A stretch of 64,000 nucleotides of DNA from Paenibacillus sp. HW567 (lineage in GTDB: Bacteria; Bacillota; Bacilli; Paenibacillales; Paenibacillaceae), in NCBI RefSeq assembly GCF_000374185.1, contig NZ_KB910518.1, positions 1,730,546 to 1,794,545 of the forward strand, in the 5' to 3' direction. Positions 1 through 64,000 of the stretch are shown piece after piece. The notes below the pieces were generated by a model. That model was given only the letters and a program-made list of their open reading frames with translations. It ran no database searches and had not been told where the DNA came from. The position numbers were made by a program, and so were the translations under genes. How positions within the stretch are numbered: the first letter of the stretch is position 1; each line of letters opens with the position of its first letter.

Positions 1-50
1 AAATCCGGGCCAACTATGCCAGCTATCAGGCGCAATTGGAGAGCTACTAA
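1..50 (+). CDS. aroC: 3' end of chorismate synthase (partial)
   Basis: Only the last 15 codons and the TAA stop (48-50) are inside the window; they read IRANYASYQAQLESY. The next gene (aroB) starts two bases after the stop, as in the aroC-aroB-aroH order of Bacillales. The identity rests on position plus a short C-terminus that is compatible with chorismate synthase. The enzyme converts 5-enolpyruvylshikimate-3-phosphate to chorismate. Confidence 0.65.
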   Translation, partial: IRANYASYQAQLESY

Positions 51-52
51 TT

Positions 53-1156
53 ATGCGCAGCATAACAGTAAGCTTAGGTGAACGCTCCTATCCGATTCAT
101 ATCGGCAGCGGCCTGCTGCGTGAAATCGGCGGCAGATGCGTGGAAGCGGGATTTCCGCTCCGCAGTCCAATCCTGGTTGTCAGTGACAGCGAAGTCGGCC
201 CACGCTATCTGCCAATGGTCGAAGCTTCGCTCCGGGAGCGCGGCTACACGGTGGTTAGCCATGTTATCCCGGCAGGCGAAGCCTCCAAATCGCTGGCTGT
301 ATATGAAGAGGTTATTACAACCGCAATTCAGGCCGGTCTGGACCGCAGCTCAGCAGTACTGGCGCTTGGAGGTGGCGTAGTGGGGGATTTGGCGGGTTTT
401 GTAGCTGCATCCTATATGCGGGGAATAGGCTTTATTCAGATGCCCACCACTATTCTTGCCCATGACAGCAGCGTAGGCGGCAAAGTGGCGGTCAATCATC
501 CGCTGGCGAAAAATATGATCGGAGCCTTCTATCAGCCTGCAATGGTGCTGTATGATCTGGACACCTTAAGTACACTTCCGCCGCGCCAGGTCGCTTCGGG
601 ACTGGCTGAGGTAGTGAAGCACGGTCTGATTCTGGACCGCGAATTTGCGTACTGGTGCCGTGGGCATGCAAGTGAACTGCTTGCCCTGAACCCTGAGGCG
701 CTCGGCTTCGCCCTGGAACGTGGCTGCGCGATTAAGGCCGCAGTGGTAGGCAATGACGAACGCGAGCACGGGCAAAGGGCAATTCTGAACCTGGGACATA
801 CGATCGGTCATGCGATTGAGGCGGTTGGAGGGTACGGCGTATTTCTCCACGGCGAAGCCATTGCTATCGGCATGGCCGGTTCGGCGCTTCTCGCAGCTAA
901 GCTTGGCCGCGACCAGGCGATTTATGAGGATACTGTTTCCATGCTGTCTGCACTCTCGCTGCCGGTAAGACTGCCTGCGCAGTACAGCGAGGACGAGCTG
1001 ATGGAAGCAATGATGCACGACAAGAAGTTCAAGGAAGGCAAGATGACCTTTGTCGTACCGGATTCCATCGGGGCCGTCAGCATCGTGAATGAGGTGCAGC
1101 AGAGTGCTGTGCGAGAAGTTCTCGCGCAGCTTAAGAAGGAGGGAAGCCCGTGGTGA
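53..1156 (+). CDS. aroB: 3-dehydroquinate synthase
   Basis: This 367-residue protein has the usual family length. It converts DAHP to 3-dehydroquinate in the cytoplasm, the second shikimate-pathway step, using NAD and a divalent metal. Visible signatures are LGGGVVGDLAGFVAASYMRG (about residues 104-123), the PTTILAHDSSVGGKVAVNH segment, and the metal-ligand histidines in LNLGHTIGHAIE (about 246-257) and FLHGEA. The ATG at 53 has GGAGAG upstream at 38-43. The gene lies between aroC and aroH with almost no spacing, so it is co-transcribed. The 3' end overlaps aroH by 7 nt. Confidence 0.96.
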   Translation: MRSITVSLGERSYPIHIGSGLLREIGGRCVEAGFPLRSPILVVSDSEVGPRYLPMVEASLRERGYTVVSHVIPAGEASKSLAVYEEVITTAIQAGLDRSSAVLALGGGVVGDLAGFVAASYMRGIGFIQMPTTILAHDSSVGGKVAVNHPLAKNMIGAFYQPAMVLYDLDTLSTLPPRQVASGLAEVVKHGLILDREFAYWCRGHASELLALNPEALGFALERGCAIKAAVVGNDEREHGQRAILNLGHTIGHAIEAVGGYGVFLHGEAIAIGMAGSALLAAKLGRDQAIYEDTVSMLSALSLPVRLPAQYSEDELMEAMMHDKKFKEGKMTFVVPDSIGAVSIVNEVQQSAVREVLAQLKKEGSPW

Positions 1157-1521
1157 ACCGGGGAATACGCGGTGCTACAACCGTAGTCCATAATGAGGAA
1201 AACGAGATTTTGCGTGAGACGGTTGTGCTGCTTCGGGAGATTGTTGAGCGCAATGATGTGATCGCCGAGGATATATGCAGTGTGTGGATTACTGTAACGG
1301 GTGATTTGGATGCCACCTTTCCGGCAAGAGCCATTCGTGAGATTGAAGGCTGGGAATGGGTGCCGTTGATGTGCTCTGTAGAAATTCCTGTCAAGGGCGG
1401 GCTGCCGAAGTGCATCCGGCTGATGGTGCAGGTGAACACGGAGAAATCACAGCGGGAGATCCGCCATGTCTATCTGAATGAGGCCCAGAGGCTTCGTCCC
1501 GATCTCTCACAGAAGAAGTAA
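1150..1521 (+). CDS. aroH: Chorismate mutase, AroH type
   Basis: This 123-residue monofunctional chorismate mutase converts chorismate to prephenate for Phe and Tyr. The N-terminal RGIRGATTV supplies the catalytic Arg, MCSVEIPV holds the active-site Cys/Glu strand, and KCIRLMVQVN carries the second catalytic Arg, all as in the trimeric B. subtilis AroH fold. The C-terminus IRHVYLNEAQRLRPDLS is the family ending. The start is a GTG at 1150, or possibly the next GTG at 1153; either overlaps the aroB stop, indicating translational coupling. It is the last gene before the trp leader region. Confidence 0.95.
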   Translation: MVNRGIRGATTVVHNEENEILRETVVLLREIVERNDVIAEDICSVWITVTGDLDATFPARAIREIEGWEWVPLMCSVEIPVKGGLPKCIRLMVQVNTEKSQREIRHVYLNEAQRLRPDLSQKK

Positions 1522-1565
1522 CAAATTCATTGTGCGGGGTTGCCATTATCTATCCCCATCATGTA

Positions 1566-1650
1566 TAGTGTAGTTAGCCGAGTGAAGCAGAGTTTAGTTT
1601 AGCTGAGATGAGTATAGTTGAGCAGAGTGCAGAATTTTAGTTGAGTACAG
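1566..1650 (+). promoter_or_regulatory. TRAP (MtrB) binding site in the trpE leader
   Basis: On the sense strand there is a run of TAG/GAG triplets: 1566, 1571, 1575, 1580, then with exact 5-nt spacing at 1590, 1595, 1600, 1605, 1610, 1615, 1620 and 1625, followed by CAG 1630, TAG 1638, GAG 1643 and CAG 1648. This is the hallmark of the site bound by the 11-subunit trp RNA-binding attenuation protein. TRAP wraps (G/U)AG repeats spaced by 2-3 nt when it is loaded with tryptophan. The location before trpE fits Trp-dependent repression. mtrB itself is not in the window. Confidence 0.85.
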
Positions 1651-1683
1651 GCATACCATACGTAATGCAATTCTCTTTTTTTT
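1651..1683 (+). promoter_or_regulatory. Candidate attenuator hairpin overlapping the TRAP site
   Basis: GCATAC (1651-1656) can pair with GTAATGC (1662-1668) with one bulged A. AGAATT at 1631-1636, inside the TRAP site, is complementary to AATTCT at 1669-1674, and an eight-T run follows. The outer pairing would make a terminator directly adjacent to the T tract, while TRAP binding would block it. A further perfect 7-bp hairpin lies at 1695-1712. These are pairings seen by eye; the regulatory logic is inference. Confidence 0.35.
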
Positions 1684-1800
1684 GGAATACCCTTTAGTGC
1701 AGGTTTGCACTATAGCTGTATTCTGTTATGGGAGAAGTGTATTTTTAGATCTTGGTATTATGTCGCTCATTTGCGCTTTTTCACATACTTACTTCCATTA

Positions 1801-1825
1801 ACCTCTACTTCGGTAGAGGTTTTTC
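1801..1825 (+). terminator. Intrinsic terminator in the trp leader
   Basis: An 8-bp perfect stem, ACCTCTAC (1801-1808) and GTAGAGGT (1813-1820), carries a TTCG tetraloop and is followed by a T run. It sits about 50 nt upstream of the trpE start and downstream of the TRAP repeats, so it is the most obvious attenuation terminator of the trp operon. Confidence 0.75.
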
Positions 1826-1870
1826 TGTGTTTCGGACAATATAAACCTATATCCCAAGGAGGTATCCCAA

Positions 1871-3424
1871 GTGACGAATCCAAGAGTAGAAGAAGTGCTG
1901 ATCTTATCGCGGGAATATAATCTGATTCCTGTAGTGAAAACGCTGCTCGCTGATATGGAGACGCCGATCCGGCTGTTCCAGCGTTTTGCCGGGCAGGACC
2001 GGGCATTTTTACTGGAAAGTGTAGAAGGCGGGATACAGTGGGCGCGGTATTCTTTTATCGGCAGTGACCCGTTCCTGATGATCTCCGGCAAAAAAGGTGT
2101 GATCCATGTCGAGGTCGGCGGTGAGAAGAAACGTCTGCTCGGCAAACCGATCGAGGAGCTTAAGGCGCTGCTGCGCTCCTACCGCAGTCCCAAGTTGGCC
2201 GAGATGCCTCCTTTTACAGGCGGTGCCATTGGATTCTTCGGGTACGACCTCCTGCAGTATTATGAGAAGCTGTCCGCGCATGCGGTGGATGACTTGAACA
2301 TGGATGATATCCGCTTTATGTTCTGTGACCGCATCATTGTGTTTGATCATGTGAAGCAGCAGATTCTACTGGTGGGCAACCTGCACATCAAGGACGGCGA
2401 TACGGATTCCGATATCCGCGCAGGCTATGAAGAGCTTAGCCAGCGCTTAGAGAACATGGCGGAAGAGCTTCAAAAGGAAGGGCCGAAGGAAAACGTCAAC
2501 CGGCGCAGCATTCCCCAGGACATCGAGCTTGGCGAGATTCATTCGAACCTCACCAAGGAGCAATATATGGGCAATGTAGAGCGGGCTAAGGAGTATATAC
2601 GGGCGGGCGATATTTTTCAGGTGGTGCTGTCGCAGCGTCTGCATATAGAAACCGAAGTTTCTCCCCTTCACGTGTACCGGATGCTGCGGACCCTGAACCC
2701 TTCACCGTATATGTATTATCTGAAAATGGATGAGGAGATCATCGTCGGCACTTCCCCGGAGGCGCTGGTCAAGGTGGACGGAAGCCGGGTAGAGACACGG
2801 CCGATTGCCGGAACGCGGCCGCGGGGCGCGAATGAAGCGGAGGATCGAACACTGGTTGCAGAACTGCTGGAGGATGAGAAGGAACGGGCGGAGCATCTGA
2901 TGCTGGTCGATCTGGGCCGCAATGATCTGGGTCGGGTATCGAAGTTCGGTACGGTCAAATGTGATTCTTTTATGGAAATTGAGAAGTACTCGCATGTAAT
3001 GCACATGGTTTCCAATGTATCAGGTACCCTTGACACAGGTAAAGATTTCTTCGATGCCTTCCTCTCATGTCTGCCGGCCGGTACCGTCTCGGGTGCGCCT
3101 AAGCTGCGGGCGATGGAAATTATCGCCGAACTGGAGCAGGAAGCAAGAGGCGCGTATGCCGGAGCGATTGGGTATCTCGGATTCTCAGGAAATATGGACT
3201 CCTGCATCACCATTCGGACCATTATTTTTCGTAAAGGGCGGGCTTATGTGCAGGCGGGAGCGGGGATTGTCTGGGATTCGGTTCCAGAGAAGGAATACGA
3301 GGAAACGGTCAATAAGGCCAAAGCGATGCTGAAGGCCATCCGGATGGCGGAAGCGATGTTCCCGGTTGAAGTGAAAGAGAAGCAGGTCATCAATCAGGAT
3401 TACATGTACGAATATACGCCTTGA
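1871..3424 (+). CDS. trpE: Anthranilate synthase component I
   Basis: This 517-residue protein forms anthranilate from chorismate with ammonia from a TrpG/PabA glutamine amidotransferase. No trpG is in this operon, as in B. subtilis, where the folate-operon pabA product serves both. The N-terminal part carries the Trp feedback-site elements LLESVEGG and RYSFIG. The chorismate-binding C-terminal half carries GTSPEALVKVDG, RPIAGTRPRG, DLGRNDLGRV and PAGTVSGAPKLRAMEI. The start is GTG at 1871, with a strong AAGGAGGT at 1856-1863. First gene of trpEDCFBA, downstream of the TRAP/terminator leader. Confidence 0.97.
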   Translation: MTNPRVEEVLILSREYNLIPVVKTLLADMETPIRLFQRFAGQDRAFLLESVEGGIQWARYSFIGSDPFLMISGKKGVIHVEVGGEKKRLLGKPIEELKALLRSYRSPKLAEMPPFTGGAIGFFGYDLLQYYEKLSAHAVDDLNMDDIRFMFCDRIIVFDHVKQQILLVGNLHIKDGDTDSDIRAGYEELSQRLENMAEELQKEGPKENVNRRSIPQDIELGEIHSNLTKEQYMGNVERAKEYIRAGDIFQVVLSQRLHIETEVSPLHVYRMLRTLNPSPYMYYLKMDEEIIVGTSPEALVKVDGSRVETRPIAGTRPRGANEAEDRTLVAELLEDEKERAEHLMLVDLGRNDLGRVSKFGTVKCDSFMEIEKYSHVMHMVSNVSGTLDTGKDFFDAFLSCLPAGTVSGAPKLRAMEIIAELEQEARGAYAGAIGYLGFSGNMDSCITIRTIIFRKGRAYVQAGAGIVWDSVPEKEYEETVNKAKAMLKAIRMAEAMFPVEVKEKQVINQDYMYEYTP

Positions 3425-3449
3425 TTATAATCGTTAGGAGGAGACAGCA

Positions 3450-4490
3450 ATGGATGCAAGCCAATTGATACAATCAGGTATCGCAAGTCTAATTGAGGGC
3501 CATAATCTTACCCGTCCGCAGGCGCGTGAGATAATGGGGACGATTATGGAAGGAGCGGCTTCCCCTGCGCAGATTGGCGCGCTGCTGACTGCACTGCGGA
3601 TCAAGGGGGAGACCGTTGATGAGATCACCGGCTTCGCAGAAGCAATGCGGGGATTCGGCACGCATGTGGTTACAGAACGCTCACAACTGCTGGATACTTG
3701 CGGAACGGGCGGCTCCGGTATTCATAAGTTCAATATTTCCACCGCCTCGGCCATCATTTCTTCCGCAGCTTCCGTAAGAGTGGCGAAGCACGGCAACCGT
3801 TCCGCCTCCGGGCGGGCGGGCAGCGCCGATGTGCTGGAGGCGCTTGGCGTCAACATTCATCTGGATGCGGAGCAGGCCCGGCAGTGTCTGGACAGCATCG
3901 GCATCTGCTTCCTGTTCGCACAGATTTATCATCCGTCGATGAAGCATGCGGCAGCTCCCCGGAGAGAGCTTGGCGTACGTACGGTGTTCAATATGCTCGG
4001 CCCGCTGACGAATCCGGCAGGGGCTGACCGCCAGTTGATGGGAATCTACGACAGAGACAAAACAGAGATTGTGGCAAGCGTGCTGAAAGAGCTCGGTTCA
4101 AAGCGGGCGATGATTGTCAGCAGTCTGGACGGTTTGGATGAAATCAGCATTTCGGCACCTACACAGGTGTCCGAACTGAAAAATGGTGTTGTAACCACCT
4201 ACGAGATTACACCGCAGGCGCTGGGGCTCAGCACGCATCCGCTTGAGGATGTGCTGGGCGGAGATGCGGCGGAGAATGCTGCGATTATTATGGGAGTCCT
4301 GCGGGGGGAGCTTAATCCTTACCGTGACATTGTACTGGCCAATGCGGGTGCGTGCATTTATGTTGCCGGACTGGCTGAGACTTTACAAGAGGGTGTAGAT
4401 AAAGCGGGAGAAGTAGTGGATTCCGGTGCGGCGCTGCAGAAGCTGGAACAGCTAAAAGCCATGACGAAGGAGCTTGAATATGTATCTTGA
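3450..4490 (+). CDS. trpD: Anthranilate phosphoribosyltransferase
   Basis: This 346-residue enzyme transfers the phosphoribosyl group of PRPP to anthranilate. The glycine-rich PRPP loop DTCGTGGSGIHKFNISTA (about residues 80-97) and VAKHGNRSASGRAGSADVLE are present, as is the GPLTNPAG segment. The ATG at 3450 is preceded by GGAGGAGA. It follows trpE by 25 nt. Its stop lies inside the first codons of trpC, consistent with translational coupling. Confidence 0.97.
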   Translation: MDASQLIQSGIASLIEGHNLTRPQAREIMGTIMEGAASPAQIGALLTALRIKGETVDEITGFAEAMRGFGTHVVTERSQLLDTCGTGGSGIHKFNISTASAIISSAASVRVAKHGNRSASGRAGSADVLEALGVNIHLDAEQARQCLDSIGICFLFAQIYHPSMKHAAAPRRELGVRTVFNMLGPLTNPAGADRQLMGIYDRDKTEIVASVLKELGSKRAMIVSSLDGLDEISISAPTQVSELKNGVVTTYEITPQALGLSTHPLEDVLGGDAAENAAIIMGVLRGELNPYRDIVLANAGACIYVAGLAETLQEGVDKAGEVVDSGAALQKLEQLKAMTKELEYVS

Positions 4491-5310
4491 CCGGATTGTC
4501 GCCACCAAAATCAAAGAAGTAGAAGCCTTAAGCCAAACCTTTTCTTTGGAGGAAATCAAACGTCAAATTGCAGCAATGCCGCCTACAAAAGGGTTCCGCA
4601 ATGCGCTTACGCATTCCCGTAACCGGTCGATGGGGCTGATTGCCGAGGTGAAGAAGGCATCGCCTTCCAAAGGCCTAATTCGTGCCGATTTCGATCCGGT
4701 ATCCATTGCCAAGGGATATGAAGCGGGCGGAGCCGATTGCTTGTCTGTCCTGACGGATAAGGATTACTTTCAAGGCAGCGGCGCTTATTTGCAGCAGGTC
4801 AGAGCGGCGGTAGGCCTGCCGCTGCTGCGCAAGGATTTCATCATTGACGAACGGCAAATCTATGAAGCGCGTCTGCTTGGAGCCGATGCCATACTGCTGA
4901 TTGCAGCAATTCTTACGTCTGAGCAGTTAATTGCATTCACGGATACCGCAGCAGCGCTCGGACTCGATATCCTGATTGAGGTACATGACCGCAGCGAACT
5001 GGAAACGGTGCTGGCTACCGGAAAGGCGCAGCATCCTGGCGTGCTGCTGGGCATCAACAACCGCAATCTCCGCACGTTCGAAACGGCGCTTGCCACTACA
5101 GCGGAGCTTGCCGCATTGCTCCCGGCGGGTGTTCCCGTCATCAGTGAGAGCGGAATAACCGGACCGGCAGATATCGAATATCTGAGAACTACCGGCGCTA
5201 TAGGTGTCCTGGTGGGAGAGTACCTGATGCGCAAGCCGGATGTCGAACAGGCTGTGAATGAGCTGCTGGGTCCGCTGCCCGAAGGGAAGGACCGTGTCAC
5301 TCATGGCTGA
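4480..5310 (+). CDS. trpC: Indole-3-glycerol-phosphate synthase
   Basis: This TIM-barrel enzyme of 276 residues closes CdRP to indole-3-glycerol phosphate. Diagnostic segments are GLIAEVKKASPSKGLI (catalytic Glu/Lys), LRKDFIIDERQIYEARLLGA, IEVHDRSEL, INNRNLRTF and VISESGI. The ATG at 4480 is preferred over the in-frame TTG at 4474 because GAAGGAGC at 4466-4473 is correctly spaced and the family begins M-Y-L-D-(R/K)-I. It overlaps trpD by 11 nt and trpF by 8 nt. Confidence 0.95.
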   Translation: MYLDRIVATKIKEVEALSQTFSLEEIKRQIAAMPPTKGFRNALTHSRNRSMGLIAEVKKASPSKGLIRADFDPVSIAKGYEAGGADCLSVLTDKDYFQGSGAYLQQVRAAVGLPLLRKDFIIDERQIYEARLLGADAILLIAAILTSEQLIAFTDTAAALGLDILIEVHDRSELETVLATGKAQHPGVLLGINNRNLRTFETALATTAELAALLPAGVPVISESGITGPADIEYLRTTGAIGVLVGEYLMRKPDVEQAVNELLGPLPEGKDRVTHG

Positions 5311-5983
5311 TACAATGGTAAAAATCTGTGGACTTCAGGACGTTGAAGTGCTAAAATCTATGAAGCGATTACCTCTGGATTTTGTCGGGTTTGTATTTGC
5401 TGAGAGCCGCCGCAAGGTAAGCCCTGAGCGTGCGGCAAAGCTTGTTGCCGAGCTTGCCGGCTGGGAGAACGGGAACCCTCCGCTTGCCGCAGGAGTGTTT
5501 GTGAATCCTACATTGGCGGAGCTGGAGGAGCTTCTAACCACCGTGAGGCTGGATGTGATCCAACTGCATGGTCAGGAGAGCGCGGAATATTGCCGGGCTG
5601 TTAGAGAGGCTTTTCCACAGGTTCAGGTATGGAAGGCTCTATCTGTGGCAGGAATTGCGGGAGAGGCCGCTGCAGGCGGCTCCGATGATCTGAAGCCCTA
5701 TGCCGGGGCCGTCGACGCCGTGCTGCTGGATACATACGATCCGTCAGGCAGCGGCGGGTCCGGCCGGACCTTTGACTGGGAGAAGATTCCGGCTTATCAA
5801 CAGGCAGCCGCTGCGTACGGCCTGCCTTTATTTATAGCCGGCGGACTGCACCCGGATAATGTGCATGAGCTGCTGGAGGGCTATGCACCATATGGAGTAG
5901 ATGTCTCTAGCGGAGTAGAGAGCGATGGAATAAAGGATATCGTCAAAATCACAGCTTTTGTGGAAAGGGTGAAGCAATCATGA
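5303..5983 (+). CDS. trpF: Phosphoribosylanthranilate isomerase
   Basis: This 226-residue TIM-barrel isomerase acts between TrpD and Trp[11 protein letters not shown] near the N-terminus holds the catalytic Cys. [20 protein letters not shown] holds the catalytic Asp and the phosphate-binding Gly-rich loop, and [11 protein letters not shown] and [10 protein letters not shown] complete the phosphate site. The ATG at 5303 gives [10 protein letters not shown], matching the family N-terminus; the longer upstream reading lies in the trpC 3' end and is rejected. It is a separate gene, not fused to trpC. Its stop overlaps the trpB ATG in ATGA. Confidence 0.95.
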
Positions 5984-7176
5984 TACAAGTACCGGACAAG
6001 AATGGACGTTTTGGTTCTTTTGGAGGCCGCTTCGTTCCTGAAACCTTGATGAATGCGCTTATTGAGCTGGAGGAGGCTTACCGCAAATATTCGGCTGATC
6101 CGGTTTTTCAGAAGGAAGTAGATTATTTGCTCAAGCAATATTCCGGGCGGGAGACACCGCTGTATTATGCGGAGCGCCTCAGCAAGCGTCTGGGTGAAGC
6201 CAAAATATATTTGAAACGTGAAGACCTCAACCATACAGGTGCTCATAAAATCAACAATGCAATCGGTCAGGGCATTCTCGCCAAAATGATGGGCAAAACC
6301 AAGGTCATTGCCGAAACCGGCGCAGGCCAGCACGGCGTGGCGACGGCTACAGTGGCAGCGCTGCTGGGAATGGAGTGCAAGGTATTCATGGGAGAAGAGG
6401 ACACGCGCCGCCAGGCGCTGAACGTCTTCCGCATGAAGCTGCTGGGAGCAGAAGTCATCCCGGTAACCTCCGGCTCCCGGACCCTTAAGGATGCAGGAAA
6501 CGAAGCGCTCCGTTACTGGGTCAGCAACGTGGAGGATACGTTCTACGTACTCGGTTCTGCCGTGGGACCACACCCGTATCCGATGATGGTCCGCAATTTC
6601 CAGCGGATTATCGGCGATGAGACGCGGCGCCAGATTCTTGAAGCTGAGGGAAGGCTCCCGGATCTGCTGGTAGCGGCAGTGGGCGGCGGAAGCAATGCGA
6701 TCGGCATGTTCTATCCGTTCATGGAGGATGAACAGGTCGCCATGATCGGAGTAGAGGCTGCCGGCAAAGGCGTAGATACTCCATTCCATGCAGCCACCAT
6801 GAGCAAAGGCACCCAGGGAGTGTTCCAGGGCTCGCTCAGCTATCTGCTGCAGGATGAGCATGGACAGGTTCAGGAGGCGCATTCCATTTCGGCGGGTCTG
6901 GATTATCCCGGAGTTGGCCCGGAGCATTCCTATCTCAAGGACATTCACCGGGCACAATATGTGCCGGTTACGGATAAGGAAGCGCTGGATGCGCTGGAGC
7001 TGCTGTGTGTTACAGAGGGCATTATTCCGGCGCTTGAATCCGCTCATGCGATTGCCCATGTCGTGAAGCTTGGACCAACCCTGACGAAGGACGATATCGT
7101 GGTTATTTGCTTGTCGGGACGCGGAGACAAAGACGTTGAGTCGATCATGGCCTACACAGAAAGGGCGGGGAAGTGA
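5980..7176 (+). CDS. trpB: Tryptophan synthase beta subunit
   Basis: This 398-residue PLP enzyme condenses indole and serine to Trp. The PLP lysine lies in [18 protein letters not shown] (about residues 86-103), the phosphate loop in [12 protein letters not shown], and the catalytic-loop Glu in [14 protein letters not shown]. The C-terminus keeps [17 protein letters not shown] overlap with trpF and TGATG overlap with trpA indicate coupled translation and stoichiometric alpha/beta production. Confidence 0.98.
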
Positions 7177-7997
7177 TGACAACCGAAACAACGAACCGGA
7201 TGGATTTGACCTTTCGTAAGCTGAAGGAAGGGGGGCGGACGGCACTCATTCCTTTCCTGACGGTAGGAGACCCTGATCTTGAGACGACCCTTGATATTAT
7301 CGCTGAACTGGAAGCGGCGGGTGCGGATATTCTGGAGCTGGGCGTCCCATACTCCGATCCGCTTGCGGACGGGCCGGTCATTCAGCGTGCTTCTTCCAGA
7401 GCGCTGCGCGGCAATATCCATTTGCGCACCTGTATGGAAACGGCCCTGAAGGCCCGGCAGGCGGGCAGCAAGCTGCCTTTTATTCTGTTCACCTACTATA
7501 ATCCGGTCATGCAGATGGGGCTGGACAGCTTCTTTGCTGCGCTGGATGCCCATGAGATCAGCGGCCTGATTATTCCCGATCTGCCGGTGGAGGAGTCGGA
7601 GGAGATGCGTGAGCGCAGCCGCGCTGCCGGGGTGAATCTCATTCCGCTTGTGGCGCCTACCTCCAGCGAACGCATCGCCAGAATCGTGTCCGGCGCCAGC
7701 GGCTTTGTATACTGTGTATCTTCGCTGGGTGTAACGGGGGAGCGCTCCAGCTTTCATGCCGGAGTAGAGGAATTTATCGCATCTGTCCGCCAGGCTACGG
7801 ACCTTCCTGTGGCGGTAGGCTTTGGCATTTCCACCGGGGAGCAGGTGGCCCGTTTTGCCCGTATCTGCGACGGTGTAGTGGTAGGCAGCGCAATCGTCCG
7901 CAAGGTGGAGGATGTCATTCCGCTGCTGGACAATCCTGCCACCCGAAGTGAAGGGCTGTTGCAAATTCGTGAATTTGTGGCACAATTAAGACCATAA
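7176..7997 (+). CDS. trpA: Tryptophan synthase alpha subunit
   Basis: This 273-residue TIM barrel cleaves indole-3-glycerol phosphate and channels indole to TrpB. DILELGVPYSDPLADGPVIQ contains the catalytic Glu and Asp, and IIPDLPVEES and VAVGFGIS are family segments. The ATG at 7176 (TGATG with the trpB stop) is preferred; a GTG at 7173 would add one residue. It is the last trp gene; hisC follows after 56 nt. Confidence 0.96.
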   Translation: MTTETTNRMDLTFRKLKEGGRTALIPFLTVGDPDLETTLDIIAELEAAGADILELGVPYSDPLADGPVIQRASSRALRGNIHLRTCMETALKARQAGSKLPFILFTYYNPVMQMGLDSFFAALDAHEISGLIIPDLPVEESEEMRERSRAAGVNLIPLVAPTSSERIARIVSGASGFVYCVSSLGVTGERSSFHAGVEEFIASVRQATDLPVAVGFGISTGEQVARFARICDGVVVGSAIVRKVEDVIPLLDNPATRSEGLLQIREFVAQLRP

Positions 7998-8053
7998 CGC
8001 TCTGCTGTCAGGGCTGAAGCAGTTCTACTATTTATGGAGAGTGAGGACCGTTC

Positions 8054-9151
8054 ATGAATCCGAAACCAAATATCGTTAACCTCCCTGTATACAAGCCCGG
8101 GAAGCCTATCGAGGAGGTCAAGAAGGAGCTTGGCTTAGACGATGTTATTAAGCTGGCCTCCAATGAGAACCCATACGGGTCATCACCGAGCGCAAGAGCC
8201 GCCATCGTAGCGGAGCTCGACAATCTGTATCTGTACCCCGACGGTTCGGCTGCCGAATTGACGGCGGCAGTAGCCGCTCACCTTGGAGTGCAGAGCGACA
8301 ACATTATTTTTGGCTGCGGCTCCGATGAGGTTATCGCCTTGATAGCCCGTGCGTTCTTCCTGCCGGGAGACGAGACTATAATGGCGGATCAGACCTTTTC
8401 TGTATATAAAAGCAATGCCGAAATTGAAGGTGCGGTCTCCATAGAAGTGCCGCTTGCAGAAGGTACGCATGATCTGGACGCTATGCTGGCCCGGGTGACC
8501 GACCGTACCAAAGTGATCTGGATCTGCAATCCCAATAATCCAACCGGAACCATTGTGCCGGAGAAGGCGCTGATCAAATTCCTGAACGCGGTTCCTGCCG
8601 GAGTGATGGTTGTTCTGGATGAGGCGTATTCCGAGTATGTGACCGATCCTTCCTATTCGAATGGAATCAAGCTGCTGGACGCTTATCCCAATCTGGTTGT
8701 ACTGCGGACGTTCTCCAAAATCTACGGTTTGGCAGCACTTCGCATCGGCTATGGCGTGGCAAGCCCGCAGATTATTTCCCTGATTAACAAGGTTCGTGAG
8801 CCGTTCAATACAACGCGTCTGGCGCAGGTTGGAGCTTTGGCTGCACTGGCAGACCAGGAGTATGTACAGGAATGCCGCCGCCTGAACAGTGCGGGCATCG
8901 TGCAGCTTCAGGATGAATTCAAACGGCTGGGCCTGGCTTCTTTCCCGGCGCATGGCAATTTCATCATGGTGGATGTGCAGAAGCCGGCAGTTGAGGTATT
9001 TGATGCCTTGCTGCGGCGAGGGATTATTATCAGAGCGGGACATCAGCTCTACCCGACCTATATTCGTGCTACTGTCGGATCTGCGGAGCAGAATAAGGCA
9101 TTTATCGCTGCTCTGGAGCAGGTGCTTCAGGAACAGGAAGTGCGGGCCTAA
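8054..9151 (+). CDS. hisC: Histidinol-phosphate aminotransferase
   Basis: This 365-residue fold-type I PLP aminotransferase carries the PLP lysine in RTFSKIYGLAALRIGYG. WICNPNNPTGT and VVLDEAYSEY are family motifs. In Bacillales the enzyme at this position serves His biosynthesis and also transaminates prephenate-derived keto acids for Phe and Tyr, which explains its place between trpA and tyrA. The ATG at 8054 is preceded by GGAGAGTGAGG. No other his gene is nearby. Confidence 0.95.
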   Translation: MNPKPNIVNLPVYKPGKPIEEVKKELGLDDVIKLASNENPYGSSPSARAAIVAELDNLYLYPDGSAAELTAAVAAHLGVQSDNIIFGCGSDEVIALIARAFFLPGDETIMADQTFSVYKSNAEIEGAVSIEVPLAEGTHDLDAMLARVTDRTKVIWICNPNNPTGTIVPEKALIKFLNAVPAGVMVVLDEAYSEYVTDPSYSNGIKLLDAYPNLVVLRTFSKIYGLAALRIGYGVASPQIISLINKVREPFNTTRLAQVGALAALADQEYVQECRRLNSAGIVQLQDEFKRLGLASFPAHGNFIMVDVQKPAVEVFDALLRRGIIIRAGHQLYPTYIRATVGSAEQNKAFIAALEQVLQEQEVRA

Positions 9152-9197
9152 GGGCGCCTGCAAGACGAATTCATAGAAGGCAGGTAGTTCAAAGAAC

Positions 9198-10292
9198 ATG
9201 ACGACAAAAATAGCAATTTTCGGTGTCGGTCTGATCGGAGGCTCACTGGCCCTTTGCTTCAAAGGCAAGGAGGGCCTGACCGTTGTAGGCCATGCCCACC
9301 GTCCTGAATCGGCAAAAAAATACGTCAGCAGAGGTGTGGTCGATCAGGCCACACTTTCTATTGAGGAAGCGGCGCTGGACGCCGATTTCATTTTTTTATG
9401 TGTGCCTGTGGGTATGCTGGAGGACTATTTACAACGCCTAAGCAAGCTTCCGCTGAAGCCCGGCTGCATTATAACGGATGTTGGCAGCACGAAGGCTACG
9501 ATTGCCGCTTGCGCAGTGGCCCTTGATCTGCCCGGGGTGCATTTCATCGGCGGCCATCCGATGGCTGGCTCTGAGCGTTCCGGTGTGGAAGCCGCCTCTT
9601 CGCTGCTGTTCGAGAATGCTTATTATGTGCTGACGCCGCCGCCCGGAGTGCCGGAGGAAGCTTATCAGGCTCTTGAAGCATTGCTTCTACATACCAAGGC
9701 GCAGATCGTCCGGCTGCAGCCTGGCCGCCACGATGAGATTGTCGGAGCGATCAGCCATTTGCCGCATATCATTGCGGTGGCTCTGGTCAATCAGATCCGG
9801 GCCTATGACGATACGGACTCTTTGTACAGTACGCTGGCTGCCGGAGGTTTTCGTGATATAACGCGGATTGCCTCCAGCGATCCGATTATCTGGCGCGATA
9901 TCCTGCTGAATAACCGTCCGGTCATGCTTCGTCTGCTCAAGGATTGGAATGAGGAGATTTCCTCGTTTGTTCAATTGCTGGAAGAGGCGGATGGGGAAGG
10001 CATTGAGGCTGCATTCCATGAGGCGAATGATTTCCGCAGCCAGTTGCCGGAACGGCGCAAGGGGATGATCACTCCGCTGTTCGATTTGCATATTGATGTT
10101 CCTGATCATCCGGGGATCATCGGGCGTATTGCAACAGAGCTTGGGGATCAGGGCATCAACCTCAGCAACGTGCAGATTATCGAGAGCCGTGAGGATGTTC
10201 CGGGCATTATGCGCCTGTCCTTCCGCCAGGAGAACGATATGGAACGGGCCAAGATTCTGCTGCAGAACAACGATTATACCGTTTATGTATAG
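9198..10292 (+). CDS. tyrA: Prephenate dehydrogenase with ACT domain
   Basis: This 364-residue enzyme oxidises prephenate to 4-hydroxyphenylpyruvate for tyrosine. The N-terminal Rossmann motif is IFGVGLIGGSLAL. Catalytic-domain motifs are TDVGSTK and GGHPMAGSERSG (catalytic His). The C-terminal 75 residues form an ACT regulatory domain beginning DLHIDVPDHPGIIGRIA, presumably for Tyr feedback. It ends the aromatic supraoperon; aroE, which follows tyrA in B. subtilis, is absent here. Confidence 0.95.
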   Translation: MTTKIAIFGVGLIGGSLALCFKGKEGLTVVGHAHRPESAKKYVSRGVVDQATLSIEEAALDADFIFLCVPVGMLEDYLQRLSKLPLKPGCIITDVGSTKATIAACAVALDLPGVHFIGGHPMAGSERSGVEAASSLLFENAYYVLTPPPGVPEEAYQALEALLLHTKAQIVRLQPGRHDEIVGAISHLPHIIAVALVNQIRAYDDTDSLYSTLAAGGFRDITRIASSDPIIWRDILLNNRPVMLRLLKDWNEEISSFVQLLEEADGEGIEAAFHEANDFRSQLPERRKGMITPLFDLHIDVPDHPGIIGRIATELGDQGINLSNVQIIESREDVPGIMRLSFRQENDMERAKILLQNNDYTVYV

Positions 10293-10294
10293 CG

Positions 10295-10319
10295 CCGGGG
10301 CGAAAAGCCCCGGTTTTTT
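10295..10319 (+). terminator. Terminator of the aro-trp-tyrA operon
   Basis: A 7-bp GC stem, CCGGGGC (10295-10301) and GCCCCGG (10307-10313), has a GAAAA loop and six T's after it. It begins two bases past the tyrA stop. Confidence 0.9.
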
Positions 10320-10342
10320 AGTGCGCCTCACAGTCGCCTCAT

Positions 10343-10371
10343 CTGGCAGAAACTCCATTTTGCGGTATAAT
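10343..10371 (+). promoter_or_regulatory. Promoter for the two-component operon
   Basis: CTGGCA (10343-10348) and a consensus TATAAT (10366-10371) are separated by 17 bp. They lie just after the tyrA terminator and 28 bp before the response regulator start. Confidence 0.55.
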
Positions 10372-10398
10372 AGGATGGCAAAAGGAGGAAAACAGGCG

Positions 10399-11112
10399 AT
10401 GAACGACGAGATATTGATCATAGAAGATGAAGCCGGAATTGCCGGGATGCTGGAGCTTTTGCTGGCCAGGGAAGGCTATTCGGCGGTCCGCACCGTCTCC
10501 ACCGGAGCTGCGGCGCTGGGCTTGCTGGAGAGCAGGGGGCCGGATATTATTTTGCTGGATGTGATGCTCCCGGACTGCAATGGGTTCGAGCTGTGTCTGG
10601 AGCTGCGCCAAAAGACGAATGCCCCCATCCTGTTTCTGACTTCCCGCACTGCGGATTACGATAAGCTGACCGGATTTGCAATGGGCGGTGACGATTACAT
10701 AACGAAGCCTTTCAACTCTCTGGAGGTGGTGGCGCGGATCAAGGCGCAGCTTGCCAGAAGGAGGCTGTATATACAGGAGGCTCCATCCTTCTGTTACACT
10801 TTTGCCGATTTTGAAATCAACAAGGATACCGGCGGGCTGACGGTACGCGGCCAGCAGCTTCGCTGTACAGCCAAGGAGTTTGCACTGCTGCTTTTTTTTG
10901 CCGAGCATCCGAACAGGCTGTTCACGGCGGCACAGCTCTATGAGCTGGTCTGGGACCAAATGCAGCTTGGCGATGATAAGACGGTTGTTATCTATATTTC
11001 CAAGATCCGCAATAAAATAGAGCAGGACCCGAAGCAGCCCCGCTACATCGTTAATTTCCGGGGACTCGGGTATAAATTCATTCCAAACCCCTTGCCGGTG
11101 AATCCGGTATGA
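10399..11112 (+). CDS. OmpR/PhoB-family response regulator
   Basis: This 237-residue regulator has an N-terminal receiver domain with the acidic pair in IIEDEAG, the phospho-acceptor Asp in DIILLDVMLPDCNGFEL (about residue 53), and Lys in DDYITKPFN. It has a C-terminal winged helix ending YIVNFRGLGYKFIPNP. The start is chosen at ATG 10399 because AAAGGAGG lies at 10381-10388 and the receiver begins there. It is coupled to the downstream kinase by an ATGA overlap. Context with an ABC exporter suggests an antimicrobial-peptide response system; the inducing signal is unknown. Confidence 0.92.
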   Translation: MNDEILIIEDEAGIAGMLELLLAREGYSAVRTVSTGAAALGLLESRGPDIILLDVMLPDCNGFELCLELRQKTNAPILFLTSRTADYDKLTGFAMGGDDYITKPFNSLEVVARIKAQLARRRLYIQEAPSFCYTFADFEINKDTGGLTVRGQQLRCTAKEFALLLFFAEHPNRLFTAAQLYELVWDQMQLGDDKTVVIYISKIRNKIEQDPKQPRYIVNFRGLGYKFIPNPLPVNPV

Positions 11113-12221
11113 AAGGGGTTCTTCGTGTCGTCCTGCGGCTATTGCTTTTTTTAGTGGCACTGGTTCTGGGCGTGGTATTGGCTTGGCTGGTTTTGTTTAT
11201 CGTATTTGCTTTTGCAAGGGAAATCATTCCGTGGCTGAAAGTGATCGCAATGTGGCATTATCAAATCTGGAGCTTCCTGATCCTGAGCCTGGCTGCGGTT
11301 GTTCTTTATTTGTGGAGTTTGACGAAGCCGGTATTGTATATGCTGACCTGGCTGAAGCGGCTGGCGCAGGGTCAATATGACGAACCTTTACGGAGCAATT
11401 GGCGCGGCCGGCCTGTTCCCGGTAACCGCATCGCGCTGCCGTATTCGCTCTTTAAGGAAATTATCGGGCAGATGTCTACGTTGACCCGGGCGCTGCAGCG
11501 TACGGAGTATGAACGGCGTGAGCTGGATGAGAACCGCAAGAACTGGATCGCCGGCGTGCGGCATGATCTGAAAACTCCGCTGGCTTATATTCGCGGGTAC
11601 GGCTCCATGCTTGCGGCAACTGATCAATATGCATGGTCTAGTGTAGAAATTATCCAGTTCGGCGCACTCATGGAGCAAAAGGCAATCCAGGCGGAGCAGC
11701 TTATTGAAGATATGAACGCTTCCTATCAGTTGGACAGCTCCGAGGTTCCGCTCAAGCGGGAGTCTGTGGAGATGGTCGGATTTATCAGGCAGATCGTTGC
11801 CGATATTGCCGAGCATCCGTTGTCCGCGCGCCATACCTTTGCTTTTGACGCTGGCTTTGAACAGCAGATCGAGATCGACAGCCGCCTGATCCGGCGAGCG
11901 CTGCATAATTTGGTATGGAACGCGGTGGTTCACAATCCAGCGGGCTGCCACATTGAAACGGAACTACGGCTGGAACGGGACGGGCTGTTGGTCGAGATCC
12001 GCGACAACGGGGCTGGAATCGAGGCGGCGCTGGAGCGGCTGAATGCGGGGGAGAACAACTTACTGTCGGCGCAGGCCAGGCTAACCGGCTCCGGTCTGGG
12101 CATGGCGCTGGCTAAAGATTTTGTAACACGGCACGGCGGCAGAATGACTGTACACAGCAGGCCGCAGCAAGGGACACAAATCACTATTTACTTTTCGTTT
12201 TTTTTAGATTTGGCAAAATAG
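11109..12221 (+). CDS. Sensor histidine kinase
   Basis: This 370-residue membrane kinase has two N-terminal transmembrane helices (about residues 8-36 and 50-72) separated by a very short loop, so there is no real extracellular sensor domain. A HisKA dimerisation helix carries the phospho-His in GVRHDLKTPLAYIRGYG. The HATPase_c domain has an N box LHNLVWNAVVHNP, G1 DNGAGIE and G2 GSGLGMAL. Such intramembrane-sensing kinases typically monitor cell-envelope stress or an associated transporter (family knowledge). It pairs with the upstream regulator. Confidence 0.92.
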   Translation: MKGVLRVVLRLLLFLVALVLGVVLAWLVLFIVFAFAREIIPWLKVIAMWHYQIWSFLILSLAAVVLYLWSLTKPVLYMLTWLKRLAQGQYDEPLRSNWRGRPVPGNRIALPYSLFKEIIGQMSTLTRALQRTEYERRELDENRKNWIAGVRHDLKTPLAYIRGYGSMLAATDQYAWSSVEIIQFGALMEQKAIQAEQLIEDMNASYQLDSSEVPLKRESVEMVGFIRQIVADIAEHPLSARHTFAFDAGFEQQIEIDSRLIRRALHNLVWNAVVHNPAGCHIETELRLERDGLLVEIRDNGAGIEAALERLNAGENNLLSAQARLTGSGLGMALAKDFVTRHGGRMTVHSRPQQGTQITIYFSFFLDLAK

Positions 12222-12263
12222 CAGGCCAGGCTCCCGCTTGTAGTGGGACCGGCCTGTTTTTTT
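12222..12263 (+). terminator. Terminator of the two-component operon
   Basis: CAGGCC (12222-12227) pairs with GGCCTG (12251-12256). An inner TCCC/GGGA arm and a seven-T tail are present. It starts immediately after the kinase stop and separates the kinase from the ABC operon. Confidence 0.8.
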
Positions 12264-12288
12264 ACTTATTTTTTACTTTTCTTTACCT
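12261..12288 (+). promoter_or_regulatory. Candidate response-regulator box upstream of the ABC operon
   Basis: TTTACTT occurs at 12261 and 12272, and TTTACCT at 12282, a near-perfect helical-period (11/10 bp) direct repeat. OmpR-family regulators bind such direct repeats. The location is about 60 bp before the ABC operon and next to a matching TCS. The first repeat overlaps the T tract of the upstream terminator, so AT-rich coincidence cannot be excluded. Confidence 0.4.
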
Positions 12289-12346
12289 GGCTGCTACTTC
12301 CGGCGGCTAATATTATCCCCATATCAAAGACATGGGGTGACAGGAT

Positions 12347-13258
12347 ATGCCAGAGCTTATAGTGGAGACAAAAGGGCTGACCCGCCGCTTCGGCGAGCAG
12401 GTGTCGGTGAATGAGGTGAACCTGGAGGTGCCCGAAGGGAAAATATACGGGTTCCTCGGGCCGAACGGTGCGGGGAAAACGACGACAATCAAAATGCTGC
12501 TGGGGCTGCTCCGCGCCGATGCCGGGACGATCCGTATCTTTGGACAAGAAATGCCGGGACACAGTCTGGACATTCTGCGCAAGGTCGGCTCACTGGTGGA
12601 GAATCCTTCCTATTACGGGCATCTGACAGGCTACAAAAATCTAAAAATACTGACCACAATGCTGGAGCTGCCCGACCGGCGTATCGGCGAAGTGCTGGAG
12701 ATTGTACGGCTGACCTCAAGCGCGAACCGGAAAGTTGGCGGATATTCGCTTGGCATGAAGCAGCGGCTAGGCATAGCAGCCGCGTTGCTTCGGAGTCCAC
12801 GGCTGCTGATCCTGGATGAGCCGACCAACGGCCTCGATCCCGCAGGCATTCAGGAAATCCGCCATTTAATGCTGGAGCTGGCCCATGAGCAGGGAATGAC
12901 AATGATGTTATCCAGTCATTTGCTGAGCGAGGTGGATTCGATTGCGGACGAGATCGGCATTATCAGCGGCGGCAGGCTTGTCTATCAGGGAGCTCTGGAA
13001 TTGCTGGAGCGGTTCGGCAGAAGGGTGCTTCGGTTCGAACTGGAGTCGCCGGAGGAAGCGCTCCGCCTGCCCGGGCTGCAAGGATTCATTGTGGAGAGGG
13101 ATGGCAACATGCTGTCGATAGCAGCGGAGGAGGGCAGTGTGCCACAGGCGGAATTGTTCAAGCTGCTGGGCCCTTACGGGATAATGAAGGTACAGGAAAC
13201 CGGCAAGTCGCTGGAAGAGCTGTTTCTGGAGCTGACAGGAAAAGGAGGAAGCTTATGA
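12347..13258 (+). CDS. ABC transporter ATP-binding protein, lantibiotic-immunity type
   Basis: This 303-residue ATPase has Walker A GPNGAGKTTT (about residues 39-48), Q-loop ENPSYY, signature YSLGMKQRLGIA, Walker B LLILDEPTNGLDP and the H-loop MLSSHLLSE. A 90-residue C-terminal extension follows the ATPase core. With two downstream ABC-2 type permeases it forms the architecture of MutFEG/EpiFEG/SpaFEG lantibiotic immunity transporters, and similar modules export bacitracin-like peptides. No lantibiotic precursor or synthase is seen, so a resistance rather than producer self-immunity role is likely. Confidence 0.9.
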   Translation: MPELIVETKGLTRRFGEQVSVNEVNLEVPEGKIYGFLGPNGAGKTTTIKMLLGLLRADAGTIRIFGQEMPGHSLDILRKVGSLVENPSYYGHLTGYKNLKILTTMLELPDRRIGEVLEIVRLTSSANRKVGGYSLGMKQRLGIAAALLRSPRLLILDEPTNGLDPAGIQEIRHLMLELAHEQGMTMMLSSHLLSEVDSIADEIGIISGGRLVYQGALELLERFGRRVLRFELESPEEALRLPGLQGFIVERDGNMLSIAAEEGSVPQAELFKLLGPYGIMKVQETGKSLEELFLELTGKGGSL

Positions 13259-13962
13259 TTTGGCGGGCTTTGCGGGCCGAAGGAATGAAGCTCAAACCGG
13301 CGGCCTGCTGGCTGCCGGTTATCAGCTCATTGCTGTTCATCGCATTCATGGCCCTGGAATGGTATCTCAATTTCAGGAAAGGCCCGGGAGGGGTATATAG
13401 TGCGTTTAATGTGATGTATTTGTTTCTGGGGTTCGTAATGCTGCTGAATACCGCGCTGTTCACCGGTATGCTTACCGGTGTGGAGCAAGAATCCAATAGC
13501 TGGAAGCAGCTCCTGACCCTGCCCGTTGCGCGCCCTTATCTGTACTGGGCCAAGGCGATCTGGGTTCTGCTCCTGTTGCTCTGCACCGCATTTTTGATTA
13601 TTGGCGGAATGGTTTTGCTATGGATTTGTTATACCTCAGAGCCGTTGCCATTCCAATTTCTAATTCAACAGATCATGTACAGCTTCCTTGCTTCCGCTGC
13701 GGTGCTGGGGCTGCAAATGTGGCTGTCCACACAGCTCGCCAACCAGTCCATTCCGATGTCCATCGGCTTCCTGGGGGCCGTGTCCGGTCTCTTCATCGCC
13801 CGCGACAGCGGGGCGGTGTGGGCCAGGCTGTGGCCATGGGCCTATCCGACCCTGTCCAGCCCGTTCATGCCAGGTGCCGGGATGTGGATTGCCATTAGCG
13901 TGGGGCTGGGAGCGATACTGCTTACCGCTGGAGCGCTGCATTTCAACAATAAACAATTCTAA
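13255..13962 (+). CDS. ABC-2 permease, MutE/EpiE-like
   Basis: This 235-residue integral membrane protein has about six hydrophobic segments and an N-terminal cytoplasmic helix MIWRALRAEGMKLK, typical of lantibiotic-immunity permeases. A central conserved stretch GVEQESNSWKQLLTLPVARP precedes the third membrane segment and is shared in form with the next gene. ATGA overlap with the ATPase gene shows coupling. The substrate cannot be read from the sequence. Confidence 0.8.
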   Translation: MIWRALRAEGMKLKPAACWLPVISSLLFIAFMALEWYLNFRKGPGGVYSAFNVMYLFLGFVMLLNTALFTGMLTGVEQESNSWKQLLTLPVARPYLYWAKAIWVLLLLLCTAFLIIGGMVLLWICYTSEPLPFQFLIQQIMYSFLASAAVLGLQMWLSTQLANQSIPMSIGFLGAVSGLFIARDSGAVWARLWPWAYPTLSSPFMPGAGMWIAISVGLGAILLTAGALHFNNKQF

Positions 13963-13979
13963 TTAAAAGAGGTGTAATT

Positions 13980-14720
13980 ATGGGAAGCTTGATAAAAGCC
14001 GAACGGATGAAGCTGCAGTATCCTGTGATCGTCAGCTTGTTCCTCACCGGTGCTCTAGGTACGGTGATGCTTGGAGTTAACAGCTTGAATTCAGAAAATT
14101 TTGTCGGCTTTTATGTACACGGGTGGAAAACCTTTTATCTGCATATGTCCAGCTTTCACGGTTTGTTTTTGTATCCGCTGTATACGGGGGTGCTCGCGTC
14201 CCTTCTCTGCCGCTATGAGCATATGAACGGAGGCTGGAAACAACTGTATTGTCTGCCTGTCCGCCGTTCCCGCCTTTACTTTGCCAAACTGGGAACCCTG
14301 ATGCTGCTGCTGGGTTGGATTCAACTGCTGTTTGCCGGAACGTATCTGCTTGCGGGCGGGCTGCTTCAATTGGGGAACGATTTGGACTTTGCCGAATTGC
14401 TGATAGGTACGGCTGGGGGCTGGCTAGCCATACTTCCGTTTGCGGCGCTGCAATTGTGGGTATCCACGCGGTTGAGGTCGTTTGTGTCTTCCTTGATTTT
14501 ATCGGCCTCGATCGTTATCGCCAACATTGTGCTTACCGGACTTCACGCTTCCATCGGTGCCTGGTTTCCGTCTACGACGGCCTACTATGCTATGTATCCA
14601 AGAGGAACGGCCTTGTCCCCCCGGCTGGAGGTAATTCCGTTTATTCTTATTGTAGCCGTAACTTCCGGGCTGTACATCTGGGCGGGCCGCCGTTCACTTA
14701 CGCGCGGGGCTCAGCTATAG
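13980..14720 (+). CDS. ABC-2 permease, MutG/EpiG-like
   Basis: This 246-residue membrane protein has six predicted helices. It begins MGSLIKAERMKLQYP and contains GGWKQLYCLPVRRSRLYFAK, paralogous in layout to the preceding permease. The two presumably form the heterodimeric membrane part of the exporter. GAGGTG lies upstream with good spacing. It is the last gene of the module and is followed by about 770 bp without a convincing gene. Confidence 0.8.
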   Translation: MGSLIKAERMKLQYPVIVSLFLTGALGTVMLGVNSLNSENFVGFYVHGWKTFYLHMSSFHGLFLYPLYTGVLASLLCRYEHMNGGWKQLYCLPVRRSRLYFAKLGTLMLLLGWIQLLFAGTYLLAGGLLQLGNDLDFAELLIGTAGGWLAILPFAALQLWVSTRLRSFVSSLILSASIVIANIVLTGLHASIGAWFPSTTAYYAMYPRGTALSPRLEVIPFILIVAVTSGLYIWAGRRSLTRGAQL

Positions 14721-15128
14721 ACAGGTTTTTATAAACTGAAACCCAAAATCCTTTCGTTTGACTGATTTATGGAAAATAAGGAGGGGATTTTGGTGTGGCT
14801 CTATTTACTTGGTGCGGAGAGGGAATGATTATCAAGCGTATCCCAATTAGGTGTGGGAATGCCCGCGCGTGCCTTATCAGAATTGGGAAAAAGGAATAGC
14901 AATAAGATGCCTGAACTTAACCACGTGCTGCTGATGGGTCTGATAGGTCGTCCTCAAATTAGAAGTATTTATTCTTTTTCACTAACAGGCGGTAAAAATG
15001 GACAAAAAAAAGACCGCTTACATAATAAGCGGTTACAGTTCACAATTTCTTGGAACCGTGTAGTTTTTGGATAGGAGTGGAGAGAAACCATACTGTACTT
15101 TTATTATATGTATCCGTTTACATTTTGT
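14721..15128. other. Intergenic stretch with small unconvincing ORFs and hairpins
   Basis: No gene is supported here. TCCCAATT (14841-14848) and AATTGGGA (14881-14888) form a spaced inverted repeat. ACCGCTTA/TAAGCGGT (15013-15033) is an 8-bp hairpin preceded by an A run, i.e. a terminator shape for the minus strand although no minus-strand gene leads into it. A short plus-strand reading from about 14907 (starting MPELNHVLL) lacks a good ribosome binding site. The stretch may be debris from a lost gene or element. Confidence 0.4.
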
Positions 15129-15165
15129 CAACACTTAATTCAAAAGTAATTTGAACTAAGTGTTG
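15129..15165. repeat. Long near-perfect hairpin, orphan
   Basis: CAACACTTA (15129-15137) and TTCAAA pair with TTTGAA and TAAGTGTTG (15157-15165). This gives a 15-bp stem with a single A/C mismatch and a five-base loop, followed by TTTATTTT. It could be a bidirectional terminator or a remnant of a small palindromic element. It lies in a gene-free stretch (15075-15492) that otherwise shows only the candidate sigma promoter. Confidence 0.5.
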
Positions 15166-15401
15166 TTTATTTTCGACTCAATTTTGCGCTTAGAATGCTA
15201 TTCCTGGCGGCTCAAGTCTACTAATGTCATCCAGTAGGAATATATGTTATACTAGCTTAGTATGTTTATAGACTTCCAGCAGGTACATACATAAGGACCC
15301 GATAATCAGTTGCATGGAAATCAGTGGATATGCATGCCTTATTTTTGGGGTGCCTGAATATACATAGGAAGTATCTGCGTTTAAATGCTGTGAAATTGGA
15401 A

Positions 15402-15436
15402 TGTTACCGCAACTTTTTGAGCCCTGCCCGGTATAA
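15402..15436 (+). promoter_or_regulatory. Possible ECF-type promoter (autoregulation)
   Basis: GCAAC followed by a T run near 15409-15418, and GGTA about 16 bp later, resemble the AAC...(N16)...CGTA-like layout of extracytoplasmic-function sigma promoters. ECF sigma genes are often self-activated. The -10 match is imperfect, so this is tentative. Confidence 0.25.
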
Positions 15437-15492
15437 GGAAGTATGGACCGGACGGGATTAAACGTGCAAGGGCGAGGAGGGCCGATCTCACC

Positions 15493-16080
15493 ATGACGGA
15501 TTCCCAGTTGATCCAGCTAATTAAGCAAGGAAATACAGAAATATATTCAGAATTAATGCGGCGTTACCAGCGTAAAATACTGGCTTTTGTCTATCATATG
15601 CTCAAGAATTCCCATTTGGAGCTGCTCGCCGAGGATCTGTGCTCGGAGACCTTCTATAAGGCCTTCCGCAGCCTTCACTCCTTCCGGGAGGTCGATGCAT
15701 CCTTCTCAACGTGGCTGTACACAATCGCCCGGAATACGGTGCTTAGCGAGCTGCGCAAGAACCGTTCCGGCAATGTGTCTCTGGAGGAGAGCGGCTATAC
15801 GCCTGTAGCCCCTTCTGAAGTGGCTCCAGAGCAGGCCGCGCTGCGTAAAGAACGGATGAACCTGGTTCGTGAGGCGATCAATAACCTTCCGGAGAAGCAG
15901 CGCTCGGCGCTTATTCTGAGGGAGTATGACCAGATGGATTATCAGGAAATTGCTGTGATTTTGGATCAGAGTGTAAGCTCCGTGAAGTCACTATTGTTCC
16001 GTGCCAGGAGCAGTGTGAAGCTCCAGCTCGAATCCTATTTTTATGAGCCTGAGGCAGAAGAGCAGGCTGAGAGGGTGTAA
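15493..16080 (+). CDS. ECF-type RNA polymerase sigma factor
   Basis: This 195-residue sigma-70 family protein consists of regions 2 and 4 only. Region 2 includes LLAEDLCSETFYKAFRSLHSF and FSTWLYTIARNTVLSELRK. Region 4 includes LPEKQRSALILREYDQMDYQEIA, a helix-turn-helix, and SVSSVKSLLFRARSSVKLQL. It directs core polymerase to stress promoters when released by the anti-sigma factor encoded 5 bp downstream. AGGAGGG precedes the ATG. It resembles SigW/SigX-class factors but cannot be assigned to a named one. Confidence 0.92.
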   Translation: MTDSQLIQLIKQGNTEIYSELMRRYQRKILAFVYHMLKNSHLELLAEDLCSETFYKAFRSLHSFREVDASFSTWLYTIARNTVLSELRKNRSGNVSLEESGYTPVAPSEVAPEQAALRKERMNLVREAINNLPEKQRSALILREYDQMDYQEIAVILDQSVSSVKSLLFRARSSVKLQLESYFYEPEAEEQAERV

Positions 16081-16085
16081 GGCCA

Positions 16086-16679
16086 ATGAATTGCAGGGAA
16101 GCGCAGGATTCCTTTCCGCTTCTGTGGGACGCTCCCCCCACCGACCCGAAGCGGATTGAACTGGAAAGGCATATTGCCGGCTGTCCTTACTGCAGCGCTG
16201 AGTGGGCGCTCTGGCAGGAGAGCAGCGAGATTCTGCAAGCAGCAAAGATTGAAGTCAGCGAAGAACGTGCGGAGTCAGTCAATCTTCGGGTGATGGAGCG
16301 GATTTACCTGGAAAGTCCTTGGCTGTTGCCTGGCGATGGTAAGTCTCCCGGGAATTCTGCCGTTTTCCGCCGTCGGCTGAGCCTTTGGATCGCCTGCTTT
16401 TTAGCGGTTTTTATCTCCAGCTTTCTTTATTTCACAATGTTCAGAACACCTGATAATACCACTTCAGCCCAGAGCGGTATTGTGGACACGGGTGTAGCCG
16501 GCATGTCTTTGGACTGGTCATCCTCTTATCCAGCTTCAGAAGCGGGAGGCGGCATTATTGAACCGCTCGTTGTAAGCATGGGGCCAACCCACCCGCAATA
16601 TTGGATGATGCTGTCCATGCTGGGAGTAGGGCTGTCGATATTTTTATTGTTCAGGCTGAACCGTTACCGCAGACATTAG
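16086..16679 (+). CDS. Anti-sigma factor with zinc-finger (ZAS-like) domain
   Basis: This 197-residue protein starts MNCREAQD and has the zinc-binding pattern His-x3-Cys-x2-Cys in RHIAGCPYC (about residues 29-37), the usual anti-sigma signature. A transmembrane helix runs about residues 102-121 (WIACFLAVFISSFLYFTMF). A second hydrophobic segment is at the very C-terminus (YWMMLSMLGVGLSIFLLF). It would hold the upstream sigma factor at the membrane until regulated release. Cognate pairing is inferred from adjacency. Confidence 0.85.
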   Translation: MNCREAQDSFPLLWDAPPTDPKRIELERHIAGCPYCSAEWALWQESSEILQAAKIEVSEERAESVNLRVMERIYLESPWLLPGDGKSPGNSAVFRRRLSLWIACFLAVFISSFLYFTMFRTPDNTTSAQSGIVDTGVAGMSLDWSSSYPASEAGGGIIEPLVVSMGPTHPQYWMMLSMLGVGLSIFLLFRLNRYRRH

Positions 16680-16680
16680 A

Positions 16681-16717
16681 AAGCTCACTTACCTTAAGGG
16701 TAAAGCGGGCTTTTTTG
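16681..16717 (+). terminator. Terminator after the anti-sigma gene
   Basis: An imperfect stem, AAGCTCACTTACC/GGGTAAAGCGGGCTT with a TTAA loop, is followed by a run of six T's, directly after the stop codon at 16677-16679. Confidence 0.75.
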
Positions 16718-16836
16718 TTTTTCTATTTTGCGGAGACTGAATGAATATACCTGATTAATCTTCAGCATGAAGACATTTGTATTCATTCGTGTTACATTAG
16801 TAAGCAAACATAAAAGAAAGGGCTGGGTGATAGGCG

Positions 16837-17424
16837 ATGCTGATCGGCTTAATACGCCATGGGCTGACGGATTGGAATGTGGAGGGAAGAATACAGGGGC
16901 AAAGCGACATTCCGCTAAATGACGAAGGCCGCAGGCAGGCTGACATGCTGGCGGAACGGCTTCTGCAGGAGCCTTACCGCTGGGACTATTGCATTACCAG
17001 CAGTCTTTCCCGCGCAGCAGAGACAGGCCGGATTATTGCCGGTAAGCTCGGTATTCCATTACTTGAACCGGACGATCGCATCCGTGAGCGTGCCTACGGC
17101 CAGGTTGAGGGAATGACGGCAGCGCAGCGCGAAGAGAAATGGGGCAAGGATTGGAATCAATTGTCGCTCGGACAAGAAATGGATGAGCAATTGCAGGCGC
17201 GTGCCTTGGACTTTATGGAAGAGATTGCGGCGCGTCACCCGGAGAAGAATATTCTCGTTATCTCCCATGGCGGTTTTTTGGCACAGCTATACATTGCATT
17301 GTATAAGGATAAATTTTCAGAACGTTTGGGCAACCTTTCACTTACCATTTTGGAGAAAAATGATCAGGAGTGGAACCCGCTGCTGTACAATTGTACACGG
17401 CATATCCTGCAAAATCAGCATTAA
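16837..17424 (+). CDS. Histidine phosphatase family protein
   Basis: This 195-residue member of the phosphoglycerate-mutase-like superfamily has the catalytic phospho-His motif LIRHGLTDWN at residues 5-14, EGRIQGQSDIPLND, the acid/base Glu region IRERAYGQVEGM, and the second catalytic His in ILVISHGGFLAQ. Members dephosphorylate small phosphate esters such as alpha-ribazole phosphate, phosphoserine or sugar phosphates. The substrate cannot be told from sequence. Monocistronic, with its own terminator. Confidence 0.88.
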   Translation: MLIGLIRHGLTDWNVEGRIQGQSDIPLNDEGRRQADMLAERLLQEPYRWDYCITSSLSRAAETGRIIAGKLGIPLLEPDDRIRERAYGQVEGMTAAQREEKWGKDWNQLSLGQEMDEQLQARALDFMEEIAARHPEKNILVISHGGFLAQLYIALYKDKFSERLGNLSLTILEKNDQEWNPLLYNCTRHILQNQH

Positions 17425-17450
17425 CCCGACCCTTCGGGTTATTTTTTTTT
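17423..17450 (+). terminator. Terminator after the histidine phosphatase
   Basis: AACCCGA (17423-17429) pairs with TCGGGTT (17434-17440), followed by a T run to 17450. Confidence 0.85.
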
Positions 17451-17515
17451 GAGAAATAAGGAATAAAAAGGGCTGTATTTCCCATAATGGTAGTAAAACG
17501 GTGAGGCGATAAAAG

Positions 17516-18601
17516 ATGAATCTGGCGGATATGCTCACTTACGCGGACATTGGTCAGCTTACCGCCATAGCGGGACACTACCGGTGTGATTGCAAACGAA
17601 ATTCTAAACATGATTTGATTCAAAGTATATTGATCACACTGGGAAGCCGGAATTTCATGGAATCCCATATCCGTGAATGCGCCCCCGAGGAGCTGCGGTT
17701 TCTGAACACATTGCTGTTCGATGAGCGCAGCCATTACAGTCTTGAAGATTTGCTGGCTGCTGCGAGGCTTGCCTCGTTCGATGCCGTTCCCGGCAAACAT
17801 GAGGGCTACCGCGAAATGATCAGCCGGTTCAAAAATGGCGGTTGGCTCTTCAGCGGCGCTTCCCAGCAGAACAGGTATTTGTTCCAAGTGCCTCAGGATT
17901 TGAAGAAGCGCTTTCGTGAAGAAATGGGCGAATATCTTAAAGAACGTATTCCCTTCAGCGCCGAGCCTGCAATATACCGGGCCGAGGGGGAGATGCTGGC
18001 CGGTGATCTGCTGCTGTTTCTGCGCTATGTCAAGGAAAATGAGCCGGAGCTGAACCAGGAAGGCGCGTTGTACAAAAGATATCAGCAGGGGGTAATGAAC
18101 GCCATCCAGATTCCTGAACCTCTGCTGGGTAAAGGCGGCTGGAAATTCGGCTATGGCAGAGCGGGTGAGCATTATCCGCCCAGGCTGGCCCTTATGGTTG
18201 ATTATGCCCGTCACCGCCGCTGGACCTCGGAAGAGGGCTTTCGCTTAAAGCTTACCGTGGCAGGAGAGAAGCAGGTGTCTGAGGGGAATGCGGAAAAGCT
18301 GATGCAGTTATATTCCTTTTGGTTAAAACTGTATAAAGGCGCTGTTCCCAATCTCTCATCCCTCGTATACTGGATTAGTGTAAGCGCGGGGAAATGGGTC
18401 ACTGTTACCTCATTGCTTGCGGGAATCGGCTGGCTGATTAAGCCGTTTTATTACGATGATGCCGCTTCGATTCTGGAACAGCGCATACTGCGGATGATGC
18501 TGCATCTTGGGATGCTGCGGTTAGGCGAGACCTCTGAGGGTCCAGCAGTCATGATCACTCCTTGGGGAGCGGAGGCAGCTCATCCGAAGCAGCTTAGCTA
18601 G
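17516..18601 (+). CDS. Conserved hypothetical protein, 361 aa
   Basis: The protein is soluble, with no signal peptide or membrane helix. It begins MNLADMLTYADIGQLTAIAG, followed by a helical SAP/Rho-N-like looking start, and contains LLFLRYVKENEPELNQEGALYKRYQQ around residues 170-195. That last stretch resembles the wing-helix segment found N-terminal to XPB/Ssl2-type helicases in some bacteria, a tentative resemblance only. No helicase motif is present. It is single, with a GGTGAGGCG ribosome-site region. I do not recognise a function. Confidence 0.75.
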   Translation: MNLADMLTYADIGQLTAIAGHYRCDCKRNSKHDLIQSILITLGSRNFMESHIRECAPEELRFLNTLLFDERSHYSLEDLLAAARLASFDAVPGKHEGYREMISRFKNGGWLFSGASQQNRYLFQVPQDLKKRFREEMGEYLKERIPFSAEPAIYRAEGEMLAGDLLLFLRYVKENEPELNQEGALYKRYQQGVMNAIQIPEPLLGKGGWKFGYGRAGEHYPPRLALMVDYARHRRWTSEEGFRLKLTVAGEKQVSEGNAEKLMQLYSFWLKLYKGAVPNLSSLVYWISVSAGKWVTVTSLLAGIGWLIKPFYYDDAASILEQRILRMMLHLGMLRLGETSEGPAVMITPWGAEAAHPKQLS

Positions 18602-18827
18602 GCAAAGGCACATTAATTCGGAATGGGTGCGATTGTATTGAACGGACCAGAGATTGGTGAATATGCTTTAGTAGGAGCCGGAACAATTGTAACCGAAATC
18701 AAAATCATACCGCCCTATACCCACTCCCTTGCTTCACCGGCTAAGGTGGTCCGTGAATGAACTGCTGAGGATGTTACGTACAAACGCGAGTTATGTGAGA
18801 AAAACACAGGAATATGGAATTATTTAG
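18601..18827 (+). pseudogene. Decayed 3' part of a gamma-carbonic-anhydrase-like hexapeptide protein
   Basis: Reading from the base of the upstream stop codon gives GKGTLI. A one-base shift at 18619 then gives GMGAIVLNGPEIGEYALVG, continuing AGTIVTE...IPPYTHSLASPAKVVRE, then a TGA at 18758. Past it, TAEDV-YKRE and, after another shift, YVRKTQEYGII ends at TAG 18827. This is the C-terminal left-handed beta-helix and helix of the YtoA/PaaY-type family. The 5' two thirds (with the metal histidines) is missing and the reading is broken three times, so it is not functional. Confidence 0.8.
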
Positions 18828-18845
18828 ACAGCGGAGGTGTATCGA

Positions 18846-19025
18846 ATGGACAAAATGAAGGCTACCTATGAAGTGATGCTAGGACTTATGGCAGAAATGG
18901 TGTGGGATGAAGCGCTTCGAAAGCGCCGTACCGACATCTTGTACCGGGAGATTGACACGGCGCTGGCTGCCGGTGATAAGGCGGCGTTCCGCAATTTGAC
19001 TGAAGAACTGAAAAGTCTGGCATAA
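18846..19025 (+). CDS. Small IDEAL-domain protein
   Basis: This 59-residue protein has its C-terminal two thirds, RRTDILYREIDTALAAGDKA followed by AFRNLTEELKSL, matching the IDEAL domain (short acidic helical module). In B. subtilis the domain is fused to the UPF0302 part of YpiB, whose gene lies just upstream of qcrA; here only the IDEAL part is present in about the same neighbourhood. The ATG at 18846 is chosen because GCGGAGGTG lies just upstream. The role is unknown; the domain is thought to mediate protein contacts. Confidence 0.7.
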   Translation: MDKMKATYEVMLGLMAEMVWDEALRKRRTDILYREIDTALAAGDKAAFRNLTEELKSLA

Positions 19026-19036
19026 GAAAAATAAGG

Positions 19037-19068
19037 GAAATGCGCCCGGCGCATTTCTTTTTTTTTTT
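19037..19068 (+). terminator. Terminator after the IDEAL-domain gene
   Basis: GAAATGCG (19037-19044) pairs with CGCATTTC (19050-19057), followed by about eleven T's. Confidence 0.9.
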
Positions 19069-19222
19069 AAGTTTTTTTATGTTTCACGCTAACAGATAGC
19101 ATTTGCAGACAGGGGGCCGAATTTCGACTCTTGCCGTTCTGCCGGCAAATTGTTTGCAGTGGGCATTCGATTTACTTCGTCTAACAAGCGATGCTGATTT
19201 AATGAAGGAAGGTTGCTTGTTT

Positions 19223-20098
19223 ATGCGGTATATTCGGAGTATTTTTAAAAATGATTTAAATCAATTACGGGCAGGATGGGATATTCTGCTGGTGATAGGG
19301 GCTAGCTTGGCCTTGACGCTGTGCGGGTCGCGAATTGTGGCGCTGCATACGGATTCCGGGTATTTATTTGACCAGCAAGGATGGACGAGGTTGTTCTACG
19401 GGTTTGGCCCTTATATACTGGTTGCCGTGTGGTTTGCCGTCAAGGTTGTGCACAAACACTCTCTCGCGTCTATTGGTCTTACACGTCCGGACGTTAAAAG
19501 GTTATGCACAGGTTCGATAAGCGGGGCGTTTTTACTGACTGCTGTCATTGTCATTATGCTGGGCGTTGATCTTGCAGAATTACAAGGGGAGTGGTCAAAC
19601 CCGCACTGGAACCGGATAGATATTACCGGCATGTTCATCACGGCATTCGTGGCTGGGATTTGTGAAGAAGTCCTGTTCAGGGGGTACATTCAGCATCTGC
19701 TCTCCAGCCGTCTGTCATTGTTCTGGGGAACTCTGATCACATCAGCCTTGTTCTCGTTGCTGCATATGGCCAATGGTGACTTCACTTGGATCAGTGGGCT
19801 TAACATTGGACTTGTGGCGCTGATTTTCTCCGTTATGACGATTCGGACGGGGAATCTTTATTTCGCCATCACGTTCCACATCGCCTGGAATTTGTTCCAG
19901 GGTTATGTATTCAGCACCCCCGTAAGCGGATATGCAGCAGAAGGTATTTATGCCGTTCAGTTGCATGGTGCTGAGTGGTTAAGTGGGGGCGGCTTTGGTC
20001 CGGAGGGGAGCGTCATTACCACGCTTGTGCTTGGGCTGGCATTCGGATTGATAATATTTGTACCCGTTCGGGGGAAAACGTTGAGTGTGAAGTCTTAA
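19223..20098 (+). CDS. CPBP-family intramembrane metalloprotease (CAAX protease-like)
   Basis: This protein of about 291 residues has seven to eight hydrophobic segments. The conserved motif EEVLFRG (EExxxR) lies in AGICEEVLFRGYIQHLL, followed by the second motif SALFSLLHMAN (FxxxH) and the third ITFHIAWN (HxxxN), the three active-site elements of the CPBP/Abi family. Members process or degrade membrane-linked peptides and are often near bacteriocin loci; no target is evident. ATG 19223 with GGAAGG at 19207-19212 is preferred; earlier in-frame starts lack a ribosome site. Confidence 0.85.
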   Translation: MRYIRSIFKNDLNQLRAGWDILLVIGASLALTLCGSRIVALHTDSGYLFDQQGWTRLFYGFGPYILVAVWFAVKVVHKHSLASIGLTRPDVKRLCTGSISGAFLLTAVIVIMLGVDLAELQGEWSNPHWNRIDITGMFITAFVAGICEEVLFRGYIQHLLSSRLSLFWGTLITSALFSLLHMANGDFTWISGLNIGLVALIFSVMTIRTGNLYFAITFHIAWNLFQGYVFSTPVSGYAAEGIYAVQLHGAEWLSGGGFGPEGSVITTLVLGLAFGLIIFVPVRGKTLSVKS

Positions 20099-20483
20099 CC
20101 CAGCTTCATTATTGACTGGGAAGCGGTTGGTCAGGAAGGCATCGAGGTTAAAAGACACGCTGAGTGAGATTTGGCGCAGACCTCCTGCTGTCATTTGTAA
20201 CCGTGTATACGAGGTCGGTAGTTGGGCTGACAGCGAATGCTTCCCTATTGGAAACGGAATCATGAAAGCGATTTATTCCTTTCTCAGGCTGATATTCAGG
20301 CCTTTCAGGCTCCTTCAGTAAGCAGCTATGTAAGGGAGAAAATACTAGTAATGCGACAGCAGAAAAGATGGATTAAATGTGACAGAAAATCAACAATTTA
20401 TTAAAAAAGACAAAGATGCACTTGTCACAATTTAGACAATATTCTTGACGGGGGATGGGGCGTGGGCGGGGATTACACACCAT
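20099..20483. other. Gene-poor stretch upstream of the qcr scar
   Basis: No intact gene is seen. One frame reads protein-like fragments (FIIDWEAVGQEGIEVKRHAE near 20105-20165 and ADIQAFQAPSVSSYVREN near 20290-20342) but is interrupted by several stops, so this may be a decayed gene that I cannot identify. TGTGACA near 20383 and TGTCACA near 20424 form a loosely spaced inverted repeat before the qcr scar and may be left over from its promoter region. Confidence 0.35.
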
Positions 20484-20892
20484 ATGAGCAGCCATAATAA
20501 GAGCATGAGCCGATTCGATGGCTGAAACGGGACAGATCCCTGAAGATGTGCAGCGTGAGGAGAAGGCGGCCGAGAACAAAGTCAAGGGCTTGCGAGCCGC
20601 AAGTGCGGTGAAGGTCAAAAAGGTTGCCATCGTGGACAAGGATAATCCCGCAATGGCGCTGTTCAAGCAGACCACCTGTGTGACCTGTCATGCGGTGGAT
20701 CTCAAAGGTGCCGGAGGGCCATCGCCGCGGGGAGTGGGAGACAGGCTGGATAAGGAAGCGATTCTCACGATCGTCAAAAACGGCCGGGGCCAGATGCCGC
20801 CGATGGCGAAGACAGCGACGTCCGCGGGTCTGAGCGGGCAGGATATCGAGAGCCTGGCGGGCTGGCTTGCCAAACAAAAAAGCGAACAGTAA
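20484..20892 (+). pseudogene. qcrA start fused to qcrC cytochrome c domain (deletion scar)
   Basis: From ATG 20484 the reading MSSHNKSMSRFDG then stop looks like the N-terminus of the Rieske protein QcrA. From 20518, in another frame, a 124-codon reading carries the c-type heme motif CVTCH at about residues 59-63 and ends with the terminal helix SLAGWLAKQK, like the C-terminal cytochrome domain of QcrC. It has no signal peptide or membrane anchor, so heme attachment outside the cell is impossible. In B. subtilis qcrABC sits exactly here, before ypjA. The rest of qcrA, all of qcrB and the membrane part of qcrC are absent. Confidence 0.7.
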
Positions 20893-20910
20893 AATAATGG
20901 TGACGCATTA

Positions 20911-21306
20911 GTACAGCATCAGATTTGAAGGGTGGAGCAGGGGCCTGCGATGCCCGAAGGACTGAAGACGTGGAGCGATCCTCCCTCAGGTGTACCCCGT
21001 CCCAGACGGATTTCGTTCTTAAATCGGGCGTTTGGCTCGGCGTTACGACTGTGGTGCGCGTATTTCGAATGAGAGTCACGATCTTGGTTAGTTACGGACG
21101 CCATGGGCCTTATGATCGAATAGTTCGCTCCTAAACGTTCCTTGGAGAGACCATAAGCGCGCTGCGGTCCGTTAAGCCGCAACAAGTGGCGTTTTCTTGA
21201 ACATAACGGCTCCCGGGTCCGTAAGGAACTGACTCAGTTGCTGTGGCTTCTCTTCACTGACCCCTGAGGGGATGACCTCACCACAGATTTAGCTCTGCTG
21301 CTGTAC
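20911..21306 (+). repeat. ~400-bp TA-flanked repeat, copy A (MITE-like)
   Basis: This 396-bp non-coding element has ends GTACAGCATCAGA (20911-20923) and, inverted, GTACAGCAGCAGA (from 21306 back), 12 of 13 matching. It is flanked by TA on both sides (20909-20910 and 21307-21308). Reverse-complemented, it aligns along its whole length with 30502-30901 at roughly three quarters identity by eye. Internal hairpins include CCCCTGAGGGG near 21261-21271 and TGCGG/CCGCA near 21154-21172. No transposase is encoded. TA target use suggests mobilisation by an IS630/mariner-type enzyme. Confidence 0.8.
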
Positions 21307-21383
21307 TAACCTGATCGTATTTGCGGTCGGTTTTTTGTGTACATTCATATTAAGCTGCCACATTCGGGAGGTAAGGATTGTAT

Positions 21384-22019
21384 ATGCCGTTTCAATGGTT
21401 CGATAAGCTGTTCAAGCACAGGGGAGTTATGTGGCTGCTCTTTATTGTGAATTTTCTCGGCACGATTTACGGGTACATATGGTATGCCAATCAATTGGAA
21501 TTTACGGCAAAAAATTATCCTGCCTGGCTGCTCCCCTTTGTTCCGGACAGCCCGACGGCAAGCTTGTTTTTTACGCTTGCTCTGCTGCTGCTGCTCTATC
21601 CGCCGAAAGGGTTAAAAGGAACGCTCATCCGTGAGCTGATTGAAGCGCTGGCGGTTGTTACGTCAGTGAAATATGGGATTTGGGCGGTTGGCATTATTTT
21701 TGCCGGAGGTTATCAGGGCAATTCACTGGATTGGAAGGACTGGATGCTGGTGGTTTCGCATACCGGAATGGCGGTTGAGGCGCTGATCTACGCCCGCTTC
21801 TTCTCCTTCCGCAGAATGCTGCCCCTGGCGCTGCTCTGGACCTTAGCCAATGATATGGTGGATTATTCTGAAGGAGTCTATCCTTGGCTTCCCTCCGTTC
21901 TGGAGGATGATGTGACAAGTGTGCAATATGCCACAATCGGGCTTTCCTTCTTCAGCGCCGCCGCAGCCTGGCTGTTTGGAGGAAGGGCTTCCCTGGACAA
22001 GTCCCGGAGCCGGTACTGA
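21384..22019 (+). CDS. ypjA: DUF1405 membrane protein (YpjA)
   Basis: This protein of about 211 residues has five to six transmembrane segments, beginning MPFQWFDKLFKHRGVMWLLF. The conserved NFLGTIYGYIWYANQL motif follows in the first helix. The function is unknown; the family sits next to qcrABC or ypjB in many Bacillales. ATG 21384 is chosen, although TTG 21378 is possible, both after GGGAGGT. It is the first intact gene after the qcr scar and repeat copy A. Confidence 0.85.
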   Translation: MPFQWFDKLFKHRGVMWLLFIVNFLGTIYGYIWYANQLEFTAKNYPAWLLPFVPDSPTASLFFTLALLLLLYPPKGLKGTLIRELIEALAVVTSVKYGIWAVGIIFAGGYQGNSLDWKDWMLVVSHTGMAVEALIYARFFSFRRMLPLALLWTLANDMVDYSEGVYPWLPSVLEDDVTSVQYATIGLSFFSAAAAWLFGGRASLDKSRSRY

Positions 22020-22075
22020 CAGGCTGTTCTAACTCTTGTCCTTCTGCCATACATTTACGGTAGGAGGGATGTCTC

Positions 22076-22975
22076 ATGCCACGCAGAAGGTATGTTGTAC
22101 TGACAGGTTGGGTGCTGATCTGGCTGCTGGCCGCCATGAGTGCAGGCAGTGTTTATGCGGAGGCTGAGGCAGCCTCACAGGTTACCGGCAATGGGGTGTC
22201 TCTGCATGCAGGAAGTACTGCGGGCAGTGTTGCGCCGCCGCTTACCGCCAAGAACGCTGCGCAGAAGCTGGAAGAGTCGGCTGAAGCCTTATATGGATAT
22301 GTGCAGGAAGGCGATGTAGTCAAGGCTAGGGGGGAGAGCGGGAAGATTTCACAGATTTTTATCTCCTCGTCCTTCGAGGGGCTGACCTCTGTAGAAGGGG
22401 TGAACGCGTTGTCATCGGTCATCATTGACTTGAAAGGGACGCTGGCGGCAGTGCAAATCTCCCCGCAAAAATGGGAAGCTGCTGCCGCAAGACTCCGGCT
22501 TGCCGTCAACAGCTTGAACCATCCGCGCCAGCCGATGTGGCTGCAATATTACAAGCTGATCCGGGAGGATCTGAACGATATGGAGCAAAGCGCTGCGGCG
22601 AACGACCTCAAGGGCTGGCAGACAGCCCTTGAACGGCTGCAGGGCAGATATGACACTCTCCGGCCCGCTGTGATCATTTCCCGCACGCCGGAGAGTGTGA
22701 ACGCCTTTGATTCCTGGGTGTCCTATGCAGCGGGGATTCCTTCCTCATCTCAGCCCGTACAGCGTGCCAGACTGCTGGAGATTGTCTCCTACGGCCAGGA
22801 TGCGGCCCGGGTGCTGTTCGGCAAAGAGCGGAATGAACCGGCACTGACACTGCCTCTCGCTCCCAAGGGATATGGTGCCTGGGGCCTGCTGGCTGGAGGG
22901 TTCATCATAGCCACGCTAGCCTATGTTGCCTACCGTAAATACCGGGGGGAGCATGAGGAATGGAAGCCGTTTTAG
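22076..22975 (+). CDS. ypjB: Sporulation protein YpjB
   Basis: This 299-residue protein has an N-terminal signal sequence (hydrophobic residues 8-28, AEA cleavage region). A helical extracytoplasmic domain follows, and a C-terminal transmembrane helix (GAWGLLAGGFIIATLAYVAY) with a short basic tail. Position directly after ypjA and general layout match YpjB, a sporulation-associated membrane protein of Bacillales whose biochemical role is unknown. GGAGGG precedes the ATG. Confidence 0.8.
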   Translation: MPRRRYVVLTGWVLIWLLAAMSAGSVYAEAEAASQVTGNGVSLHAGSTAGSVAPPLTAKNAAQKLEESAEALYGYVQEGDVVKARGESGKISQIFISSSFEGLTSVEGVNALSSVIIDLKGTLAAVQISPQKWEAAAARLRLAVNSLNHPRQPMWLQYYKLIREDLNDMEQSAAANDLKGWQTALERLQGRYDTLRPAVIISRTPESVNAFDSWVSYAAGIPSSSQPVQRARLLEIVSYGQDAARVLFGKERNEPALTLPLAPKGYGAWGLLAGGFIIATLAYVAYRKYRGEHEEWKPF

Positions 22976-23066
22976 AGAGTGGTAAAGTAAGCATGGGGTT
23001 CGAAGGCAATTTGCCGCCGTGTGCGAATAACGGCAAAAATGCTGTAAAATTGGCTTTGCAATAATA

Positions 23067-23116
23067 AAGGCTGCCTCACTGCAGAGATGAACTGCAAGTG
23101 AGACAGCCTTTTTAAG
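23067..23116. terminator. Bidirectional terminator between ypjB and yitT-like gene
   Basis: AAGGCTGCCTCACTGCAG pairs with CTGCAAGTGAGACAGCCTT with two mismatches. T's follow on the plus strand, and A's precede the stem so that the minus strand also gets a T tract. It serves both convergent genes. Confidence 0.85.
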
Positions 23117-23142
23117 TCGTGCATTTAGGTGGTCAGTGCTGA

Positions 23143-24015
23143 TCAGGTCTCCCGGAATCCTTCGCCATGCACATCGTGAACATCGTTGATGATGACAAAC
23201 GCCGTGGGATCGACCGATTTGACAAGCTGGCTGAGCCGGCGGATCTCCTGTCTGGAAACCACGCAATATACCATATGCTTCGCCTGTTTGGAATACGCGC
23301 CGATGGCAGGGATGAGGGTTACCCCCCGGTCCATCTCTGCTGTGATGAGATCCGCGATTTTGGGGGCATGATCACTGATGATCGTGAAGGCTTTGGCAGC
23401 ATACGCGCCTTCCTGAATGAAATCAATGACCCGTGACGAGATAAAGACGGCAACGAGGGTATACAGTATTTTTTCACGGGGAATATACAGCAGGGAAGCG
23501 CCGATAATAATAACGTCGACCGCGAGTATAATCTGTCCCATGCTCCACCCGAATTTGCGGCTGAGTATTCTTGCTACGATATCTACGCCGCCTGTGGTGC
23601 CTCCGAAGCGGAAGACAATACCGAGTCCCAGCCCCAGCGTTACTCCTGCATATAATGAAGCAAGGATAAAGTCGCGTTCTGTGCCGAACGTCACGATCCA
23701 CCCGGCGTTGATCATTCTTTCGAACAGCCAGAGGAAAAAGGACAACGCGCCGATTCCTACACCGGTGTACGCGATTTGCCGCGCACCCAGCACCTTCCAG
23801 CCCAGCAGGAACAGCGGCAGGTTGAGCAGCAGTGTGGTTAAGAAGATGGGGATGCCAAAGGCATAGTTAAGCAGGATCGTAATCCCGGTTACGCCGCCCT
23901 CCATGAGCTGGTTCGGTACAATAAAGTACAGCAGCCCGAAAGCATACACCGCAGCTCCCAGCAGGATGGGCGCTACCGTTTTACTGATAGAGACAATTTT
24001 GGATGATGAATTCAT
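23143..24015 (-). CDS. ypjC: YitT/YpjC-family membrane protein (DUF2179)
   Basis: This 290-residue protein has six predicted membrane helices in its first 190 residues, including GLGLGIVFRFGGTTGGVDIVA, the glycine-rich motif of the YitT family. A cytoplasmic DUF2179 domain (AFTIISDHAPKIADLI... through VYCVVSRQEI) forms the C-terminus. The function is unknown. It is transcribed opposite to its neighbours and divergently from mazG, as a single gene. Confidence 0.9.
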   Translation of the reverse strand: MNSSSKIVSISKTVAPILLGAAVYAFGLLYFIVPNQLMEGGVTGITILLNYAFGIPIFLTTLLLNLPLFLLGWKVLGARQIAYTGVGIGALSFFLWLFERMINAGWIVTFGTERDFILASLYAGVTLGLGLGIVFRFGGTTGGVDIVARILSRKFGWSMGQIILAVDVIIIGASLLYIPREKILYTLVAVFISSRVIDFIQEGAYAAKAFTIISDHAPKIADLITAEMDRGVTLIPAIGAYSKQAKHMVYCVVSRQEIRRLSQLVKSVDPTAFVIINDVHDVHGEGFRET

Positions 24016-24172
24016 GTAATCCCTCGCATAACCCCGGAAATGGGGCAGAATGTAATAAATCGTGATTAACTTTGTTAGGTTTATTTAAAAAAGATTTGTC
24101 TTCAAAACGTCTTTACGATAACATAGGGGCAAACAGAAGGCAAGAACATACAGGGGGCGAAGATACAAATTT

Positions 24173-24502
24173 ATGGATAAAAGTCTTGCTGATTTGCAGC
24201 GTGAGGTCGATGCCTATATCTCACAGTTCAAGGAAGGCTACTTCAGCCCGATGTCCATGCTGGCCCGGATGTCTGAGGAGGTAGGCGAGCTTGCCCGGGA
24301 GGTCAACCATCAATTTGGCGAGAAACCGAAAAAAGCTGATGAAGCGGATAACTCCATTGAGCTGGAGCTGGGAGACATCCTGTTCATCACAATTTGCTTC
24401 GCTAACTCGCTCGGAATTGATCTGACGGAAGCGCACAATAAGGTGATGCATAAGTTCAACACGCGTGATGCCGGGCGCTGGACACTGAAAAACACCGAAT
24501 AG
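24173..24502 (+). CDS. ypjD: MazG-like nucleotide pyrophosphohydrolase (YpjD)
   Basis: This 109-residue all-alpha protein has the metal-binding ExxE...ExxD pattern of the MazG superfamily in RMSEEVGELAREVNH and ELELGDILF. It would hydrolyse non-canonical or excess nucleoside triphosphates to monophosphates; the substrate is unknown. Single-domain length matches YpjD. The 59 nt before the next gene suggests an operon. Confidence 0.88.
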   Translation: MDKSLADLQREVDAYISQFKEGYFSPMSMLARMSEEVGELAREVNHQFGEKPKKADEADNSIELELGDILFITICFANSLGIDLTEAHNKVMHKFNTRDAGRWTLKNTE

Positions 24503-24561
24503 GCTTCTACAACATATGCTGTACCAAACGACCGGGATTTAGCCGTGAGGATGGTGAGTAT

Positions 24562-25083
24562 ATGAATCATAACGATTACGTCAAAGCGGCATACCGCTCT
24601 ATTTTGCAAAGTCATTTTGCGGAGGCGATCACATTGTTCGAAGCTGCGATTGCAGCCAAGCCGGACGATGCTGAGGTGAGATACCGCTGTTCCATAACGT
24701 ATGCCCGCAGCGGCATGCTGGAGAGTGCCCTGGAGCATGCGGAGGCTGCGCTGAAGCTCGATGGAGGAAGGCCGGAGTACCGGCTGCATCTTCATCACTT
24801 GCAAGCGCTGCAGCTTGTGCGCGAGGCCAAACGTCATCTGGAGGATGAAATTACGGGAGCAAGCAACCCTTATCATCCAATTACGCTGCTTAAACAAGCG
24901 ATAGCACTCGATCCTTTGTATGGGGACGCTTATGTATGGCTGGCAATTGCCCACAGCAGAATGAATGAACATGTGCAGGCGATTGCAGCATTAAAAGAAG
25001 TTATAGCTCTGCACCCGGATGATTCCGGACTGCAGCAGCTCATGAAGGATCTTCAGAAATCGTTGCAAAAATATATACAATAA
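24562..25083 (+). CDS. Tetratricopeptide-repeat protein
   Basis: This 173-residue soluble protein is built of three to four TPR units, for example AITLFEAAIAAKPDDAEVRY and ALEHAEAALKLDGGRPEYRL, followed by AIALDPLYGDAYVWLAIAHS. TPR modules bind partner proteins. Nothing in the sequence names the partner. It lies between mazG and dapB and is probably co-transcribed with both. Confidence 0.85.
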   Translation: MNHNDYVKAAYRSILQSHFAEAITLFEAAIAAKPDDAEVRYRCSITYARSGMLESALEHAEAALKLDGGRPEYRLHLHHLQALQLVREAKRHLEDEITGASNPYHPITLLKQAIALDPLYGDAYVWLAIAHSRMNEHVQAIAALKEVIALHPDDSGLQQLMKDLQKSLQKYIQ

Positions 25084-25115
25084 TTTTGAACCAGTGAAAG
25101 CGAGGAGGAATAAGG

Positions 25116-25919
25116 GTGAGCGACAAGATCAGAGTTATTGTGTCCGGTGCAGGTGGCAGGATGGGCAAAGAGGTTGTTAAGCTGGTGCTGCAGGACGATG
25201 CGCTGGAGCTGGCGGCAGCGATTGACCGTTCGAGTAGCGGCAGTGATGCCGGCCGTTTGGTTGGGCTTGAAGAGAGCGGAGTCGAAGTTACCGCAGATTT
25301 GGAAGCTGCCCTGGCAGAAAGCGGTGGAGATGTGCTCGTTGATTTTACAACTCCGCAGTCGGCCTATACCAATACGCAATTAGCGATAAAATATGGGGTG
25401 CGTCCGGTTATCGGTACTACTGGATTCACTCCTGAGCAGATCGCCGAGCTGGACAAGCAATGCCAGGAAAAGGAAATTGGCGGCCTGATTGCCCCTAACT
25501 TCTCCGTCGGTGCTATTCTGATGATGAAATTCGCAGCGCAGGCGGCAAAGTACTTCCCTCATCTGGAAATTATAGAGTATCATGGAGACCAGAAGCTGGA
25601 TGCCCCGTCGGGGACTGCGATCAAAACAGCAGAGATGATTTCTGAAGCACGGCAGGAGCTGCGTCAGGGCAATCCTAAGGAAGAAGAGGTGATTGAAGGT
25701 GCGCGTGGAGCCTACTATAACGGGTTCCGAATTCACAGCGTCCGTCTTCCCGGAGTTTTTGCGCAGGAGGAAGTGGTTTTCGGCGGCTATGGGCAATCGC
25801 TCAAAATTCGCCATGATTCATATGAACGGGCAGGTTACATGCCTGGGGTCAAAATCGGTGTCCAGAAGGTAATGGGCTACACCGGCTTGATCTATGGCTT
25901 CGAGCATTTTATAGAATAG
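25116..25919 (+). CDS. dapB: 4-hydroxy-tetrahydrodipicolinate reductase
   Basis: This 267-residue enzyme reduces the DapA product with NAD(P)H in the lysine/meso-diaminopimelate pathway. Signatures are the Rossmann [24 protein letters not shown], and the catalytic [18 protein letters not shown] with His and Lys. The GTG start at 25116 is supported by GAGGAGG at 25102-25108. Next gene mgsA follows as in B. subtilis. Confidence 0.96.
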
Positions 25920-25936
25920 ACGGGAGAGAGTACACC

Positions 25937-26359
25937 ATGTTAAAGATCGCATTTATCGCACATGACCGAAAAAAAGATGAAATGGTTAATTTCGTAACAG
26001 CATATGAGCATGTATTTATCGGGCATGAATTATATTCTACCGGAACCACCGGTCAGCGTATTATGGAAGCAACCAAGCTCTCCATCCACCGCTATATGTC
26101 GGGTCCGCTGGGCGGGGACCAACAGATCGGCTCTTTGGTGGCGACAGATGAACTGGATTTAATTATTTTCCTGCGTGATCCGCTGATGGCACAGCCGCAT
26201 GAGCCGGATATTACAGCACTCCTTCGCCTTTGCGATGTATACGGCATTCCCGTAGCGACGAATATCGCCACTGCGGAAATTCTGGTCAAGGCGATTGACC
26301 GGGGGGATTTCGCCTGGCGTGAGCTGGTACATAAGTACAAGCCGGGTGTGGATGAATGA
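25937..26359 (+). CDS. mgsA: Methylglyoxal synthase
   Basis: This 140-residue protein converts dihydroxyacetone phosphate to methylglyoxal and phosphate. [13 protein letters not shown] is the N-terminal motif, [13 protein letters not shown] binds phosphate, [12 protein letters not shown] is family-specific, and the catalytic Asp lies in [15 protein letters not shown]. It overlaps bshB1 by ATGA, placing it in the bacillithiol gene cluster; bacillithiol itself contributes to methylglyoxal detoxification in Bacillus. Confidence 0.96.
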
Positions 26360-27057
26360 AGCTGGACATCCTGGTATTCGGAGCACATGCGGACGATGCC
26401 GAAATCGGTATGGCTGGAACCATCGCCAAGCATACCGCCGCAGGGCTGAAGGTAGGCTTATGTGATTTGACCGCCGCGGAGATGTCATCGAACGGAACGG
26501 TAGAACGCCGCAAAATCGAAGCGCAGCAGGCGGCTGAACTGCTGGGTGCGTCCGTACGCACCAACCTGGGGCTTCCCGACCGTGGCCTGTATATGACGGA
26601 GGAGCATTTGGCCGCGGTGACTTTGGAAATCCGCCGGTTTGCTCCGGATGTTGTTTTTGCGCCTTATTGGGAAGACCGGCACCCGGATCATATCGCCTGC
26701 AGCAAGCTTGTAGAGGAGGCAGTTTTTAATGCCAAGCTGCGCAAATATATGCCGGACAAGCCTGCTGTGCCTGCGCCGCAGTTGTACTTCTATTTCATTA
26801 ATGATCTGGGGCGTACCGATCTCATTGTCGATGTAACCGAACAATACGGCCTCAAGGAGCGGGCGTTGTCCTGTTACCGTTCCCAATTTGAGAAGGCTCC
26901 GGGGGAGGATGTAGTGTCCACTCCGCTAAATGAAGGCTACATTGAACGCGTCCGCTCAAGGGATATGCTGCTGGGACAACGGAGACTCATTCCTTACGCT
27001 GAGGGGTTCGCCAGCAAGGTTCCGTATCCGGTGGATTTGTTTGTAAAACCGGAATGA
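26356..27057 (+). CDS. bshB1: Bacillithiol biosynthesis deacetylase BshB1
   Basis: This 233-residue LmbE-fold zinc enzyme removes the acetyl group from GlcNAc-malate. Motifs are [17 protein letters not shown] (catalytic Asp and zinc His/Asp), [12 protein letters not shown], and [11 protein letters not shown] (third zinc ligand). ATGA overlap with mgsA and bshA 67 nt downstream give the standard bacillithiol cluster. Bacillithiol is the glutathione-like thiol of Firmicutes. Confidence 0.95.
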
Positions 27058-27124
27058 ACGGCTATAATAAATTCATATTATTACATGAAGTAATAATCAT
27101 ATGTTATACGAAGGGGACGGAACG

Positions 27125-28282
27125 ATGGACCGGTTAAAAATTGGCATCACCTGTTATCCGTCTCTTGGCGGATCGGGCGTAGTGGCGACTGAACTGGGCA
27201 AGCTTCTGGCTGAAAAGGGTCATGAGGTCCATTTTATTACGCACAGTATCCCGTTCCGGCTCGGAACGTTTCAAAAAAATATATTTTATCATGAGGTTGA
27301 GGTTAACGATTATTATGTCTTCCGCTACCCTCCTTATGATCTGGCGCTGGCCACCAAGATGGCTCAAGTTGCTAAAATGGAAGGGCTCGACCTGCTTCAC
27401 GTCCATTATGCGGTACCGCATGCAGTCTGCGCCTTTCTCGCCAAGCAGATGCTTGGAAATGATATGAAGGTGGTAACGACGCTGCATGGAACCGATATTA
27501 CGGTGCTGGGCCAGGATGAATCGCTTAAGGATCTGATCCGGCTTGGCATTAATGAGAGCGATGCGGTTACGGCGGTCTCGCGCGATCTCATCAAGGAGAC
27601 ACGGCAAGTGCTCGATATTACCCGTGACATCGACCTGACTTATAATTTTGTCGACAAGCGTGTGTACTATCCGCGTGATGTCGCGGAGCTGCGGGGGGAT
27701 TTTGCTTCCCCGGATGAGAAAATTCTGATGCATATCAGCAACTTCCGGCCGGTCAAACGGGTAGCGGATGTGGTGGATACTTTTGCCCAGGTGAACCAGG
27801 AGCTGCCGTCAAGGCTGCTGCTCGTCGGTGAAGGGCCGGATCTGCCGAAGATTCAGGCCAAGATCTGTGAGATGGGCCTGGAGGATAAGGTCCGTTTTCT
27901 CGGTAAGCAGGATGAAATCGCGCAGGTCATCTCTCTGGCGGATCTGCTGCTGCTTCCTTCGGAGAAGGAGAGCTTCGGCCTCGTGGCACTGGAAGCGATG
28001 GCATGCGGTGTGCCGACAATCGGCTCGCAGGCCGGAGGTATTCCGGAGCTGGTTCAGCACGGCAAGACCGGGTTTCTGGCTCCGATAGGCGATACGGCTG
28101 CAATGGCGAAGTACGCCGTTAAGCTGCTGTCCGATGATCACATGGCGGAGCAGTTCAGAGCAGCGTGTCTGGAGCGGTCGTGCAATGATTTCAGCAGGGA
28201 TATGATTACGAATCAATATGAGGATATATATTACCGTGTGCTTGGGCGCAAGGTGCGCGGACTGGATATGATCCAGAAGTAA
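27125..28282 (+). CDS. bshA: Bacillithiol biosynthesis glycosyltransferase BshA
   Basis: This 385-residue GT4-family enzyme joins UDP-GlcNAc and L-malate, the first bacillithiol step. ITCYPSLGGSGVVATELG at the N-terminus, HVHYAVPHA, LHGTDITVLG and the C-terminal EX7E-type SEKESFGLVALEAMACGVP are present. ATG 27125 is chosen over 27101 because MDRLKIGITCYPS matches the family start and AAGGGGACGG lies upstream. It is followed by cca at 14 nt. Confidence 0.95.
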   Translation: MDRLKIGITCYPSLGGSGVVATELGKLLAEKGHEVHFITHSIPFRLGTFQKNIFYHEVEVNDYYVFRYPPYDLALATKMAQVAKMEGLDLLHVHYAVPHAVCAFLAKQMLGNDMKVVTTLHGTDITVLGQDESLKDLIRLGINESDAVTAVSRDLIKETRQVLDITRDIDLTYNFVDKRVYYPRDVAELRGDFASPDEKILMHISNFRPVKRVADVVDTFAQVNQELPSRLLLVGEGPDLPKIQAKICEMGLEDKVRFLGKQDEIAQVISLADLLLLPSEKESFGLVALEAMACGVPTIGSQAGGIPELVQHGKTGFLAPIGDTAAMAKYAVKLLSDDHMAEQFRAACLERSCNDFSRDMITNQYEDIYYRVLGRKVRGLDMIQK

Positions 28283-28296
28283 GGAGTGCTCGCTTG

Positions 28297-29715
28297 ATGG
28301 ATTGGACAATGGCGCCTGCCGGGATGGCTGAAGCGGCAGGCAAAGTGCTGGCAGCCCTAATTCAACACGGACATGAAGCCTTCTTTGTCGGCGGCTGCAT
28401 CCGGGATGAGCTGCTGGACCGGCCGGTGCATGATATGGATCTGACGACCTCTGCGCTTCCTGAAGAGGTATTGTCCATCTTCCCGCGTTGTGTACCGACG
28501 GGTCTTGCGCATGGCACAATTACAGTGCTGCAGGATAGCTGGAGCTTTGAAGTGACGACGTACCGGACGGAGAGCGGCTATGCCGACCACCGCCGTCCGG
28601 AGCATGTTGATTTTGTAAAGGATGTAAGAGAGGATTTGCGCCGCCGCGATTTCACGATCAATGCAATGTGCTCTGCGCTGGATGGAATTCTGGTTGATCC
28701 GTTCGGCGGGGAGCAAGATCTAAGCCGGAAGCTGATCCGCTGTGTTGGCGCTGCGGAGGAGCGCTTCGATGAGGATGCGCTGCGGATGCTGCGCTGCGTC
28801 CGCTTCGCTTCTGTACTGGACTTCGCCATCGCCAAGAATACTTGGCGGGGACTGCTGCGCCAGCGGGACAAGCTGGCGCATATTGCTGTAGAACGCGTTC
28901 GCGCGGAGCTTGAACGCATCGTCCTCGGCCCGCACCCGCTGCGCGGCCTCGGTCTGCTTGCGCGCAGCGGGCTGCTGCCTCGCGGCAAAGCGCCGTTCCC
29001 CTGGACCGGCAGCGACATGGCGGCAGCCGCCGCCCTGACGGCCAGGATCGGGGACCTGCAGGACGCCCACCTGCGGTGGGCGCTCCTGCTCCATGCCCTG
29101 AAGCGGTCGGCCTCGGAGGCCGACGAGCTGCTGCGGGCATGGACGTTCCCCGGGGCGACGCGCAGCGCCGTCGCCGGGGTGCTGCGCGTCCGCGAAGCGT
29201 GGGACGCGGCGCTTGTGGAGGTGCCGCCGGGGGAAGGCGGCACTGAGGCGCTCAGGCGGCGCTGGATCGCCGCCGTGCTCGCCTGCGGCACGTCAGCCGC
29301 CGAAGGGTGGCTGACGGTGCTTGCGGCGCTGCCGCAGGCCGCCGCCTTTGCCGCGCAGCGGCCACACGCGGCGAGGGGAGCCGCGTCCTCTGGTGCAGGC
29401 GTGGCGGAGCCGCCTGCGGAGCTTGCGCCGGAGCGCGGCGCACCTGCCGCGCAGCGGCCACACGCGGCGGCCTATGCTGCCGCGCCGCCAATCGCTCTCC
29501 TGCGGTCCTGGACCGCAGGGATGCCGCTCCACAGCCTGGCGGAGCTGGCGGTGACGGGCGGCGAGCTGGCCGGGACCCTGGGGCAACGCCCCGGGCCTTG
29601 GCTCGGCGAGCTGCTGCAGCGGCTGCTGCATGCCGCAGCCGTGGGTGATATCCCTAACGACAATCAATTATTGCTTTCGGAAGCAAAAAGGATGATTCTA
29701 CATGAAGAGCGATGA
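28297..29715 (+). CDS. cca: CCA tRNA nucleotidyltransferase with C-terminal insertion
   Basis: This 472-residue enzyme adds or repairs the tRNA CCA end. The class II nucleotidyltransferase head has FFVGGCIRDELLDRPVHDMD with the catalytic acidic pair, RRRDFTINAMC, and DEDALRMLRCVRFA. It is about 75 residues longer than the B. subtilis enzyme. The extra length is an Ala/Pro/Arg-rich, very GC-rich C-terminal part (residues about 350-400) in which AAQRPHAA occurs twice, 32 codons apart, on a 23-nt identical repeat (29351-29373 and 29447-29469). It overlaps birA by 14 nt. Confidence 0.92.
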   Translation: MDWTMAPAGMAEAAGKVLAALIQHGHEAFFVGGCIRDELLDRPVHDMDLTTSALPEEVLSIFPRCVPTGLAHGTITVLQDSWSFEVTTYRTESGYADHRRPEHVDFVKDVREDLRRRDFTINAMCSALDGILVDPFGGEQDLSRKLIRCVGAAEERFDEDALRMLRCVRFASVLDFAIAKNTWRGLLRQRDKLAHIAVERVRAELERIVLGPHPLRGLGLLARSGLLPRGKAPFPWTGSDMAAAAALTARIGDLQDAHLRWALLLHALKRSASEADELLRAWTFPGATRSAVAGVLRVREAWDAALVEVPPGEGGTEALRRRWIAAVLACGTSAAEGWLTVLAALPQAAAFAAQRPHAARGAASSGAGVAEPPAELAPERGAPAAQRPHAAAYAAAPPIALLRSWTAGMPLHSLAELAVTGGELAGTLGQRPGPWLGELLQRLLHAAAVGDIPNDNQLLLSEAKRMILHEER

Positions 29716-30502
29716 CACTCGGCCGCAGGGCGTGCTGAACCGGGATGCCTTTACTTCCGGCTGGTTGGAAAGCGTACATCATCTGGAGACGGTAGTGTCC
29801 ACGCAGGAGGAGGCCAAGAAGCTCGCCGAAAACGGCGAGCCTGAAGGCACCGCTATTCTGGCGGAAGAACAAACGGGCGGCCGGGGCCGGATGGGCCGGA
29901 AATGGCATTCGCCGCGCGGTAAGGGCATCTGGATGAGCGTAGTGCTGCGTCCCAAGCTTCCGCTGTCCCTGACTCCGCAGCTTACACTGCTGGCCGGAGT
30001 TGCCGTCTGCACGGCCATCCGCGAAGTAACAGGTGTGCAGGCAGGGATCAAATGGCCCAATGATCTGCTGGCCGGCGGGCGAAAAATCTGCGGAATCCTG
30101 CTGGAATCCTCCCTTCGGGAAGGCCAGCTTCATTACTGTATTGCCGGAATCGGAATTGCGGTTAACTTAACGCAGGAGGATTACCCCGAAGCTCTGCAGG
30201 GAGTTGGCACTTCGCTGTTGATCGAAGGCGGCGGAATTCCTGTTGACCGTTCAGAGCTTACGGCTGCGGTGCTCACCGAGCTTGAATTTTTGTACAATCT
30301 ATACGTAGAGCAAGGGTTCAAGCCCATCCGGAAGCTATGGGAGTCGATGTCGGTCACGCTTGGCCGCCAGGTCAGCTACAACACCCCCCAGGGGCGCTTC
30401 GAGGCCAAGGCGGTGGGCATGGATGACAAGGGCGGGCTGCTGCTTGAGGACGGTGCAGGAAACATCACCAGCGTGCTGTCAGGTGAAATTGAAATGATTT
30501 AG
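29702..30502 (+). CDS. birA: Biotin-[acetyl-CoA-carboxylase] ligase without HTH domain
   Basis: This 266-residue protein attaches biotin to carrier proteins. Catalytic motif is EQTGGRGRMGRKWHSPRGKG (biotinoyl-AMP loop), with KWPNDLLAGGRKICGILLE and the C-terminal SH3-like domain (KAVGMDDKGGLLLED). B. subtilis and E. coli BirA carry an N-terminal winged helix of about 60 residues; here only about 25 residues precede the ligase core, and the upstream DNA is cca in another frame. It is therefore a ligase only, not a repressor. The stop codon TAG (30500-30502) is where repeat copy B begins. Confidence 0.92.
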   Translation: MKSDDTRPQGVLNRDAFTSGWLESVHHLETVVSTQEEAKKLAENGEPEGTAILAEEQTGGRGRMGRKWHSPRGKGIWMSVVLRPKLPLSLTPQLTLLAGVAVCTAIREVTGVQAGIKWPNDLLAGGRKICGILLESSLREGQLHYCIAGIGIAVNLTQEDYPEALQGVGTSLLIEGGGIPVDRSELTAAVLTELEFLYNLYVEQGFKPIRKLWESMSVTLGRQVSYNTPQGRFEAKAVGMDDKGGLLLEDGAGNITSVLSGEIEMI

Positions 30503-30901
30503 TCCAGCATCATCAGAGCTAAATCTGTGGATGCGGTCATCCCCTCAGGGGTTGGTGAAGAGAAACCGCAGCAGCCAAGTTCGGCTCCTTGCGGACCCGA
30601 GGGCCGTTATTCTCAAGAAAACGCTACTTTTTGCGGCTTAACGGACCGCAGCGCGCTTATGGTCTCTCAAAGGAACGTTCAGGAGCGAAACATTCGATTA
30701 TAAGGCCTGTGGTGTCCGTAACTTACCCAAGCCGTGACTCTCAACCGAATTAAGCGCACCTCAGTCCGTAACGCCCCAGCCAAACGCCAATTTAAGAACG
30801 AACCCCGTTTGGGAATGGGGACACCTGAAGGAGGATCGCTCCACGCCTTCCGTCCTTCGGGCTTCCCACGCCCATATTCCACCTTTTTTAATCTGACGCT
30901 C
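30502..30901 (-). repeat. ~400-bp TA-flanked repeat, copy B (MITE-like, inverted)
   Basis: This 400-bp element is the reverse complement of copy A (20911-21306). Shared blocks include 30654-30668 (ATAAGCGC side), the CCCCTGAGGGG-like 30541-30551, and the region 30822-30845. The flanking TA at 30500-30501 is part of the birA stop codon TAG, and the other TA is 30902-30903. Imperfect terminal inverted repeats are present. Short readings on the minus strand (e.g. 30679-30882) share peptides with a reading in copy A but run through both copies with different frames and lack ribosome sites, so they are not genes. Confidence 0.8.
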
Positions 30902-30997
30902 TATTAGTGCGGAATTTCTCCACACTTCGTGCGCAATTACTCCACACTTCATTTTGTCGAAGTTCAATTGGTCCTTCTTGGGCGTTGAACGCCTATG

Positions 30998-31032
30998 AGT
31001 TGACAAGGTTCCATGCCTTGTCAACTTTTTTT
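30998..31032 (+). terminator. Strong terminator downstream of birA and repeat B
   Basis: A perfect 11-bp stem, AGTTGACAAGG (30998-31008) and CCTTGTCAACT (31016-31026), has a 7-nt loop and a seven-T tail. Confidence 0.92.
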
Positions 31033-31053
31033 AGTGTAATTGCTTGAGAATTT

Positions 31054-31262
31054 TGGTATACTAGGGGCAGAGGCGGTATCGCTTGGTCGAACTGTACTCA
31101 TGAATACACCGTTTTAATTTTTGGAATTACCTTCATAACTGTATTTCACGGTTACGTTGGATTCTGCTCTGAGCCGTAAGGACCGAGACAGAAGGGACGA
31201 TCGCGAGTGACTCTTTTTTGCCCATCGGACCTTTTTAGCGGACCATGCTAAAAGGTTTTTTT
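31054..31262 (+). promoter_or_regulatory. panB promoter and structured leader with terminator
   Basis: An extended -10, TGGTATACT (31054-31062), is followed by about 190 nt of leader. Outer pairing GGGCA (31065-31069) with TGCCC (31219-31223), plus GAG/CTC, can close a large folded domain. Then an intrinsic terminator ACCTTTTTAGC/GCTAAAAGGT (31229-31256) with a seven-T tail follows, 49 nt before panB. Layout is that of a riboswitch or other cis-regulatory RNA. A conserved 'pan' RNA motif upstream of panB is known in Firmicutes; I cannot confirm that this is it. Confidence 0.6.
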
Positions 31263-31310
31263 GTTGCGCGTTTACGCGCATATTAATCGCGAAAAGGGGA
31301 ATGGGAGCAA

Positions 31311-32177
31311 ATGGCTGACAAGAATGCGCTGAACATTGTAAAAATGAAAAAAATGAAGAATGACGGTGTGCCGCTGAGCATGCTGACCGCTTATGATTAT
31401 CCTTCGGCTCTGCTGGCTGAGGAGGCGGGCATTGACATCATTCTGGTTGGTGACTCACTTGGAAATGTAGTGCTTGGATATGATACTACTTTGCCTGTGA
31501 CGATAGAGGACATGGTTTACCACACCCGTTCAGTGAAGCGCGGGGCGCAGAACACTTTTATCGTGGCGGATATGCCTTTTATGACCTACCACGGCAGTAT
31601 TGACGAGACCTTGCGCGGCGTGCGCAGACTGATGCAGGAAGGACAGGCCCATGCCGTCAAAATGGAGGGCGGTCAGGAAATTTGTGCCGCGGTAGCAGCC
31701 GTTGTTGCAGCCGGCGTGCCTGTGCTGGGCCATATCGGCCTTACCCCGCAGTCGGTTAATATGATCGGCGGCTACCGTATTCAGGGCAAGGATGCCAAGG
31801 ATGCACAGCGGCTGATGGACGAAGCCAAGGCGCTTGAAGCGGCCGGAGCGTTCGGGATTGTGCTGGAGCTGGTTACCGAAGAGGTGGCAGAGGCAATTTC
31901 CAAGGCTGTCAGCATTCCGACCGTCGGGATTGGCGCAGGCCGGTATTGCGATGGACAGGTGCTGGTCTTCCATGATCTTCTGCGCTATGCTTCGCCCTAC
32001 AGAGAGAAACGTTTTGTCAAAACCTACGCAGATGTGGGCAGCCTAATCCGTGAGGGGATCAGCAGCTATGTCCGGGAAGTGAAGGACCGCTCATTCCCGG
32101 CGGAGAGCCATGTTTTTAACGCTGAAGAACATGTGCTGGAATCTTTATACGGCGCTGCCGGAAAAGGAGCGAAATAA
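31311..32177 (+). CDS. panB: 3-methyl-2-oxobutanoate hydroxymethyltransferase
   Basis: This 288-residue TIM-barrel enzyme makes ketopantoate from ketoisovalerate and methylene-tetrahydrofolate. Motifs are LTAYDYPSALLAEEAGID, VGDSLGNVVLGYDTTLPVT (metal Asp), AVKMEGG, GHIGLTPQ and VGIGAGRYCDGQVLVFHD. ATG 31311 has GGGGAATGGGAGC upstream. A short GCGCG/CGCGC hairpin at 31265-31280 lies before the ribosome site. First gene of panBCD. Confidence 0.96.
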   Translation: MADKNALNIVKMKKMKNDGVPLSMLTAYDYPSALLAEEAGIDIILVGDSLGNVVLGYDTTLPVTIEDMVYHTRSVKRGAQNTFIVADMPFMTYHGSIDETLRGVRRLMQEGQAHAVKMEGGQEICAAVAAVVAAGVPVLGHIGLTPQSVNMIGGYRIQGKDAKDAQRLMDEAKALEAAGAFGIVLELVTEEVAEAISKAVSIPTVGIGAGRYCDGQVLVFHDLLRYASPYREKRFVKTYADVGSLIREGISSYVREVKDRSFPAESHVFNAEEHVLESLYGAAGKGAK

Positions 32178-32178
32178 A

Positions 32179-33069
32179 ATGAGAGTAGTCAGAACCACTA
32201 AGGAATTGCGCGAAGCGCTGGAATATATGCGTATGGGAGGACATACTCCAATCGGATTTGTGCCGACGATGGGTTATCTGCATGAAGGCCATGCCAGCCT
32301 GATCCGCCGGGCGGGTGAAATGAGCAGCACTGTAGTGATGAGCATTTTTGTCAATCCGCTGCAATTCGGACCTAACGAGGATTTCGCCTCCTATCCGCGC
32401 GATGAACGACGTGATTTGGAGCTGGCCGAGCGTGAAGGGGCCGACATCGTGTTTATTCCTAGTGTGGAAGAGATGTATCCGCAGCCCGTTCTCACCAAAG
32501 TATCGGTAGGCGCGCTTACCACCCAGTTGTGCGGGGCATCACGCCCGGGACATTTTGACGGTGTGACTACAGTCGTTAGCAAGCTGTTCCATCTGGTTCA
32601 GCCGGATTATGCCTTTTTTGGACTCAAGGATGCTCAACAGGTAGCGGTGCTGCGCCGGATGGTATCTGATCTCAGTATGAATGTGGAAATCGTCGCCTGT
32701 CCGATCGTCCGGGAAGGGGATGGGCTTGCGCTCAGCTCCCGGAATGTCTATTTGAGCGGCGAGGAACGCACCCAGGCACTTGTGCTGTCCCGTTCGCTCC
32801 GCGAGACGCGGCAGGCAATAGAGGCAGGCAAGGTCACAACCGCAGATGAAGCGCGGCAACTGCTGGCTTCGGTTATTTCGACTTCGCCGCTTGCGGTTAT
32901 CGACTATGTAGAAATTTTAACCTTTCCGGGCCTTGAAGCTCTGGAAGGCGGATCACTGATCAGCAATGCTGAGGGAGAGATCATCATGGCGCTTGCCGTG
33001 AAATTCGGCAGAACCCGCCTGATTGATAATAATGTATTTACACCCAAGGAGGTTCACGCCCTTGTTTAG
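32179..33069 (+). CDS. panC: Pantothenate synthetase
   Basis: This 296-residue ligase joins pantoate and beta-alanine using ATP. Motifs are [19 protein letters not shown] (HIGH-type), [30 protein letters not shown] and [16 protein letters not shown]. The start at ATG 32179 has AAAGGAGC at 32163-32170 and lies directly after the panB stop. The 3' end overlaps the panD start by 8 nt. Confidence 0.96.
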
Positions 33070-33445
33070 ACATATGATGAAATCCAAAATCCACCGTGCC
33101 ACTGTCACCGAAGCCAACCTGAATTACGTGGGCAGCATTACAATCGACGAGGATCTGATGGAAGCCGCCGATTTGCTGGAAAATGAAAAGGTGCAGATTG
33201 TTGACAACAACAACGGGTCCCGGCTGGAAACCTACGTGATTCCCGGTCCGCGCGGCAGCGGCGTGATCTGTCTGAATGGCGCTGCTGCACGTCTTGTGCA
33301 GCCCGGTGACACCGTGATCATCATCTCCTATGCCATGCTGTCTTCCGAGGAGCTGGCAGCCCATAAGCCGACGGTAGTTTTCGTGGATGGGGACAATAAG
33401 CCGGTCAAGCTGGCGGATCATGAGGTTCATGCCACAATCGCCTGA
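33062..33445 (+). CDS. panD: Aspartate 1-decarboxylase proenzyme
   Basis: This 127-residue pyruvoyl enzyme makes beta-alanine from aspartate. Self-cleavage occurs at Gly-Ser in [12 protein letters not shown], forming the pyruvoyl group. [20 protein letters not shown] and AARLVQPGD are family segments. The start is a TTG at 33062, supported by AAGGAGG at 33046-33052 and by the N-terminus [15 protein letters not shown], which mirrors B. subtilis PanD in length and pattern. Translationally coupled to panC. Confidence 0.95.
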
Positions 33446-33552
33446 CAGCTCAGCCATGCAATCAATGGCAGGGATGAAGCAGCCCCCTCTTGCGAAAAAT
33501 GAAGGCAGGCAAGCTTAAGCTGATTTCATTTTCAGTAAGGGTGGGATGCTCC

Positions 33553-34191
33553 GTGTTTCAACATTTATTTGCTGAGATGAACAAGATGCTTCAGGAAATC
33601 GCCGAAGACTTCCCTGCTGCGGAGGGTGACCGCAGAAATGATCTTTTATGCAAATACAACATGCTGCACAGACTATCCGATGAAGTGATGGATGAGTGGC
33701 TGGCCTTTGCCGAGAAGCTGAGCGAGTTTCGTGAAAGTGCGGATTTCTCAGCTCCTCCGGTGGAGGAGCCGCAAGCGGAAGCACCCGAGCTGGCGATGGA
33801 CTCCTTTGTCCGCGGACAGGGGTACTACAAGCTGCTGATGTACCGCAAATGCATTGACCAATTTAAGGAGGTCATTGCACGGTATCCGGACAGTCTGGCG
33901 GCGCGTTTGTATTTGGCGATGGCGTATTTGCAGGAGGGCAGCTATGATGCTGCCTGGGGTCATCTGGACCACATGCTGGCCTTGATCCGTGAGCGAAAGC
34001 TGAAGGCAATGGTCTACAACGCGATGGGCTGCATCAGGGCCTCTCAGGAGCGCTTCAATGAAGCTCAGGAGCTGTTTGTCCTTTCCTTGCATCATGACCC
34101 CATGCTCCGTGAGCCAAACGTCAATTTGGAGGTTTGCCGCAGGCGGGGAGGGAAGCTTGAATTTGGAAATGAGCTGGTTTCGCTTTTATAA
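33553..34191 (+). CDS. TPR-containing protein
   Basis: This protein of about 212 residues has an N-terminal helical region (FAEMNKMLQEIAEDFPAAEG) and a linker rich in Pro and Glu (about 68-80). Three TPR-like repeats follow, including GYYKLLMYRKCIDQFKEVIA and AMGCIRASQERFNEAQELF. The GTG start at 33553 is preferred because AAGGGTGGG precedes it; a TTG at 33490 is possible. It lies between panD and dinG. No function can be assigned. Confidence 0.75.
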   Translation: MFQHLFAEMNKMLQEIAEDFPAAEGDRRNDLLCKYNMLHRLSDEVMDEWLAFAEKLSEFRESADFSAPPVEEPQAEAPELAMDSFVRGQGYYKLLMYRKCIDQFKEVIARYPDSLAARLYLAMAYLQEGSYDAAWGHLDHMLALIRERKLKAMVYNAMGCIRASQERFNEAQELFVLSLHHDPMLREPNVNLEVCRRRGGKLEFGNELVSLL

Positions 34192-34306
34192 TCATAGTCA
34201 TCCATATGAAGCGGTGCATCCTGCTTGGCTAGGGGGTACATCGCCTTTTTTCGTAACTTCTGTTATGCTGATAAGGAGTCTCAAGTGAAAGGGAATTGAA
34301 CTTATA

Positions 34307-37168
34307 ATGAAATTTGCCGTGCTTGATTTTGAAACTACAGGAACCCAATCCGTGGGTGAGATCATCCAGGTTGGCCTTGCCATTATAGAAGAAGACCGGT
34401 CTATCTCCAGGGTTTATGGTTCCTATGTCAAGCCAGGAGCGCCGATACCTCCTTTTATTACAGGCCTGACCGGGATAACGGACAGCGATGTGCAGGATGC
34501 GCCGGAGCTGGACGAGATGATGATGGAGCTTGTGCCGCTGCTCGACGATGTCGTGCTGGTAGGTCACAATGTCGCATTTGACTTTCACTTTCTGCAGAGT
34601 GCGCTGGACCGGTGCGGGTATTTGCCGTTTCAGGGCCGGATTTTGGATACCATTGATTTTCTCAAAATTTGTTTTCCATCCTTGACCACATATCAGCTTG
34701 GGGCGGTCAGCGCCCACTTCGGGCTTACCCATGAGCGTCCGCACCAGGCGGACAGTGATGCGCTGGCTACCGCGCTGGTGCTGCTCAGATGTCTGGAGGA
34801 GCTGTACAGCCTGCCTCTCTTGACCATTCAGCGCCTGAATGAGCTGTTCGCGGATGAGGACAGTGATTTGGCCTGGTTTTTTGACGGGCTGCAGCGGGAG
34901 CGGGAAATGGAGACCTTCCAGCCGGAAGGCGACCTTACCCTGTATCGTCAGCTTGCGCTGGCGGTGGGGGACTGGACCGAGCTGGCGCCTCCCCGAGAGG
35001 CAGGAACTGGCAATCCGCTGCAGAATATTACCTTTAAGGAATATATGGAAGAGGTGACCAAGAGGCTCAAGGATACCTTGCCCCAATACGAAAGCCGTGA
35101 AGCCCAGGATATTATGATTGGTGAAGTCATGGCGGCGCTTGAGGGGGACAAGCATCTGCTGATTGAGGCGGGAACCGGCACCGGCAAATCGCTCGGCTAT
35201 CTGCTCCCGGCCATTTATCACAGTGTGCGCACAGACCAAAAGGTAATGGTCAGCACGCATACCATCAACCTTCAAGACCAGCTGCGTGAGCGCGACATCC
35301 CTCTTTTGACGAGTGTCGTGCCGTTCCCGTTTAAGGCGGCGATCTTCAAGGGCAGAGGGCACTATTTGTGTCTGCGCAAGTTTGAACATAAAATTAATAA
35401 AAAGGATTTCACAAGCGCCCGGGAGGAAGTGCTGACGGCGGCCCAAATGATCGTATGGCTGACTCAAACGGAGTCGGGCGACGATGAGGAGCTGAATCTG
35501 AACGGCCGCAATGGCGATTTCTGGGAGACGGTGGCGAGTGACACGGATTCATGTCTCGGGCGTAGCTGCCCGTGGTTCCGCAAATGCTATTATCACAGGG
35601 CCAAGCATGAAGCCGGCATTGCCGATGTCGTTGTAACCAATCACTCGAAGCTGTTCGCGGACGTCAAGGCCGGCCATCAACTGCTTCCAGCCTATGAGCA
35701 TCTCGTCATTGATGAAGCCCATCATCTGGAGGATATTGCCGGCAAGCACTTGGGGATGCAAATGAAATATTTCACTGTTGCCCATACGCTCACGCGTCTG
35801 TATAAGGACAGCAAGAGCGGCCAGCTCCCGGTGCTGCGGCAAATGCTGCAGTCGTCAGGCAGCGAGCAGGCTTCCGAATGGAGCAGTGTGATTGATCGGA
35901 TCTATCCTGATCTGCTTACAGTGAAGGAATCCTGGGACATGCTCAGCGATAAGCTGTTTGGCCTCCTGCCGGAGCGCAGCGATGCCGCAGCGGGCGAAGC
36001 GGGACAACTCGTTACACGTCTTCTGCCGGGCAGCAAACCGGAGGCGTGGGAGGAATTGGCCCAGATTGAGAACACCTTCAATCTCAGTCTCAGCGAAATT
36101 ATCCGTAAAGGCGACAAAATGCTCAGCGAGATGCGTGAGACGGAGAGCCAGTCCACTTCGGACAGTCTGGTAACCGATATCGGCGGATTGTTCAAGGACT
36201 TGGCTTCTATTCGTGAGCAGGTCCGGTTCTTTATGAATTTGAATGACGAGAATAACGTCTACTGGATGGAGGGCAGCAGCAATTACCGTGGTAAATCTCT
36301 GCAGCTTTATGCCGTTCCGGTGGATGTCAGCGCCCAGCTCAAGGAGCTGTTTTTCGATAAAAAGAAAAGCATTGTGCTGACCTCCGCCACTCTCTCTGTA
36401 GATAAATCCTTCCAGTTCATGATTGATAATCTTGGACTTGGCGAATCTGCTGCGGAAGGGCGTCTGATGACTGCCCTGCTTCCCTCGCCGTTCAAGTATC
36501 GGGAGCAGGCGCTGCTGGTCATCCCGCGCGATTTTCCGAGTGTCAAGGGCAGTGTGGGCGATGCCCGTTTTGTCGACAAGCTGGTGCATTCGCTGGCCGA
36601 GGCTGCGGTAGCTACCCGGGGCCGTATGCTGGTGCTGTTCACCTCCTACAAAATGCTGCGCCAGGTGTATGACCCGCTGAAGGAGGCGCTCGCCTCAGAG
36701 GATATCAGTGTACTGGGGCAGGGTGTAGAGGGCGGCAGCCGAAGCAAGCTGATCCGGCGTTTTCAGGACAGCGCCGCTTCTGTGCTGCTGGGGACGAGCA
36801 GCTTTTGGGAAGGCGTGGATATTCCGGGCGAGGCGCTGACCTGTCTGGCTATCGTCAGATTGCCCTTCCAACCGCCAAACCATCCGCTTGCGGAAGCCAA
36901 GGCGGAACTGCTGCAAGCGCAGAAGAAGAATCCTTTTATGAAGCTGTCTGTCCCTCAGGCGGTGATCCGGTTCAAACAGGGCTTTGGACGGCTGGTGCGC
37001 ACTGCGCATGACCGCGGCATCGTAATCGTATATGATACCAGAGTTATTGAATCTTATTATGGAAAGTACTTCCTGTATTCGCTGCCCGGACCCAAGATGG
37101 AGCATATGCTGACTGACCAGATGGTCCCGCGGATTGCCGAATGGCTTGAGGACGGCGGCGTTTCTTGA
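34307..37168 (+). CDS. dinG: ATP-dependent helicase DinG with N-terminal exonuclease domain
   Basis: This 953-residue protein begins with a DEDD 3'-5' exonuclease domain like that of DNA polymerase III epsilon (AVLDFETTGTQSVGEIIQ, VLVGHNVAFDFHFL, HQADSDALATALVL). An XPD/DinG-type superfamily 2 helicase follows, with Walker A EAGTGTGKSLGYLLPAIY, DEAH box LVIDEAHHLEDI and motif VI QGFGRLVRT. The cysteine cluster of Fe-S DinG is present as CLGRSCPWFRKC. Bacillales DinG (YpmA region) shows the same fusion. It likely acts on damage-associated DNA structures. Confidence 0.94.
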   Translation: MKFAVLDFETTGTQSVGEIIQVGLAIIEEDRSISRVYGSYVKPGAPIPPFITGLTGITDSDVQDAPELDEMMMELVPLLDDVVLVGHNVAFDFHFLQSALDRCGYLPFQGRILDTIDFLKICFPSLTTYQLGAVSAHFGLTHERPHQADSDALATALVLLRCLEELYSLPLLTIQRLNELFADEDSDLAWFFDGLQREREMETFQPEGDLTLYRQLALAVGDWTELAPPREAGTGNPLQNITFKEYMEEVTKRLKDTLPQYESREAQDIMIGEVMAALEGDKHLLIEAGTGTGKSLGYLLPAIYHSVRTDQKVMVSTHTINLQDQLRERDIPLLTSVVPFPFKAAIFKGRGHYLCLRKFEHKINKKDFTSAREEVLTAAQMIVWLTQTESGDDEELNLNGRNGDFWETVASDTDSCLGRSCPWFRKCYYHRAKHEAGIADVVVTNHSKLFADVKAGHQLLPAYEHLVIDEAHHLEDIAGKHLGMQMKYFTVAHTLTRLYKDSKSGQLPVLRQMLQSSGSEQASEWSSVIDRIYPDLLTVKESWDMLSDKLFGLLPERSDAAAGEAGQLVTRLLPGSKPEAWEELAQIENTFNLSLSEIIRKGDKMLSEMRETESQSTSDSLVTDIGGLFKDLASIREQVRFFMNLNDENNVYWMEGSSNYRGKSLQLYAVPVDVSAQLKELFFDKKKSIVLTSATLSVDKSFQFMIDNLGLGESAAEGRLMTALLPSPFKYREQALLVIPRDFPSVKGSVGDARFVDKLVHSLAEAAVATRGRMLVLFTSYKMLRQVYDPLKEALASEDISVLGQGVEGGSRSKLIRRFQDSAASVLLGTSSFWEGVDIPGEALTCLAIVRLPFQPPNHPLAEAKAELLQAQKKNPFMKLSVPQAVIRFKQGFGRLVRTAHDRGIVIVYDTRVIESYYGKYFLYSLPGPKMEHMLTDQMVPRIAEWLEDGGVS

Positions 37169-37282
37169 AGGTTCTTGATCCTGCTATTGTTTTTGTCATC
37201 ATATTCGGATTTGCTTGTTAATTCCGTCCTTTAGCAGCCTGCCCAGTATGGGAGGCTAAAGGACGGTCCTATACTTACGAAG

Positions 37283-37436
37283 CGCTAACAAATACTTATG
37301 CGAATGCTTGCGAAGTGAGTTTTGTACGAAGTGTAATCAGGAAGTTAATTGCTAACAAAACTTAAGCGGATGCTTACGAAGTGAGTTTTGTACGAAGTGT
37401 AATCAGGAAGTCAAATGCTAACAAAACTTTGAGGAG
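37283..37436 (+). repeat. Tandem hairpin repeats in the rex leader
   Basis: GCTAACA recurs at 37283, 37351 and 37417 (periods 68 and 66). Each full unit is an imperfect palindrome whose arms are ACAAAACT and AGTTTTGT, with an inner AAGC/GCTT mini-stem. A linker ACGAAGTGTAATCAGGAAGT follows. The third unit is cut off after ACAAAACTT, which abuts the GAGGAGG ribosome site of rex. The free last arm could pair with the preceding AGTTTTGT. The same repeat family lies before proA (48831-49012). Basis: direct reading; function unknown. Confidence 0.8.
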
Positions 37437-37444
37437 GAGAAAAT

Positions 37445-38098
37445 ATGAAATCAGATAAAATATCAGAGGCCGTCGTTCGCAGACTCCCTGTGTACCTGCG
37501 GTTCCTGAACGATCTCCAGAAGCGTGAAATTCCCACCGTCTCTTCTCAGGAGCTGGGGCAGAAGCTCGATCTTAATCCGGCGCAGATCCGCAAGGATTTG
37601 GCCTATTTTGGTGATTTCGGCAGAAAAGGCATCGGTTATGATGTGTCTTATTTGATTGAGAAGATCCGCCATATTCTGAAGCTGGACCAGCAAATCAACG
37701 TGGCGCTTGTGGGAGCCGGTAACCTTGGACACGCTTTATCCAATTACAATGCTTATTTGAAGGACACCATGAAAATCACCGCGGTATTTGATTCCTTTGC
37801 ACCCAAGGTGGGGCAGATGATTAACTCCCTTACCGTACAGCCCATGGAGGAGCTGGGCAGCACGATCCGTGAACAGGGAATCCGTATCGGAATTATCACG
37901 GTGCCTGACAGCGAAGCTCAGAACGTGGCTGACATCCTGATAGACTCAGGCATTGAAGCGATCCTGAATTTTGCACCGGTCATTTTGAAGACCCCGGCCA
38001 ATATTCGCGTTCATGCCGCTGACTTTACAACTGATTTGCAGAGCCTGGCTTATTATTTGCATGATGGAAAGGACGAAGTGGAAGATGAGCAGCAATAA
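37445..38098 (+). CDS. rex: Redox-sensing transcriptional repressor Rex
   Basis: This 217-residue repressor senses the NADH/NAD+ ratio and controls fermentation and respiration genes. The N-terminal winged helix reads SEAVVRRLPVYLRFLNDLQK and QIRKDLAYFGDFGRKGIGYD. A Rossmann domain follows with VALVGAGNLGHALSNY, and the C-terminal swapped helix ends the protein. GAGGAGG precedes the ATG. It overlaps the deaminase gene by 14 nt. The nearby hbd and ackA are typical Rex-type metabolic genes, but no clear Rex operator was found in front of them. Confidence 0.95.
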   Translation: MKSDKISEAVVRRLPVYLRFLNDLQKREIPTVSSQELGQKLDLNPAQIRKDLAYFGDFGRKGIGYDVSYLIEKIRHILKLDQQINVALVGAGNLGHALSNYNAYLKDTMKITAVFDSFAPKVGQMINSLTVQPMEELGSTIREQGIRIGIITVPDSEAQNVADILIDSGIEAILNFAPVILKTPANIRVHAADFTTDLQSLAYYLHDGKDEVEDEQQ

Positions 38099-39386
38099 GA
38101 CAGTTATTATCAACGGACGTTTTCTGGTTCCGGGAACGGCTAAGCCGGTGCTGAGCGGTTATATGACCATAGAAAATGATTTTATCACTTACATAGGGGA
38201 AGAGAAGCCTGCTCTTGAAGCTGATACACACACTATAGACGGCAGCCGTCTGCTGTTCATGCCGGGTCTTGTGAATACACATGGACACACGGCAATGTCG
38301 CTGCTGCGCGGCTATGGGGATGATATGGTTCTTCAGAGCTGGCTGCAGGAAAAAATGTGGCCGATGGAAGAAAAATTCACCGGAGAGGATGTCTACTGGG
38401 GAACCTCCTTGTCTGTGCTGGAGATGCTTAAGGGCGGGACAACCACCTTCCTGGACATGTATGATCATATGGACCGGGTCGCGGAGGTTACGGAGCTGTC
38501 GGGTATCCGTGCTGTGCTGATGCGCGGCGTAATCGGCCTATGCCCGGAAGAGGTGCAGAATCATAAGCTGGCGGAAGCGGTTGAGTTTGCCCGCAATTGG
38601 CACGGCAAGGCTGACGGAAGAATTACGGCGATGATTTCGCCGCATGCGCCTTACACCTGCCCTCCGGACTTTTTCGTAAAATTCGTGCAGGCGGCTCATG
38701 ATCTGGACCTGCCGATGCATACGCATATGTCCGAGACACGGCGCGAGGTCGAACAGAATGCTGCAGATTACGGCCTGCGTCCGGTAGCGCATCTGGAGAA
38801 GCTCGGCATGTTCACACGCCCGTCCCTTGTAGCTCACGGTGTGCATTTGAATGATGAGGAGATCGAGATCCTTGCCCGCTACAACGTCGGTGTATCCCAT
38901 AATCCGGGCAGCAACCTGAAGCTGGCCAGCGGGGTTGCCCGCGTACCGGAGCTGCTGCGTGCAGGTGTTAAGGTCTCACTCGGAACCGATGGGGCAGCAA
39001 GCAACAACAATCTGGATATGTTCGAGGAGATGCGTCTGGCCGCACTAATCCACAAGGGTGTCAGCGGTGATCCGACTGCGGTTCCGGCCCCGGAAGCGCT
39101 CATGATGGCGACAGAATACGGCGCACAGTCCATTTTCCTGAACAATATAGGCCGGCTCGCCCCGGGGATGAAGGCCGACTTCATTGCCGTTGATATTGAT
39201 CAGCCGCATTTGCTTCCGCATTCTGATCTGCTCTCGCATGTTGTGTATTCGGCCAGTGCGAAGGATGTGGCGCATGTCTGGGTGAACGGCAAGCAGGTTG
39301 TGAAGAACGGAGAGTGCCTGACGCTGGACGAGGAACAAATCCGCCGTAAAGCGCAAGAGACCTTTGAAGGGCTCCTGAAACGGTAA
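38085..39386 (+). CDS. mtaD: 5-methylthioadenosine/S-adenosylhomocysteine deaminase
   Basis: This 433-residue amidohydrolase deaminates MTA, SAH or related adenosines. Zinc ligands lie in MPGLVNTHGHTAMSLLRGYG and SPHAPYTC, then MHTHMSETRRE, VAHGVHL, and the catalytic Asp in LGTDGAASNNNLDMFEE. ATG 38085 is the family start (MSSNKTVIING), inside the rex 3' end. The exact substrate preference cannot be decided by sequence alone. Confidence 0.9.
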   Translation: MSSNKTVIINGRFLVPGTAKPVLSGYMTIENDFITYIGEEKPALEADTHTIDGSRLLFMPGLVNTHGHTAMSLLRGYGDDMVLQSWLQEKMWPMEEKFTGEDVYWGTSLSVLEMLKGGTTTFLDMYDHMDRVAEVTELSGIRAVLMRGVIGLCPEEVQNHKLAEAVEFARNWHGKADGRITAMISPHAPYTCPPDFFVKFVQAAHDLDLPMHTHMSETRREVEQNAADYGLRPVAHLEKLGMFTRPSLVAHGVHLNDEEIEILARYNVGVSHNPGSNLKLASGVARVPELLRAGVKVSLGTDGAASNNNLDMFEEMRLAALIHKGVSGDPTAVPAPEALMMATEYGAQSIFLNNIGRLAPGMKADFIAVDIDQPHLLPHSDLLSHVVYSASAKDVAHVWVNGKQVVKNGECLTLDEEQIRRKAQETFEGLLKR

Positions 39387-39428
39387 ATTAGCGCGACTTA
39401 AGCACTTATATGGAGAGGGAGCTGTACT

Positions 39429-39947
39429 TTGAAGAAGAGGAGAAAATGGCTTCTGCTGGGAATATTCCTGTTTCTGCTCCTTCTGTTCGGATTAAGCCAG
39501 TTCTATGCTTACATTATGAAGGACCAGTGGAACGAACGCAGCGCAGCCCAGGATATCGCCAAAGCGAGGGCGGGCTTGACAGAGGTAACCAAGGCCCAAA
39601 AATCGGTCTGGGATGAAAATTCGGTGTATTGGGTGCTGACGGGCAAAAATGAAGCCGGAAAGCAGCTTATGGTCTGGGTCCGGTTTACCGTGGACGGCAA
39701 ACCGGCCGGAGGCAACAACGATGTGTATGCTGAAGAGGTGGACAAAGGAACCTCCGAGAAGCAGATCCGCTCGATTATAGCCTCGGAGCTTCCCGGGAGT
39801 ACGATTAAGCGGCTGCTGCCGGGAGTGTACAACGGGGAATATGCCTGGCAGCTTTTTTATAAGCAAGATGGACGTTATTATTTCAAGTTTTACCGCTTTG
39901 TCGACGGCAATGCGATCGGTGATGGCTACAGCTTGCCGAACAGATAG
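39429..39947 (+). CDS. ypmB: YpmB-like membrane-anchored DUF5590 protein
   Basis: This 172-residue protein has an N-terminal signal anchor (KKRRKWLLLGIFLFLLLLFGL). Its extracytoplasmic domain (VYWVLTGKNEAGKQLMVWV, through LLPGVYNGEYAWQLFYKQDG) matches the PepSY-like DUF5590 layout of YpmB. In B. subtilis ypmB lies between dinG and asnS, as here; aspB, its usual neighbour, is missing. TTG start at 39429 with GGAGAGGGAG upstream. Confidence 0.8.
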   Translation: MKKRRKWLLLGIFLFLLLLFGLSQFYAYIMKDQWNERSAAQDIAKARAGLTEVTKAQKSVWDENSVYWVLTGKNEAGKQLMVWVRFTVDGKPAGGNNDVYAEEVDKGTSEKQIRSIIASELPGSTIKRLLPGVYNGEYAWQLFYKQDGRYYFKFYRFVDGNAIGDGYSLPNR

Positions 39948-39961
39948 AGAGGCGTGAACAT

Positions 39962-40002
39962 ATGAACAGCGGGTGAGACAGTATTCTGTCCGCCCGCTGT
40001 TT
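39962..40002 (+). terminator. Terminator after ypmB
   Basis: AACAGCGGG...GACAG pairs with CTGTC...CCCGCTGTT across a TATT loop with small mismatches, followed by TTTT. Confidence 0.7.
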
Positions 40003-40180
40003 TGCTATATACACGAAAGTCCAGAAATTAGTATCGAAAATTTTAAATATATTCACACTTTTCTGCGAAATCGTATATACACCTGTGATATACTACTTCA
40101 TGTATTCAGACTAGCTTAATAGTATGCAAGATTCGGATTGGCTTGTGACGCGTTATCATACCTTGAGAGGAGGACGTTTC

Positions 40181-40723
40181 TTGAAACTACGTCTAATGCC
40201 TGTACTGCTAACGTCTTTGCTGTCTGCAGCACTTCTGTTTGGCGGCTGGTATGCCTATCGTCAGTTCGCTGTTCAGGAGCCGTTGCAAAAGATTGTGTCA
40301 TCCTATGAGGGAGTGAAGAATTCCCATATTTCGATAGATCGGAGCGAGGTTACTTTGAAGCTTGATCTCAAGCCGGGTACAAAATTGCGTGAGCTGGTGC
40401 AGTATGTATCTACTGAAGGTAAATCGGCTATTGACGGCCGGACCTTGAAGCTTGATGTGGAGCAGCATTCAAACCCCTTGCTGGACGAATATTGGGATCA
40501 AGCGATGTTCTCGGTCGCTGAAGCGATGGAGAGCCATAAATATACTTTGATACCTGCTAAGCTGGATGGACTTAAGGTTCAGTATTCCAAATACAGCGCT
40601 GTGACGGCAACAACCGAAATCGACGACAACAATGTTTATGTCAGCCTGAGCGATGGCAAAGAAAGCAAGTTTATTATTCTGCCACGCATTGCGGCAACGA
40701 TGGGAGTGTGGAATAATGCCTAA
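40181..40723 (+). CDS. Membrane-anchored partner protein of the FtsH-like protease (hypothetical)
   Basis: This protein of about 180 residues has one N-terminal transmembrane segment (LMPVLLTSLLSAALLFGGWYA) and a hydrophilic, probably extracytoplasmic remainder. TTG start at 40181 is chosen from GAGAGGAGG at 40165-40173. The stop overlaps the following AAA+ protease start by 8 nt, so the two proteins are made together, which suggests a substrate adaptor or complex partner. I do not recognise a known domain. Confidence 0.75.
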   Translation: MKLRLMPVLLTSLLSAALLFGGWYAYRQFAVQEPLQKIVSSYEGVKNSHISIDRSEVTLKLDLKPGTKLRELVQYVSTEGKSAIDGRTLKLDVEQHSNPLLDEYWDQAMFSVAEAMESHKYTLIPAKLDGLKVQYSKYSAVTATTEIDDNNVYVSLSDGKESKFIILPRIAATMGVWNNA

Positions 40724-42218
40724 GTTCTGGAAAGAGATCTTGGCCGGATTTGTTCCTGTACTGCTGATTTTTATGGCTTTTATCGGGGTTAATATATTCC
40801 CGGTTATTATCGCGGCAGGTATGGTAGGCGCGCTGCTGCTTATTGCCCATCTGCGCGGCGGAATGACGGTCAGCGCCGGAGGCGACAAGAATCGGAAGAA
40901 GAACGGGCCCGCGAAGCTGACCTTCGAAGAAATCGGCGGACAGGACAATGCGAAGCAGGAGCTGCGTGAAGCGCTGGACTTCCTGATCCGGCATGAAGAA
41001 ATCAGCAAATTCGGTATCCGCCCGCTAAAAGGTATTCTGCTCACAGGCCCTCCCGGGACCGGTAAGACCCTGATGGCCAAAGCAGCGGCCCATTATACCA
41101 ACTCCGTCTTTGTGGCCGCATCAGGCAGTGAATTCGTAGAGATGTACGTTGGTGTCGGTGCCGGACGTATCCGCGATCTGTTCAAGGATGCCCGGGCCCG
41201 CGCACTCAAAGAAAATAAACAAAGCGCCATTATTTTCATAGATGAGATTGACGTCATTGGCGGCAAACGTGAAGGCGGACAGCAGCGCGAATATGATCAG
41301 ACGCTCAATCAGCTTCTGACCGAAATGGATGGGATCTACAACAACGACACTCCGCGTATTCTGCTTGTAGCAGCTACGAACCGTAAGGAAATGCTCGATT
41401 CAGCGCTGCTGCGTCCGGGCCGCTTCGACCGCCACATCCAGGTCGATATGCCGGATAAGAAGGGCCGCAAATCCATTCTCGACCTGCATGCCCAGAACAA
41501 GCCGCTGCATGAAGAAGTGGATCTGGACAAAATTGCTGAAGAGGCTTACGGCTTCTCCGGTGCCCAGCTCGAAAGCGTCATGAACGAAGCCGCCATCTAC
41601 ATGATGCGCGAGAATCTGACGGAAGTGGAGCAGCGTCATCTGTCGATGGCTATCGACAAGGTGATGATGGGTGAGAAGACGGACCGTGAGACCAACCACG
41701 AAGAGAAAAAACGGGTGGCTATCCACGAGCTTGGGCATGCCATTATGGCCGAGCTTCTGCGTCCTGGCAGCGTCAGTCAGGTTACGCTAACGCCGCGCGG
41801 ACAAGCGCTGGGTTATGTGCGGCATAATCCGCAGACTGAGCAGTACCTGTATACCAAAGACTATCTGGAGAATCAGATCATGATTTCTTTAGGCGGAGCT
41901 GTTGCTGAAGAAATGTTCTACGGCGGCAGAAGCACCGGATCTCGCGGAGATTTTGACCAGGCGCTGAATATTGTCGAAACGATGATGAAATCCGGGCTGA
42001 CCTCCCTGGGGATTGCCAATCTGCAAATGGTTACCACAGAGGAATTAATGAAGGAAAACAGCAAAATTTTGGACGATTTGATGCTCCGCACCCATGAGCT
42101 GCTCGGAAAGCAGCGGAATGTATTTGACTACTCCCTTGACATTTTGATGAAGGAGGAAGTTCTGTCCGGAGAACAATTTCGTTGTCAATTTCGTGACAGC
42201 GTCCTTTTACCGGCATAA
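40716..42218 (+). CDS. Small FtsH-like AAA+ membrane metalloprotease
   Basis: This 500-residue protein has two short hydrophobic segments near the N-terminus (residues about 6-43) without the usual extracytoplasmic FtsH loop. The AAA module has Walker A LLTGPPGTGKTLMAK, Walker B AIIFIDEIDVIGG, and second region of homology ATNRKEMLDSALLRPGRFDR. The zinc-protease motif HELGH lies in VAIHELGHAIMAEL. It is shorter than housekeeping FtsH (about 640-700 residues), so it is probably a specialised paralogue. It overlaps the upstream membrane protein gene. Confidence 0.88.
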   Translation: MPKFWKEILAGFVPVLLIFMAFIGVNIFPVIIAAGMVGALLLIAHLRGGMTVSAGGDKNRKKNGPAKLTFEEIGGQDNAKQELREALDFLIRHEEISKFGIRPLKGILLTGPPGTGKTLMAKAAAHYTNSVFVAASGSEFVEMYVGVGAGRIRDLFKDARARALKENKQSAIIFIDEIDVIGGKREGGQQREYDQTLNQLLTEMDGIYNNDTPRILLVAATNRKEMLDSALLRPGRFDRHIQVDMPDKKGRKSILDLHAQNKPLHEEVDLDKIAEEAYGFSGAQLESVMNEAAIYMMRENLTEVEQRHLSMAIDKVMMGEKTDRETNHEEKKRVAIHELGHAIMAELLRPGSVSQVTLTPRGQALGYVRHNPQTEQYLYTKDYLENQIMISLGGAVAEEMFYGGRSTGSRGDFDQALNIVETMMKSGLTSLGIANLQMVTTEELMKENSKILDDLMLRTHELLGKQRNVFDYSLDILMKEEVLSGEQFRCQFRDSVLLPA

Positions 42219-42243
42219 ATATTTATGCCGGTTATTTTTTTTT
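42209..42243 (+). terminator. Terminator overlapping the protease stop codon
   Basis: A perfect 12-bp palindrome, ACCGGCATAAAT (42209-42220) and ATTTATGCCGGT (42221-42232), is followed by a T run. It begins 10 nt before the end of the coding region. A palindrome without a loop will have the inner few bases unpaired. Confidence 0.85.
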
Positions 42244-42350
42244 ACTTTTCAGACATGCTAAGATATTATTATATGTCGGGCTACATATTTTTTACGACAG
42301 AAAAGGTACAATACAAAAGTATAGATACCTGAAAGGATGGAGACTTTTAC

Positions 42351-43223
42351 ATGAATTTTAAGAAAATCGGCGTCATCGGCGGTGGCACAATGGGTCAAGG
42401 TATTGCTGAAATGCTGGCAGCCAAAGGCCTGGATGTTATGCTGGTGGAGAAAACCACTGAAAGACTGGACTACTCTTACGAAATGATCGAGACAAGTCTC
42501 GACAAACAGCTCGAGAAATGGGCAATCACCCAAGCAGAAAAGAAACTGATTCTCAGCCGTATCCAAAAAGTGACACATTTCGCGGAACTAAGCTCCTGCG
42601 ACATGGTCATTGAGACCATTACCGAGGATCTGGAAGCAAAGCAAATGATATTTAATCAGCTCGATCAGGTGTGTCCGAGCCACATTATTCTGGCCAGCAA
42701 CACGTCCACGCTAAGCTTGACGGAGCTTGCCAGCTCTACAATGTACCCGGAACGCGTCATCGGCATGCATTTCATACATCCGGTAGCGAAGGTGAATCTT
42801 GTTGAGATCGTGCGCGGACTGAAAACCTCCGACAGCACTTTTGAAGATACGAAAGCTTTTGTTGATGAAATTGTTGAGAAAAAAGGCGTTTTGATTTACG
42901 AATCCCCGGGGTTTGTAACTTCACGCCTCATTTGCCTGTTCATTAACGAAGCTATGCATTTGCTGCAAGAAGGCGTCGCTTCCCCGGAGGATATCGACGA
43001 TGCGATGCGTATCGGCTACCAGTTCCAGCATGGACCGCTTGAAATGGCTGACCGTTTCGGTCTGGATTCGGTGCTTGCCGCTCTGGAGAATATGTTCCGT
43101 GAATACGGCGAACTGAAATACCGTCCGTCTACCATCCTTAAGAAAATGGTGCGTGCAGGACAACTGGGCATGAAATCGGGCGAAGGCTTCTTCAAGTACG
43201 ACAAGGATGGTGACCGTGTATGA
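42351..43223 (+). CDS. hbd: 3-hydroxybutyryl-CoA dehydrogenase
   Basis: This 290-residue enzyme interconverts acetoacetyl-CoA and 3-hydroxybutyryl-CoA with NAD(P). The nucleotide motif is GVIGGGTMGQGIAEML. Catalytic residues lie in GMHFIHPVAKVNLVEIV (His) and SPGFVTSRLICLFINEAMHL (Asn/Glu context). Length and single-domain form match Clostridium/Bacillus Hbd/MmgB. It ends in an ATGA overlap with ackA, an uncommon pairing that suggests a fermentative acyl-CoA or acetate role. Confidence 0.93.
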   Translation: MNFKKIGVIGGGTMGQGIAEMLAAKGLDVMLVEKTTERLDYSYEMIETSLDKQLEKWAITQAEKKLILSRIQKVTHFAELSSCDMVIETITEDLEAKQMIFNQLDQVCPSHIILASNTSTLSLTELASSTMYPERVIGMHFIHPVAKVNLVEIVRGLKTSDSTFEDTKAFVDEIVEKKGVLIYESPGFVTSRLICLFINEAMHLLQEGVASPEDIDDAMRIGYQFQHGPLEMADRFGLDSVLAALENMFREYGELKYRPSTILKKMVRAGQLGMKSGEGFFKYDKDGDRV

Positions 43224-44422
43224 ATATTCTAGTTATTAACTCAGGAAGTTCCTCTTTGAAATATCAACTGTACAATATGACGGATGAGTCTGTGCTTGCC
43301 AAAGGTCTGGTAGAGCGCATCGGGATGGATTCCTCCATTCTGAACCATAAGCCTACCGGCAAGCAGGAAGTTACGGAAGTCAGTGAAATTCTGGAGCACA
43401 ATACTGCGATCCGTAAAGTGCTTGCCTGTCTGACCGACAAGGAGCATGGGGTTATTGCTTCCATCGAAGAGATCAATGCTGTAGGACACCGCGTGGTTCA
43501 CGGGGGCGAATTCTTTAAAGCATCCGCACTGGTTGACGGTGATGCCAAACACAAAATCCGCCAGTTGTTCGACCTTGCACCGCTTCATAACCCGGCTGCA
43601 GTGATGGGGATTACGGCAACTGAAGTGAATATGCCTGGCGTACCGCAGGTCGTTGTTTTTGATACTGCGTTCCACCAAACAATGCCTGAGAAGTCTTACA
43701 TGTATGCTATCCCAAGAGTGCTGTACAACAAGTACAAGGTCCGCCGTTATGGCGCGCACGGTACTTCACATGATTTCGTCAGCAAAGCTGCTGCCGAATA
43801 TCTGGATCGTCCGCTTGAAGATCTGAAGATTATCACCTGCCACATCGGTAACGGTGCCAGCGTAACTGCTGTTGACGGCGGATTGTCTGTTGACACTTCG
43901 ATGGGGATGACACCGCTTGAAGGACTGATGATGGGTACCCGCAGCGGTGATCTTGATCCGGCTATCGTTCCTTACGTAATGAACAAGGAAGAGCTGTCCG
44001 TTGGTGAAGTGAATTCCATGCTGAACAAGCACAGCGGCCTTTTGGCAATCTCTGGCGTCAGCAGCGACATGCGTGATATTATTGATGGTGCAGAGAAAGG
44101 CGAGCCTAACTCTACGCTTGCTTTTGATATGTATGAGTACCGTTTGCGGAAATATATCGGCTCTTATGCGGCAGCGATGAACGGCGTAGACGTAATTGTA
44201 TTTACAGCCGGTGTAGGCGAGAACGCGGCTGTGCTGCGCGCCAAAGTGCTGAATAACCTTACGTTCCTCGGAATTGAACTGGACACTGAAGCTAACAAGG
44301 TACGTTCCGGTGATCCGCGCCGTATCTCAACGGCTGATTCCAAGGTTCAGGTGCTCGTGGTTCCGACAAACGAAGAGCTTGTCATTGCACGCGATACGTA
44401 TCGTATTGTGCAAGGGAATTAA
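43220..44422 (+). CDS. ackA: Acetate kinase
   Basis: This 400-residue ASKHA-fold kinase converts acetyl phosphate and ADP to acetate and ATP. Motifs are [58 protein letters not shown] and [14 protein letters not shown]. It is translationally coupled to hbd; asnS follows 30 nt later. No pta is in the window. Confidence 0.97.
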
Positions 44423-44451
44423 CGGCTAAATTAGAGGAGAGATTAGTTGGA

Positions 44452-45747
44452 ATGTCTAACAAGAGTGTAATCAAGAACGTGAATGAGCATGTGGGAGAGA
44501 GCGTTGTGATCGGCTGTTGGGTCAACAACAAGCGCTCCAGCGGTAAAATTCAGTTCCTGCAGCTTCGCGATGGTACAGGATATATCCAGGGTGTTGTGGT
44601 GAAATCGGAAGTGCCGGAGCAGGTATGGGAAGATGCCAAGAGCCTTACCCAGGAAAGCTCCCTGTACGTGACCGGCATCATCCGTGAGGAGCCGCGCAGT
44701 CAATCCGGATACGAGATGACTGTTACGGGTATTGAAGTCCTGCACCTTACAGAGAATTATCCAATTACCCCGAAGGAGCATGGCGTTGACTTCCTGATGG
44801 ATCACCGTCACCTCTGGCTTCGTTCCTCGAAGCAGCGGGCAGTGCTGGTCATTCGTGCAGAGATTATCCGCGCGATTCAGCAATTTTTTAACCAGAACGA
44901 CTTCACAAAGGTAGATCCGCCGATTCTGACGCCTACCTCGGCAGAAGGCACAACGAACCTGTTCCACACCAAGTATTTTGATGAGGACGCCTATCTGACG
45001 CAGAGCGGACAGCTCTACATGGAAGCCGCCGCAATGGCGCTTGGCCGTGTGTATTCCTTCGGTCCTACCTTCCGTGCCGAGAAATCGAAGACCCGCCGCC
45101 ACTTGATTGAATTCTGGATGATTGAACCGGAAATGGCCTTCACGGACCATGAGGAAAGCTTGCGCGTCCAGGAGAACTTCATCAGCTTTGTGGTGCAGTC
45201 GGTGCTTACGAACTGCCGTGCGGAGCTGGAAGCTGTGGGCCGCGATGTCTCCAAGCTGGAGAATATCAAAGCTCCGTTCCCAAGAATCACCTATGATGAT
45301 GCCATTACATTCCTGAATGAAAAGGGTTATGACATTGCCTGGGGCGATGATTTCGGGGCGCCGCATGAAACGGCGATTGCCGAAATGAGCGACAAACCGG
45401 TATTCATTACGCATTATCCGGCCTCCTTCAAGGCCTTCTACATGAAGCCGCATCCTGAACGTCCTGAGGTTGTGCTCTGTGCGGATATGATTGCTCCTGA
45501 AGGCTATGGAGAGATTATCGGCGGCTCACAGCGTATCGACGATCCGGCTTTGTTAGAAGAGCGGTTCAAAGAACATAATCTTTCGCTGGATACCTATAAA
45601 TGGTACATGGACCTGCGCACGTATGGTTCCGTGCCTCACTCCGGCTTCGGTCTTGGCCTTGAGCGCACTGTGGCCTGGATTTGCGGTCTGGATCATGTGC
45701 GGGAAACGATTCCGTTCCCTCGTACGTTGTACCGCCTGTATCCTTAA
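44452..45747 (+). CDS. asnS: Asparaginyl-tRNA synthetase
   Basis: This 431-residue class IIb aminoacyl-tRNA synthetase has an N-terminal OB-fold anticodon domain ([20 protein letters not shown]). Motif 2 reads [17 protein letters not shown] with motif 3 [16 protein letters not shown]. It lacks the large insertion of AspS. The dnaD gene directly downstream agrees with the Bacillales asnS-dnaD order. Confidence 0.96.
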
Positions 45748-45767
45748 GGAAATAAAGGAGGGCGCGC

Positions 45768-46538
45768 ATGGACGGCAAAGTATGGAGTACCTGGGGCGAA
45801 GGTGTGGCTTTTGGCCTCCAGAACGGAATGGCCGTCATTCCTTACGCACTCTTGAAGTACTACCGGCAGTTGAACCTGTCCGGCAGTGAAGCTATGCTGC
45901 TGATTCATTTGCTCTCCTTCCGCCAGGTGGAGGGAATTGAGTTTCCTTCACTGGAGGAGCTGCAGGCTGTAACGGGACGCAGCATACCTGCTATCGCCGG
46001 AGAGCTGCAGAAGCTCATGAAGGAAGGCTTCATCGGTATTGATGAAGATAACGACGAGCTGAGAGATATTCACTATGAGCGTTATAACTTCTCGGGCCTT
46101 TATGGCAAGCTTGGCGCCTATTTGGCGGAAGCTGCTCAGGAAGTCTCCAGGGGTAAGACGGGCGCTGCCGGCAATGTGGCGAATTCCCGTACTTCTGCCC
46201 CTCACTTAGGAGCCTCCGCTTCAGAGGGAGGGTACGGCAGACCGTCAGCTCTCGATGCAGACAAAGCTGCCGGGGAGAGCCGCAGCCTGTTCAGTATTTT
46301 TGAGAAGGAATTCGGCCGCCCGCTCTCGCCGATGGAATGCGAGACGATATCCGGCTGGGTGGATCAGGACCGGTATCCTGAGGAGTTGATTTTGCTTGCT
46401 CTGAAGGAGTCCGTATTCGCCGGCAAGATCCATTTCCGCTATATCGACCGGATTTTGCTGGAATGGGCGCGTAACCGGGTGAAAAATGCCCAGGACGTCA
46501 AAGCCTATACACAAAAATTCCGCAACGGCGGACGGTAG
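45768..46538 (+). CDS. dnaD: DNA replication initiation protein DnaD
   Basis: This 256-residue primosomal protein helps load the replicative helicase at origin and restart forks. The N-terminal winged-helix DDBH1 domain (NLSGSEAMLLIHLLSFRQVE...) is followed by a variable linker at about 125-170. The C-terminal DDBH2 domain has SIFEKEFGRPLSPMECETIS and HFRYIDRILLEWARNRV. GGAGGGCG precedes the ATG. In B. subtilis nth follows immediately; here nth lies 15 kb away. Confidence 0.92.
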   Translation: MDGKVWSTWGEGVAFGLQNGMAVIPYALLKYYRQLNLSGSEAMLLIHLLSFRQVEGIEFPSLEELQAVTGRSIPAIAGELQKLMKEGFIGIDEDNDELRDIHYERYNFSGLYGKLGAYLAEAAQEVSRGKTGAAGNVANSRTSAPHLGASASEGGYGRPSALDADKAAGESRSLFSIFEKEFGRPLSPMECETISGWVDQDRYPEELILLALKESVFAGKIHFRYIDRILLEWARNRVKNAQDVKAYTQKFRNGGR

Positions 46539-46587
46539 AAGGATACTAGCAGAAGAGAACAGAAGCATGAGGCGGATGCCTTAACTC

Positions 46588-46633
46588 AAAAAGATCGCAG
46601 TTCTTTCCCAATGGGAAAGGCTGCGATCTTTTT
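46588..46633. terminator. Bidirectional terminator between dnaD and proC
   Basis: A 13-bp stem, AAAAAGATCGCAG (46588-46600) and CTGCGATCTTTTT (46621-46633), has an inner CTTTCCC/GGGAAAG arm. A's and T's at the ends allow use on both strands for the convergent genes. Confidence 0.9.
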
Positions 46634-46669
46634 AACTTTATATGGATTTATTTATTGCATGCTTATATA

Positions 46670-47551
46670 TCAATGCTCCGAAAGTTCTTTCTCAAGCGTT
46701 GTGCCCATCTCGCGGGAGCGCTCGGCACAGCGGTTGACTGCGGCGATTACCGTCTCAAAAAAATCGCCTTTTTCCATAACCTCAATGGCTGCTTGCGTGG
46801 AGCCGCCAGGTGAGGTTACTTTTTTGCGCAGGACCGCCGGCTCCTCTCCTGTCTGCTGGACCATACGGGCAGCGCCGAGCACAGTCTGAACCGTCAGCTC
46901 GGTGCTCTGTTCAGGCGGCAGTCCTCCCCGGATGCCTGCGGCTATCATCGCTTCCATCATGTAATAGATGTACGCCGGACCGCTTCCCGAGATTCCGGTC
47001 AGGATTTCCATCCGGTCCTCGTCGATGACGGAGGTTAATCCGACCGCTTCAAACATATTGAGCGATATCCGGCGGCTCTGCTCGTTGACTTCTTTGGAGA
47101 AGGCGATGCCCGTTGCTCCAAGACCGATGGAGCTTGAGGTATTGGGCATGGTCCGTACCACAGGCTGCGGTGTGCCAAGCAGTCCCTGCATGGTGCGGAT
47201 CGTCATTCCGGCAATAACGGAGATCACTAGCTGGTCCGGTGAGAGCAGTGGTCCTAAGCCGCGCAGAGCCTCTGCGGCATCTTTGGGTTTCATGGCAAGC
47301 ACGATGACCGGAGCTGTGCGCAGGTGATCCGTCTTTTGTTCAGGATCATTGCAGCCCTGGACGCCATAGCGGCTGCGCAGCTCGGCCAGGCGTTCGCTGC
47401 TGCTGCGGTTAAGCATCACGATGTTGCCGGACTCGACTACATTGCGGGCGATCATCCCGCGCACAATCGCTTCAGCCATTGAGCCCGCCCCGTAAAAGAC
47501 AATTTTATGATTGATTAATGGTATCGCTGGTTGCTGACACATGACTGACAT
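46670..47551 (-). CDS. proC: Pyrroline-5-carboxylate reductase
   Basis: This 293-residue enzyme performs the last proline step, reducing P5C with NAD(P)H. The N-terminal Rossmann motif is KIVFYGAGSMAEAIVRGM. VVRTMPNTSSSIGLGATGI and the C-terminal dimerisation signature region GISGSGPAYIYYMMEAM with VTSPGGSTQAAIEVME are present. It lies 18 nt downstream of proA on the minus strand, so proB-proA-proC form one operon. Confidence 0.96.
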   Translation of the reverse strand: MSVMCQQPAIPLINHKIVFYGAGSMAEAIVRGMIARNVVESGNIVMLNRSSSERLAELRSRYGVQGCNDPEQKTDHLRTAPVIVLAMKPKDAAEALRGLGPLLSPDQLVISVIAGMTIRTMQGLLGTPQPVVRTMPNTSSSIGLGATGIAFSKEVNEQSRRISLNMFEAVGLTSVIDEDRMEILTGISGSGPAYIYYMMEAMIAAGIRGGLPPEQSTELTVQTVLGAARMVQQTGEEPAVLRKKVTSPGGSTQAAIEVMEKGDFFETVIAAVNRCAERSREMGTTLEKELSEH

Positions 47552-47569
47552 TCCCCCTAATAAATTGAC

Positions 47570-48817
47570 TTACCCCCGGATTTGCCCGGAGCCATGAATT
47601 ATATATTTGCTTGAAGTGAGCGCTGGCAGGCCCATAGGGCCGCGGGCATGGAGCTTCTGGGTGCTGATTCCGATTTCCGCCCCGAATCCGAACTCAAAGC
47701 CGTCAGTGAACCGTGTCGAGGCATTATGGTAGACCGCAGCGGCATCCACTTCCTGCAGGAAACGCGCCGCATTTGCAGCATCCCCGGTTACGATGCATTC
47801 CGAATGCTTGGTGCTGAACTCGGCAATATGCCTCAGGGCTTCATCCAGACCGCCTACAATTTTGACGTTTAGAATATAATCGTTATATTCGGTGGCAAAA
47901 TCCTCCTTGGTCACAGGCAGTGCCCAAGGCACCAGAAGTACCGTTTCAGGACAGCCGCGCAATTCGACATGTACCTCGCGGAATGCCTCCGCCAAGGACA
48001 GCAGGTGCTTGGCGGCATAATCGCGATGCACAAGCAGAGTCTCCATCGAGTTGCACACAGAGGGGCGCTGGGCCTTCGCGTTAAGGCTGATGCGCTGTGC
48101 CATATCCGGCTCGGCGCTGGCGTCGAGATAAGTATGGCATATGCCTGCCCCCGTTTCAATTACAGGGACGGTGGCATTAAGCACAACGTTCTGGATCAGC
48201 GAGCTTCCGCCGCGAGGGATAATGACATCAAGCAGTCCGTTCAGCTTAAGCATCTGATCTACGGAGGAGCGGCTCTTGTCTTCGATAAGCTGCAGCGCAT
48301 GTTTTGGAATTGCCGTTGTGTCGAGTGCGTTATGCAGCACTTCTACGATCTTACGGTTGGACGACAGGGCAGAGGAGCCGCCGCGCAGAACAACGGCATT
48401 GCCTGTCTTCAGGCAGAGGCCTGCTGCATCCACGGTTACATTGGGACGCGCTTCATAAATAATGCCGATGACACCGAGCGGGACGCGGATTTTTTCAATA
48501 TACAGTCCATTGGGACGCTCAATCGTCTCCAGATGATCCCCAATAGGGTCCGGGAGCTCGGCGATTTGCTTCAGTCCCTCGGCGATGGTCTGTATCCGGT
48601 GAGCGTCCAGCGCCAGACGGTCAAGCATGGATTCCGGTGTTCCGCCGAGCCGGCCCCGCTCCAGATCCTCGCTATTGGCGGCAATGATGGACGGCGCTTC
48701 GCGGACCAGGGCATCCGCCATGACAAGCAGGGCTTCATTCTTCTGATCGGTGCTTAAACTTGCCAGATCACCTGTAGTTTCCTTAGCTAACGTTGCCTTG
48801 CTTACAACCTCACTCAT
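47570..48817 (-). CDS. proA: Glutamate-5-semialdehyde dehydrogenase
   Basis: This 415-residue enzyme reduces glutamyl-5-phosphate to the semialdehyde. The signature VPVIETGAGICHTYLDASAE and catalytic-Cys region RPSVCNSMETLLVH are present; RVPLGVIGIIYEARPNVTVD is also conserved. ATG at 48817 has AGGAGGG at 48824-48830 on the minus strand. The 215 nt between proB and proA is filled by tandem hairpin repeats, unusual for an intra-operon junction. Confidence 0.96.
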   Translation of the reverse strand: MSEVVSKATLAKETTGDLASLSTDQKNEALLVMADALVREAPSIIAANSEDLERGRLGGTPESMLDRLALDAHRIQTIAEGLKQIAELPDPIGDHLETIERPNGLYIEKIRVPLGVIGIIYEARPNVTVDAAGLCLKTGNAVVLRGGSSALSSNRKIVEVLHNALDTTAIPKHALQLIEDKSRSSVDQMLKLNGLLDVIIPRGGSSLIQNVVLNATVPVIETGAGICHTYLDASAEPDMAQRISLNAKAQRPSVCNSMETLLVHRDYAAKHLLSLAEAFREVHVELRGCPETVLLVPWALPVTKEDFATEYNDYILNVKIVGGLDEALRHIAEFSTKHSECIVTGDAANAARFLQEVDAAAVYHNASTRFTDGFEFGFGAEIGISTQKLHARGPMGLPALTSSKYIIHGSGQIRG

Positions 48818-48830
48818 GGTTAACCCTCCT

Positions 48831-49012
48831 AAAAGTTTTGTGAGCGATACTTCCTTGGGATACATCGTACAAAACCCGCTTCGAAAGCATCAGCTTAAGT
48901 TTTGTGAGCGTCTGCTCCCTTGAATTTGCTTCGAACAAAACTCGCCTCGGAAGCATTCGCTTAAGTTTTGTGAGCGATACTTTCTTCGAACAGTACTGCA
49001 CCGGAAGCGCAA
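48831..49012 (-). repeat. Tandem hairpin repeats in the proB-proA gap (same family as rex leader)
   Basis: Read on the minus strand, ACAAAACTTAAGC recurs (49012 side to 48831) with units of about 65-68 nt. Each unit forms arms ACAAAACT/(A/G)GTTTTGT with an inner AAGC/GCTT stem. Loops vary (GAAT, TGAT) while the stems are kept, with one change that keeps pairing through a G-T pair. The last unit is truncated after ACAAAACTT directly before AGGAGGG of proA, exactly as at rex. A degenerate third unit lies next to proB. A reading of up to 80 codons passes through (49052-48810) but is probably a by-product of the repeats. Confidence 0.8.
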
Positions 49013-49033
49013 ACCCGGTTTTGTCCCGCTGAA

Positions 49034-50137
49034 TTACCGCAGTGTAATCCATTCATCGCGGTGAATAACCTCCAGCCGGTGGACTTCCCCCAGCACCGGT
49101 ACGATCTGGCGGCTTGGCAGACCTTGAATGCTGCGGAGCTGGGCATCATCATAATTGACAATCCCCCGGCCAAGCAACTGGGCATCCGGCCCGAGCACCT
49201 CCACAACATCACCCGAATGGAAGTTTCCTTCAATCCGCTTAACCCCGACTGGCAGCAGGCTGTGACCGCCATGGAGCAGCGCTTCTACAGCGCCATCATC
49301 CACATAGATGGAGCCGAGCGGGGTGGACATGAAGCCGAGCCATTGTTTCTTAACAGGCAATGAGGATGATGAAGTGGCAAAATATGTGCCTTTGCCATTT
49401 CCCGCCGCCGCCATCTGTAAATCGCCGGGTTCTGCGGCTCTGCCGATAAAGACAGGCACTCCGCCGCGTGTGGCGATTTTGGCGGCGTCGATTTTGGAGC
49501 GCATGCCGCCAGTTCCGACACTGGAGCCGGCGCCGCCCGCGATTGCATAAATCTCAGGAGTAATTTCCTCCACATGCTGGTAGCGGACGGCATCCGGATG
49601 CTTGCGGGGATCTCCGCTGTATACACCGTCCATGTCGGTCAGAACGAGGAGATGTGATGCTTTCAGGAGATTCGCCACCAGCGCCGACAGTGTATCATTA
49701 TCGCCGAACTTGAGCTCATCAACAGACACGGTATCATTTTCGTTGAATATGGGCACGGCTCCTTGCCGGAGCAGCTCCTCCACCGTCATTACGGCATTGT
49801 TCATCGCCCGTCTGCTGCAGAAATCAGTGCGGGTTAGCAGGATTTGCGCAGTAGGGATGCCATGCCCCGCAAAAGCCTCCTGATAAGCCTGCATCAGCAT
49901 CACCTGGCCAACCGCAGCGGCGGCCTGCTTCTCATGCAGCAGCTTGGGGCGGGAGGGGTAACCTATGCCGCGGAATCCGGCTGCCACCGCGCCGGAGGTA
50001 ACCAGCAGCACTTCACAGCCGTCCTGGCGCAGTGCGGCAATCTCGGCGGCGAAAAAGGCAACAGCCTCGCGGTTTAATCCGCCTTCGGGACCGGTGAGCG
50101 AGCTGCTGCCGATTTTGACCACAATTCGTGTCGTCAC
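49034..50137 (-). CDS. proB: Glutamate 5-kinase
   Basis: This 367-residue kinase phosphorylates glutamate at the start of proline synthesis. The amino-acid-kinase domain shows RIVVKIGSSSLTGPEGG, LLVTSGAVAAGFRG, FNENDTVSVDELKFGDND and TDMDGVYSGDPRKHPDA. The C-terminal PUA domain (GVKRIEGNFHSGDVVEVLG) is complete, as in proline-feedback-regulated enzymes. GTG start at 50137 with AAGGAAG upstream. Its expression is governed by the T-box leader. Confidence 0.96.
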   Translation of the reverse strand: MTTRIVVKIGSSSLTGPEGGLNREAVAFFAAEIAALRQDGCEVLLVTSGAVAAGFRGIGYPSRPKLLHEKQAAAAVGQVMLMQAYQEAFAGHGIPTAQILLTRTDFCSRRAMNNAVMTVEELLRQGAVPIFNENDTVSVDELKFGDNDTLSALVANLLKASHLLVLTDMDGVYSGDPRKHPDAVRYQHVEEITPEIYAIAGGAGSSVGTGGMRSKIDAAKIATRGGVPVFIGRAAEPGDLQMAAAGNGKGTYFATSSSSLPVKKQWLGFMSTPLGSIYVDDGAVEALLHGGHSLLPVGVKRIEGNFHSGDVVEVLGPDAQLLGRGIVNYDDAQLRSIQGLPSRQIVPVLGEVHRLEVIHRDEWITLR

Positions 50138-50164
50138 TTGAGTTTCACTTCCTTCTTAAGTTTA

Positions 50165-50430
50165 AACTGAAAACGACAAAAAGCCCCCATCCTTAGACTT
50201 AGCAAAGGACGAAAGCTGAATAACTTCCGCGGTACCACCTTCATTGATGAGGGATCATCCGACTTCATTCTCGTAACGGGAGTTTCCGTCCTGCCGGGGC
50301 AGGCCGCTCGGGGGTAGGATTCGGAAGGGCCAACCGCGGTAAATTCTCTCAGCCTGCCGGAATTTACTCTCTGCTCGCGGATAGAGGCCTGTTCTTACTG
50401 GTCCCGTCTGCACGTTTCACTATTTGTCAT
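50165..50430 (-). promoter_or_regulatory. T-box leader of proBAC (tRNA-Pro responsive)
   Basis: On the minus strand the T-box core AAGGTGGTACCGCGG (rc of 50226-50240) is intact. Upstream are AGTA in CCAGTAAGAACAGG and a stem I 3' strand with GAATCCTACC, where CCT (Pro) sits at the expected specifier position. Downstream, GTCCTT/AAGGAT and a T run near 50180-50212 form the terminator, with proB 28 nt past it. T-box riboswitches read uncharged tRNA and prevent termination when the amino acid is scarce. Confidence 0.85.
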
Positions 50431-50432
50431 TT

Positions 50433-50461
50433 AGAATACCATGCAGAAGTGGGGTTTGCAA
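50433..50461 (-). promoter_or_regulatory. Promoter of the proBAC T-box transcript
   Basis: On the minus strand TTGCAA (50461-50456) and TATTCT (50438-50433, preceded by TGG as an extended -10) are separated by 17 bp, just upstream of the T-box stem I. Confidence 0.6.
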
Positions 50462-50569
50462 AGGGCGGGCGAACTAATATTTTTGCCAGGAAAGCTGAGG
50501 TGGAAATGAGGTTTATCCTTGTGAGGAACGGGCACAATACCTGTAATCTGTACCAGGAGGTGGCTAATC

Positions 50570-50770
50570 TTGAAACCAAACAAAAATGTCCAGCATGATC
50601 AGAATCAGTATTCCAAAGAGGCAGACGAGCTTCAGAACAGTGTGATTCGGGAGTTTGTCGAAGACAATACCATTGATTCCAGAAAAGAAGGCAAGGTCGA
50701 CGAGAGTACAGCAAAAATACCGGATGAGCAGAATCGTCTGATTACTTACCGTCATCAGCATAATAAATAG
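50570..50770 (+). CDS. Small hydrophilic protein of unknown function
   Basis: This 66-residue reading is rich in Lys, Glu, Asp, Gln and Asn, with no hydrophobic segment (MKPNKNVQHDQNQYSKEADE, through TAKIPDEQNRLITYRHQHNK). It starts at TTG 50570 with AGGAGG at 50554-50559. It stands between the divergent pro operon and the LysR gene. The low-complexity charged make-up recalls small spore or stress proteins, but I recognise no family. Confidence 0.5.
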   Translation: MKPNKNVQHDQNQYSKEADELQNSVIREFVEDNTIDSRKEGKVDESTAKIPDEQNRLITYRHQHNK

Positions 50771-50875
50771 GCCGCATCAATTAGGCAGCGCAGCAGAATT
50801 GCCCTTTTGCTTCCATTCACTGGAGACGAAAGGGCATTAATCATATCCGAACCTTTCACTGCCAATAGTCGGCAG

Positions 50876-51787
50876 CTACTCTTTTGCGAGATCTGCTACC
50901 GTGGTTTTGAAGGTTTTCATAAAAGCTTCCGCTGCCTTGGATAGATAGCGGCCCCGGCGGTAAGCCACAACCAGAGTCCGGCTGGGCACCGGCTCCGCGA
51001 GCGGAAGATAGACCGGAACAAATTCGCTGCGCGGTGCGCGGGCGATGAAGTGGGGAACCAGCGTCACGCCCATGCCGGCGGCAACCAGAGACTGGACGGT
51101 CTCCATATTGTTGCTTTCGAAGACGATGCGCGGCTCGAATCCGGCCTCCCGGCAGAGCTCTACCGTCATTTTGCGGAAGCCTTGGCCTTCCTTCAGTACA
51201 ATAAAAGGCTCATCCTTCAATTCTTCCAAGAAGGTACGAATGCCAGCAGCACTCCGCGAAGCTAAGCGATGCTCCCCCGGAACCGCAAGGTCAATCCGCT
51301 CCTCGCCAAGCACCTCAAAGGCAAGGGTGGGAATCTCCAGCGGCAGGGAGAGCAGACTGAGATCGGTCTGGCCGCTGGCGGTAAGCTTCTCCAGATTCAT
51401 TGAAGAATCCTCCAGCAGGGTAATCTCGACCTCGGCATATTTCTGTTTAAATACAGGCAGCACATGCGGCAGCAGATGCGCCCCGGTGATCGGCATGCTG
51501 CCAACAACCACCCGTCCGCTGCGAAGCTGGGAGATATCGGACATTTCCTGGCGCAGCAGCTCCACAGCATCAATTATGATCTGTGCCTGCTCCACAAATT
51601 TCTCTCCGGCATGGGTCAGCTCCACCGAACTGGTATTGCGCTGGAACAGAAGCACGCCAAGCTCCCTCTCCAGCTTCGAGAGCTGCTGGCTGAGTGAAGG
51701 CTGGGCGATGTGCAGCTTGTCCGCCGCGCGAGAAAAGTTCCGTTCCGCCGCAATTTGCAATGCATACTGCAATTGTCTAAGTTCCAT
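50876..51787 (-). CDS. LysR-family transcriptional regulator
   Basis: This 303-residue regulator has an N-terminal winged helix (MELRQLQYALQIAAERNFSR, AQPSLSQQLSKLERELGVLL). A periplasmic-binding-protein-like effector domain follows. It is divergent from the GNAT-leuCD block. Its own upstream region (51811-51830) contains, on the minus strand, CTTATAGGATATACTTATAA; the CTTATAGG part recurs before leuC, so leucine-pathway control is plausible. Effector unknown (isopropylmalate would be a reasonable guess). Confidence 0.92.
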   Translation of the reverse strand: MELRQLQYALQIAAERNFSRAADKLHIAQPSLSQQLSKLERELGVLLFQRNTSSVELTHAGEKFVEQAQIIIDAVELLRQEMSDISQLRSGRVVVGSMPITGAHLLPHVLPVFKQKYAEVEITLLEDSSMNLEKLTASGQTDLSLLSLPLEIPTLAFEVLGEERIDLAVPGEHRLASRSAAGIRTFLEELKDEPFIVLKEGQGFRKMTVELCREAGFEPRIVFESNNMETVQSLVAAGMGVTLVPHFIARAPRSEFVPVYLPLAEPVPSRTLVVAYRRGRYLSKAAEAFMKTFKTTVADLAKE

Positions 51788-51998
51788 GAGAGGCTCCTTA
51801 AATGATGTGTTTATAAGTATATCCTATAAGTGGAGTAATTAACATAGGCGATGCTACTTACGAAAGAAGTCAACAGTTGGAGCCAGCCAGAAGGCCTGCA
51901 ATGGGAATGTACAATTATTTATGCGGCTGCTAGACTGGAAGAGAGTATTATTCAACGGCCGGCTTGCCGGAGATTCTAAGGACAGGAGGAACTAAAAT

Positions 51999-52544
51999 AT
52001 GACTACATACCAGGGATCAAATGTATATCTCAGATTTTTTATGCCGGAGGACGCAGCGGCTTTGCTGGATTTGGAGCTTCGCAACCGGAGAGTTTTTGAG
52101 CAGTTTTCTGCTGTCGAGAGGGATGATGCCTTTTATACGCTGGAGAAACAGAGCGGGCGGATTGCCGGATGGGAGATAGCGCGGGAGGAGAAGCGGAATT
52201 ATTCTTTCGGAATCTTTTTACATGAAAATGACATGCTGACCGGTGATATTTCTCTTGCCCATATCGTGCTGGATTCACAGCAAAAATGGATTTTGGGCTA
52301 TTTGCTGGATCAGGACCATCAGGGCAAGGGCTATATGAGCGAGGCGGTGCCTTTGGTGCTGGAGTATGCTTTTAAGGAAGCCGATATTCGGCAGATTGAG
52401 GCCGGTGTGAAGCCGACAAATGCCGGTTCGATCAAAGTGCTGAAGAAAGCGGGCTTTCAGGAGCAGGGTCTGGTGCACAATCTGGTAAAAATCAACGGAA
52501 AGTTTGAAGAGCATGTGATGTTTTATATAAATCGCTCTGAATAG
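51999..52544 (+). CDS. GNAT-family N-acetyltransferase (RimJ/RimL-like)
   Basis: This 181-residue acetyltransferase has an acetyl-CoA-binding motif A in YLLDQDHQGKGYMSEAVPLV (Q/RxxGxG/A form). The family continuation EAGVKPTNAGSIKVLKKAGF follows. Members acetylate protein N-termini, antibiotics or small amines; nothing indicates the substrate. ACAGGAGGAAC precedes ATG 51999. Confidence 0.85.
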   Translation: MTTYQGSNVYLRFFMPEDAAALLDLELRNRRVFEQFSAVERDDAFYTLEKQSGRIAGWEIAREEKRNYSFGIFLHENDMLTGDISLAHIVLDSQQKWILGYLLDQDHQGKGYMSEAVPLVLEYAFKEADIRQIEAGVKPTNAGSIKVLKKAGFQEQGLVHNLVKINGKFEEHVMFYINRSE

Positions 52545-52576
52545 GCGGTAATGCCTTGTTTGTTGCATTTGGTATG

Positions 52577-52644
52577 CTTATAGGTCAAACCTATCAGATT
52601 TATAGAAATCATATCTTGGAATTATAAACGGCCCGATGTTATAT
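52577..52644 (+). promoter_or_regulatory. leuC promoter with LysR-type dyad
   Basis: TTGGAA (52616-52621) and TTATAT (52639-52644) are spaced by 17 bp. About 22 bp upstream, ATAGGT-CAA-ACCTAT (52580-52594) is a perfect interrupted dyad of LysR type (T-N11-A), starting with CTTATAGG, which also occurs upstream of the LysR gene. Confidence 0.6.
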
Positions 52645-52710
52645 TTAGAGCATTCAAGAGAGACTCCACTTTCTCTTCAAATGAACGATTCTACTTTATG
52701 AGGTGAAATT

Positions 52711-54135
52711 ATGGGCAACAAGACAATGTTTGAAAAGATTTGGGACAATCACGTAATCCATCAAGAGGAGGGCAAACCAAGCATCATTTACATTGATTTG
52801 CATCTGGTGCATGAGGTAACTTCTCCGCAGGCTTTTGAGGGTCTCCGCCTCAGCGGCCGCAAGGTGCGCCGTCCGGGCCTCACTTTTGCAACGATGGACC
52901 ATAACGTGCCTACCAAAGACCGTTACAATATTAAGGACCCGATCTCCAAGCAGCAGATTGATACGCTGACGCAGAACTGCCGTGATTTTGGCGTAAGACT
53001 GTTTGACCTGAATGATATTGACCAAGGCGTAGTGCATGTAATGGGTCCGGAAATCGGCTTGACGCATCCCGGCAAAACCATTGTCTGCGGCGACAGCCAC
53101 ACCTCCACACACGGCGCTTTCGGCGCACTGGCCTTCGGTATCGGCACCAGTGAGGTTGAACACGTGATGGCTACCCAATGTCTGCAGCAATCCAAGGCCA
53201 AGACGATGGAAGTCCGTTTCACAGGCAAACGCAATCCAGGCGTTACCGCCAAAGATATGATTCTCGGTGTTATCGCCAAATACGGCACAGACTTTGCTAC
53301 CGGTTATGTTATTGAGTATACAGGCGAAGCAATCCGTGAGCTGTCGATGGAAGAACGCATGACCGTCTGCAACATGTCCATTGAAGGCGGGGCGAGAGCG
53401 GGATTGATTGCGCCGGATGAAACCACCTTCAACTATCTGCGCGGACGTCAATATGTGCCGCAGGGCGAAGCGTATGATGCTTATGTTGAGAGCTGGAGGG
53501 GTCTTGTCAGCGACGAAGGCGCCCAGTACGATACGGTTGTTGAATTTGACGTGGAAACCCTGATTCCGCAAGTGACCTGGGGAACCAGCCCTGGCATGGG
53601 CACGGATATCACATCAAATGTGCCGAATCCGGCTGACTTCACAACTGAGAATGAACGCAAGGCTGCTGAAAAAGCGCTTGAATATATGGATTTGAAGCCG
53701 GGAACGCCAATGTCCGAAATCGGCATTGATTATGTATTCATCGGTTCCTGCACGAACGGACGGATTGAGGATTTGCGCGCCGCTGCCGTGGTTGCCAAAG
53801 GCCACAAGGTATCCGATAAGGTTACAGCCATCGTTGTTCCGGGTTCGGGACGCGTGAAGCTGCAGGCCGAAAAGGAAGGCTTGGATAAAGTATTTACAGA
53901 AGCGGGCTTTGAATGGCGTGAAGCGGGCTGCAGCATGTGCCTCGCCATGAACCCGGATGTTCTGCAGCCTGGACAGCGCTGCGCATCGACTTCGAACCGC
54001 AACTTTGAAGGACGCCAGGGACGCGGCGGACGCACGCATCTGGTATCCCCTGCTATGGCGGCTGCGGCTGCAATCAAGGGACGTTTTACCGACGTCCGTG
54101 ACTGGAATTACAAGACGGAAGCCGTCAACTCATAG
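52711..54135 (+). CDS. leuC: 3-isopropylmalate dehydratase large subunit
   Basis: This 474-residue aconitase-family protein isomerises isopropylmalate with the small subunit LeuD. Iron-sulfur cysteines lie in [19 protein letters not shown] and in [14 protein letters not shown]. Substrate-domain motifs are [20 protein letters not shown] and [29 protein letters not shown] precedes ATG 52711. leuA, leuB and ilv genes are not adjacent, unlike the B. subtilis ilv-leu operon. Confidence 0.97.
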
Positions 54136-54164
54136 AATTTGAGAGAGAGCAGGAGGATAAAATC

Positions 54165-54767
54165 ATGGAAGAATTCAAAAAATTAACCGGAATTGTTGCC
54201 CCGGTGGACCGGGTAAATGTGGATACGGATGCCATTATCCCCAAGCAGTTTTTGAAACGGATTGAACGTACGGGATTTGGACAATTCCTGTTCTATGAAT
54301 GGCGCTTTGATGAAGCGGGTAATGACAATGCAGCTTTTGAAATGAACAAACCGCGCTATAAAGGGGCATCTGTCCTGATCTCGCGGGCCAACTTTGGCTG
54401 CGGCTCCTCACGTGAGCACGCTCCTTGGGCGATTATGGACTACGGCTTTAGAGTGGTGATTGCACCTTCCTATGCCGATATCTTCTACAACAACTGCTTC
54501 AAAAACGGCATTCTGCCGATCAAGCTCTCGGAAGCCCAGGTGGATGATCTCTTCAACCGTACGGCTGAGCATGAAGGCTACAAGCTGACAGTGGATCTTG
54601 AGAATAAACAGCTCAGCGATGAATATGGACTCAGCATCAGCTTTGAGCTCGATGAGCACCGCCGCCAGTTCCTGCTGCAGGGACTCGATGATATCGGACT
54701 GACGCTCCAGCATGCGGATGAAATCGCAGCCTACGAAGAGCGCCATGCCGCGAAGCTGTTCGCTTAA
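54165..54767 (+). CDS. leuD: 3-isopropylmalate dehydratase small subunit
   Basis: This 200-residue swivel-domain partner of LeuC has [38 protein letters not shown], and [13 protein letters not shown] (family motifs). ATG 54165 is preceded by AGGAGG. Operon with leuC (29-nt gap), ending at a strong terminator. Confidence 0.97.
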
Positions 54768-54792
54768 TACGAAAACTTTACATGTTTTACAC

Positions 54793-54833
54793 AAAACTTC
54801 TATTTCCGGGTGTCGGAAATAGAAGTTTTTTTG
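54793..54833 (+). terminator. Terminator after leuCD
   Basis: An uninterrupted long stem, AAAACTTCTATTTCC (54793-54807) and GGAAATAGAAGTTTT (54815-54829), has a 7-nt loop and continues into a T tract. Confidence 0.92.
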
Positions 54834-54938
54834 CTATAATCGATATATTCGTTGCCGGAGGAGGCAACTTTTGGGGATTTCTGTCGTCTTATTCATATCA
54901 AAGTAAATTTCTATCATTTGCCAGAAGGAGAGGGAAGG

Positions 54939-56525
54939 ATGAAAAGAGCCGGACAAAGGGTGCTTTTTCTACTGCTATTGCCACTGTTGCTGCTGTCATT
55001 CGCCGGCCATGAAGCCGCTGCTGCAGGGGGCAGCGCCGGTAGAATCATTATGGACAACAAGGAGCTTGTGCTCCCCAAGGGAATCGCCCTGGAGAATGTA
55101 AATGGAAGCGTTATGATTCCCATCCGTGTGGTCGTGGAGAACCTGGGGTTCGACGTGAAATGGGAGCAGAAGTCGCGTAAAGTAACCGTTCAGCAGTACG
55201 GTAAAAGTGTTCAACTGGCGGTGGGCAGCACAACGGCGGAAGCGGATGGAGTCACACTTGCACTGAACGCGGCGCCCAAGCAGACCGGCGGAACGGTGCT
55301 GGTGCCCATTCGGTTTGTAAGCGAGCAATTCGGGCTGAAGGTCGGCTGGGACAACACCGACAAGACCGTATATTTGAGCGGCGGGCTTCCAAGCGGGACT
55401 GACACTTCAGGTAATCCTTTGCCGTCGCCCACTTCCGTACCGTCAATTACACCTGCACCTACGCCTACACCGGTCCCAACCTCTGTACCGGCGGACAACT
55501 CGGGAACAGACGGAGATGTTGTGATCGGTATCGGGGTGCCAACCCCAACGCCTATTCCTGGCAGTGCGGGAACGGTGGTTAGCTCGCCTCAGGTAATGGG
55601 AGCCGTATTCAGTGAGAACCGGCTGATCATTGCGGCTGCGGGTGGCGCCAAGCCTACCGTCACGAAGATGACCGGACCGGATCGCATCGTCATTGATTTT
55701 CCGGGGGCCGCCTTTGCCTCTGATTTTGCCGGCAGCTTTCCGGGCGTATCCACAAGCGGCAGCCCGCAAGGCAAGCTGGATGTAACCGGGTATCCGCAAA
55801 TCACTGAAGTGCGCTACGCACTCTTCAGTCTAAGTCCGCCTACCGTCAGGTTCGTAATTCAGACCGTAGGCGTCCAGCCTTATCAGGTGAGCACCGATCC
55901 CGGCACAGGGCTTGTAACTGTTGATCTGAATGCGGTGAACAACTCGCCAAACCCGGGCGGCACTGGAGCGAACGGAAAGCCTATTGTGGTCCTTGACGCC
56001 GGGCATGGCGGTACACAGTCTGGAGCTGTCAGCTTAACAAAGAGACTTGAAAAAGACTTCAATCTTGCGGTAGTCCGCAAAGTTGGAGCACTGCTTATGC
56101 AGGAAGGACTGGTTGAAGTCGTATATACCCGCATTGAGGATAAAACGCTGGGCTTGCAGGCACGGGTAGATATTGCTGAAGCTGCAAAAGCCAATCTATT
56201 CCTTTCAGTACATGGTAATTCATTGCCGACTGAATATCCGAACAGGGACAAAGTTAATGGCAGTGAGACCTATTATTCACGGACAGAGAGTCTGCCGCTT
56301 GCCCAGATCATGCACAAGCATTTGATCGCCGGAACTGGATTCAAGGATAACGGAGTCCGAACCAAAAGCCTTCATGTCACCAGAGAAACGAGTATGCCTG
56401 CAGTGCTGCTGGAGGTAGGTTATCTTACGAATCCGGGAAATGAAGCAAGCATGTATGACGAGCAGTTTCAGGACAGCTTAGCCCGGGAGATCGCCGCCGG
56501 AATCAAAGAATACCTGGGATTATAG
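54939..56525 (+). CDS. N-acetylmuramoyl-L-alanine amidase with stalk and AMIN domains
   Basis: This 528-residue exported protein has a signal peptide (RVLFLLLLPLLLLSFAG..AAA). A copper-amine-oxidase-N-like stalk domain (IPIRVVVENLGFDVKWEQKS, VPIRFVSEQFGLKVGWD) follows, then a Pro/Thr-rich linker at about 155-190. Next come an AMIN domain and a C-terminal zinc Amidase_3 domain with VVLDAGHGGTQSGA, SVHGNS and LLEVGYLTNPGNE (zinc ligands His, Glu, His and catalytic Glu). It cleaves the amide bond between MurNAc and the stem peptide. ATG 54939 follows GGGAAGG. Confidence 0.9.
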   Translation: MKRAGQRVLFLLLLPLLLLSFAGHEAAAAGGSAGRIIMDNKELVLPKGIALENVNGSVMIPIRVVVENLGFDVKWEQKSRKVTVQQYGKSVQLAVGSTTAEADGVTLALNAAPKQTGGTVLVPIRFVSEQFGLKVGWDNTDKTVYLSGGLPSGTDTSGNPLPSPTSVPSITPAPTPTPVPTSVPADNSGTDGDVVIGIGVPTPTPIPGSAGTVVSSPQVMGAVFSENRLIIAAAGGAKPTVTKMTGPDRIVIDFPGAAFASDFAGSFPGVSTSGSPQGKLDVTGYPQITEVRYALFSLSPPTVRFVIQTVGVQPYQVSTDPGTGLVTVDLNAVNNSPNPGGTGANGKPIVVLDAGHGGTQSGAVSLTKRLEKDFNLAVVRKVGALLMQEGLVEVVYTRIEDKTLGLQARVDIAEAAKANLFLSVHGNSLPTEYPNRDKVNGSETYYSRTESLPLAQIMHKHLIAGTGFKDNGVRTKSLHVTRETSMPAVLLEVGYLTNPGNEASMYDEQFQDSLAREIAAGIKEYLGL

Positions 56526-56653
56526 ACAGCGAACTTGGTATATATTCGCAACTTTTATATGAGTGCGGCGTCTATACAATGTCGAAGGTTGTCAGCCTTG
56601 CTGTCATCTTGAACGCCGCTATAGGCGGAATACTAGATTCTTAGAGGTGAAGA

Positions 56654-58090
56654 ATGAAAAAATTTGTTTTTATGCTGTTGCTGCTGCTCTTTGTAGTTGT
56701 TTTGCCGGGACATGGACATGCCGCTGCCGGCACTAACAAGATTTTTCTTGATGACAAGGAGCTGACTGCAGGACAGGACGTACCCGTTGAAAATGTGAAC
56801 AGCTCCGTCATGGTACCGCTAAGAATGATCGCTGAGAACCTTGGATATAAGGTGGATTGGGATCAGAAAAGCAAGACAATCACGATTGAACAACAAGGGA
56901 AAACGATTAAGCTGTTTGTGGATCAGACTACGGCCTCCGTTGATGACAAGACCGTGACCCTTACAGCCGCCCCGCTCCTGCGGACGAATACAACCCTGGT
57001 GCCGATCCGGTTCATTGGTGAGCAGTTTGGTCTTACGGTCAAATGGGACAATACTGCAAAGGTTGTAAACCTTATTACCCCGATAATGCCTGATCCTAAC
57101 GCCGATCCAGGCGGGAATTCCGGGGGAGGAACAAACGGGACTGTACCTCCGGCGGATACTACGGCGAATTTGACCATGGTCAATGGAGTTAGCTTCAGTG
57201 AAAACAAGCTGATCATTGCAATGGACGGAAGTTCACAGCCGAAGGTGTCCAAGGTGACTGGACCCGAGCGAATTGTAATAGATTTGCCTAATGCAAATTT
57301 CTCTGATTTATTCAAAACAGGACAAGAATTGGACTCCAGTCTGAACGGCAAGCTAACCATAACGGATTATCCTGATGTATCCGGTGTGCGTTATTCGCTG
57401 TATAGTACTGCCCCTTATACAGTCCGTTTTGTTATTGATTTGACTCAAGCCCAAAATTATAGTGTTGACGTAACGGAAGATGTCTCCAAGCTGGTTGTCA
57501 TTGACTTGAATGCGGCAAGCACGGATACTACAGTAACTCCACCGCCTGTAAATAACGGACGGAAGCTTGTAGTGCTAGATGCCGGGCATGGAGCCAAGGA
57601 CTCCGGAGCTGTAGGGGTTACAGGCAAATATGAGAAAAATTTCAATTTGGCAATTGTGCTGAAAGCAGCAGCGCTGCTCAAAAAAGAGAGCAATATTGAT
57701 GTAGTGCTGACCCGCAGCGATGATACCTTCCTGGAGCTGAAAGACAGGGCGGGAATGGCGAACAATCTGAAGGCCGATCTGTTTATTTCCGTACATGCCA
57801 ACAGCGGTTCCCCGGCAGCGACCGGAACGGAGACCTATTATCAGCGGGATGCCAGCAAGGCGCTGGCGAATGTGATGCATAAGTACCTTGTCCAGGCGAC
57901 CGGACTTAGCGACCGGGGCGTGCGGTACGGGAATTTCCATGTTATCCGGGAAACTACCATGCCGGCTGTTCTGCTTGAGGTAGGTTATCTCAGCAATAAA
58001 GGAGATGAGGCATTGCTGTTCTCCGATGCTTTACAGAATAAGGTTGCTGCTGGTATTGTCAGCGGAATTAAGGAATATCTCGGACTATAG
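56654..58090 (+). CDS. N-acetylmuramoyl-L-alanine amidase, paralogue
   Basis: This 478-residue exported protein has the same domain order as its upstream neighbour: signal peptide (FVFMLLLLLFVVVLPGHGHA), stalk domain (VPLRMIAENLGYKVDWDQKS), a shorter Gly/Asn linker, AMIN domain, and Amidase_3 with VVLDAGHGAKDSGAVGV, SVHANSGSP and LLEVGYLSNKGDE. The two evidently arose by tandem duplication and diverged mainly in the linker. The 128 nt between them includes an unassigned stretch with inverted bases near 56590-56640. Confidence 0.9.
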   Translation: MKKFVFMLLLLLFVVVLPGHGHAAAGTNKIFLDDKELTAGQDVPVENVNSSVMVPLRMIAENLGYKVDWDQKSKTITIEQQGKTIKLFVDQTTASVDDKTVTLTAAPLLRTNTTLVPIRFIGEQFGLTVKWDNTAKVVNLITPIMPDPNADPGGNSGGGTNGTVPPADTTANLTMVNGVSFSENKLIIAMDGSSQPKVSKVTGPERIVIDLPNANFSDLFKTGQELDSSLNGKLTITDYPDVSGVRYSLYSTAPYTVRFVIDLTQAQNYSVDVTEDVSKLVVIDLNAASTDTTVTPPPVNNGRKLVVLDAGHGAKDSGAVGVTGKYEKNFNLAIVLKAAALLKKESNIDVVLTRSDDTFLELKDRAGMANNLKADLFISVHANSGSPAATGTETYYQRDASKALANVMHKYLVQATGLSDRGVRYGNFHVIRETTMPAVLLEVGYLSNKGDEALLFSDALQNKVAAGIVSGIKEYLGL

Positions 58091-58137
58091 CAGCGGCCAT
58101 GCGGCTTTGTCTGCCAATATTCATCCAGAGGGGGTAA

Positions 58138-58794
58138 ATGTTGATGAATAACAAATTAACATATGCTGGAATTTCGGCGCTGCTTCTGCTTGTGATCGCA
58201 GGCTGCGGTGAGAAGCCGGCAGCGGCACCGGCAAATGAAGGCGTGCAAGCTTCACCCGCAGTTGTGAACGGAGCTGGAAGCAATAACGAAGGGCAAGATG
58301 CGTCTGCTACAGCTACACCTACGGCAACGCCACAGCCAACTGCCGAAAGTACGGCACCCGCTGCAACTCAGCAGCCGGAAGCGCCGGAGAAAAAGAGCGA
58401 GAGCATATCTGTATACTATACGGACCCGCAGCAAATGGAGCTGCTTACGGCTAAAGTCAAGATAAGCTTTGCAGATGATGTGGAGAAATACAGTGAAGCC
58501 TATAAAGCGCTGCAAAGCAGTGATAAAGCGGACCAGATTCCTTTATGGGGGAAAATCGAGCTTAAATCGCTTAAATTTGCCGATGGGCAGATTCAGATGG
58601 ACATTCATAAGCCGGACGAAGCGCAGCTTGGTGCCGGCGGCGAAGCTTTTGCCATTAGTGCGTTGACCCAAACGTTCTTCCAATTCAAAGAAGTGAAGAG
58701 TATTGAAGTTCTGGTGGATGGACAGCAAGTGGAGAGCTTGATGGGCCATGTTGATTTGCTGCACCCTATGACCAGAGACAATAGCGGTGTTTAA
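58138..58794 (+). CDS. GerMN-domain lipoprotein
   Basis: This 218-residue lipoprotein has a signal sequence ending in the lipobox LVIAGC (Cys at about residue 23), a Ser/Thr/Pro/Ala-rich spacer, and a C-terminal GerMN domain (SISVYYTDPQQMELLTAKVK, then ALTQTFFQFKEVKSIEVLVD). GerMN domains bind wall or spore-envelope components and occur in the sporulation protein GerM. ATG 58138 or 58144 both follow AGAGGGGG. It lies directly behind the amidases, suggesting a joint envelope role. Confidence 0.85.
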   Translation: MLMNNKLTYAGISALLLLVIAGCGEKPAAAPANEGVQASPAVVNGAGSNNEGQDASATATPTATPQPTAESTAPAATQQPEAPEKKSESISVYYTDPQQMELLTAKVKISFADDVEKYSEAYKALQSSDKADQIPLWGKIELKSLKFADGQIQMDIHKPDEAQLGAGGEAFAISALTQTFFQFKEVKSIEVLVDGQQVESLMGHVDLLHPMTRDNSGV

Positions 58795-58876
58795 GAGGGG
58801 ATGCAGGAATTGAATGGCAGACTGACGAAATGATGTATATGACATTCAAATGAATCATGGAGAGGGGAATAATCTA

Positions 58877-61624
58877 TTGTCCGGGCAAAAAAGGTCAAAA
58901 CGTTCCATTCAAACGTATTCTACTCAAGCGGTAACTGCCTTGCTGGCCGGCGCGATGGTGCTTGGCGGAGCGGGAGCCGCTTTTGCCGATAACGCTACAC
59001 CAGCAGCACCAGCCTCATCTAACATATCCGCCCAAGCTGCGGCAACAGGAATATTCACCGATGTCAAAGCGGGCTTTTGGGCTGAAAAGCATATCTACAA
59101 GCTGGCCTCCCAAGGAATTGTAGTGGGAAATAACGGCTTATTCCGTCCGGGCGATTCCGTTACCCAGCAGGAGGCGGTGCTGATGGCACTGCGCTTCATG
59201 AAGCTGCAAGGCAATGTAAATACCAGCACGGATGTTGTGCTGCCAACGGACTTCCAGGTTACAAACTACTATAAGCCTTATGTCGTGCTGGCGTTCCAGC
59301 AGGGTTTGCTGGACAAGACAGTTGAGATGGCTGCTGACAATCTGAAAACCTCCTGGGGAGAACGGAAAGCCAGCCGCGAGTGGGTTGCTGAATTATTGAT
59401 CCGGGCGCTCGGTAAAAGCGCAGAGGCTGCTTCAGCAGCCACAAAGCCAACCAGCTTCGCGGATGATGCCAAGGTGACTGCGAACAAACGGGGTTACATT
59501 AATACCGCGGTGAATTTGGGGCTTGCCAACGGACTGGACGGGAACCGTTTTGATCCGCAGGGAGCTGTTACCCGTGCGCAACTGGCAACCTTCTTCAGCC
59601 GGGCTGAAGCACACAATACACTGGATTATGACAACACTGCCAAAGGAAGTATAAGTGCGCTCAAAGACGGCAAGCTGACCCTGTTCAGCAATGGGGTTAC
59701 CTCTGTCTTCAACCTGACTTACGGCACTGCCTACTTCAACAGCACTTCCGATACAAGAATTAATCTTAGCGACATTAAGCCCTATACGAAGGTAACCGTC
59801 ATCGGTGCTACTTATAATGCTGCTTACGTAGAGCTAACTGATCCTACACCTCAGGTCCAGACAATTGAAGGAACCTTTGCCAAAAGCACTCCGGTAACGC
59901 TCTGGCTGGATTCTCCTGCCGGATATGATCAATACAGCTATGATGCGAACACTTCCTTTGTAGATGTGAACGGAGCTGCAATTACGCCAGGCTCAATCGC
60001 TGCCGCAAGCAAGGTTACCCTGCTTCGTGAAACCTTCAGCGGAGCAAATAAGATTGTCAAGGTTCAGGTGACATCTGGGTTTGTGAACAAGACGGCAACA
60101 GGCACTATTCAAAGTGTCGATACAGCCCAGAAGAGCATCACGTTCAAAGCTGCTGATGGGACTGCGGAAACCTTCAAATGGGAGGATGGCACTTCTCTCT
60201 TCAGCTCGCAAAACGCCGTGCTGCTGCCGGCCGATCTGAAGGTGGGTGCTTCGGTCAAATATACGATTAAGGATAATATTATCCGGACAGTAGAAGTGAC
60301 TTCAGGGGTGGAACGCACCGTGCAGGGATCGGTTACTGAACTGACCAGTTCCTCCATTGTATACAAAAAGTCTGATGGTTCCCGTGAAGTGAAGCTGCTG
60401 GGAACCACACCGGCAATTGTCATACCGAACGTAACTTCTCCTGTCATTGGCGACATTATTGCCGATGCAGCGGCTGGAGACAACGTTCAAATTACACTTA
60501 ACAGCAGTGATCAGGTAACCAAGATTGAAGTGCTGAGCCGGCAGATTGACCAGTTTACCGGGGCAACGGTGGTTGACTACAGTGCGAAGACACAGCTTTT
60601 GACGGTTATGGATACCAATAATAAAGCTCATCTGGTGCAACTGGATGCGAAGACCAAGCTAGCCTATGATGGCGTAGCTACCACATCCCTTACCAATATG
60701 GGATATAATCTGACCGAAGGCCGCAAGGTGGATGTTGTGGCTGCCGGACAACGTGCAATTTCTGTAGAGACAAGCACCAAATATACAGGGGTATTGACCG
60801 CAGTGAATACTACAACACGGATCATGACCCTGAAGCTGGCTAATGGTCAGACGATAAATCTGTCTTACCCGCAAGGAGTGGATTTCTTCGGACGGACTTC
60901 TCTTGCAGTTACGGATGTTGCTCTGGGCAGCTCAGTGACTGCGGTACTGGCCGGAAATCAGGATATTGTTTCGCTTCTCCGTGTAAATTCGGCTGTACAG
61001 CTTGAAATTACTACGGTCAATGCAGCGGCTAACAAGCTGGGGGTTAAGTGGTCTGGAGGAGCTACCGAGATTTATACCGTATCGGCAGCCTTGACCAATG
61101 AATCCGCTCAGACCATCAAGATCAGCGATCTGAAGGTGGGAGATTTCATTAATGTTGGATTTGACGGCAGCACCCCGATTACTGTTCAGACGGTTAAGCT
61201 TACCACAGGCCAGGTGACGGCGGTGGATGCCGCTGCCGGCACGTTGACCGTGAAGGATTACACAGGTGCTGTACAGAGCCTTAAGGCCAGCGGGGGCGTT
61301 AAAATTATTAAGGGTGGCGTTACTACGACAACACTTGGCACACTCACTGCGTCAGACCGCGTGGAAGTGCGCAAGGATGCTGACGGTGCACTTATTATTC
61401 GCGTCTTCACACAGTCGAGCCGGGTCTTCTCAAGTTATGAGAGTGCAAGCGGAGAGCTTATCGCCAAGCGGGCTACTCTAGATGAGACTTACCGCTTCCC
61501 GCTTGGTCCAAATGTATATATTCATCAAGGAGACACGACATTATCCGTGCAATCTCTCAAAGAAAATGATAATATTATAATGTATTTCAATAATGACGTT
61601 GTTGTTGAAATTGCGAAACAATAA
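58877..61624 (+). CDS. SLH-domain surface protein
   Basis: This protein of about 915 residues has a signal peptide (AVTALLAGAMVLGGAGAAFA). Three SLH domains follow at about 40-210, beginning IFTDVKAGFWAEKHIYKLAS; the third contains ANGLDGNRFDPQGAVTRAQL. They anchor it to pyruvylated wall polymer. The rest is a chain of beta-rich repeats with recurring patterns of the KTATGTIQSVDTAQKSITFK type (also VTAVDAAAGTLTVKDY). TTG 58877 is preferred because GGAGAGGGG at 58859-58867 is well placed; ATG 58850 has none. Confidence 0.88.
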   Translation: MSGQKRSKRSIQTYSTQAVTALLAGAMVLGGAGAAFADNATPAAPASSNISAQAAATGIFTDVKAGFWAEKHIYKLASQGIVVGNNGLFRPGDSVTQQEAVLMALRFMKLQGNVNTSTDVVLPTDFQVTNYYKPYVVLAFQQGLLDKTVEMAADNLKTSWGERKASREWVAELLIRALGKSAEAASAATKPTSFADDAKVTANKRGYINTAVNLGLANGLDGNRFDPQGAVTRAQLATFFSRAEAHNTLDYDNTAKGSISALKDGKLTLFSNGVTSVFNLTYGTAYFNSTSDTRINLSDIKPYTKVTVIGATYNAAYVELTDPTPQVQTIEGTFAKSTPVTLWLDSPAGYDQYSYDANTSFVDVNGAAITPGSIAAASKVTLLRETFSGANKIVKVQVTSGFVNKTATGTIQSVDTAQKSITFKAADGTAETFKWEDGTSLFSSQNAVLLPADLKVGASVKYTIKDNIIRTVEVTSGVERTVQGSVTELTSSSIVYKKSDGSREVKLLGTTPAIVIPNVTSPVIGDIIADAAAGDNVQITLNSSDQVTKIEVLSRQIDQFTGATVVDYSAKTQLLTVMDTNNKAHLVQLDAKTKLAYDGVATTSLTNMGYNLTEGRKVDVVAAGQRAISVETSTKYTGVLTAVNTTTRIMTLKLANGQTINLSYPQGVDFFGRTSLAVTDVALGSSVTAVLAGNQDIVSLLRVNSAVQLEITTVNAAANKLGVKWSGGATEIYTVSAALTNESAQTIKISDLKVGDFINVGFDGSTPITVQTVKLTTGQVTAVDAAAGTLTVKDYTGAVQSLKASGGVKIIKGGVTTTTLGTLTASDRVEVRKDADGALIIRVFTQSSRVFSSYESASGELIAKRATLDETYRFPLGPNVYIHQGDTTLSVQSLKENDNIIMYFNNDVVVEIAKQ

Positions 61625-61652
61625 GGGCTTGGTGATTTTCCGTGTGAAGCAC

Positions 61653-61696
61653 CGTCTTGATACAGGCATTATGCCTGCATCAAGACGTTTTTTTTG
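61653..61696 (+). terminator. Terminator after the SLH gene
   Basis: CGTCTTGAT (61653-61661) pairs with ATCAAGACG (61679-61687). An inner GGCAT/ATGCC arm and eight T's follow. Confidence 0.92.
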
Positions 61697-61707
61697 AAAG
61701 ATATGAA

Positions 61708-61725
61708 TTTATGTTGTAACATAAA
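61708..61725. promoter_or_regulatory. 18-bp dyad upstream of nth
   Basis: TTTATGTT (61708-61715) and AACATAAA (61718-61725) are perfect inverted arms around GT. It lies about 130 bp before nth and just after the SLH terminator. It may be an operator; no regulator is identified. Confidence 0.35.
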
Positions 61726-61853
61726 TATTCCTTATCTTTCTTGCAGAAACGGTACCGTCCCGCTTAAGGACAGTGAAGCCGTTCCAACTTGAAATTAGGG
61801 AAGTTGTATCCGTCCGGCTTGCCCGGATGGTAACACTTCGTGGAGGGGACGCT

Positions 61854-62537
61854 ATGAAAGCTGCAGAGGTCCGCCACATTCTGGACACCATTGGAGACCT
61901 GTTCCCTGATGCACATTGCGAGCTGAATCACAGCAATGCTTTTGAATTAACAATAGCAGTGCTGCTCTCAGCCCAATGTACGGATGCAACAGTGAACAAA
62001 GTAACCGAGGACCTGTTCCAAAAGTACAAGTCCCCGCTAGACTATGTTTCTGTACCGGTTGGGGAACTCGAGGCAGATATCCGGCGTATCGGGTTATACC
62101 GCAACAAAGCCAAGCATATTCAAAGCCTTTGCTCGATTCTGATTGAGCAGTATGGCGGAGAGGTGCCGCAGAGCCATGAACTGCTGGTTACTCTGCCGGG
62201 TGTTGGGCGCAAGACCGCTAATGTTGTAGTGTCCAATGCGTTTGGAGTCCCGGCTATTGCCGTAGATACACATGTGGAACGGGTGGCTAAGAGGCTTGCG
62301 CTAGCGGGCTGGAAGGACTCTGTGCTGGAAGTGGAGAAGAAGCTGATGAAGGCGGTGCCGCGGGACGAGTGGACATTAACCCATCACCGGCTGATCTTTT
62401 TCGGACGATATCATTGCAAAGCACAGAATCCTAAGTGTCAGGTTTGCCCGCTGCTGGATGTTTGCCGGGAGGGCAAAAAACGTATGAAACCGGCTGTAGC
62501 TAGAAAAGCTAACAGTCATACGGCAAAAACAAGCTAA
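61854..62537 (+). CDS. nth: Endonuclease III
   Basis: This 227-residue DNA glycosylase/AP-lyase removes oxidised pyrimidines. The helix-hairpin-helix LPGVGRKTANVVVSNAFG carries the catalytic Lys. VDTHVERVAKRL carries the catalytic Asp. The 4Fe-4S cluster cysteines follow the C-x6-C-x2-C-x5-C spacing in CKAQNPKCQVCPLLDVC. The start at ATG 61854 is supported by GGAGGGG; longer in-frame readings extend beyond the family start. In B. subtilis it is next to dnaD, here 15 kb away. Confidence 0.95.
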   Translation: MKAAEVRHILDTIGDLFPDAHCELNHSNAFELTIAVLLSAQCTDATVNKVTEDLFQKYKSPLDYVSVPVGELEADIRRIGLYRNKAKHIQSLCSILIEQYGGEVPQSHELLVTLPGVGRKTANVVVSNAFGVPAIAVDTHVERVAKRLALAGWKDSVLEVEKKLMKAVPRDEWTLTHHRLIFFGRYHCKAQNPKCQVCPLLDVCREGKKRMKPAVARKANSHTAKTS

Positions 62538-62569
62538 GAGTTAGAGATGAAGAAGAGGATGGGATTGAG

Positions 62570-62836
62570 ATGAAGTGCATTTCTGTATATACCGATAATT
62601 TTGAAGCATTTTCCGATATTTTTGAACGGGTGGTAGAAAGCCCGCTTGAGGAAAATGAAGAGCAGGAAGTGGAAGGCATTACAATCAGCCATTCCGGCGA
62701 TGTGCCTGAGCATTACCTGGAGCGCATGTCCCAGAAACCGGAAGTTGTTGTGATGAAGGACAAATCGCGCGGGTTGACCATTCTGCAGCATGGCAAGGTA
62801 TTCGAAATTCTGCTGCCAGTACTGGAAACAGCTTAA
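62570..62836 (+). CDS. Small conserved hypothetical protein, 88 aa
   Basis: This soluble acidic reading begins MKCISVYTDNFEAFSDIFER and includes VVVMKDKSRGLTILQHGKVF near the end. The sequence pattern (beta strand-helix-beta) looks like a real small domain, and GAGATGAAGAAGAGGA lies upstream. It is 32 nt downstream of nth, probably the same operon. I do not recognise the family. Confidence 0.65.
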   Translation: MKCISVYTDNFEAFSDIFERVVESPLEENEEQEVEGITISHSGDVPEHYLERMSQKPEVVVMKDKSRGLTILQHGKVFEILLPVLETA

Positions 62837-62872
62837 TCTGTCCGTTACTGTACAAATAATTATAAGTGAATG

Positions 62873-62908
62873 CCAAAAGGAGTCGGCCCGCGGGCCGGCT
62901 CCTTTTGG
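62873..62908. terminator. Bidirectional terminator between convergent genes
   Basis: An 18-bp inverted repeat, CCAAAAGGAGTCGGCCCG (62873-62890) and CGGGCCGGCTCCTTTTGG (62891-62908), has one G/T mismatch. It lies between the nth operon and the minus-strand ArsR operon. Confidence 0.85.
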
Positions 62909-63028
62909 TTGCAAGGTAAGAATGCATATACTTCACATCATAAATTAGGCTGATCTGACTGAAGTAACTGAAGAATATCAGAGCACAGCCCCACTGCAAA
63001 TGCCGAAGCTCCATGTGATGAATCATCA

Positions 63029-63373
63029 TTACTCTTCTGGCGCTGCGGGGTTACTGTTACTTTCAACAAATGTTGTCAGGAGAGACAGCTTGTCATCCCA
63101 GTAGACATTGAAGAAGGAAAGCCAGTCTCTCAGCTCAGCCAGCGGCTCAGGTTCTAGCCTGTACCGTGTCTCCCTCCCCACCCGTTGACGGCTTACGAGA
63201 CCCGCATCTGTCAATATATGCAGATGTTTGTTAACGGCTGTGCGTGAGAGCGGAAAGTTCTCGGAGATGGCAAAAATAGGCATGTCTCTGCCGGCAAGCA
63301 GCTTCAGTACGCTCCGGCGGGTGGGATCGGCGATAGCATGGAATACATCGTGCTGTGCTGCAGGAGCTGACAC
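63029..63373 (-). CDS. ArsR-family transcriptional regulator
   Basis: This 114-residue winged-helix repressor has DVFHAIADPTRRSVLKLLAG and SRTAVNKHLHILTDAGLVSR, and ends in a helix. It lacks the metal-binding cysteines of ArsR/SmtB, as do the ArsR members that accompany SRPBCC proteins. It follows the SRPBCC gene at 2 nt, so the pair is one operon. The dyad at 63849-63864 is its likely operator. Confidence 0.9.
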   Translation of the reverse strand: MSAPAAQHDVFHAIADPTRRSVLKLLAGRDMPIFAISENFPLSRTAVNKHLHILTDAGLVSRQRVGRETRYRLEPEPLAELRDWLSFFNVYWDDKLSLLTTFVESNSNPAAPEE

Positions 63374-63375
63374 GG

Positions 63376-63795
63376 TCAGGCCTCTGCGTAGGCGACGAGT
63401 TTGTCCTTGACGATGCTCTCCCAGCCGCTATTCATGATGCCGCGGATGATTGTATGAGGTTGTCCAAATTCGGTGACCTTTGCTTCATCCCAGCCTGAAT
63501 GAATAAGTGTAAATTCGGTCTGTCTGTTCTCCAGCTCTTTCAACTCAAACACGAGATGCCAGTCTTTCCCCCAGTCGAAGCCAAGCCGGTAAGGCGGCTC
63601 AATGTCGGTGACTTTGCAAGGCGAATCGCCGAATTGACCGGACCGGAGAATAAACTCATGGCCCAGGGCCGGTTCAAATGTATTGTCCATCCACCAGGCT
63701 GCCAGTCCCTCCGAGGTTGCAACAGCCTTCCATACTTTTTCAATGGGAGCATTCAGAACTACAGTTTTACGAACTTCGGGTAATGTCTTATCCAT
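63376..63795 (-). CDS. SRPBCC/AHSA1-family protein
   Basis: This 139-residue START-like fold protein shows LNAPIEKVWKAVATSEGLAA and the C-terminal GWESIVKDKLVAY. The family binds hydrophobic ligands in a deep cavity; the ligand is unknown. First gene of the minus-strand operon with ArsR downstream, a common arrangement in Firmicutes. Confidence 0.88.
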   Translation of the reverse strand: MDKTLPEVRKTVVLNAPIEKVWKAVATSEGLAAWWMDNTFEPALGHEFILRSGQFGDSPCKVTDIEPPYRLGFDWGKDWHLVFELKELENRQTEFTLIHSGWDEAKVTEFGQPHTIIRGIMNSGWESIVKDKLVAYAEA

Positions 63796-63848
63796 GTGTA
63801 TTATTCCCTCCTGGTGGTATAACGTCTTTGTGATTTCGCTTTAATAAT

Positions 63849-63864
63849 AACACCTTTAGGTGTT
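63849..63864. promoter_or_regulatory. ArsR-type operator dyad
   Basis: AACACCT and AGGTGTT are inverted around TT, 54 bp upstream of the SRPBCC start. ArsR regulators of SRPBCC operons bind dyads of this ACACCT-type (family knowledge). Confidence 0.6.
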
Positions 63865-63991
63865 GCTTTGCAATCTTTCGTGAAGGATAATAGGGGATTT
63901 TGTAAATAGTTATCATTTGAATTGTGGCAAATCGGTGATAAAATGTAATTATTCTATTGTGAGTATACGAATCAGGGTATAGAAGGTGGGA

Positions 63992-64000
63992 ATGAAAGTG
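63992..64000 (+). CDS. Start of a further gene (partial)
   Basis: ATGAAAGTG follows GAAGGTGGG with proper spacing at the window edge. Only three codons are visible, so no product can be given. Confidence 0.35.

Follow-up and report, generated by a model that had tools for sequence, protein, structure and literature searches.

RNA thermometers of the fourU and ROSE kinds are leader hairpins near a Shine-Dalgarno (SD) sequence, with the SD inside the helix, whereas REP/BIME elements with RAYT transposases are short palindromic repeats present in many copies per genome and, to our knowledge, not tied to SDs. We know of neither structured leader RNAs nor interspersed repeats that are strictly welded to the SDs of unrelated genes. 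The pan motif (RF01749), characterized by bulged A residues, is found before pantothenate-pathway operons according to the sections of its description consulted (PMC2864571). The BOX elements of Streptococcus pneumoniae are, in the consulted sections of the account dealing with them, concentrated in the gaps between convergent genes and regarded as parasites (PMC3049150).

The element described here precedes rex in the 64,000-nt stretch of Paenibacillus sp. HW567 DNA that we analysed (the window), and its kind lies between structured leader RNAs and interspersed repeats. It resembles the fourU and ROSE thermometers in being a leader hairpin near an SD, but its SD lies outside the helix; with the REP/BIME elements, it shares the form of a short palindromic repeat with many copies per genome. 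Like the pan motif, it is a small stem upstream of genes, mostly in tandem, but a junction with the SD is not part of that motif's description in the sections consulted (PMC2864571). The likeness to BOX extends to an interspersed family with a variable-number tandem module, predicted RNA hairpins and hosts without common function (PMC3049150, sections consulted), and many dispersed copies with a variable tandem module were indeed found, with tens of matches in many genomes. However, the arrays examined here lie on the sense strand, are joined to an SD and keep their helices by compensatory changes; rather than having no tie to start codons and being enriched between convergent genes, they end at a sense-strand SD. 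With moderate confidence, and on the strength of comparative sequence analysis, we favour the view that the array represents an unnamed, order-wide family of cis-acting RNA leaders, in which a hairpin presents and insulates the SD and which spread by copying.

The first-pass annotation of this DNA described tandem hairpin repeats ending at the rex ribosome site, and these are real: two 66-nt tandem units occupy window positions 37284-37429 and run up to the rex SD (2.2 copies with 92% matches by TRF), the 3' end of the array reading GCTAACAAAACTT-TG-AGGAGG; the ATG of rex follows at 37445. Chance can be dismissed as the origin of the array: a 20-nt probe from the unit, AGTGAGTTTTGTACGAAGTG, has 2 matches in the window and none in 100 shuffles. 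There is no intact copy of the first arm, which is present in the degenerate form ACAAATACT. A covariance model (R1) matches at rex over 37354-37437 with an E-value of 1.3e-19. Positions 37270-37275 are likely the rex -10 box, judging by their sequence, so that the array would occupy the entire leader. The same design had been noted upstream of proA, and there a minus-strand array (48975-48831), with units of 66 and 64 nt, is likewise joined to an SD (48830-48825). The features of the two loci are as follows.

37270-37275, plus strand: likely rex promoter -10 box TATACT (sequence; TATAAT at the matching place in orthologues, e.g. L226 and L228)
37284-37429, plus strand: two-unit array with 66-nt units before rex (sequence, TRF, blastn)
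37288-37296, plus strand: degenerate first arm of the rex array (sequence)
37306-37315, plus strand: 5' box of unit 1, GCTTGCGAAG (sequence; positions that hardly vary among the aligned HW567 units)
37318-37325, plus strand: 5' strand of hairpin 1, AGTTTTGT (sequence; probe match; covariation)
37355-37362, plus strand: 3' strand of hairpin 1, ACAAAACT (sequence; covariation)
37372-37381, plus strand: 5' box of unit 2, GCTTACGAAG (sequence; identical box in the order-wide form)
37384-37391, plus strand: 5' strand of hairpin 2, AGTTTTGT (probe match; covariation)
37421-37428, plus strand: 3' strand of hairpin 2, ACAAAACT, the 'lone 5' arm' of the first-pass annotation (covariation)
37432-37437, plus strand: rex SD AGGAGG, 3 nt behind hairpin 2 (sequence)
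37445-38098, plus strand: rex (NCBIfam)
47573-48817, minus strand: proA without its stop codon, start at 48817 (NCBIfam)
48825-48830, minus strand: proA SD AGGAGG (sequence)
48831-48975, minus strand: sister array before proA, two units plus closing arm (sequence; R1 match)
48834-48841, minus strand: 3' strand of the last proA hairpin, ACAAAACT (sequence)
48869-48876, minus strand: 5' strand of the last proA hairpin, GGTTTTGT (sequence)

Rfam 15 has no family reaching its gathering score at either window array or in 12 loci of the compact form introduced below. With a lax threshold, three sub-threshold matches were obtained within 37180-37480, the best being ROSE_2 (E-value 0.03; 21 bits of the 65 needed), which spans a hairpin resembling a terminator together with the opening bases of the array (37223-37304). 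The only match at gathering score in the window is a pan motif (RF01749) at 31070-31195, and two other short tandem repeats are located at 30907-30950 (period 22) and 1590-1627 (period 20). In the literature, we found no account of the element, and the listed papers containing one of its short motifs deal, judging by their titles, with other subjects; since most subscription journals lay outside the search, this does not establish that it is not in print.

The expectation that such arrays always end before an SD held in three sets of loci, two of them with random controls, and copies at random positions with no link to start codons were not encountered. In the HW567 genome, a single contig of 6.84 Mb, blastn gave 48 matches at E<=1, which reduced to 44 loci, including 4 duplicates, and 40 of the 40 remaining loci end in a ACAAAACT-like arm joined to an SD-like sequence (<=2 errors); the terminal pattern ACAAAACTTTNAGGAGG, with one mismatch allowed, has 46 matches in this genome and none when read backwards. 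Because a circular test was to be avoided, the GTDB species genomes were searched with an SD-free probe from inside the unit, which matched at least 111 stretches, and the 80 listed, all in Paenibacillus-titled records, contain 80 arrays. Two of these are cut by the locus edge, and the other 78 all end in arm plus SD (<=2 errors), with an ORF of at least 40 aa starting 4-11 nt behind in 77 of the 78; the same rule is satisfied at 295 of 4000 random places of these Paenibacillus loci. In a genome from another family of the order (G167), a 12-nt box probe, ATGCTTACGAAG, has 63 matches and none when reversed; 30 of the 63 were made into loci, giving 19 distinct arrays, all of which are followed by an SD (one mismatch) and an ORF of at least 45 aa. 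Under a strict rule requiring the SD within 62 nt of the last box, the count remains 19/19, as opposed to 148/4000 random places. The SD-free-probe and G167 counts are free of bias towards the SD, the HW567 blastn set less so, whereas R1 and R2 (the compact-form model, see below) contain the SD, which biases SD counts starting from them; the own and related genomes are not independent samples.

Among 169 distinct arrays, from loci chosen in several ways, the SD stands at the expected place behind the last arm in 164. In four of the exceptions (L036, L037, L041 and L042), the SD is shifted by an odd loop, and the fifth (L143) is a copy of the SD-less repeat considered below. A recognizable upstream arm (at least 6 of 8 letters) begins 100 of the 169 arrays, compared with approximately 4% of random places and 147 of 152 internal units. 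The arrays of this set comprise 1 to 5 units, and those of G167 up to 10.

In the first-pass annotation, the hairpin was drawn between the 5' and 3' arms of one unit (hairpin A), which is not the pairing followed by the covariation. The stem does covary across an alignment of 374 unique units. The 3' arm is linked to the arm that follows it downstream (hairpin B) by the top-ranking column pair, 35 x 66 (98% standard pairs, including wobbles), and by the one in third place, 36 x 65 (90%). The pair ranked second, 2 x 7, with 37% standard pairs, falls within the 5' arm and probably reflects a shift in the alignment; the signal for hairpin A is weak and far down the list (columns 2 x 35, 59%). In 77 of the 343 units with both arms, the neighbouring arms are unlike, and in these hairpin A loses out to hairpin B: the downstream arm pairs better in 61, the upstream arm in 9, with 7 ties (39, 5 and 33, respectively, when G.U is allowed). 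Thus, the partner of the 3' arm, AGTTTTGT, is the arm that comes next in the downstream direction, ACAAAACT. Accordingly, the terminal arm forms a helix with the previous unit's 3' arm, as had been suggested; it does stand just before the SD, 3 nt upstream, but rather than being unpaired, it closes the last hairpin.

The pairing persists where the arms diverge. When terminal arms were chosen for unusual sequence, with the partner ignored, 26 matches were obtained in 100 genomes and none in the reversed control. In the 25 of these 26 loci that were read, with the best-pairing 8-mer taken by script and its place checked by eye, GTAAAACT arms face AGTTTTAC in 10 of 12 cases and ATAAAACT arms face AGTTTTAT in 6 of 13, the remainder being wobble-compatible in part or else broken. 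Among 35 sites of the distant genome G016, where the arms can be as divergent as AAGTTATTTAA/TTAAATAACTT, 32 have stems of 7 or more pairs, counting wobbles. A strand matches its same-locus partner better than the partners found at other loci in G016 (35 sites), G012 (35) and HW567 (53), with 0/2000 permutations in each case, and in the small set of unusual arms, with 30/2000. Compensation at orthologous genes is seen above all for cdd, where the own species has AGTTTTGT/ACAAAACT as its helix, G016 has AGTTTTC/GAAAACT, and two named relatives have AGTTTG/CAAACT and AGTTTTATT/AATAAAACT; the L017 gene behaves similarly. At proA, the arms show no compensation between the own and the distant species, and at apt, the stem is shifted, in part without compensation.

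In an alignment of 34 compact modules (L448 left out; 8 of the 34 rows already in the alignment behind R2), 99.3% of cells pair, compared with 94.4% after shuffling and at most 55.1% when slid, and 11 cells are changed on both sides versus 1.3 in shuffles, none of 500 shuffles being as high. These compensatory changes support a helix, as is expected of cis-acting structured leader RNAs. Counts of G.U versus A.C mismatches do not separate RNA from DNA, and the last pair is ambiguous in the alignment. A wider pseudoknot drawn by eye, GCUUCC x GGAAGY, was discarded, as its positions hardly vary and give no signal among the column pairs listed. CsrA sites, whose motif is ANGGA, were also set aside: by eye, the spacer GGA is not conserved among HW567 copies.

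Folding predictions bear on whether the last arm masks or frees the ribosome site, both of which had been envisaged. Masking is not borne out: the SD lies outside the helix, and in long-loop leaders its predicted unpaired probability is 0.42 in native sequences and 0.39 in shuffled ones (higher in 25/51, p 0.22). As for freeing, the SD is slightly more accessible in the compact form (0.49 versus 0.42; higher in 32/44, p 0.0002), but there is no such difference in the long-loop form. An RNA thermometer or other SD-masking leader was therefore rejected, given that the helix ends before the SD and predicted accessibility is not lowered. The compact modules fold with a mean z of -1.91 relative to shuffles, partly due to the choice of loci; the whole rex array is not unusually stable (z +0.28). 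It is because the compact module folds better than shuffles, with a freer SD, that we commit to an SD-presenting cis hairpin, to which these models lend modest support, as they do to an insulating role.

A switch, in which the last arm would pair by turns within its own hairpin and with the previous arm, masking or freeing the SD as it did so, appears highly improbable. Two mutually exclusive helices can be drawn in the long-loop units and both receive some predicted probability (mean 0.32 for helix B and 0.17 for helix A, with A likelier in 51/129; at rex, hairpin A alone has -9.2 and hairpin B alone -4.9 kcal/mol), but the covariation follows the downstream pairing, a clear upstream arm is absent from 69 of the 169 arrays and the long-loop SD is as accessible as in shuffles.

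R1 has matches in all 36 other Paenibacillus genomes searched, with 3 to 77 in each (77 being the number scored), and in 7 of 23 genomes from other families, most of them weak. The arrangement seen across the order is a compact form, GCTTACGAAG-NN-AGTTTTGC-loop-GCAAAACT-CTTAGGAGG, and four HW567 sites (L042, L292, L296 and L297) also carry a module with a loop of a few bases only. With the compact-form model, R2, matches at E<=0.001 were obtained in 100 of 119 genomes of the order and in 25 of its 34 genera sampled, the best E-value being <=1e-6 in 90 of the 119 genomes; E-values of both models are rough, owing to short calibration. Both models also match the SD-less repeat (11 HW567 loci), and hence match numbers per genome are not numbers of SD modules; part matches on the reverse strand occur too. 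The best R2 locus was taken from each of 30 genomes; these loci have the sequence GCTTACGAAG-NN-AGTTTTGC-TNAN-GCAAAACT-CTTAGGAGG or nearly so, and an ORF follows in 30/30; the SD is AGGAGG in 28, AGGTGG in 1 and not clear in 1 (L450), a count biased by the presence of the SD in the model. The window's long-loop units thus form a single branch within a wider family.

In HW567, 63 of 64 sites (24 of them found with R1, and with 11 SD-less-repeat loci and 4 duplicates left out beforehand) lead into an ORF of at least 50 aa, with 58 ATG, 3 GTG and 2 TTG starts. L044, before rpmJ (37 aa by eye), was missed on the length limit alone, and at L030 the assigned start is not the one adjoining the array. 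Hosts named from profiles include rex, proA, rhaA, nifB, thiM, mtrB (TRAP), groEL, cdd, apt and ahcY, as well as hslV, thrS, sdhB, ftsY, galU, atpG, gatB, topA, rplY, a pdhC-like gene and others; hslV and rplY have part of the module only, and several names come from scores below the curated cut-off, with only the first 250 aa searched. A coherent regulon was considered and dismissed: the named hosts belong to many pathways, mostly housekeeping, and none unites them. With 35 sites read in each of two genomes, 9 in G012 and 5 in G016 have hosts in common with the HW567 set, where some 0.4 would be expected by chance by our own estimate, assuming some 6000 genes.

By a crude ORF rule, 26 of the 63 HW567 sites begin within 61 nt of a same-strand upstream stop codon, and the hosts include sdhB, atpG and the pdhC-like gene, which are genes located inside operons. 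Both observations would fit a transcript-stability or processing element, that is, a barrier or RNase site leaving an inner cistron with a new, stable 5' end just ahead of its SD. We consider this improbable, the AU-rich long-loop hairpin being weak.

Single sites come and go, as seen at rex and proA, and units expand and contract. In a tree of 70 of the 99 rex genes of the genus, the element and its remnants (18 rows) are confined to two clades, within which there is decay down to the bare last arm; 52 of the 70 rows are without the element (one of them, L266, with its leader cut off). Most of the 30 proB-proA loci read, among 100 orthologues, have no unit or a decayed one, and the related genomes G094 and G084 differ at proA by one unit between two arm copies. 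Because most genomes read at these two genes have no element or a decayed one, these comparisons indicate that it is dispensable there. Unrelated HW567 loci can have near-identical variable spacers (0.97 identity for proA/L017 and 0.94 for L014/ftsY), whereas units before the same gene in other species are 0.55-0.87 identical, although the HW567 comparison has more candidates; this suggests that some spacers were recently copied between loci. Many arrays have the same GCTNACAAAACT at the start and end, forming a direct repeat. No blastn match was found in phages or plasmids, and no exact pattern match in viral contigs.

The HW567 genome also contains a palindromic interspersed repeat of about 230 nt, in at least 11 copies (L298, L302-L306, L308, L309 and L313-L315, with one also in L143), which has no SD at its end. 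Many of its ends resemble TATATAAGTTGAAC / GTTCAACTTATATA, and it encloses a near-compact module, GCTTACGATGCCAG-CTTTCC-TACG-GGAAAGCT-CTCAGGCGG; possibly, it is a MITE that captured or donated the compact module.

These data bear on an alternative that we regard as unlikely, namely, that the element is a selfish BOX- or REP-like repeat that inserts at, or carries, an SD, with the hairpin needed by its mobility machinery rather than by the host. Its patchy presence and decay at rex and proA, the range of model matches per genome of the genus (in which units and some SD-less repeats are counted), the near-identical spacers at unrelated loci and the sharing of the core by the SD-less repeat are all in keeping with such an origin. 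Yet the helices vary by locus and nevertheless remain paired, including at orthologous genes, and no clean empty site with a target duplication was seen among the sites compared. The convergent-gene enrichment of BOX, in the consulted sections of its account (PMC3049150), also contrasts with the position of the present arrays before start codons. Mobilization by a RAYT was rejected: HW567 has one PF01797 match in its genome, no clear unit lies beside this Y1 transposase match, and the 3.3 kb examined there contain only two look-alikes of the unit core, each with 4 errors.

Anatomy, SD placement, a helix kept by compensatory changes and wide spread are computational observations, and the SD-presenting leader would connect them in the following way. 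A module begins with the conserved box GCUUNCGAAG on its 5' side; a hairpin follows, its 3' strand ending approximately 3-4 nt short of the SD, and after the SD comes the start codon. Modules often occur in tandem, with the SD placed after the final one. Acting in the mRNA, the closed hairpin would fence off the upstream region and present an unpaired SD, whereby a cistron, often an inner one of an operon, would be given an initiation rate of its own. The probable reader of the invariant box is the ribosome or a common RNA-binding factor, the conservation of the box being the basis for this suggestion. Copies would arise via tandem duplication and copying between loci and decay where they are not needed, as the sequence comparisons suggest. 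A bolder proposal, which we put forward only tentatively, is a portable, order-wide, self-copying initiation module with the common factor or ribosome as its reader. Placed ahead of dozens of unrelated cistrons in each genome, it would confer shared post-transcriptional control on a whole set of genes, many of them operon-internal, and tandem copy number would set its strength. Interspersed bacterial repeats are often seen as noise; here, a repeat is joined to the ribosome sites of dozens of genes, in most sampled genomes of an order that includes nitrogen fixers such as HW567 (nifB). This makes it testable whether bacteria evolve and distribute a ready-made translation-initiation device, and the tandem copy numbers provide a natural series for asking how structure just upstream of the SD sets initiation.

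Several individual loci of the order deserve mention. In G037 (L424, L418 and L420), three compact modules lie between a stretch resembling the terminator of a T-box leader and a presumably leuS-like gene. A module, or a bare hairpin, stands before a gene that we take, from its protein, to be rpmJ in two families of the order (L422 in G037 and L044 in HW567). In G167 (C1:1735590-1736010), ten tandem compact units with a 42-nt period precede a single gene.
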